Source: a virus. From it: a stretch of DNA of 24,069 bases. The stretch spans positions 1 to 24,069 of the IMG/VR virus record IMGVR_UViG_3300042549_002595; one strand, 5' to 3'. Position numbers and translations under genes: made by a program. The stretch's first letter is position 1, and every line of letters begins with the position of its first letter. The notes beneath the pieces were generated by a model. It was not told the DNA's origin, made no database searches, and saw only the letters and a program-made list of their open reading frames with translations. Below are positions 1 through 24,069 of this stretch, one piece after another.

Positions 1-643
1 CGTCGCGTGGGCCGAGCTGTTTGGCAAGTCGGGATAGTACCCCGTGCATCTTCTCCCACGAGTCCTGTGCCGCCCGCTGCACCATCGCCTTCATGCTCTC
101 CTCATACTTCCGGGCGAGCTCAATTTGCGCTGCGTTCTCGATGTCCAGTCGGAAGTCACCGCTCGTCGGCATCGGGGTGTAGGTGATGTTGAATGCGAAC
201 TTGCGCTTCACTTGTGAGCGCGTGGGGTACTCGTTGCGGTTGAACAGAGAGCCGAGCTGGAACGCAGCTGCTGCCACGAGCGTGTCGTACTTGTCCAAGA
301 ACTTATCTACCAACCCCCAGAACTCCTTCTCGTGGTCATACATCAGATCTTCGTGCTGCTGCAGCAGTGTGGCGGGGAGCATACGCACACCGCTATCGAA
401 CCACGGTTTCGTGTACTTGTAGTTCGCAGCGCGGAGCTTCGCTTGGAACTTGATGATGTCATCGAGCTCCTTGCAATCCGCGAACAACGATTTGTACACC
501 GACGCTGCTCGCTTGCTCTTCGCACCCTTCGCTGAGGTCACCTCATCACGGGTGGTGGTGTCCTGCTTCCTGCCGCTGTACACGGACAAGGACAGGTCGA
601 CGAGGAGGGACGAGCGAGCGATACCGGACATGATTTCAGACAT
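1..643 (-). CDS. Phage protein of the MoxR/VWA operon, DUF3150-like (partial)
   Basis: A minus-strand frame opens at ATG 643-641 and stays open for 214 codons to the window edge, so the C-terminus is missing. The start follows a GGAG Shine-Dalgarno at the usual spacing. It begins MSEIMSGIARSSLLVDLSLS and is mostly charged and helical, with no signal peptide or membrane segment. It is the most promoter-distal visible gene of the leftward operon, downstream of the MoxR-type ATPase and the VWA protein. Its position and its N-terminal region (an SLSVYSGRKQD segment followed by a long helical part) recall DUF3150 proteins, which I remember beside AAA and VWA genes in phages. That family call is tentative and no biochemical role is known. 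A 17-bp dyad and a GC hairpin lie in its 5' untranslated region. Confidence 0.7.
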   Translation of the reverse strand, partial: MSEIMSGIARSSLLVDLSLSVYSGRKQDTTTRDEVTSAKGAKSKRAASVYKSLFADCKELDDIIKFQAKLRAANYKYTKPWFDSGVRMLPATLLQQHEDLMYDHEKEFWGLVDKFLDKYDTLVAAAAFQLGSLFNRNEYPTRSQVKRKFAFNITYTPMPTSGDFRLDIENAAQIELARKYEESMKAMVQRAAQDSWEKMHGVLSRLAKQLGPRD

Positions 644-668
644 GACAAACTCCTGAGTGATGTGTGGT

Positions 669-688
669 GTGGGGGTCAAAGCCCCCAC
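669..688 (-). other. GC stem-loop in 5' UTR
   Basis: A perfect 7-bp stem (GTGGGGG/CCCCCAC) with a 6-nt loop lies between the dyad at 689-705 and the ribosome site of the gene starting at 643. It is followed by T's only in the plus-strand reading, so it is not an obvious terminator for the leftward operon. A similar hairpin sits at 5376-5391 in the same relation to another dyad copy. Confidence 0.5.
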
Positions 689-705
689 GTTTTAACGATT
701 AAAAC
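689..705 (-). promoter_or_regulatory. Dyad operator candidate, copy 1
   Basis: GTTTTAA-CGA-TTAAAAC on the plus strand, a perfect 7-bp inverted repeat around a 3-bp centre. It directly abuts the TAG stop codon of the 83-aa gene and lies about 45 bp upstream of the ATG at 643. Confidence 0.65.
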
Positions 706-956
706 TACTTCGCTTCTTTGCTAAGTTCCGTGCGTACGACCAGTGCGTCGTACTCCACCTGAGACATGACTTTCAAATTTAGCATCTCCTTCACAGTCAT
801 GTGATTGATTTTATCTATGTACCCAGTCGGGCTGGTAGGTTTCCCCACCCACTCTTTCTGAACCACCTCGACCTTATCCAAGAGGTCAATCAGCTGATTC
901 AACTGATCAAACGTAAAGAGCGTAGTGGCGTCACCCATATGTATAACGAACCTCAT
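705..956 (-). CDS. Hypothetical phage protein, 83 aa
   Basis: I do not recognise this protein. I chose ATG 956-954 because a strong GGAGG lies just upstream, inside the end of the VWA gene, and because only one base separates it from that gene's stop. A longer version would overlap the VWA gene by about 100 bp. The product begins MRFVIHMGDATTLFTFDQLN, with a beta-like start followed by helices and a charged C-terminus (RTELSKEAK). It has no cysteine pairs, membrane segment or signal peptide. It is translationally coupled to the VWA gene, so it may serve the same pathway. The dyad at 689-705 starts at its stop codon. Confidence 0.7.
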   Translation of the reverse strand: MRFVIHMGDATTLFTFDQLNQLIDLLDKVEVVQKEWVGKPTSPTGYIDKINHMTVKEMLNLKVMSQVEYDALVVRTELSKEAK

Positions 957-957
957 C

Positions 958-2127
958 TCACACCTCCAAGTGAACTGTTGTACCGTACGGAGCCTTGATG
1001 CGCTTGTTCGTGATGCACCAGAGCGTGGGCCAATCCGACTTCCCGAAGCTCCCGACCTCACCGTCGGTCAGCTGCACCACTGCCTGTGCCTGGATCTTCT
1101 GCTCACGCAGCCAGTCGAACAGCACCTCGCCTCGGGTCCCGCCCCCACCCTGCGGCTTCATCGAGAGGACTGCGAACTGCCCGTCCTCGAACACCTGATG
1201 CCCCGCGACTCGCGTGTCCCAGTACACGACGATCACCTTCTCAGGTCGGACCTGCTCAACGATCCCTGCCACCTCTGCAGCGAACGCCGTCATCACATCC
1301 GTGCCGAAGCAAGACCCGGACGTATCGAACCCGACTACGAGCGCACCCATCTTCACGCCCTGCATCGATGGGAGGTAGACGTCCTGAGCTAGGTAGCGTC
1401 GGTTCGGTTTGCGCCACGAGGACTCATCACGACCCGAGCAGAGCTCCTGCACGAACTCACGCAGCACCCGCCGCCAGTCGACCTTCGGAGTCAGGAGGTC
1501 ACCGATCACACCATCCGCACCACCAGCCCCGTCCTTGCTGCGCTGCCGACGCACGATCTCACCCTGACGCAGCAGACGACCGACCTCATCAGCGAGCTTC
1601 TGCGAGTCACCCCGCGCTTGCGCCTCCTCCCACTGGTGCTGATCGAACCCCTCACCGGGCTGACATCCACCCTGACCCTGCTGACCCTTCTGCTTCTGCT
1701 CATCCTTCAAGCGGTTGTAGATCTGCTGCACGGACATGCCCCGGTACTGTGGATCGGGAGGCACACCGACCGAAGGCATCTTGATGAACCCCTCGCCCTT
1801 GTCGGAGTCTTGCAGGGATAGGTTGACGAAGTAGTCAGCCGCGAGGTTAGTCAGTCTCTGGTCCTCGTCCCACAGGTGCTTCCACACATCGAGGTGCATG
1901 TAGGCGACGTGGGTTGCTTCGTGCAGGATCACGAAGCGGAGCTCCTCATCTGACAGAGACTTAACGAAGTTAGGGTTGTACCGCTTGTCGATCCCGTTCG
2001 TCGCAGCGGTGGGGATGTCGGTTGTGCAGGTGGTCGTCCCTGCTGCGACAAGTGGGCCGAAGGCACACCACGTCTTGTGGGACATGATCCGCACATGCAT
2101 CTTCCTGATGCGTTCCAACTGGTTCAT
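958..2127 (-). CDS. HExxH metallopeptidase-like/VWA-like protein (DUF2201 type)
   Basis: A 389-aa protein. The start is ATG 2127-2125, which overlaps the stop of the 58-aa gene (ATGA) and has a GGAGAAA ribosome site. The N-terminal part has a zinc-peptidase-like HEATH motif at residues 69-73, within VILHEATHVAYMH. The middle is Gln/Gly-rich and looks like a flexible linker. The C-terminal part is a VWA-like domain with a MIDAS-type DTSGS at 268-272, a threonine near 331 and TDGE around 354-357. This order is that of the DUF2201 family (putative metallopeptidase plus VWA-like). VWA proteins of this sort commonly partner MoxR or CobS-type AAA+ ATPases, and such an ATPase is encoded two genes upstream. 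Whether the peptidase site is active is unknown. Host or phage targets cannot be inferred. Confidence 0.88.
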   Translation of the reverse strand: MNQLERIRKMHVRIMSHKTWCAFGPLVAAGTTTCTTDIPTAATNGIDKRYNPNFVKSLSDEELRFVILHEATHVAYMHLDVWKHLWDEDQRLTNLAADYFVNLSLQDSDKGEGFIKMPSVGVPPDPQYRGMSVQQIYNRLKDEQKQKGQQGQGGCQPGEGFDQHQWEEAQARGDSQKLADEVGRLLRQGEIVRRQRSKDGAGGADGVIGDLLTPKVDWRRVLREFVQELCSGRDESSWRKPNRRYLAQDVYLPSMQGVKMGALVVGFDTSGSCFGTDVMTAFAAEVAGIVEQVRPEKVIVVYWDTRVAGHQVFEDGQFAVLSMKPQGGGGTRGEVLFDWLREQKIQAQAVVQLTDGEVGSFGKSDWPTLWCITNKRIKAPYGTTVHLEV

Positions 2128-2300
2128 GGCTTTCTCCGTTTGAGTGCTTGTAGGTACTGCGACTGAAGGATCAGTTCGAGGTTCGACTGCTCGTAGTTCT
2201 TCGGGGGTGGTGTCCACCCGAGGCTGATCCTCCCCGGGTGCCAGTCTTTGTGAAGCCGCACGATCGTGCGGCCATCCGATGTACGCTCTGTCACCAGCAT
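2124..2300 (-). CDS. Small protein between MoxR and VWA genes, 58 aa
   Basis: ATG 2300-2298 is preceded by AAGGGG at good spacing, 10 bases after the MoxR stop. Its TGA overlaps the ATG of the VWA gene, a classic translational-coupling arrangement. The product begins MLVTERTSDGRTIVRLHKDW and ends QALKRRKP, with a PPP turn in the middle. I do not recognise a family. A longer in-frame ORF to 2396 would run back into the MoxR gene and lacks a better start, so I reject the extension. Its place between the two partner genes suggests a small accessory subunit, but that is inference from position only. Confidence 0.65.
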   Translation of the reverse strand: MLVTERTSDGRTIVRLHKDWHPGRISLGWTPPPKNYEQSNLELILQSQYLQALKRRKP

Positions 2301-2310
2301 GGCCGTCCCC

Positions 2311-3369
2311 TTATCGGATGTACTTCGCGTGTTTCGCGGAGAGCTCGGTGAACTCTCGGCACTGTGCAATGATCGGCAGCTTCGACTTGCTCGCACACAG
2401 CCTCGCCACGAACAGGTGGCTTGCTTCGACCGACTCCCAGCGAGTGACGTATTTGCAGAACGCGCCGAGCGTATCCCGGTCAGCCCTCGACGCGAGCTTG
2501 AACGCCATCATGAAGTACCCGGACACGTCCTCGGGCAGCTTCGCCTTCATCGGATCCGCGACGATCACAGGCAGGGGAGTGAGCTGTGCATCGAGCTGCA
2601 CTTGCGCTTCGAGGAGCCGAGCCGCAGGCTCACCGATCGTACCGGCGAGAGCCGGGAGGAGTGCGTCACCGAGCAGGTCCTTGTGCTTGATGATGTGCGA
2701 TGCCTTCTCGGCAGAGCGCGGAGACCAGAACGTCTTGGTGTTGCCAGTGAGCGGGTTGAACACGTACGGGTTCTTCGGGTTCTCCAGCATGTCGTACCGC
2801 TCGAACAACTCGGGGTTGTCCTCGGAGAACTTCAGGATCTCGTGCGTGATCCCGTTGTCCATGCCCCACGCAAGGAACTCGTCCTTCGTGATGTTCGCGT
2901 AGTCCACCACCGTGCATCGGTTGTATGCGATCGCCGGGAAGTTGTCCCCCACCCCATCGGTATCGAGGTTCCCCGCAGCAAACACACGACTGCCGATCGG
3001 TAGCGGCACATCAGCGATCCGATGTTCAAGCAGCACAGGCAGCAGCATGTTCAGCACCGGCTTCAGTGCCTTCGTCAGCTCATCGAGGAACAGCAGCACG
3101 GGGCGGGTCTGCCCCCGAGCCACACCAAACCGCGCCGAGGGTGCGTAGTGAGTCGTCATCGCTTCCTTGTCTACGACCGGCATGGCGAGGTCACCGAGGT
3201 CGAGGTTCGCACAGTCCACGTACGCCACGTGGTAGTCCGGCATCCGTCGAGCGAGTTCCTTCAGCATCGAGGACTTGCCCTGACCGGGCGCACCCCGGAA
3301 CAGGAACGTGACTTGCGACCCGAGGGTCTGGACGAGGTTCACAGCTTGTTCAAAATTCACTTGCAACAT
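2311..3369 (-). CDS. MoxR/CobS-type AAA+ ATPase
   Basis: A 352-aa AAA+ protein starting at ATG 3369 after AAGGAG. Walker A is GAPGQGKS at residues 26-33. Walker B is VLLFLDE at 91-97. A sensor-1-like AAGN lies around 131-134, and an arginine finger candidate follows in AYNR near 151. The compact N-terminus and a Walker B followed by a helix rich in leucines fit MoxR-type ATPases, and the protein also resembles CobS-like ATPases. These ATPases form rings that remodel protein complexes together with VWA partners. Here the VWA partner lies 58 codons downstream in the same operon. The target of the pair in a phage is unknown. A 17-bp dyad lies 24 bp upstream of the start. Confidence 0.9.
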   Translation of the reverse strand: MLQVNFEQAVNLVQTLGSQVTFLFRGAPGQGKSSMLKELARRMPDYHVAYVDCANLDLGDLAMPVVDKEAMTTHYAPSARFGVARGQTRPVLLFLDELTKALKPVLNMLLPVLLEHRIADVPLPIGSRVFAAGNLDTDGVGDNFPAIAYNRCTVVDYANITKDEFLAWGMDNGITHEILKFSEDNPELFERYDMLENPKNPYVFNPLTGNTKTFWSPRSAEKASHIIKHKDLLGDALLPALAGTIGEPAARLLEAQVQLDAQLTPLPVIVADPMKAKLPEDVSGYFMMAFKLASRADRDTLGAFCKYVTRWESVEASHLFVARLCASKSKLPIIAQCREFTELSAKHAKYIR

Positions 3370-3392
3370 GGTTAGCTCCTTGGGTTACTTCG

Positions 3393-3409
3393 GTTTTAAC
3401 GATTAAAAG
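3393..3409 (-). promoter_or_regulatory. Dyad operator candidate, copy 2
   Basis: GTTTTAA-CGA-TTAAAAG on the plus strand, with only the last base off the 17-bp dyad. It fills the gap between the stop of the 262-aa gene (3412) and the MoxR ribosome site. Confidence 0.6.
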
Positions 3410-3411
3410 GT

Positions 3412-4200
3412 TCACAGCACGGTGACGTCGGTGTCGTACGTCTCCATGAACTCCGAGTAGCTGAAGATCGTTTTGAATATCTCTGCCCGGGTCTCAGAGA
3501 ACGAGCGAGGTGTGGATCTCACGTGCCAGCTGTACGCCCCTGCCCACTTCGCAAACGTCACGACGTCTCCCCACTTCTCAGCGTGGCGCACATCCGTGAT
3601 CCATGCCCCCCACTGCCCCTGACGCCCGACGCTAATACCCACGTCCCTGTGACTCTCAGCAGCAGCGTAGAGCCCCGGCAGCAGGTTCAGGAACCCTGAG
3701 TCCTCCGCACTAGCCCGCACCGACGCACGAGCCTCTCTGTTCACTCGCTTCCCTTGGAACGGTCTGAGCTCCGTAGGCGACCACACTCCGTCCGCATCGC
3801 GCTTCAGGGTCATGCCGTCGTAGTACCTCCACGCACCGAGCGTGGGCTGTGAGACCCCCTTGAACCGAGACGAGTACAGCGAGATCCGCACCCCGCACAT
3901 GTAGAGCGCCTCTGTCATCGCTTGCCGCGTCGTGGGTGAACTGTGCCACCCGTCTGTGTTCAGCCGGATCGTGCCGTCCTGCGTCACAGTCAGCAGGTAT
4001 GTGCTGTACATCTGCACGAATGTGCTGTACATCTGCACGACGATCTCATTGAAGGGTCTACGCACGACCCTGATCTCGGACTTCCACCGACGCTTCGGGT
4101 AGAGCGGCGCGTCTCCTTTGAACTTCCCCCTGCGGTACTTGTGCCGTTCGATGTGAGCGGCGAGGATTTCGAACGGGCCGATGATGTAGGACTGTTCCAT
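3412..4200 (-). CDS. Conserved phage hypothetical protein, 262 aa
   Basis: Starts at ATG 4200 after AAGGAG. The protein is basic and aromatic-rich. It has a central segment (DGTIRLNTDGWHSSPTTRQA) of a kind I recall from unannotated proteins in many phage early regions. There is no catalytic motif, membrane segment or cysteine pair that I can assign. Residues around VQMYSTFVQMYSTY are a recent in-frame duplication, encoded by a 21-bp tandem repeat at 4000-4040. It sits just upstream of the MoxR gene, with a dyad site on each side (3393-3409 and 4215-4231). Function unknown; I am confident it is a gene. Confidence 0.8.
   Translation of the reverse strand: MEQSYIIGPFEILAAHIERHKYRRGKFKGDAPLYPKRRWKSEIRVVRRPFNEIVVQMYSTFVQMYSTYLLTVTQDGTIRLNTDGWHSSPTTRQAMTEALYMCGVRISLYSSRFKGVSQPTLGAWRYYDGMTLKRDADGVWSPTELRPFQGKRVNREARASVRASAEDSGFLNLLPGLYAAAESHRDVGISVGRQGQWGAWITDVRHAEKWGDVVTFAKWAGAYSWHVRSTPRSFSETRAEIFKTIFSYSEFMETYDTDVTVL
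4000..4040. repeat. 21-bp tandem duplication inside the 262-aa gene
   Basis: The 20-base string starting TGTGCTGTACATCTG occurs at 4000-4019 and again at 4021-4040, with a 21-bp period. It adds seven codons in frame (VQMYST plus one residue), so the gene stays open. Confidence 0.9.
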
Positions 4201-4214
4201 GGTTTTCTCCTTGG

Positions 4215-4231
4215 GTTTTAACGGTTAAAAC
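4215..4231 (-). promoter_or_regulatory. Dyad operator candidate, copy 3
   Basis: GTTTTAA-CGG-TTAAAAC on the plus strand, perfect arms. It abuts the TAG stop of the 25-aa gene and sits 15 bp before the ATG of the 262-aa gene, just upstream of its AAGGAG. Confidence 0.65.
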
Positions 4232-4308
4232 TACTGCACACTGAACACGACAACGACAAACACGTAGAAGCACAGCCCGATCAGGGCAGCGGTCAATAGG
4301 TCTTTCAT
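4231..4308 (-). CDS. 25-aa single-pass membrane micropeptide
   Basis: A very short reading frame, MKDLLTAALIGLCFYVFVVV followed by VFSVQ and a TAG stop. It starts at ATG 4308-4306 behind an excellent GAGGAGAG ribosome site and lies 10 bases downstream of the 63-aa gene. Almost the entire peptide after MKD is hydrophobic, enough for one membrane helix. Micropeptides of this form occur in phage early operons and can modulate host membrane proteins, but no homologue can be claimed. The ribosome site, the spacing within a tight operon and the immediate dyad after the stop all support a real gene. Confidence 0.6.
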   Translation of the reverse strand: MKDLLTAALIGLCFYVFVVVVFSVQ

Positions 4309-4318
4309 TTCTCTCTCC

Positions 4319-4510
4319 TCAGTTGTGAGCGCTCAACCACACCGGGTCTTTGCGCTGTCGCTCGGGTACATCACCCTCGATCTTCCATGTGATCCGCACA
4401 CCATCCAGTGCACGGATACGCTTACGGTGCTCCCAGAAGGCGATCGCTTCGGGGTTGGTTTCAACGATGGTCTGCTTGCCGTTCACAAACACATACATAC
4501 GGAAGCTCAT
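4319..4510 (-). CDS. Hypothetical phage protein, 63 aa
   Basis: ATG 4510 is preceded by GAGGAGTTGAG, the same leader string used by the next gene upstream. The product begins MSFRMYVFVNGKQTIVETNP and continues with a basic helix (FWEHRKRIRALDG) and a short beta-like end. It has no recognisable motif and is likely a small soluble alpha/beta protein. It belongs to the run of six small genes at the head of the leftward operon, where phages often keep host-takeover genes. That role is inference from position. Confidence 0.65.
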   Translation of the reverse strand: MSFRMYVFVNGKQTIVETNPEAIAFWEHRKRIRALDGVRITWKIEGDVPERQRKDPVWLSAHN

Positions 4511-4519
4511 CTCAACTCC

Positions 4520-4678
4520 TCATATCGCGCTGAAGCAACCGAGCCACTCTCGGTAGCGGGTCTGGTTCTCTAGGCGCAGCGGCACCATCGTGCCGTTGAT
4601 ACGGCGCATGACGTAGATCGATCCACGCATCAGGTCCCGCCCTTGCGGGCCGAAGTACCGGGTTATGTCAGTCCTCAT
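4520..4678 (-). CDS. Hypothetical phage protein, 52 aa
   Basis: A short frame from ATG 4678-4676 to a TGA at 4520-4522, preceded by AAGGAGTTGAG. It begins MRTDITRYFGPQGRDLMRGS and ends REWLGCFSAI, a basic soluble protein with no motif I recognise. Its ATG lies one base downstream of the stop of the 72-aa gene, and its own stop sits 9 bases before the next ATG, with the ribosome site of the 63-aa gene overlapping its end. Operon geometry and the strong ribosome site are the evidence. It could easily be missed by length cut-offs. Confidence 0.65.
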   Translation of the reverse strand: MRTDITRYFGPQGRDLMRGSIYVMRRINGTMVPLRLENQTRYREWLGCFSAI

Positions 4679-4679
4679 C

Positions 4680-4898
4680 TCAACTCCTTACTTGTTTCTG
4701 GTTCGTCTCACGCAGCGTCCTCGCTGCAGCCTCACGGGTCACGTACTGATACCCGCCCTTCCCGTACTCCTGCACGACGCACCACGACCGGCGAGCCTGC
4801 ACTGCCTCACCGTCCCCACACTTCAAACACGTCGTGTAGTTCAACGCTTTCCGAGCCGCCGGGAACGGCTCGTCGCATACTCTGCACCTCGGTCTCAT
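4680..4898 (-). CDS. Small zinc-ribbon-like protein, 72 aa
   Basis: Begins MRPRCRVCDEPFP and contains C5-x2-C8 and, after 15 residues, C24-x2-C27. This is the spacing of a four-cysteine zinc knuckle or ribbon. The second half is basic, with YVTREAAARTLRETNQKQ, which could bind nucleic acid. The start ATG 4898-4896 overlaps the TGA of the 69-aa gene (ATGA), so it is probably translated by coupling. An extension to 4937 would run further into the previous gene and was rejected. Function unknown; a DNA- or RNA-binding or RNA polymerase-interacting role is only a guess. Confidence 0.68.
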   Translation of the reverse strand: MRPRCRVCDEPFPAARKALNYTTCLKCGDGEAVQARRSWCVVQEYGKGGYQYVTREAAARTLRETNQKQVRS

Positions 4899-5104
4899 GC
4901 TCGGTACCCCAGCACCTCCATGTACTCCTCGATGCACGTCATGTCTTCGAAGTCCACCGTCGCCTCCCGCAGCTCGTCAGCTTCCCCGTCCTGCACCCAC
5001 AAGCTGCGTCCTGTCCACACGTCCACGATCTCGTACGCCCATCCGTTCCCGTGGGAGTACACCTCATACCGCTTGTCTGCTACCGGCACATAGAACCCTT
5101 TCAT
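4895..5104 (-). CDS. Hypothetical phage protein, 69 aa
   Basis: ATG 5104 follows AAGGAGAG. The product begins MKGFYVPVADKRYEVYSHGN and is rich in aromatic and acidic residues, ending with a predicted helix (DMTCIEEYMEVLGYRA). The beta-strand-like N-terminal half has the look of a small beta-sheet protein with a pair of tryptophans. No family recognised. It starts one base after the stop of the 83-aa gene upstream and overlaps the next gene at ATGA, so it is part of a tightly coupled cluster. Confidence 0.68.
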   Translation of the reverse strand: MKGFYVPVADKRYEVYSHGNGWAYEIVDVWTGRSLWVQDGEADELREATVDFEDMTCIEEYMEVLGYRA

Positions 5105-5105
5105 C

Positions 5106-5357
5106 TCACTCTCCTTGGTTGTGTTGTTGCGCGTCTTCTTGGATCAGCGCCAGATGGATCCGATTCGACAGGCTCAGCAGTCGATTGAGCCTGTCCTGCA
5201 CTTCACCGATCTTGCAGTTACGGAATGCCTCGTCCATCCCTGCATAGCGAGTGTCGACGTAGGTGCGCACCGGGGTGCGGACACCTGTATGCTCCTTCAA
5301 CGCCCACAGCAGAGCGTCTGCTGATTCTCTAGTGAGGGTTATGGTTAGGGGTTTCAT
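5106..5357 (-). CDS. Hypothetical phage protein, first gene of leftward operon, 83 aa
   Basis: Starts at ATG 5357-5355 with AAGGAGAG at good spacing. The protein begins MKPLTITLTRESADALLWAL and has two amphipathic helices separated by a TPVRTYVDTRYAG loop. It resembles a small dimeric regulator or adaptor more than an enzyme, but I do not recognise it. The frame stays open upstream to a GTG at 5561. That extension has no ribosome site and would translate straight through a dyad operator and a GC hairpin, so the shorter form is preferred. It is the first gene downstream of the strong leftward promoter, after a leader of about 590 nt. Confidence 0.7.
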   Translation of the reverse strand: MKPLTITLTRESADALLWALKEHTGVRTPVRTYVDTRYAGMDEAFRNCKIGEVQDRLNRLLSLSNRIHLALIQEDAQQHNQGE

Positions 5358-5375
5358 TGCTACTCTCCTTGTTGT

Positions 5376-5391
5376 GGGGGCCGTAGCCCCC
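5376..5391 (-). other. GC stem-loop in 5' UTR
   Basis: GGGGGC-CGTA-GCCCCC, a perfect 6-bp stem with a tetraloop. It lies between the dyad at 5407-5423 and the ribosome site of the gene starting at 5357, echoing the dyad-hairpin-gene order at 669-705. Confidence 0.5.
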
Positions 5392-5406
5392 GGTTGGTTC
5401 ACCTGG

Positions 5407-5423
5407 GTTTTAACGGTTAAAAC
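5407..5423 (-). promoter_or_regulatory. Dyad operator candidate, copy 4
   Basis: GTTTTAA-CGG-TTAAAAC on the plus strand, with perfect arms. It lies 50 bp upstream of the first gene of the leftward operon. The minus-strand flank AAAACCCA is shared with copies 3 and 5. Confidence 0.65.
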
Positions 5424-5854
5424 GTCTAGTCTCGGCACGGTTTGCGCTTCGTCAGCTGAACCAGCTGCATCAGCACCTCTATCTAGACTCATCAGTGAGC
5501 GCATCACGCTCAGACCGGCAGATGCCTGCCGGTTTCGTCTTTGCGCCTTCGTTCCCTGCACCTCATGAGGTCTGCCTTGACGAGCTTGTAGCCCGTACTG
5601 CTTAAGTGTTAGTGGCGTCCTTCATGTCCAGCACAGAGAGGGGACTGTATACCCCACGACTATTCACCAAGTTTCCACAGCATCGGCTCCACCGGCACAG
5701 ACGGTCTTCAGTCTGCACCCCATACCTTGTTCGTTGGGTAGTGGTATGGTTTGGCTTCGCTCTGCCTAGCAGCACAGGGTTGCTGTCCCGTGCCGTGTGT
5801 GTTGGCTTCTGCATGTAGCAGCGTCGGTTTGCTGCACTGCACCCGGGCTCCTGG
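5424..5854 (-). other. Untranslated leader of the leftward operon
   Basis: About 430 bases with no start codon that has a convincing ribosome site on the minus strand. Together with 5855-5952 it forms a long leader for the leftward transcript. The clearest structure is a perfect 8-bp stem at 5514-5533 (ACCGGCAG-ATGC-CTGCCGGT). It may contain regulatory RNA or fast-evolving tiny genes, but nothing can be called. Confidence 0.4.
5514..5533. other. Perfect 8-bp stem-loop in the leader
   Basis: ACCGGCAG-ATGC-CTGCCGGT, an uninterrupted stem with a 4-nt loop. It is followed by TTCGTCTTT on the plus strand only, so it is weakly terminator-like in the direction opposite to the operon. Confidence 0.45.
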
Positions 5855-5871
5855 GTTTTAACGATTAAAAC
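5855..5871 (-). promoter_or_regulatory. Dyad operator candidate, copy 5
   Basis: GTTTTAA-CGA-TTAAAAC on the plus strand, perfect arms. It is about 80 bp downstream of the predicted leftward transcription start, so it would lie in the transcribed leader. Confidence 0.65.
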
Positions 5872-5890
5872 CTCCCGGCGTACAGCGCAT

Positions 5891-5911
5891 ACATCAAATT
5901 GTTAAAGAGCG
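5891..5911 (-). promoter_or_regulatory. boxA-like antitermination site
   Basis: The minus strand reads CGCTCTTTAACAATTTGATG, about 40 nt into the predicted leftward RNA. The core CTCTTTAACAATTT closely resembles the boxA of E. coli rRNA operon leaders (TGCTCTTTAACAATTT), the site bound by NusB/NusE. Its place just after a strong promoter and ahead of a long operon suits antitermination. I saw no clear boxB/N-like arrangement, but two stem-loops precede it. Confidence 0.6.
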
Positions 5912-5914
5912 TGG

Positions 5915-5950
5915 AGTCGGTACACCGACCCGGCTGGGTGAGTTCCCAGC
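5915..5950 (-). other. Two stem-loops at the 5' end of the leftward RNA
   Basis: GTCGG-TACA-CCGAC (5915-5928) and GGCTGGG-TGAGTT-CCCAGCC (5931-5950) are perfect inverted repeats. They lie between the predicted transcription start near 5952 and the boxA. Such 5' hairpins can protect an RNA end or serve antitermination. Confidence 0.5.
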
Positions 5951-5958
5951 CAACCTCT

Positions 5959-5987
5959 ATTATACCCTAAATACTAAACAATGTCAA
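5959..5987 (-). promoter_or_regulatory. Consensus sigma70 promoter of the leftward operon
   Basis: On the minus strand, TTGACA (plus-strand 5982-5987), a 17-bp spacer, then TATAAT (5959-5964). Both hexamers match the sigma70 consensus exactly at ideal spacing. Initiation is expected near 5952. It would drive genes from 5357 to beyond the left edge, and its strength suggests early expression by host RNA polymerase. The spacer contains the ACATTGTTTAG string also found at 7925-7935. Confidence 0.85.
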
Positions 5988-6024
5988 TAGATACGGCACA
6001 GGTTCAGCAGGGGGTCAAAGGTGA

Positions 6025-6041
6025 GTTTTAATCATTAAAAC
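6025..6041. promoter_or_regulatory. Dyad operator candidate, copy 6
   Basis: GTTTTAA-TCA-TTAAAAC, with perfect arms and a variant centre. It lies about 40 bp upstream of the -35 box of the leftward promoter, where an activator or repressor could act. Confidence 0.65.
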
Positions 6042-6089
6042 GAAGGGATATGTGAGGCTGGGGGGTTTATACATCTCCATTAACTTACC

Positions 6090-6114
6090 AAAATAAGTAG
6101 TCTCCGTCGCAGGT
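6090..6114. repeat. 25-bp direct repeat, copy 1
   Basis: A 25-bp string with core AAGTAGTCTCCGTCGCAGGT, repeated without mismatch at 6420-6444, exactly 330 bp away. The flanks do not match, so it is a discrete element. It could be a recombination or attachment site, or a protein-binding site within the control region. Confidence 0.85.
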
Positions 6115-6184
6115 CATCAAAAAATGAAACGCTGGGGTGTGATCTGTATAAATGGCGAAAAAGTATGGTGGGGGATGGCAGAGG

Positions 6185-6337
6185 GCGTAACGCACGGCAC
6201 TTTAAGAAAATGCGCTAAGTCATTGAAAAGTAGTATGCGGCTCAGGTGGGGGCGAAAACCGCGTAACGCATGTAACGCAGGATGTAATGCAAAAGGTTGT
6301 TTGGGATCAACGATGTAACGAGCGTAACGAATGTAAC
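6185..6337. repeat. Iteron-like GTAACG cluster, left
   Basis: Seven copies of a GTAACG-type word, all in plus orientation: 6185, 6261, 6271, 6283 (GTAATG variant), 6314, 6322 and 6332. The usual form is GCGTAACGCA or TGTAACGCA. Several copies are spaced about 9-12 bp apart, close to one helical turn. A 64-codon frame overlaps but looks like a by-product of the repeats. Confidence 0.65.
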
Positions 6338-6419
6338 TTTTTTTCAGTGTAAAGTCCTGGCCGGGGGGACCCCCAAAGGGTCCAAAACCCATATTTTTTC
6401 AATCTCCAAAAATGCGTAA

Positions 6420-6444
6420 AAAATAAGTAGTCTCCGTCGCAGGT
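6420..6444. repeat. 25-bp direct repeat, copy 2
   Basis: Exact copy of 6090-6114. The two copies bracket the left GTAACG cluster. Confidence 0.85.
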
Positions 6445-6478
6445 ACACACGCAGCCAGCAAGAGAACCCCCCAAAAAA

Positions 6479-6495
6479 GCGTTACAAGCGTTACA
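6479..6495. repeat. Iteron-like CGTTAC pair
   Basis: GCGTTACAAGCGTTACA, two copies of the word in the orientation opposite to the left cluster. The identical 17-mer recurs at 6639-6655 on the far side of the AT-rich tract. Confidence 0.7.
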
Positions 6496-6598
6496 CTCTA
6501 TTATTATTATTAAATTTAGTTATATATATATATATATATAGGGCTTTTTTCATGAAAAATACAACAGATTTAAGTAAAAAAGGTTCAATTTACTAAAC
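6496..6598. other. AT-rich tract with (TA)10
   Basis: A very AT-rich stretch including TTATTATTATTAAATTTAG and an uninterrupted (TA)10 at 6521-6540. It lies between two copies of the same CGTTAC pair. This is the layout of a DNA-unwinding element within an iteron-type origin. Confidence 0.6.
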
Positions 6599-6607
6599 AG
6601 TGTTTAG
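6593..6607. promoter_or_regulatory. 15-bp palindrome CTAAACA-G-TGTTTAG
   Basis: A perfect 7-bp inverted repeat around one base. Half-sites of the same sequence occur at the leftward promoter (5974-5984) and before the terminase genes (7925-7935). It is a candidate operator for a second DNA-binding protein. Confidence 0.45.
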
Positions 6608-6615
6608 CATTTTGA

Positions 6616-6655
6616 TGTAACGCAATTCGCGTTACGCGGCGTTACAAGCGTTACA
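6616..6655. repeat. Iteron-like cluster, right
   Basis: Four words in 40 bp: TGTAACGCA (6616), then GCGTTAC at 6629, 6639 and 6648. The first two form an inverted repeat and the last two repeat the 17-mer of 6479-6495. Confidence 0.65.
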
Positions 6656-6699
6656 AGGGGGCTCCCTGCTGGAAGGTGCTGAAATCCCGCCAATTCGGG

Positions 6700-6716
6700 G
6701 TTTTAATCGTTAAAAC
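6700..6716 (+). promoter_or_regulatory. Dyad operator candidate, copy 7
   Basis: GTTTTAA-TCG-TTAAAAC, perfect arms. It lies in gene-free DNA just right of the iteron-like repeats. Its centre is inverted relative to copies 1-5. Confidence 0.6.
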
Positions 6717-6744
6717 TACGCCGCAAGCCTAGCCATACTACGGA

Positions 6745-6761
6745 GTTTTAATCGTTAAAAC
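6745..6761 (+). promoter_or_regulatory. Dyad operator candidate, copy 8
   Basis: GTTTTAA-TCG-TTAAAAC, identical to copy 7 and exactly 45 bp from it, so the two sites could be bound cooperatively. Flanking 7-bp inverted arms (CATACTA 6734-6740, TAGTATG 6783-6789) enclose it. Confidence 0.6.
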
Positions 6762-6812
6762 GCGCAGCCCCTGCTGCGGGATAGTATGCCCTGCCGAAGG
6801 CAGGCTGACTGG

Positions 6813-6874
6813 GCTCTCGCGCACTCCCAGACACTCACTCACTCACGCTCTCGCGCACCCACACTCTCGCGCAC
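6813..6874. repeat. CTCTCGCGCAC direct repeats
   Basis: The 11-mer CTCTCGCGCAC occurs three times in about 60 bp, in low-complexity DNA that also contains CACTCACTCACTC. No function is evident and it could be replication slippage. Confidence 0.5.
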
Positions 6875-6908
6875 ACGGGCTCCTTCGCCGCTGCCTACTA
6901 TCACGAAA

Positions 6909-6952
6909 CCCGCGCAAAACGCGGGCAATAAAAAGCCCGCCGAAGCGGGCTT
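6909..6952 (-). terminator. Intrinsic terminator of the 184-aa gene
   Basis: On the minus strand, AAGCCCGC-TTCG-GCGGGCTT is followed by TTTATTG, an 8-bp stem with a stable UUCG loop and a U-run, 17 bp after the TCA stop. A second hairpin (CCCGCG-CAAAA-CGCGGG, 6909-6925) follows immediately. In the plus direction A's precede the stem and no U-run follows. Confidence 0.8.
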
Positions 6953-6969
6953 GGTGCTGCTAGGATCGG

Positions 6970-7524
6970 TCAGTCTTTGATCCAACCCTGCGCTTTGCAG
7001 TAGTTCAGGAACAGCGTTACCCGGGCCGGTTCAGACTGGATTGCCGTGATGGCATCCGTAAACATCCCAAGGTCCGTGGCCTTGCCAAGCTTAACTTCGA
7101 TTGTCCGGGCCTTGCGGTCAACCTTGACCGTGCCGACCGTGACGGCCTTGGTTGCGGGCTTGACCTTGCGACCCCCCTTTTTCTTTTCGGTCTCGGGTAA
7201 AGCATATTCAGGCTTGTTGACGATACCTGCCGACCACGCGACCTTGTGAAACAAGGCCCGGACAATGCCAGACCGATAGGATGCTGCGGTTGCGGTTGTC
7301 AGATCGCCAGATTCAACCAAGGGCCCGAAAACCTCGGCCTTGATTACCGTGACGATCTGTGAATCCTTCAGGCCTTCGGACCTTGCGGTATCTATAAGGT
7401 AGTTGATTGCCATCTCACGTTTAACTGTGGCCTTGGCCGTGGCCTTTGCCACGTCGTCGTTACCCTTCTGGAAGGTCTTGATTGCGGAAGCGATTGCATC
7501 GATCAATTTGAATGACGTATCCAT
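6970..7524 (-). CDS. Solitary 184-aa protein, possible DNA-binding regulator
   Basis: Starts at ATG 7524-7522 behind AAAGGAT. It begins MDTSFKLIDAIASAIKTFQK. The N-terminal two thirds is helical (SEGLKDSQIVTVIKAEVFGP, then a TAASYRSGIVRALFHKVAW segment). A basic hinge (KKKGGRKVKPATK) follows, then a small beta-like domain and a helical end (FLNYCKAQGWIKD). It is soluble, with no catalytic motif. The gene stands alone between the putative origin and the late genes, with its own promoter and terminator, and a dyad operator abuts its -35 box. That setting suits an autoregulated control or replication protein, which is inference. I do not recognise the family. The longer frame to 7596 lacks a ribosome site and would start inside the promoter. 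Confidence 0.75.
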   Translation of the reverse strand: MDTSFKLIDAIASAIKTFQKGNDDVAKATAKATVKREMAINYLIDTARSEGLKDSQIVTVIKAEVFGPLVESGDLTTATAASYRSGIVRALFHKVAWSAGIVNKPEYALPETEKKKGGRKVKPATKAVTVGTVKVDRKARTIEVKLGKATDLGMFTDAITAIQSEPARVTLFLNYCKAQGWIKD

Positions 7525-7575
7525 GATTGGATCCTTTAGGTTGTGTGGCCTGCGTGATTGCCTGCCACAGTTCGA

Positions 7576-7604
7576 ACTATACAGAGTCAAGAGCACCCTG
7601 TCAA
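7576..7604 (-). promoter_or_regulatory. sigma70 promoter of the 184-aa gene
   Basis: On the minus strand, TTGACA (plus-strand 7599-7604), a 17-bp spacer, then TATAGT (7576-7581), one mismatch from consensus over both boxes. Initiation is expected near 7569, about 45 nt before the ATG. A dyad copy ends the DNA immediately upstream of the -35. Confidence 0.8.
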
Positions 7605-7621
7605 GTTCTAATCGTTAAAAC
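7605..7621 (+). promoter_or_regulatory. Dyad operator candidate, copy 9 (degenerate)
   Basis: GTTCTAA-TCG-TTAAAAC, one mismatch in the left arm. It begins directly next to the TGTCAA (minus-strand TTGACA) of the 184-aa gene promoter. A bound protein would touch RNA polymerase. Confidence 0.6.
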
Positions 7622-7729
7622 TCGCCGCCAGCAGACCCCACCGTACCCGGGGACACCCTTTTGGCTGATGGGACCCCCACGCGCTATACGCTGAGCGCAA
7701 CTCCCACACCCCCAAACTTTTAGAGTTAC
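7622..7729. other. Gene-free stretch before the terminase repeats
   Basis: C-rich DNA without a credible reading frame. The only structure seen is an inverted repeat GCGCT-ATACGCTG-AGCGC at 7681-7698. It may belong to the packaging site with the repeats that follow. Confidence 0.4.
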
Positions 7730-7848
7730 TTAACTCTTTAGCGAACGTAGCTCTCCAACTCCTTAACTCTTTAGCGAACGTAGCTTCTTAGCTTACTTAA
7801 CTCTCCAACTCCTTAACTCTTTAGCGAACGTAGCTCTCCAACTCCTTA
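7730..7848. repeat. Three 23-bp direct repeats upstream of terminase (cos/pac candidate)
   Basis: A 23-bp string beginning TTAACTCTTTAGCGAACG occurs exactly at 7730-7752, 7763-7785 and 7813-7835. A second string, CTCTCCAACTCCTTA, is interleaved and also present three times (7751, 7801, 7834). Direct repeats beside the small-terminase gene are typical of terminase-binding sites at cos or pac sequences. The unequal spacing (33 and 50 bp) and lack of unique spacers argue against CRISPR. Confidence 0.65.
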
Positions 7849-7940
7849 TTCCATGCCAACCCACCCCCTTCCTTTTGTGCAGCCCCCTGCAAAAATTTTG
7901 CAAAATTCCAATAGCTTTTACTTTACATTGTTTAGCTCTC

Positions 7941-7969
7941 TTGCACACTGATAAAGAACGCCGTAATAT
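7941..7969 (+). promoter_or_regulatory. Probable rightward (late) promoter
   Basis: TTGCAC (7941-7946), a 17-bp spacer and TAATAT (7964-7969), about 27 bp before the small-terminase ATG. It is weaker than the leftward promoters, as expected if late transcription needs activation. An ACATTGTTTAG string lies just upstream (7925-7935). Confidence 0.4.
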
Positions 7970-7996
7970 CTAGCTTCCGCTTTAGGAGCGAGCGCC

Positions 7997-8566
7997 ATGC
8001 AGCCGGTTGTCATAGACACGGATGTGCCTTTTGCCGATTACCCGCCGACCTTTGATGATCTCAAAGCGCGTATAGACGCCGCTTTCAATAGCGTTGCCGA
8101 AGTCCATGAGGACGTGCCGGTGACGGTAGAAGATCAGATCAATGCCCGTGCTGTTATCTCTGGCACGATGAAGCCTACAGAGGTGCTGCTGTCGTCCCCC
8201 GGCACCGTGGTGCAGATCAAAGCGATCCTGAGTGAGTACGACCAAGTGGTTGTGCAGTCCTCTGTGCAGATCCGCAACTACGTCACCAACAAGCTGATAC
8301 AAGACAGCACTCATCCGGACCCGCGCATCAGACTCAAGTGCTACGAGCTGCTTGGGAAGATCTCCGATGTGGGCTTGTTCACGGATAAATCAGAGATCAC
8401 GATGCGGCATAGGCCCACTGAAGAGCTGGAGCAGCTGCTGAGAGAGCGGCTTACTAAGACGCTAGAGGCCGAGATTTCCAACCCTGAGCCGATTCCGACC
8501 TTTGAAGAGGTGCTGGCAGAAACTGCTACGCCTGTGCAGGATGATGGGAACACTAACCAAAGCTGA
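7997..8566 (+). CDS. Terminase small subunit (probable)
   Basis: A 189-aa protein starting at ATG 7997 after TAGGAGCG. It immediately precedes and overlaps the large terminase gene, the usual place of the small subunit that recognises the packaging site. The sequence is helical: an N-terminal acidic segment, a central block with VVVQSSVQIRNYVTNKLIQD and DPRIRLKCYELLGKISDVGL, then an acidic tail. The centre resembles phage small terminases that use a helical DNA-recognition and oligomerisation core, though no sharp signature motif is present. The direct repeats at 7730-7848 would be its likely DNA target. The call rests mainly on position, length and helical layout. Confidence 0.72.
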   Translation: MQPVVIDTDVPFADYPPTFDDLKARIDAAFNSVAEVHEDVPVTVEDQINARAVISGTMKPTEVLLSSPGTVVQIKAILSEYDQVVVQSSVQIRNYVTNKLIQDSTHPDPRIRLKCYELLGKISDVGLFTDKSEITMRHRPTEELEQLLRERLTKTLEAEISNPEPIPTFEEVLAETATPVQDDGNTNQS

Positions 8567-10109
8567 ATACGAACGCCTGCTGGGCTCATTGAAAGGCATG
8601 TCTGCAAAGGACATGCTGGATACGCTTGCGTTATTGGATGAGATCGACAAGCGTAAAAGGCTTGCGATGGCCCAGCAGGACTTCTTGGCGTTTATTGCTG
8701 CGGTAGACCCCCAATATAAGTTTGGAACGCACCTGAAGCGGTTGGGTGGGCTGCTGATGCAGATTGAATCAGGGGAGAAGGATCGGATTGCAGTGTCGAT
8801 GCCGCCTCGGTTTGGCAAATCGCAGATGATTTCGATCTATTATCCGGCTTGGTACCTTGGAAAACACCCCGATCACAAGCTGATTGTGGCCTCACATACG
8901 GCAGATTTGGCTGTTGATTTGGCTCGGAAAGTGCGAAATCTGATGCAAAGCGACCTGTATCAGGAGATTTTTCCGAATGTGCGGATCTCTGCGGATGCAA
9001 AAGCGGCTGGGAAGTGGAATACGACCAAGGGTGGCGAGGTGTTTGCTGCTGGTGTAGGGGGTGCCCTTGCTGGACGGGGTGCGCACCTTGCGGTTGTGGA
9101 CGATCCGCTCTCTGAACAGGACCTAAAGGTTGGGAATACGTCGTCTTTAGACGTCGTTTATGAGTGGTTCCGTGCTGGTTTGCGGACTCGTCTGATGCCA
9201 GAGGGAAAAATTGCGATTTTGCATACTCGTTGGCACCAGCGAGACCTGATCGGGCGTCTAACAAAGGACGCAATACTCAATCCAGAGGCGGATCAGTACG
9301 AGATTTTTGAATTCCCAGCTATTTTGGAGAGTTCGAACCCGCTGGCAGACCCCGATAGCTCCGAATACAACCCAGAAGCCCCCTCTGTGCTGCAGAAATC
9401 ACTGTGGCCGGAGCAATGGTCGCTTGAATCGCTGCTTAGAACGAAGGCATCCATGCCTGCGTGGCAGTGGAACGCACAATATCAGCAGACGCCGACCGCG
9501 CAAGAAGCTGCAATCATTAAGCGCGACCACATCCGATGGTGGACAAAAGAGAGCCCTCCTGCTGTGGACTACACGGTGCAGGCTTGGGACACGGCGTTGA
9601 CGACGAAGGAGCGGTCGGACTACTCGGTGTGCCAGACGTGGGGGGTTTGGAAGGATGAGGATGGGATTGACAGCGTGATCCTGCTGAACCGGGTGAAGGG
9701 GAAGTATGAGTTCCCGGAGTTGAAGCGCACAGCCTTGCAGCAGGTGAAGGATTGGACACCGGATACGGTGATCATAGAGACGAAAGCGTCGGGACAGCCC
9801 TTGGTTGACGAGATGCGGCGCTCTGGGATCTATGTGCAGGAGTTCAGTCCGGGGAAGGGGCAGGACAAGATCGCTCGTGTGAACGCGATAAGTGATATGT
9901 TCACGAGCGGACAGGTGTGGTTCCCTGAGACGTGGTGGGCCTCCGAGGTCGTTGATGAGCTGCTGGCGTTTCCTGCGGGAGAGCACGACGATGACGTCGA
10001 CGCATGCACGCTGGCACTGATTAGGATCAGGAAGGGCGGGTTGCTGCGGTTGAACTCAGATAATGTCGAGGACGATGACTACATCCCACGTCGGGGTGGG
10101 TACTACTGA
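8541..10109 (+). CDS. Terminase large subunit
   Basis: A 522-aa packaging motor. The ATPase half has a Walker A-type PPRFGKS at residues 88-94 and Walker B LAVVDD at 183-188. The RNase H-like nuclease half has its acidic residues in VQAWDTAL (D350), VIIETKASGQ (E413) and EHDDDVDA (483-487). These are the classic features of phage TerL, which translocates DNA into the prohead and cuts it. I start at ATG 8541, where ATGATGGG follows GCAGG. The second ATG at 8544 is equally possible, and an upstream TTG at 8502 lies deep inside the small-subunit gene. The overlap of about 26 bp with that gene suggests coupled translation. Confidence 0.95.
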   Translation: MMGTLTKAEYERLLGSLKGMSAKDMLDTLALLDEIDKRKRLAMAQQDFLAFIAAVDPQYKFGTHLKRLGGLLMQIESGEKDRIAVSMPPRFGKSQMISIYYPAWYLGKHPDHKLIVASHTADLAVDLARKVRNLMQSDLYQEIFPNVRISADAKAAGKWNTTKGGEVFAAGVGGALAGRGAHLAVVDDPLSEQDLKVGNTSSLDVVYEWFRAGLRTRLMPEGKIAILHTRWHQRDLIGRLTKDAILNPEADQYEIFEFPAILESSNPLADPDSSEYNPEAPSVLQKSLWPEQWSLESLLRTKASMPAWQWNAQYQQTPTAQEAAIIKRDHIRWWTKESPPAVDYTVQAWDTALTTKERSDYSVCQTWGVWKDEDGIDSVILLNRVKGKYEFPELKRTALQQVKDWTPDTVIIETKASGQPLVDEMRRSGIYVQEFSPGKGQDKIARVNAISDMFTSGQVWFPETWWASEVVDELLAFPAGEHDDDVDACTLALIRIRKGGLLRLNSDNVEDDDYIPRRGGYY

Positions 10110-10121
10110 TAAGGATTGGAT

Positions 10122-12455
10122 ATGGCTACCAGCATGATCGATAAAGGTCTGTATGCGGCTCCAGCGGGCATCCTGGCGATGTCAGAGGATGAGGCTCAAG
10201 CGCCTGCGTTGGAGATCGACATCGTTGATCCGAAGGTTGTAACGCTATCGGATGGCAGTGTAGAGATCACACTGGTGCCGGAGGAAGCAGAGTCAGAGGC
10301 GAGTTTTGATTCGAACCTTGCGGAATATATGGATGAGGGTGAGCTGGCGTCGTTGGCGTCTGAGCTCATGGGGCTTGTAGATGCGGACATCACGTCTCGG
10401 AAGGACTGGGCGGATACGTACGTGAAGGGACTGGAGGTGCTTGGGTTCCGGTATGAGGAGCGTACGGATCCGTGGGAGGACGCTTGCGGGGTCTATAGCA
10501 CCGTGTTGGCGGAAGCCGTGATTCGGTTCCAAGCGGAGACGATGAGCGAGACGTTCCCTGCTGCGGGTCCTGTGAAGACGAAGATCTTGGGTGAGATGAC
10601 CCCTGAGAAGGCGAAGGCAGCGGATCGGGTTCGTGCAGATATGAACTACCAGCTGACTGAGCGGATGGTGGAGTATCGCAGTGAGCATGAGCGCCTGCTG
10701 TATGCGTTGGGGCTCGCAGGGTCGTCGTTTAAGAAGGTGTATTACGACCCGAGACTAGGTAGACAGGTGTCGGTTTTCATCCCTGCAGAAGATGTCATCG
10801 TGCCGTATGGGACGTCTCATATCGAGATGGCTGAGCGCGTGACGCATGTGATGCGGAAAACGAAGAACGATATTGAGCACCTGCAAGCGGGTAGGTTCTA
10901 CCGTGAAATCGACCTTGGAGAGCCGGTAGCGTTCTATACGGACATTGAGAAGAAGAAAGCGGAGGAAGGTGGATATACACTCAACTCAGACGATCGGTAT
11001 GCGGTCTGTGAGATCCATGCGGATCTGAAGCTTGAAGGGTTTGATGATGAGGACGGGCTTGCGAAGCCGTATGTGGTGACGATCGATAAGGGGACGAATA
11101 CGGTTCTTGCGATTCGCAGGAACTGGGATCCCACCGACGAGCTTCATCGGCCTCGGCAACACTTCGTTCACTACGTCTACGTCCCAGGGTTTGGGTTCTA
11201 CGGGCTTGGCTTGATTCACATCATCGGGGGGTACGCCCGTGCCGGGACTTCGCTGATCCGTCAGCTCGTTGATGCCGGGACGCTTGCGAACTTGCCGGGA
11301 GGTTTGAAGGCTCGCGGTTTGCGAGTGAAGGGCGATGATACGCCGATCCAGCCGGGTGAGTTTAGGGATGTAGACATCCCGAGTGGAGCGATTAAAGACA
11401 ACATCATGATGCTTCCGTACAAGGAGCCGAGTCAGGTGTTGGTGGGTCTCTTGGATAAGATCACGAACGACGGTCGTCGCCTTGGTGCGATCAGCGATAT
11501 GAACATCTCCGACATGAGTGCGAATGCACCGGTTGGAACGACCTTGGCGCTCCTTGAGCGCACTCTCAAGCCCATGGCGGCGGTTCAGGCTCGGGTTCAC
11601 TTTGCGATGAAGCAGGAGTTCAAACTCCTGAAAGCGTTGATTGCCGAGTATGCCGACGAGCCGTATGACTATATCCCCGAGGGGGTGGATCGTCGGGCTC
11701 GTTCAGAGGACTACGCGCTGGTTGAAGTGATACCGGTCAGCGATCCAAACTCATCCACGATGGCTCAACGGGTGGTGCAGTACCAAGCGGCGTTCCAGAT
11801 GGCGCAGAACGCTCCGCAGATCTATGACTTGCCGTATTTGCATCGACAGATGATCGAGGTATTGGGGATCAAGAATGCGGACAAGCTCGTGCCGCTGCCT
11901 GATGATCAGAAGCCTCGGGATCCGATCAGTGAGAACATGGGTGCTCTGATGGGCAAGCCCATGAAGGCGTTCATTTATCAGGACCACGACGCGCATATGA
12001 TGGCGCATCAGGCGTTTATTCAGGATCCGATGATTGGTGCTGCGATTGGGCAGAATCCGATGGCGCAGCAGATCATGGCGGCGCTACAGGCGCACATCGC
12101 AGAGCACTTGGGCTTTGCCTATCGGAAGCAGATCGAAGAGCGTCTAGGCGTACCGCTGATGGCTCCGGATGAAGAGATGTCGGAAGAGATTGAGCTCCAG
12201 CTCTCTCGCGTGGTGGCGGATGCTGCGAAGCAGCTGACACAGATGCATCAGGCTCAAGCGGCTCAACAGCAAGCGCAACAAGTGCAACAGGATCCGCTCT
12301 TCCAGCTCCAACAGGCTGAGCTGCAAGTGAAGCAGCAGGAAGTCCAGAGGAAGGCGATGAAGGACAAGCAGGACGCTGCGATCGATCGTGAGAAGTTGCA
12401 GTTAGAGACTTTGAAGACGGTGGCGACGATCCGTAAACCGTCTGGAGTTCGCTAA
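10122..12455 (+). CDS. Portal protein (P22-like, 777 aa)
   Basis: Forms the dodecameric ring at the capsid vertex through which DNA enters. It lies directly after TerL, and its length fits long P22-type portals rather than the roughly 500-aa type. Start ATG 10122 follows AAGGATTGG; a TTG two codons earlier is rejected. The core includes TDPWEDACGVYSTVLAEAVI, long helices, and NISDMSANAPVGTTLALLER, a region conserved in this group. The last 100 residues are a Gln-rich coiled coil (QAQAAQQQAQQVQQDPLFQL), which in P22-like portals can form a barrel extending into the capsid. The stop overlaps the next start (TAATG). Confidence 0.88.
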   Translation: MATSMIDKGLYAAPAGILAMSEDEAQAPALEIDIVDPKVVTLSDGSVEITLVPEEAESEASFDSNLAEYMDEGELASLASELMGLVDADITSRKDWADTYVKGLEVLGFRYEERTDPWEDACGVYSTVLAEAVIRFQAETMSETFPAAGPVKTKILGEMTPEKAKAADRVRADMNYQLTERMVEYRSEHERLLYALGLAGSSFKKVYYDPRLGRQVSVFIPAEDVIVPYGTSHIEMAERVTHVMRKTKNDIEHLQAGRFYREIDLGEPVAFYTDIEKKKAEEGGYTLNSDDRYAVCEIHADLKLEGFDDEDGLAKPYVVTIDKGTNTVLAIRRNWDPTDELHRPRQHFVHYVYVPGFGFYGLGLIHIIGGYARAGTSLIRQLVDAGTLANLPGGLKARGLRVKGDDTPIQPGEFRDVDIPSGAIKDNIMMLPYKEPSQVLVGLLDKITNDGRRLGAISDMNISDMSANAPVGTTLALLERTLKPMAAVQARVHFAMKQEFKLLKALIAEYADEPYDYIPEGVDRRARSEDYALVEVIPVSDPNSSTMAQRVVQYQAAFQMAQNAPQIYDLPYLHRQMIEVLGIKNADKLVPLPDDQKPRDPISENMGALMGKPMKAFIYQDHDAHMMAHQAFIQDPMIGAAIGQNPMAQQIMAALQAHIAEHLGFAYRKQIEERLGVPLMAPDEEMSEEIELQLSRVVADAAKQLTQMHQAQAAQQQAQQVQQDPLFQLQQAELQVKQQEVQRKAMKDKQDAAIDREKLQLETLKTVATIRKPSGVR

Positions 12456-12652
12456 TGGCGAAGACTGTCTTTCAAGTGTTGATAAATGCTATCAACGCTC
12501 ACCGCAACGCGGTGGTTGACTCACTGGCATCCGGCGGGGCGAAGGAATACGCCGAGTACCGTGAACTGTGCGGCTTGATTCGAGGTCTAGAGACCGCACA
12601 GCGAGAGATTCAAGACCTTTCGCGTCACTATATGGAAAACGACGATGACTAA
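12455..12652 (+). CDS. Small helical protein, 65 aa
   Basis: Begins MAKTVFQVLINAINAHRNAV and ends YMENDDD. It is almost entirely helical with alternating charge, including EYRELCGLIRGLETAQREIQ, which suggests a coiled coil or an oligomer. The ATG overlaps the portal TAA and is preceded by TGGAG. Small helical proteins at this place occur in many phages next to the portal and have unknown roles. An assembly-factor role is a reasonable guess but unproven. Its stop overlaps the co-chaperonin start by 8 bp. Confidence 0.72.
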   Translation: MAKTVFQVLINAINAHRNAVVDSLASGGAKEYAEYRELCGLIRGLETAQREIQDLSRHYMENDDD

Positions 12653-13010
12653 CCAAACCCCCTCGCAAGAGGAGCTTGAAGCTCAATTACCCGTCCCAGT
12701 GGGCTACAAACTGCTGGTTGCGCTGCCCAAAGTCGAAGATACGTTTGAATCGGGAATTCTTAAGGCGGATACAACCAAGCAGCACGAAACCGTTCTCTCC
12801 ATGTGCGGTGCTGTGCTTGATATGGGGCCACAAGCATACTCGGATCCAGATCGGTTTCCGAACGGTCCGTGGTGCAAGATCGGTGACTTTGTGATGTTCC
12901 GTGCCAATACAGGTACGCGCTTCCGAGTCGCTGGGCAAGAGTACCGTTTGATGAACGACGATAGCATTGAAGCTGTCGTTGCCGATCCCCGTGGCGTAGA
13001 GAGGGTATGA
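12645..13010 (+). CDS. GroES-like co-chaperonin (121 aa)
   Basis: It has the GroES plan: VPVGYKLLVALPKVEDTFES at the start, an SGIL segment followed by a mobile-loop-like stretch, CGAVLDMG, then CKIGDFVMFRANTG and YRLMNDDSIEAVV. GroES caps the GroEL folding chamber. Phage versions (T4 gp31 is the classic, though diverged) adapt host GroEL so that the phage capsid protein can fold. The position between portal and scaffold fits that role. It is somewhat longer than the roughly 97-aa bacterial GroES, with an extra N-terminal tail and an insertion around QAYSDPDRFPNGPW. The family call is good; use for capsid folding is inference. Confidence 0.85.
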   Translation: MTNQTPSQEELEAQLPVPVGYKLLVALPKVEDTFESGILKADTTKQHETVLSMCGAVLDMGPQAYSDPDRFPNGPWCKIGDFVMFRANTGTRFRVAGQEYRLMNDDSIEAVVADPRGVERV

Positions 13011-13990
13011 TGGAAAAGCAAGAGTTCAAGTTCCCTCATGAGAGGGAAGAAGAGAAAAAAGCTCCCGAAGCGGATGCCGAAGTTAAGGGTTCCACCGCAG
13101 AACAAGAGATTGAGATTGAAATTGTTGACGATACGCCGCCCAAGGATCGCGGTCGTAAGCCGTCTGAGCCTCCTACGGATGTTACTGAAGACGAGCTGGG
13201 CGAGTACTCTGACAAGGTTAAGAAACGCATTCAGCACTTTTCCAAGGGCTACCACGACGAGCGTCGTCGGGCTGAAGCTGCGATTAGAGAGCGAGAAGAA
13301 GCCGTTCGGATTGCGCAGCAGATCTTTGAAGAGAACAAACGACTGAAGGGGCACTACAACAAGCATCAGGAAGCGCTTGTTAAATCAGCAAATGCTCGGG
13401 CGATTGCGGAGCTGGACCAAGCGAAACGGGCTTATAAGGAAGCCTACGAGGCTGGGGACGCCGATAAAGTCGTTGCAGCACAGGAAGCCCTGACCGCTGC
13501 CAAGATTCGCGCAGATCGAGCAGCCGCTTGGAAGCCTGCCCCTTTACAAGTTGAAGAAACTAATGTACAAATATCAAAAGCTGCACAACAACCCGCCCAA
13601 GAACCTGCGGTAGACCCAAAAGCTACGGCGTGGCAAAAAGCTAATCCGTGGTTTGGATCGAATCAGGAAATGACCAGTCTTGCTCTTGGGTTGCACCATA
13701 GGCTGGTCGAAGAGGGTTACGACCCTCGTAGCGATGACTACTACGAGCGTATTAACGCTGGTATGCGAAAGCGCTTCCCGGAAGAGTTTGACGACTCGTC
13801 TGGAACTAATGAAGCGCCTCCGGCTCCGAAGCCGCGCCAATCGACTGTGGTAGCCCCTGCTACTCGGACAACTGCGCCTAAGAAGATTACGTTGACCGAA
13901 TCGCAAATGAGGATTATCCGGAAGCTTGGTATCACTCCGGAGCAATACGCCAAACAGGTTGCATTAACTATGAGGTCCCAAAATGGCTGA
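13010..13990 (+). CDS. Scaffolding-like protein, 326 aa
   Basis: Strongly charged and helical, with an acidic N-terminus, a long coiled coil (about residues 70-165, including RRRAEAAIREREEAVRIAQQ), a Pro/Ala-rich linker and a basic C-terminus ending with ITPEQYAKQVALTMRSQNG. A short basic C-terminal helix is how many scaffolding proteins bind the capsid shell. It sits upstream of the capsid genes, as scaffolds do. ATG 13007 and 13010 both exist in ATGATGG; I prefer 13010 because GAGAGGG is then spaced correctly. It overlaps the co-chaperonin stop by one base. No protease domain is visible, so maturation by a fused protease is unlikely. Confidence 0.75.
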   Translation: MEKQEFKFPHEREEEKKAPEADAEVKGSTAEQEIEIEIVDDTPPKDRGRKPSEPPTDVTEDELGEYSDKVKKRIQHFSKGYHDERRRAEAAIREREEAVRIAQQIFEENKRLKGHYNKHQEALVKSANARAIAELDQAKRAYKEAYEAGDADKVVAAQEALTAAKIRADRAAAWKPAPLQVEETNVQISKAAQQPAQEPAVDPKATAWQKANPWFGSNQEMTSLALGLHHRLVEEGYDPRSDDYYERINAGMRKRFPEEFDDSSGTNEAPPAPKPRQSTVVAPATRTTAPKKITLTESQMRIIRKLGITPEQYAKQVALTMRSQNG

Positions 13991-14435
13991 GAGTCGTCTG
14001 TCCCGAGAGTTGGAAACCCGTGAAAAGCAAACTCGTCGTCGCTCGTGGGCACCGCCCGAGCTGCTGCCGTCTCCGAATCCGGAGCAAGGTTATGAGTTTC
14101 GCTGGGTTCGGATTAGCGCTTTGGGTATGAGCGACCCTCGCAATGTGTCCTCAAAGTTGCGTGAGGGTTGGGAGCCCGTCAAAGCGTCGGACCATCCCGA
14201 GATTGTTACGATGATGGACTCAAACGAGCACTTCAAAGACAATATCGTGATTGGTGGATTGATGCTATGCAAAACCCCAACGGAGCTTGTTGAAGACCGC
14301 AACGCCTACTACAAGAAGCAGGCCGATAGTCAGATGCAAACCGTTAACAACAACTTCATGCGAGAGAACGATCCTCGGATGCCGCTCTTTAGGGAGCATA
14401 CGTCTAAGGTATCGGCTTTCGGTACCGGTTCATAA
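13983..14435 (+). CDS. Capsid-region protein of unknown function, 150 aa
   Basis: Begins MAESRLSRELETREKQTRRR and carries a segment, YEFRWVRISALGMSDPRNVS followed by SSKLREGWEPVKA, that I recall from unannotated proteins next to phage capsid genes. It overlaps the scaffold gene by 8 bp, with GAGGT ahead of its ATG. It is basic at the N-terminus, soluble and without membrane segments. Likely a minor capsid or assembly component, judged from position only. A 15-base gap separates it from the next gene. Confidence 0.72.
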   Translation: MAESRLSRELETREKQTRRRSWAPPELLPSPNPEQGYEFRWVRISALGMSDPRNVSSKLREGWEPVKASDHPEIVTMMDSNEHFKDNIVIGGLMLCKTPTELVEDRNAYYKKQADSQMQTVNNNFMRENDPRMPLFREHTSKVSAFGTGS

Positions 14436-14450
14436 ATTTAGGAGCTTGAC

Positions 14451-15083
14451 ATGGCTTACCCCACTGTTGACGCCCCTTACGGTCTTCGTCCGGTCAATCT
14501 GATCGGCGGGCTACCGTTTGCGGGGGCCACCCGTGCCATTCCAATCGCGTCTAACTACGGCACCGCCATCTTCTATGGCGACGTGGTTCAGTACAAGAAC
14601 GACGGCACTCTCATCATTACGACGCTTCAGAACCAGACTTCGCCGGTTGCCGGTGTGGTTGGTGTGTTCCTTGGATGCTCGTACACGAATCCTTCGACCA
14701 AGCAGAAACTGTTCTCCCAGTACTACCCGGGCAGTATCGTTGCTGACGACATCGAGGCGTACATTTGTGACGATCCGAACGCACTGTTCAAGGTTGTGAA
14801 CGTCACTGGCGCTACTGCTGATGGCGCTTCAAGCGGTCTCCTGCCTGCTTACGTCAGCCGTGGTAACGCGATTGCTTGCAACGCCGAACTCGTGTTGAAC
14901 ACGGGTGTCACTACCACTGGCAACAGCCGGATGGGTGTGTTCATCAACAACGTGACGACGATTCTGCCGATTCGCGTGGTTGATGTGGTGCCTGATACCA
15001 AGAACACGTCGGGGAACTTTGTCGAGTTTATCGTCAAGTTCAACGCGACTTATCACACCTATAACGCCACCGCTGGTGTGTAA
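14451..15083 (+). CDS. Head decoration-like structural protein, 210 aa
   Basis: Begins MAYPTVDAPYGLRPVNLIGG, with a Gly/Thr/Val-rich, beta-strand-type composition and almost no charge clusters, typical of virion surface proteins. It lies directly before the major capsid gene with a TTTAGGAG ribosome site, which is where head stabilisation or decoration proteins are encoded. No enzyme motif. It could instead be a minor head protein. Its copy number cannot be told from sequence. Confidence 0.72.
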   Translation: MAYPTVDAPYGLRPVNLIGGLPFAGATRAIPIASNYGTAIFYGDVVQYKNDGTLIITTLQNQTSPVAGVVGVFLGCSYTNPSTKQKLFSQYYPGSIVADDIEAYICDDPNALFKVVNVTGATADGASSGLLPAYVSRGNAIACNAELVLNTGVTTTGNSRMGVFINNVTTILPIRVVDVVPDTKNTSGNFVEFIVKFNATYHTYNATAGV

Positions 15084-15093
15084 GGAGTAGATC

Positions 15094-16002
15094 ATGGCTA
15101 TTTCACGTTCACAGCTACTCAAAGAGCTGCTTCCAGGACTGAACGCGCTGTTCGGTCTTGAGTACAACCGGTATCCTGAAGAGCATAAAGAGATCTTCGA
15201 GACGGAGAACTCTGAGCGTTCCTTCGAAGAGGAGACCAAACTGTCGGGCTTCAACGCCGCTCCGGTCAAGGCCGAGGGTGCTGCGATGTCCTACGACAAT
15301 GCTCAGGAAGCTTGGACCGCTCGCTACAACCACGAGACGATCGTGCTTGGTTTCTCGCTGACCGAAGAGGCCATCGAGGACAACCTGTACGACAGTCTGT
15401 CGGCTCGGTACACCAAGGCGCTTGCTCGGGCCATGGCGTACACCAAGCAGGTTAAAGCGTCGGCTATTCTGAACCAAGGCTTCACTGGCGGTCCGACCTA
15501 CGGTGACGGCAAGGTTCTGTTTGCTACGGATCACCCCCTGATTTCGGGTGGTGTCAACAGCAACCGTCCCACTACCGGCGCTGATCTGAATGAGACCTCG
15601 CTTGAGGCTGCTGTGATTCAGATCGCTGGCTGGACCGATGAGCGTGGTCTGCTGATTGCGGCTAAACCCCGCAAGTTGATTGTGCCGCCTGCTCTGCAGT
15701 TCGTTGCAACCCGTCTGTTGGAAACCGCGCAGCGTCCCGGTACCACCGACAACGACGTCAACGCGCTGAAGAACAACGGCTCGATCCCCGAGGGCTACAC
15801 GGTCAACCACTGGCTGACCGACACGAACGCATGGTTCCTCATGACGGACGTGCCCAACGGTCTGAAGCACTTCGTGCGTACGCCCATGCAGAACAGCATG
15901 GATACGGACTTTGATACCGGCAACGCTCGGTACAAGGCTCGTGAGCGTTACAGCTTCGGTGTGTCGGATCCGCTCGGTGCTTTCGGTTCGCCGGGAGCGT
16001 AA
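15094..16002 (+). CDS. Major capsid protein (Mu gpT-like family)
   Basis: A 302-aa protein beginning MAISRSQLLKELLPGLNALF. Features recalling Mu gpT-type major head subunits include the KVLFATDHPL segment, GLLIAAKPRKLIVPPALQFV and a C-terminal MDTDFDTGNARYKARERYSF. These proteins have the HK97 fold and assemble the icosahedral shell. AAGGAG precedes the start, and a strong intrinsic terminator follows the stop, which would set off the packaging and head part from the genes that follow. There is no N-terminal delta domain or prohead protease, so assembly would use the separate scaffold upstream. Confidence 0.88.
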   Translation: MAISRSQLLKELLPGLNALFGLEYNRYPEEHKEIFETENSERSFEEETKLSGFNAAPVKAEGAAMSYDNAQEAWTARYNHETIVLGFSLTEEAIEDNLYDSLSARYTKALARAMAYTKQVKASAILNQGFTGGPTYGDGKVLFATDHPLISGGVNSNRPTTGADLNETSLEAAVIQIAGWTDERGLLIAAKPRKLIVPPALQFVATRLLETAQRPGTTDNDVNALKNNGSIPEGYTVNHWLTDTNAWFLMTDVPNGLKHFVRTPMQNSMDTDFDTGNARYKARERYSFGVSDPLGAFGSPGA

Positions 16003-16025
16003 GCGGAAACAGTCTCTGACTGTGG

Positions 16026-16055
16026 AAGGGGGCCTTGCGCCCCCTTTTCTTTTGT
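16026..16055 (+). terminator. Intrinsic terminator after the capsid gene
   Basis: AAGGGGGC-CTTGC-GCCCCCTT is followed by TTCTTTTG, a GC-rich stem with a T-run about 25 bp after the capsid stop. It would lower transcription into the lysis and tail genes. Confidence 0.85.
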
Positions 16056-16146
16056 GATACAACCTCTGTATCCGGAACCCCCAGCCTATCGAACCGGTCC
16101 GGCGGACTTCATGCAGATCGGTAGGCTACTCGCATGAGAGGATATT

Positions 16147-16641
16147 ATGCCGACGACTTCAACTACCACCTCCGTATGGCGTGCAGGTGGCGGCGATGCA
16201 ACCAAGACCAGCTACGCTGGTTCGATGTTGATGGTTGCCGATTTCTATTTTGATCCGACCGCTGCGAACACCACGACTCTGAAGCGTTCTTCGACTGATA
16301 CGCGCACCATCGTTCTTCCGATTGGCGCAATTGTTGTCGAGATTCAAGTTAACGCCGCTGGTACTGGTGGTACGAACCCCACGTTCGATATGGGGTGGAT
16401 TGGCTACACCGACTCAACCGCTGTTGACGTAGATGGTCTGATTGCTGAAGGCGATGCCGACGCTGGCAAAACAATCTTCACGTGGGCAACGGCGACTGCT
16501 GGGGATGACATGGGTGTTGCCATGTCAACGACACAGATGGTGACTCTGACCGCTGGTGTCGGTGCTTCGGCTGCTACGGGCGGTACGGTAACGGGTCGCA
16601 TTCTGTACTACGTCCCCACTGACGGCGCATACACCAACTAA
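16147..16641 (+). CDS. Virion structural protein, 164 aa
   Basis: Begins MPTTSTTTSVWRAGGGDATK and is dominated by Thr, Gly, Ala and Val, with short beta-strand-like blocks (TRTIVLPIGAIVVEIQV). This is the pattern of a small beta-sandwich virion protein. A GAGAGGATATT ribosome site precedes ATG 16147. It lies downstream of the capsid terminator together with the next, similar 93-aa gene. It could be a head fibre or decoration, or a tail component. No specific family recognised. Confidence 0.7.
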   Translation: MPTTSTTTSVWRAGGGDATKTSYAGSMLMVADFYFDPTAANTTTLKRSSTDTRTIVLPIGAIVVEIQVNAAGTGGTNPTFDMGWIGYTDSTAVDVDGLIAEGDADAGKTIFTWATATAGDDMGVAMSTTQMVTLTAGVGASAATGGTVTGRILYYVPTDGAYTN

Positions 16642-16660
16642 GGTGTAGAGGAGGTTTGTC

Positions 16661-16942
16661 ATGATGCAAACCGACGTTAAAGCCGGATATGTCAGCGCCA
16701 CGGCGACTGTATTTGATGGTAGAACTCGTTTTAAGGGTCTGGTAGTGACCCCGGGTTCCGCTGCTGGTACGGTTGTCGTGCGCGATGGTGGTGCCGGTGG
16801 TACGACGTTGTTTTCGACCGCTACTTTGTCGAGCGGTACGCCGTTTTCGGTACTGATCCCGGGTGAAGGTGTTCTTTGTTACACGGATCTTCATGTGACC
16901 GTGACAGGGGCCGCCACGACTGCGATGGTCTATTACGGGTGA
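16661..16942 (+). CDS. Small beta-rich structural protein, 93 aa
   Basis: Starts at ATG 16661 (ATGATG) after GAGGAGG. The product, beginning MMQTDVKAGYVSATATVFDG, is a compact beta-type protein with GLVVTPGSAAGTVVVRDGGA. Sequences of this form occur in phage virion regions as a small jelly-roll or Ig-like domain of unknown role. It lies 3 bases before the endolysin gene, so the two are likely cotranslated. Confidence 0.7.
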   Translation: MMQTDVKAGYVSATATVFDGRTRFKGLVVTPGSAAGTVVVRDGGAGGTTLFSTATLSSGTPFSVLIPGEGVLCYTDLHVTVTGAATTAMVYYG

Positions 16943-16945
16943 TGT

Positions 16946-17422
16946 ATGAACTTCGATACCGCATTCCATACGCTTCTTGGGCATGAGGGGTCGTACTCAA
17001 ACCATCCAAATGATCCGGGTGGTGAGACGATGTGGGGCATCACGATTGCTGTTGCGCGTGAGCACTGCTACGACGGTCCGATGAAGGACATGCCGACTGA
17101 TGTTGCGAAGACGATCTACAAGAAGTCGTATTGGGATGCGGTTCGAGCTGATGAGCTTCCGCCCGTTGTTCGATATGCGGTGTTTGATGCTGCGGTGAAC
17201 AGTGGTGTAGGGACTGCTATCAAGTGGTTGCAACAGTCAGTTGGTGCGACTCCGGACGGTGTCCTCGGCCCGAAGACTTTGGCTGCGCTCCATGAAGTCA
17301 ATCCTGACGGGCTGCTTCGGAAGATGCTCGCTCGCCGACTGCGAGCGATGACAAACATGTCTGGCTGGCCGATCTTTTCGACGGGCTGGGCTAGACGGAT
17401 TGCGAGCTTGTTGGAGGCATGA
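16946..17422 (+). CDS. Endolysin: GH108 muramidase with peptidoglycan-binding end
   Basis: A 158-aa lysozyme of the glycoside hydrolase 108 (phage lysozyme, COG3926-like) family, which cleaves the peptidoglycan glycan chain. The signature GHEGSYSNHPNDPGGETMWG lies near the N-terminus, with E14 as the likely catalytic acid. FDAAVNSGVGTAIKWLQQSV and TPDGVLGPKTLAALHEV form the C-terminal peptidoglycan-binding part. No signal peptide is visible, so it should need a holin to leave the cytoplasm. The next genes encode membrane proteins, giving a lysis cassette inside the structural operon. Confidence 0.92.
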   Translation: MNFDTAFHTLLGHEGSYSNHPNDPGGETMWGITIAVAREHCYDGPMKDMPTDVAKTIYKKSYWDAVRADELPPVVRYAVFDAAVNSGVGTAIKWLQQSVGATPDGVLGPKTLAALHEVNPDGLLRKMLARRLRAMTNMSGWPIFSTGWARRIASLLEA

Positions 17423-17875
17423 GTGATCGACTTCCACAAAGCAATTGGGGCAGTTGCTGCCAGCATTGCTGCACTGGGAGGCGGCTACACGCTATTTGAT
17501 AAGTTTGGCTGGCTAGACAACCAGATCATCGAGTGGGTGCCTGAGCACTTTAAGATTGCAGATAGTAAGATTGGTGAACCGGTGCTAGTCACAGTGGCGC
17601 GGATCAAGAAGCGTGATGATTGTTCGGTAGAGTCCTTCGTACCGGCGATCAGGGATGGAAAGGGTGTGGTGCATGAAGCCACATCATCTAACCCCAAGTT
17701 TTCCGGCCCTGCTGGGCCAGAGGTGGACACTTTCACCTATTCGCTTACACTTAAGGATGTACCGGCTCCGGGTAAGTCCACGCTACTTGCTACGATCAAG
17801 TACAAGTGTCCAGAGGGCGAACGAGTCGTCACTTACCCCCGCCACCAGAACCTCACTTTCAACTTGAGGCAGTAA
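17423..17875 (+). CDS. Membrane-anchored protein of the lysis cassette, 150 aa
   Basis: Starts with GTG 17423 directly after the endolysin TGA, behind GGAGG with a 6-base gap. The N-terminus (IGAVAASIAALGGGYTLFDK) can form one membrane helix and is followed by a soluble, beta-type domain with two cysteines. The likely arrangement is an inner-membrane anchor with a periplasmic domain. The place right after the endolysin suits a role in lysis, such as a spanin-like component, but no lipobox or known spanin motif is seen. Function inferred from topology and position only. Confidence 0.68.
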   Translation: MIDFHKAIGAVAASIAALGGGYTLFDKFGWLDNQIIEWVPEHFKIADSKIGEPVLVTVARIKKRDDCSVESFVPAIRDGKGVVHEATSSNPKFSGPAGPEVDTFTYSLTLKDVPAPGKSTLLATIKYKCPEGERVVTYPRHQNLTFNLRQ

Positions 17876-18376
17876 ATGGCTCCCCTCCTTGCCGGTATCG
17901 TGTCCAGTCTGATCCAGAACAACCTGCCGAAGGTTGCTCAAGCGGTTGTGGACAAGGGCTTGGACTACGTTCAAGAGAAGACCGGCATTGAGTTAAAGCC
18001 TGACATGAGCGCAGAGGAAGTGAAAGCCCTGCGTGAAGCTGCTCAGAAGCACGAAGAGTTCAAAATCGAGCAAGCCAACAAGAACACGGCTGACGCTCGG
18101 GCCATGCAGGTTGCTGCATTGCAACAGGACGATAAGTTCGCCAAGCGATACGTCATGTACTTGGCGACGTTCTGGTCAGTGACTGCGGTTGTCTACATCT
18201 TCCTGATCACCTTCACCTTCATCCCTGAGATGAACGTCCGTTTTGCGGATACGATTCTTGGCTTCCTGCTTGGGACTGTGGTCGCAACGATTCTGAACTT
18301 CTTCCTCGGATCGAGTGCCAGCTCCAAAGAGAAGACCGAGGTTCTGGCCGCTGAACTCAAAGAGCAGAAGAGGTAA
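17876..18376 (+). CDS. Holin, GTA/3TM type
   Basis: A 166-aa protein with an amphipathic N-terminus (PLLAGIVSSLIQ), a charged helical middle and two clear membrane helices at about 92-115 and 124-146, ending in a charged tail. This arrangement, with FAKRYVMYLATFW before the first helix and LLGTVVATILNFFLGSSASS in the second, matches the holin family found in gene transfer agents and many phages (holin of 3TMs). Holins form membrane lesions that let the endolysin through. ATG 17876 abuts the upstream stop, with GAGG at good spacing. Confidence 0.82.
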   Translation: MAPLLAGIVSSLIQNNLPKVAQAVVDKGLDYVQEKTGIELKPDMSAEEVKALREAAQKHEEFKIEQANKNTADARAMQVAALQQDDKFAKRYVMYLATFWSVTAVVYIFLITFTFIPEMNVRFADTILGFLLGTVVATILNFFLGSSASSKEKTEVLAAELKEQKR

Positions 18377-18378
18377 AC

Positions 18379-18633
18379 ATGGCTAAGACTCCTGCATGGC
18401 AGCGCAAAGAAGGTAAAAATCCCGCTGGTGGTTTGAATGCTAAAGGCAGGGCCAGCTACAATGCGGCGAACCCGGGCAAGCCGGGTCTCAAGGCTCCGCA
18501 GCCTGAAGGCGGTTCTCGTCGGGATTCATTCTGCGCTCGGATGAAAGGGATGAAAAAGAAGCTGACTTCCGCTAAGACAGCTAATGATCCCAACAGCCGT
18601 ATTAATAAATCATTACGGGCTTGGAAGTGTTAA
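18379..18633 (+). CDS. Small basic protein, DUF6321-like, 84 aa
   Basis: Begins MAKTPAWQRKEGKNPAGGLN and continues AKGRASYNAANPGKPGL. This opening is one I recall from DUF6321-type phage proteins, which are small, very basic and of unknown role. It is lysine-rich, with a short C-terminal SLRAWKC. The high positive charge suggests nucleic-acid or virion association. AGAGG precedes ATG 18379, two bases after the holin stop. It is the first of a run of tiny Lys/Gly-rich proteins up to position 20059. Confidence 0.75.
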   Translation: MAKTPAWQRKEGKNPAGGLNAKGRASYNAANPGKPGLKAPQPEGGSRRDSFCARMKGMKKKLTSAKTANDPNSRINKSLRAWKC

Positions 18634-18634
18634 C

Positions 18635-18859
18635 ATGACTGAACAAACTTCTGAAACCACTAAAGCACTACTTGACGGCTTGTCGGTAGTCACCGTAGTT
18701 GGTACGCTTGTTGATATGTTGCCTTCTGTAGCGGCTTTGTTTACTATTCTGTGGACCGGTATTCGTATTTGGGAAACGGATACTATGCAGCGAATCTTTG
18801 GACGTAAAAATGCCGAGCAAGACACGAGCCCAACACAATCTGATGGCGATGGTCGCTAA
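18635..18859 (+). CDS. Small holin-like membrane protein, 74 aa
   Basis: Begins MTEQTSETTKALLDGLSVVT. It has two hydrophobic stretches, SVVTVVGTLVDMLPSVAALF and FTILWTGI, enough for one long or two short membrane helices, then RIWETDTMQRIFGRK and an acidic, polar tail. This shape fits class II or III holins and accessory holins of phages. It starts 1 base after the previous stop, and its last 50 bases overlap the next gene in another frame. A second holin or an antiholin beside the 3TM holin is a reasonable reading. Confidence 0.68.
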   Translation: MTEQTSETTKALLDGLSVVTVVGTLVDMLPSVAALFTILWTGIRIWETDTMQRIFGRKNAEQDTSPTQSDGDGR

Positions 18860-19190
18860 TGATCCCGCCGCATCTAAACGCCTTGGCATCCCTCAGCGGG
18901 TTGGCAAGGACTTCATGGAGGCCGATAAAGGCCGTAAATTTGCAGAGGGTGGTCAAATGAAAGAGTCCAAAGCGATGATGGGTAAAGAGCTGGCCTTCAT
19001 GAAAAAGAAGGGCGCTCCGAAGTCCATGATTAAGCATGAGATGGCGGAAGCCAAGGGCATGAAGCACGGCGGTAAAACTTATGCTGCTGGTGGATCAGTT
19101 GGTTCCGCTTCCAAGCGGGCTGATGGAATTGCCAAGAAGGGCAAGACCAAAACGACGATGGTTAAAATGGCTTACGGCGGAAAGTGCTGA
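18810..19190 (+). CDS. Lys/Gly-rich protein with GSASKRADG tail, 126 aa
   Basis: Begins MPSKTRAQHNLMAMVANDPA, an opening I recall from many unannotated freshwater phage proteins. It continues with a charged, Met- and Lys-rich middle and ends with GSVGSASKRADGIAKKGKTK followed by a short glycine tail. Start ATG 18810 lies inside the end of the holin-like gene and uses a GGACG site. The GSASKRADG motif returns in the next gene. The protein is strongly basic; a virion-internal or DNA-associated role is possible but unproven. Confidence 0.72.
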   Translation: MPSKTRAQHNLMAMVANDPAASKRLGIPQRVGKDFMEADKGRKFAEGGQMKESKAMMGKELAFMKKKGAPKSMIKHEMAEAKGMKHGGKTYAAGGSVGSASKRADGIAKKGKTKTTMVKMAYGGKC

Positions 19191-19191
19191 C

Positions 19192-19533
19192 ATGGCGACC
19201 CAAAACAAACCCTCTAAACGCCCTCAGGTCGTTGGACCCTTTCAAGCGGTTAACCCTCCTGAGGATCTCGCATCTCCCGCCCCGTCGCCCCCGCCTCCGA
19301 AGCCTGTTAATGAGATGAGCATCTCCCCTGAGGCACAGCGTCGGGCCGATGAAGAAGAGCGTCTGCAGAAGCTTCGAGACGAGTCTGGTAAAGCTGCGGA
19401 AGCCTCTCGTCGTGCATCGATGGGTACGTCCAAAGAGCCGGTCAAGAAAGCCAAGGGTGGCATGATTGGTTCCGCATCGAAACGTGCGGATGGCTGCGCT
19501 CAGCGGGGCAAGACCAAGGGTCGCTTTATTTAA
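19192..19533 (+). CDS. Pro-rich protein with GSASKRADG tail, 113 aa
   Basis: Starts at ATG 19192, one base after the preceding stop. It has an N-terminal basic and proline-rich part (ASPAPSPPPPKPVNEMSIS), a charged helix (RRADEEERLQKLRDESGKAA) and a tail GGMIGSASKRADGCAQRGKT. The tail matches that of the upstream gene at GSASKRADG-x-A-x-x-GKTK, so the two share a C-terminal module. The rest of the protein is unrelated. I recognise no enzyme domain. Confidence 0.72.
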   Translation: MATQNKPSKRPQVVGPFQAVNPPEDLASPAPSPPPPKPVNEMSISPEAQRRADEEERLQKLRDESGKAAEASRRASMGTSKEPVKKAKGGMIGSASKRADGCAQRGKTKGRFI

Positions 19534-19544
19534 CGAGGTGTGCC

Positions 19545-19829
19545 ATGATGGCTTCTCGTGGTATGGGGATCATCAGTCCCCGCAAGATGCCGGGTCCTAA
19601 GCGTAAGCAGCGTCGAGACGATACGTCATTCTATGAGTATGCCGAGGGTGGCGACGTCTCGCGTGTGAACGAGGCGGGGAACTATACGAAGCCGGGGATG
19701 CGCAAATCCTTGTTCAATAAGATCAAGGGACAAGCGGTGCAGGGTACGGGCGCGGGGCAGTGGTCCGCGAGAAAAGCACAACTTTTGGCGAAGCAGTACA
19801 AGGCTAAGGGTGGGGGGTACAGGGATTGA
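19545..19829 (+). CDS. DUF5872-like small basic protein, 94 aa
   Basis: Starts at ATG 19545 (ATGATG) after GAGGTG. The C-terminal half, YTKPGMRKSLFNKIKGQAVQ followed by GAGQWSARKAQLLAKQYKAK and GGGY, resembles DUF5872, a small family I recall from phages and some bacteria. The N-terminal half is Arg/Lys-rich with an EYAEGGDVSR stretch. No function is known for the family. It overlaps the following TTG start by four bases. Confidence 0.75.
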   Translation: MMASRGMGIISPRKMPGPKRKQRRDDTSFYEYAEGGDVSRVNEAGNYTKPGMRKSLFNKIKGQAVQGTGAGQWSARKAQLLAKQYKAKGGGYRD

Positions 19830-20059
19830 AATCTCCTCAACAATCGCTTAAAAGCTGGACTGAGCAGAAGTGGCGTACAAAGTCCGGTAAACCGTCTTCC
19901 AAGACGGGTGAGCGATATTTACCCGAGGCAGCGATTAAATCTCTTTCTCCTCAAGAGTACGCGGCAACAACCCGAGCCAAACGCGCTGGCAAGGCGCAAG
20001 GGAAGCAGTTTGTGAAGCAACCTAAGACTATTGCGCAGAAGACTGCGAGGTATCGATAA
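19826..20059 (+). CDS. Small basic protein, 77 aa, TTG start
   Basis: The frame opens at TTG 19826, inside the previous stop codon (TTGA), with an AGGGA upstream. It continues KSPQQSLKSWTEQKWRTKSG and KTGERYLPEAAIKSLSPQEY, ending in a Lys/Arg-rich tail. No ATG occurs early in the frame, so the TTG with coupled translation is the best start. The protein is very basic and probably binds nucleic acid or virion partners. Its stop overlaps the ATG of the neck protein gene. Similar proteins are unannotated in related phages as far as I recall. Confidence 0.7.
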   Translation: MKSPQQSLKSWTEQKWRTKSGKPSSKTGERYLPEAAIKSLSPQEYAATTRAKRAGKAQGKQFVKQPKTIAQKTARYR

Positions 20060-20754
20060 TGGCAACCTCCGGTACTACGGCGTTCAATCTTGATTTTGCA
20101 GAGATCGCTGAGGAAGCGTGGGAGCGAGCTGGACGCGAGATGCGTTCGGGTTATGACCTGCGAACTGCTCGGCGCTCAATGAACCTGTTGACAATCGAGT
20201 TTGCGAATCGTGGTATCAACATGTGGACGATCGAGGCGGGGACGCAAGTTCTGACGCCCGGGGTTGCGACCTACAATCTACCGACTGATACGATCGACAT
20301 CCTAGAGCACACTATTCGAACGAATGCTGGCAATGTCACGCTGCAATCCGATCTAACGATCTCACGTATTAGTGTGTCTACGTACTCTGCGATCCCCAGC
20401 AAACTTACTCGTGGTAGGCCAATTCAGATCTTTGTTGAGCGATTGCGCGATCAGCCTCGCTTTACCTTGTGGCCGGTTCCGGATTCTTCGACGACTTACA
20501 CGCTTGCGTACTACCGCCTACGTCGGATTCAGGATGCTGGTTCTGGAGCGCAGACGCAAGATGCTCCATTCAGGTTTTTGCCCGCAATCGCTGCGGGGCT
20601 TGCATATCACATTGCTATGAAGACACCCGATTTGCAGGGGCGTGTGGATATGCTCAAGCGAGAGTATGAAGAGCAGTTCAATCTTGCAGCGGGTGAAGAT
20701 CGTGAGAAGGCGAGCGTTCGGTTTGTGCCGCGTATTCAAGGGATTCGGACGTGA
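20059..20754 (+). CDS. Head-tail adaptor / tail tubular A-like protein, 231 aa
   Basis: Begins MATSGTTAFNLDFAEIAEEA and has DLRTARRSMNLLTIEFANRG, a helical block followed by a beta domain (VATYNLPTDTIDILEHTIRT, FTLWPVPDSSTTYTLAYYRL). This pattern of N-terminal helices, then NLPTDTIDI, recalls adaptor proteins of short-tailed phages (P22 gp4 or T7 gp11 kind). They close the portal and connect it to the tail. It starts at a TAATG overlap. The family resemblance is structural and moderate. Confidence 0.75.
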   Translation: MATSGTTAFNLDFAEIAEEAWERAGREMRSGYDLRTARRSMNLLTIEFANRGINMWTIEAGTQVLTPGVATYNLPTDTIDILEHTIRTNAGNVTLQSDLTISRISVSTYSAIPSKLTRGRPIQIFVERLRDQPRFTLWPVPDSSTTYTLAYYRLRRIQDAGSGAQTQDAPFRFLPAIAAGLAYHIAMKTPDLQGRVDMLKREYEEQFNLAAGEDREKASVRFVPRIQGIRT

Positions 20755-21062
20755 CGAACAAGTTCGCTTCTGATAAATGGGCGATCTCAGAATGTGATAT
20801 ATGTGGGTTTCGTTTTAAGCGTCGTACCCTGAAAGAGATTATTGTTAAGAACACGCCGACTCAGATTATGGCGTGTTTGGAGTGTTGGAATCCGAGCCAT
20901 CCACAATTGCAACTAGGTTCGTTCCCAGTTGAGGACCCGCAAGCAATCCGAAATCCAAGACCAGATTTTACAGGGTACCCACAAAGTCGTTCACAAGTTG
21001 TACCATTGTTTGGTGTGCAAGCAACGACCTGGGCCGGAGTCTTGACAGTCAATATCTCGTAG
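20751..21062 (+). CDS. Zinc-ribbon protein in the tail region, 103 aa
   Basis: GTG 20751 overlaps the adaptor stop (GTGA), with AAGGGA upstream. The N-terminal half has C15-x2-C18 in SECDICGFRFKR and C42-x2-C45 in MACLECWNPSHPQ, a four-cysteine zinc ribbon. The second half, RNPRPDFTGYPQSRSQ and onward, is basic and loose. I recall similar CxxC proteins between adaptor genes in other phages, without known function. It may be a structural zinc protein of the neck or a transcription-related factor. Confidence 0.75.
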   Translation: MTNKFASDKWAISECDICGFRFKRRTLKEIIVKNTPTQIMACLECWNPSHPQLQLGSFPVEDPQAIRNPRPDFTGYPQSRSQVVPLFGVQATTWAGVLTVNIS

Positions 21063-21071
21063 GAGTTGGAC

Positions 21072-21248
21072 ATGAAACACGCAGGTGGTAAGATGGGTAA
21101 AGCGGCTGTTAAGACAGCTGTTCATAAGCATGAAAAGGCGATGCACCCGGGCAAGCCGCTGACAAAACTCAAGTCAGGCGGTGGTATCAAGATCCGTGGT
21201 ACGGGTGCAGCGACTAAAGGAACCATGGCACGTGGTCCGATGGCATGA
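21072..21248 (+). CDS. Very basic small protein, 58 aa
   Basis: ATG 21072 follows AGGAGTTG. It begins MKHAGGKMGKAAVKTAVHKH and includes a KLKSGGGIKIRGTGAA part, with many Lys, His and Gly. It is the same type as the small basic genes at 18379-20059 but stands apart from them, between two neck genes. The stop overlaps the next ATG. No family is recognised. Confidence 0.68.
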   Translation: MKHAGGKMGKAAVKTAVHKHEKAMHPGKPLTKLKSGGGIKIRGTGAATKGTMARGPMA

Positions 21249-21907
21249 ACTACACTGAGCTTAAGCAGGCGGTCAAGGATACGTTGGAGAACGAGTTCTC
21301 CAATACCGTGTTGGATATGCTCACGAGGCAAGCTGAGCAAAAGATCTATAACTCTGTCCAAGTCGCTTCGCTTCGGCGTAATCAGACCGCTACGCTTTCC
21401 GCAAACAATAAGTATTTATCCGCTCCCGGAGACTTCTTGTCTCCGTTCTCCCTCGCCGTTGTTACAGGCGGATCGTTTAGCACGGGAACGTACAGCTACT
21501 TGCTGAACAAGGATGTGAACTTCATTCGTGAAGCCTACCCGACTGCAAATGACACCGGGGTGCCAAAGTACTACGCAATCTTTGGCCCCGCTACGGAAGA
21601 CAGCCGAGAGTTGACATTCATTCTTGGACCGACTCCGGATCAAGCCTATTCCGTTGAGCTTCACTATTACTACTACCCTGAGTCTATTGTGACGGCAAAC
21701 ACGACGTGGCTTGGGGATAACTTTGACTCTGCTCTGCTGAATGGCGTCTTGATTGAAGCGATCCGCTTCATAAAGGGCGAGCCTGATCAAGTTAAGTTCT
21801 ATGAAACGTTGTATGCTCAAGCTATCGTGTTGCTGAAACAACTTGGCGATGGTAAGCAGCGTATGGATGCTTATCGTGATGGTCAGGTCAGAATTGAGGT
21901 GAAATGA
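21245..21907 (+). CDS. Phage adaptor/neck structural protein, 220 aa
   Basis: Begins MNYTELKQAVKDTLENEFSN and has a helical start followed by LSAPGDFLSPFSLAVVTGGS, YLLNKDVNFIREAYP and ELTFILGPTPDQAYSVELHY. I recall this succession from proteins annotated as phage adaptor or virion structural proteins in T7-like and uncultured phages. It probably sits between the portal ring and the tail. It is coupled to its neighbours on both sides by overlapping start and stop codons. Confidence 0.8.
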   Translation: MNYTELKQAVKDTLENEFSNTVLDMLTRQAEQKIYNSVQVASLRRNQTATLSANNKYLSAPGDFLSPFSLAVVTGGSFSTGTYSYLLNKDVNFIREAYPTANDTGVPKYYAIFGPATEDSRELTFILGPTPDQAYSVELHYYYYPESIVTANTTWLGDNFDSALLNGVLIEAIRFIKGEPDQVKFYETLYAQAIVLLKQLGDGKQRMDAYRDGQVRIEVK

Positions 21908-22323
21908 TGCTGACCGCTGGAATGTGCAACAGCTTTAAGGAAGAACTTCTTAAAGGCATCCACGATTTTACGACTGACACGTTTAAGATCGCTCTCTATA
22001 CCGAGTCTGCTACGTTGGGACCGGCGACAACGGTCTATACCACGTCGAATGAAGCGTCTGGTTCTGGTTATACAGCCGGTGGGAATACGTTGGCTGGTGC
22101 AACCGTTTCTCTCTCACAAGGGATTGCGTTTGTAGATTTTTCAGATACCACTTGGGCGGCTTCCAGTTTTACAGCTCGTGGTGCATTGATCTACAATTCA
22201 TCTAAGGCCAATCGGGCTGTCGCTGTTTTTGTATTTGATGAAGTAAAAACCACTTCAAGTGGAAACTTTCAGATCCAGTTCCCTTTCAATAATCCGACGG
22301 ATGCCATTGTCCGTGTCAGTTAG
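21904..22323 (+). CDS. Virion-associated protein, 139 aa
   Basis: Begins at ATGATG (21904) overlapping the previous stop. MCNSFKEELLKGIHDFTTDT and FKIALYTESATLGPAT form a beginning known to me from numerous unannotated phage structural proteins, often close to tail genes. The remainder is a beta-rich domain (GSGYTAGGNTLAGATVSLSQ, VAVFVFDEVKTTSSGNFQIQ). Likely a tail or fibre-attachment component. No enzyme motif. Confidence 0.75.
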   Translation: MMLTAGMCNSFKEELLKGIHDFTTDTFKIALYTESATLGPATTVYTTSNEASGSGYTAGGNTLAGATVSLSQGIAFVDFSDTTWAASSFTARGALIYNSSKANRAVAVFVFDEVKTTSSGNFQIQFPFNNPTDAIVRVS

Positions 22324-22332
22324 GAGTTAATC

Positions 22333-22914
22333 ATGTCTCTTGAAAAAGCCAAATCTACGGACATCGTTACCGCATCTTTGGTTCGTAATGTCCAGCCCAC
22401 TGAGCAGATCAAAGCGGGCGGTAAGTTTGCTATCCAGTGCTTTGATGCAAAGGGCAAGCTCAAGTGGGAAGCGGAGTCCAAGAACCTCGTGGTGAATGTG
22501 GGTCTGAAGGACATGAATGAAAAATATTTTACCGGTTCCACTTATACGGCTACTTGGTACATTGGGTTATATGGTGCAGCATCATCAAACAACCCCGCTG
22601 CCGGAGATACTGCTGCCTCTCATGCTGGCTGGACTGAAGAGACTGGTTACAGTAACGCGAACCGTCCCACTGCGACGTTTGGTACATCCACAACCGCCGA
22701 TCCTTCGGTAATTAGCAACTCGGCGTCTCCCGCTTCATTTAACATCAATGCGACGGCTACTATTGGTGGAGCCTTCCTGATCAGTAACAACACCAAAGGT
22801 GGTACGACGGGTATCCTGTTCTCCGCTGCTGACTTTCAGTCTCCGGGTGATCGAAGTGTAGTATCGGGTGATACCCTGAATGTGACGTACACCTTCTCGC
22901 TTGACGCAGCTTAA
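22333..22914 (+). CDS. Tail/virion structural protein, 193 aa
   Basis: Begins MSLEKAKSTDIVTASLVRNV, with a Thr/Ser/Ala-rich beta domain (STYTATWYIGLYGAASSNNP, GGAFLISNNTKGGTTGILFS). The middle part has KWEAESKNLVVNVGLKDMNE, a pattern found in phage structural proteins that end in a beta-sandwich. AGGAG precedes ATG 22333. A strong intrinsic terminator follows the stop, so it ends a transcription unit. Confidence 0.74.
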   Translation: MSLEKAKSTDIVTASLVRNVQPTEQIKAGGKFAIQCFDAKGKLKWEAESKNLVVNVGLKDMNEKYFTGSTYTATWYIGLYGAASSNNPAAGDTAASHAGWTEETGYSNANRPTATFGTSTTADPSVISNSASPASFNINATATIGGAFLISNNTKGGTTGILFSAADFQSPGDRSVVSGDTLNVTYTFSLDAA

Positions 22915-22931
22915 TTTGATGTGGCCTAGCG

Positions 22932-22957
22932 ACACCCGCTGCGGCGGGTGTTTGTTT
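22932..22957 (+). terminator. Intrinsic terminator
   Basis: ACACCCGC-TGCG-GCGGGTGT is followed by TTGTTTA, an 8-bp GC-rich stem with a T-rich tail 17 bp after the stop of the 193-aa gene. The next gene starts only 11 bp later, so read-through or a nearby promoter must supply it. Confidence 0.8.
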
Positions 22958-22968
22958 ATGAGGTTGAC

Positions 22969-23241
22969 ATGATCAAGATCGACTTTCAATTTGAAACCCC
23001 GCATGGCAAGTTCGCTGACGCGCTTCACCTGCCGGATGATCACACGTTCACCGAGGCAGAGATCCAGGCAATGAAAGAACAGCGCCGGGACAACTGGATT
23101 GCTGTCGTCACCGCCCCGCCTGTAGAACAGCCTGACACCACCAAAGAGATCGCCGGTGAGGTCTATCAAAAGCTAGAAGGGGTGCCGCCCTCTGGAGCTA
23201 AACTGCTAGAGATCGATGGCATCTGGTTCTATAGGGTGTAA
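22969..23241 (+). CDS. Hypothetical phage protein, 90 aa
   Basis: ATG 22969 follows ATGAGGTTG. It begins MIKIDFQFETPHGKFADALH, contains an acidic helix (FTEAEIQAMKEQRRDNWIAV) and ends YRV. Small proteins with this DALHLPDDHTFTEAEI pattern occur near tail genes of related phages and are usually annotated as hypothetical. A chaperone or a tail assembly role cannot be told apart. An upstream in-frame TTG at 22948 lies inside the terminator stem and is rejected. Confidence 0.74.
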   Translation: MIKIDFQFETPHGKFADALHLPDDHTFTEAEIQAMKEQRRDNWIAVVTAPPVEQPDTTKEIAGEVYQKLEGVPPSGAKLLEIDGIWFYRV

Positions 23242-23243
23242 CC

Positions 23244-23945
23244 GTGCTGCGAGCTTGTCCTGTCTGCGACGTGCAATACGATGCCGATCCTGGGCGTCTA
23301 AAGCACAATCGTCAGACGACCTGCTCGCGGAAGTGTTCATACCAATTCCGCGCTAAGAAGACAGCCGAAGCCGTTCGAGGGCGACAGTCACCGTTCAAAG
23401 GCGTTAAGACTGGAAGACCATCATGGAACAGAACGGCAGGCGTTTACATTAACTGCGGGCATTGTGGCAAAGAAATGCGGATTGAACCCAATCAAGTTGG
23501 ACGAAAGAAGTTTTGTTCTAAATCGTGTTTCTTTGCAGGCCGAGAGTTAAAAGGGATATTTCAAAAAGGGCATATTGATTTAGTGCCGCCAGAAAAGCGC
23601 GGGCATAGTGATGAGACACGACGCAAGATTGCGGAAGTACAAAGAAGTAAAGATCTTAAAGGCGAAAAACATTTTAACTGGAAGGGCGGTAAACGATCAG
23701 AGCGCCAACAGGAAATGGGGCGCTATAGGTATCGTGACTGGCGCAATGCTGTGTTTGCGAGAGATAACTGGACTTGCCAATTGTGCAATGTTCGCGGCGG
23801 ATATTTAGAAGCAGACCATATTAAGCCATGGTGCGCATTTCCCGATCTTCGTTATGATGTTGGTAACGGAAGAACTCTTTGTAAGCCTTGTCATGTGAAG
23901 CTAGATACTCACGGACCGAAGGCTTTGAAATATAAGGAGAGTTAA
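23244..23945 (+). CDS. HNH homing-type endonuclease, 233 aa
   Basis: Starts with GTG 23244, two bases after the previous stop. Three Cys pairs precede the nuclease: C5/C8 with C27/C31, then C71/C74 with C91/C95 (two zinc ribbons). A segment SDETRRKIAEVQRS with HFNWKGG resembles the NUMOD-type DNA-binding modules of homing nucleases. The HNH core is WTCQLCNVRGGYLEADHIKP with N208, C213-x2-C216 and H217. The middle of the gene is visibly more AT-rich than its neighbours, which fits a mobile origin. It is probably a freestanding homing endonuclease inserted between tail genes. No group I intron was recognised around it. Confidence 0.88.
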   Translation: MLRACPVCDVQYDADPGRLKHNRQTTCSRKCSYQFRAKKTAEAVRGRQSPFKGVKTGRPSWNRTAGVYINCGHCGKEMRIEPNQVGRKKFCSKSCFFAGRELKGIFQKGHIDLVPPEKRGHSDETRRKIAEVQRSKDLKGEKHFNWKGGKRSERQQEMGRYRYRDWRNAVFARDNWTCQLCNVRGGYLEADHIKPWCAFPDLRYDVGNGRTLCKPCHVKLDTHGPKALKYKES

Positions 23946-23946
23946 A

Positions 23947-24069
23947 ATCGCATCCAGATTTTGGGTTGGCGGAACTGCGGCGTGGGATGGTACTGCCGGT
24001 ACTAAGTGGTCAACAACGTCCGGTGGTGCTGGTGGCGCGTCTGTGCCTACGAGCGCGGATGATGTGTTC
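23947..24069 (+). CDS. Tail/virion protein with an ATC start (partial)
   Basis: The open frame from ATC 23947 reads (I/M)ASRFWVGGTAAWDGTAGTKW, then STTSGGAGGASVPTSADDVF, to the window edge. This is the N-terminus I recall for phage virion proteins that begin MA(S/T)R(F/Y)WVGGTG-x-WD. TAAGGAG lies 7 bases upstream of the ATC, exactly where the ribosome site of an ATG would be. No ATG, GTG or TTG occurs in frame at this place. Either ATC is used as a rare start or the ATG was altered by mutation or sequencing error. The C-terminus is missing. Confidence 0.7.
   Translation, partial: MASRFWVGGTAAWDGTAGTKWSTTSGGAGGASVPTSADDVF

Follow-up and report, generated by a model that had tools for sequence, protein, structure and literature searches.

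Short words around an AT-rich tract as a candidate replication origin in a group of uncultivated tailed phages

SaPI origins are reportedly built with repeats flanking an AT-rich tract. Their Rep helicases recognize an origin of multiple short repeats via the C-terminal domain, apparently as two hexamers, and the DUF927-containing protein Cch is a relative of SaPIbov1 Rep (PMC7581432). On the protein side, AEP primases of the PrimQH/All3500 groups carry fused helicase domains including DUF927 and are found on mobile elements, in a study that concerns proteins and mentions no iteron in its text (PMC5862659). The locus described here occupies positions 6185–6655 of the window, by which we mean the whole 24,069-base stretch analyzed, itself an entire IMG/VR virus record. 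Its reading as a candidate replication origin is well supported by the comparison of related sequences.

The window is part of the genome of a phage akin to uncultivated tailed phages of ~60–65 kb, a poorly known freshwater group; phage records searched with it at the DNA level gave no match. Its right part holds, on the plus strand, genes for a TerS-like protein (7997–8566), the large terminase, the portal and other structural proteins. The left part carries leftward early genes, among them a pair encoding a MoxR-like ATPase and a DUF2201 metallopeptidase/VWA protein (958–3369); Rhizobium phage RHph_TM27A combines genes annotated as having ATPase and metallopeptidase domains with replication genes of the same kinds. 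The earlier note had located the repeats between the divergent functional parts of the genome, which needs correcting: gene direction diverges at 7597–7996, and the repeats are separated from that point by one gene, to its left, with leftward transcription units on both sides of them. In agreement with that note, no gene is recognized in the region. Two open reading frames cross it (6117–6392, minus strand; 6124–6318, plus strand), and both are regarded as unsupported because the one retained for gene comparison has no homologue in the compared relatives at E 1e-4. The core is bounded on one side by a terminator-like hairpin (6933–6952, minus strand) that would close the neighboring gene, from a terminator scan that overall showed no enrichment over shuffled sequence, and on the other by an early promoter; it overlaps no promoter and no recognized gene. 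Rfam searches over 5500–8100 returned sub-threshold matches only.

Of all hexamers in the window, CGTTAC clusters most densely, with 11 copies within 470 bp of the core. Across 100 dinucleotide shuffles no hexamer formed a cluster of more than 7, so this one is beyond chance. The 13 GTAACG/CGTTAC words previously counted comprise these 11 exact copies plus two one-base variants, GTAATG (6284) and GTAACT (6333), and the same two variants make up the difference between the seven plus-oriented words claimed for the left side and the five exact ones present. With the flanking bases included (consensus YGTAACR, see below), the left words on the plus strand are a single copy at 6186–6192, a pair with 9-bp spacing at 6262–6268 and 6271–6277, the degenerate TGTAATG at 6283–6289, a second pair 43 bp from the first at 6314–6320 and 6323–6329, and the degenerate TGTAACT at 6332–6338, 9 bp beyond that second pair. 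A central pair on the minus strand (6479–6495; words at 6480 and 6489, 9-bp spacing) adjoins the AT tract and is found with a spacing of 8–9 bp at the same place in many relatives. To the right lies an array of four words (6616–6655, predominantly minus strand: 6616+, 6630−, 6640− and 6649−) spaced 14-10-9. The reverse-oriented pair GCGTTACAAGCGTTACA does occur identically at 6479–6495 and 6639–6655, as had been reported, and the (TA)10 run is present at 6521–6540. The AT tract (6496–6540) is a candidate unwinding element that falls in the 50- and 100-bp segments of lowest stability in the whole window; by nearest-neighbor energies, the 50-bp minimum of duplex stability in the window is at 6491, inside the word cluster. 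Together, the densest hexamer cluster and the least stable 50 bp define the proposed origin core. Left of it, and separately, a 25-bp exact direct repeat (AAAATAAGTAGTCTCCGTCGCAGGT) extends into the region, with copies at 6090–6114 and 6420–6444, 330 bp apart; its core, TAAGTAGTCT, is absent from the relatives scanned.

Clustered words of this kind upstream of a promoter could also be a control region, in which a phage transcription factor bound to them regulates the leftward early promoter at 5987. That promoter (5959–5987, minus strand, outside the core) is a perfect sigma-70 sequence, TTGACA-17-TATAAT, matching the consensus at 12/12 positions, and is one of only two strong sigma-70 promoters in the window, both leftward (the other, at 7604, matches at 11/12). 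The element lies upstream of it and offers many sequences resembling binding sites. We nevertheless consider regulation quite unlikely as its role, since the words lie 200–670 bp away from the promoter, on either side of the contig's least stable DNA, since the promoters possess 17-bp palindromes of their own nearby, and since an operator would need neither an AT tract nor mirror arrays. These palindromes (GTTTTAAnnnTTAAAAC) occur in nine copies (689, 3393, 4215, 5407, 5855, 6025, 6700, 6745 and 7605, those at 3393 and 7605 being one base off), near the starts of leftward genes and around the origin. The promoter at 7604 directly adjoins one of them, and a second lies 37 bp upstream of that at 5987; the core is flanked on the left by a copy at 6025–6041 (GTTTTAATCATTAAAAC, a probable operator) and on the right by copies at 6700–6716 and 6745–6761. 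Relatives carry different palindromes at matching places (CATCTAATCGTTAGATG, TTCTAAGCTTAGAA, ATTTTAACCGTTAAAAT), in the manner of an operator whose specificity differs between phages.

The origin reading was examined further in about 145 IMG/VR loci collected via TerL and TerS searches, including contigs of 60–68 kb. Three large genomes have identical ends (G004, 59 bp; G007, 54 bp; G008, 21 bp), as expected of circular maps. Gene order is kept in the relatives: structural genes run in one direction, early genes in the opposite one, and the element sits one gene from the divergence. Most relatives, not all, have a similar element 1.2–3 kb upstream of terL/terS, consisting of word clusters around an AT tract, and the same hexamer as in the window clusters 2–3 kb upstream of terL in L012, L014, L034, L036, L040, L041, L049 and others. 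For 24 of the 32 contigs examined, the least stable 50 bp lay within the densest cluster of family words, whereas 1.75 would be expected from position; this test is not fully blind, as the word set was chosen after seeing some of its loci, and the contigs include several that are related to one another. One contig that failed it (G002) has a weak GTAAC group that nonetheless surrounds its weakest DNA. One outcome that the earlier note had named as refuting it was a lack of conservation in relatives; the words are in fact conserved there in position, spacing and association with the least stable DNA, with letters that vary from lineage to lineage.

Flanks of the GTAAC core at 194 sites in 17 loci gave the 7-mer YGTAACR. 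Distances of 8 and 9 bp between words are strongly over-represented (29 and 25 pairs, vs. about 5 each by chance), and distances of 14, 20–21, 29 and 43 bp also stand out. From these a recurrent plan can be read. A left set with spacing 9-20-14 is followed by inner words, then by the central pair, 8–9 bp apart and bordering the AT tract, and finally by a right set whose spacing, 14-20-9, mirrors that of the left one. Seven loci (L094, L096, L098, L099, L103, L118 and L130) show the full mirror plan. The window and two others (L122, L123) have a right set of 14-10-9 and no canonical left set, and in L115 a left set of 9-11-13 stands beside a right set of 14-10-9. When gaps were shuffled within each locus, the right and left sets appeared in means of 1.2 and 1.3 loci (maximum 6), as opposed to 11/21 and 9/21 observed, counts that overstate independence because the gap classes were fixed after seeing the data and some of the 21 loci are close relatives.

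The same layout is also found with other words. These include GTAACA-rich clusters, GAAACG (L015, L018), GATACG beside GTAACG (L012, L014), GAACATT (L151, L159, L161, L162 and others), AGAACA (L266) and CAGAATAA (L265). The architecture is retained in lineages with more diverged primases, which use GAACATT (L161), AGAACA (L266), CAGAATAA (L265) and, in the cultured Pseudomonas phage Rollin, TATGCAA. Eight of the nine copies of TATGCAA in the Rollin genome lie within 420 bp around its least stable DNA, at 0.26–0.68 kb, and three of them, at 9-bp spacing, abut the AT tract. In RHph_TM27A the least stable DNA lies inside a 770-bp gap with five AATTATG words. Exceptions were also found. Word clusters are weak in G002 and G009, and no clear cluster was seen in G017, G010, G018, G005 or G012; relaxing the word to YGWWACR left the first four of these five without a cluster, and the G012 contig ends near the expected position of the element. 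The lack of a clear cluster in G017, G010, G018 and G012 comes despite primase homologues ~52, 70, 37 and 50% identical, respectively, to that of G004. A further record, DSL-LC04, was set aside: its replication module is annotated differently and there is no word cluster upstream of its terL.

Some of these exceptions bear on whether the true origin might instead be the neighboring divergent intergenic region (7597–7996), which has other tandem repeats. Arrays of DnaA boxes occur in this region, distinct from the element, in three genomes: seven perfect boxes in G007 (30701–30837, spaced 11–41 bp), three boxes in G005 and four in G012. Since G005 and G012 carry them instead of the words, and G007 has both, some members of the group may have switched or added an initiator. 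For the window itself this alternative is highly improbable. It contains no exact copy of the DnaA box TTATCCACA, and neither its divergent region nor that of most relatives has such boxes; the tandem repeats there also differ between phages. In the window, cumulative skew does reach its minimum near 8 kb, as an origin there would predict, but this minimum coincides with the switch in gene direction. GC skew, which the earlier note had put forward as a check, did not confirm an origin at the element either, the minima of G004, G007 and G008 lying elsewhere. We set it aside as an indicator because it is confounded with gene direction and its minima are inconsistent between genomes. The repeats before terS are worth recording in their own right: they read CTCTCCAACTCCTTAACTCTTTAGCGAACGTAG in the window (7597–7996) and CACCTGCGTTC in L012; the position in L074 is 10701–10837. 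Adjoining them in the window, at about 7625–7710, is a GC-rich block (GACCCCACCGTACCCGGGG..CCCTTTTG..GGGACCC..CGCGC..TACGCTGAGCGC) that is non-coding, recognizable in most relatives compared and without an Rfam family; it is possibly a packaging or control site.

The larger relatives suggest which protein might act on the words. They encode a protein of ~950 aa with an AEP prim-pol domain, a DUF927 helicase (E 2.8e-20) and a conserved C-terminal part. It was present in 9 of 25 records searched, mostly large ones (all of those of 59 kb or more), and was recovered from four further large genomes (G002, G004, G007 [partial] and G008). The 24-kb fragment encodes none, so that in this phage, judging from its relatives, the gene would lie beyond the window; in G004 the element (29.3–29.8 kb) and the primase-helicase gene (50.7–53.6 kb) are about 21 kb apart. 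A profile of the protein matches SCCmec Cch (5dgk, E 2.5e-20), C-terminal residues included, and the SaPIbov1 Rep initiator (8tch, E 6.9e-14). The AlphaFold2 model of the last 200 residues is a winged helix (pLDDT 78), for which the best solved Foldseek matches are 8tch, with an E-value of just 2e-3, and 5dgk; VIA-align scores it against the oriT-binding protein TcpK at Z 10.1, 8tch at Z 9.6 and 5dgk at Z 9.3. The C-terminal domain therefore models as a winged helix like that of SaPIbov1 Rep and Cch, a likeness of fold only. Low-identity homologues of the protein occur in the cultured phages Rollin (27.5%) and RHph_TM27A (24%). A search through 84,980 species genomes from bacteria and archaea returned a single distant match and thus gave no clue to the host. 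With the words conserved and a candidate phage initiator of the kind that reads short repeats (PMC7581432) encoded by relatives, the original proposal of an origin stands supported.

In many replicons the initiator gene sits beside its repeats, and the gene next to the element here encodes a small protein (6970–7524, minus strand; 184 aa from ATG, or 208 aa from a GTG at 7596). The region could then be an origin whose words are read by this protein, with the primase-helicase recruited afterwards. Members of the gene family adjoin the element in 65 loci, with the same strand orientation throughout, the AF2 model of the product (pLDDT 82) has a confidently modeled helical N-terminal domain, and in the GAACATT lineage a gene of comparable length occupies the corresponding position. 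The protein evolves fast, however, with about 20–25% identity among phages that share one word, and it matches no DNA-binding domain in Pfam and no fold in the PDB; a role as the reader of the words is accordingly unlikely. Protein searches of the phage collection returned no match to the family.

The account we favor is that the region is very probably a replication origin and is probably opened by a self-loading, Rep-type primase-helicase, likely the AEP-primase/DUF927 fusion of the group. Its computed support consists of the conserved words, their spacing and the duplex weak point, the homology of the helicase to SaPIbov1 Rep and Cch, and the modeled winged helix. From these we infer the binding of protein to words, the melting of the AT tract and the direction of replication. 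The fusion protein would bind the 7-bp words (YGTAACR in the window) through its C-terminal winged helix, at the left set, at the central pair that borders the AT tract, and at the right array. Its assembly there would melt the tract at 6496–6540; the helicase would then load itself, and the fused primase would start synthesis for the family-A polymerase of the phage. In several relatives the outer arrays are mirror images, which suggests two helicase complexes in opposite orientation and bidirectional replication. A broader picture, tentative and on balance doubtful, is of a large and mostly uncultivated phage clade with one protein for priming, unwinding and origin recognition, and with mirror-symmetric origins that load two opposed hexamers. 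Its lineages would have mutually exclusive words that changed along with the winged helix, and some few members would have switched to the DnaA of the host.

If the favored account is true, it would provide a mapped origin for an environmental phage group that has no close cultured member, and would connect an entire phage primase-helicase family with self-loading of the SaPI Rep type. Two distant cultured phages, Rollin and RHph_TM27A, could be used experimentally. The initiators and their words (GTAACR, GAAACG, GAACATT, CAGAATAA and TATGCAA) form a natural series that offers material on how a winged helix changes the DNA word that it reads, and could yield orthogonal replicons.

Compared with described systems, the element shares with iteron plasmid origins of the RepA/RepE type the placing of repeats beside an AT-rich unwinding region. 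In those plasmids the repeats are tandem, direct and ~17–22 bp long, whereas the phage words are 7 bp, in both orientations and spaced 8–9, 10, 14 or 20 bp. The PrimQH/All3500 primases resemble the phage protein in their helicase fusions, and SCCmec Cch (5dgk) is the best sequence match for its helicase and C-terminal part, although Cch has no primase fusion. SaPIbov1 Rep is like the protein of the relatives in its helicase core, which is homologous, and in its C-terminal winged helix, and the SaPI origin, like the candidate origin here, consists of multiple short repeats. The candidate phage initiator differs from SaPIbov1 Rep in being fused to an AEP primase, in belonging to a phage genome of ~60–65 kb rather than a satellite, and in the mirror-image arrays of its putative target. 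The SaPI origin also lies directly downstream of rep, unlike the distant arrangement in G004, and because the gene is not adjacent to the element we describe the phage system as working like SaPI Rep rather than assign it to that class.
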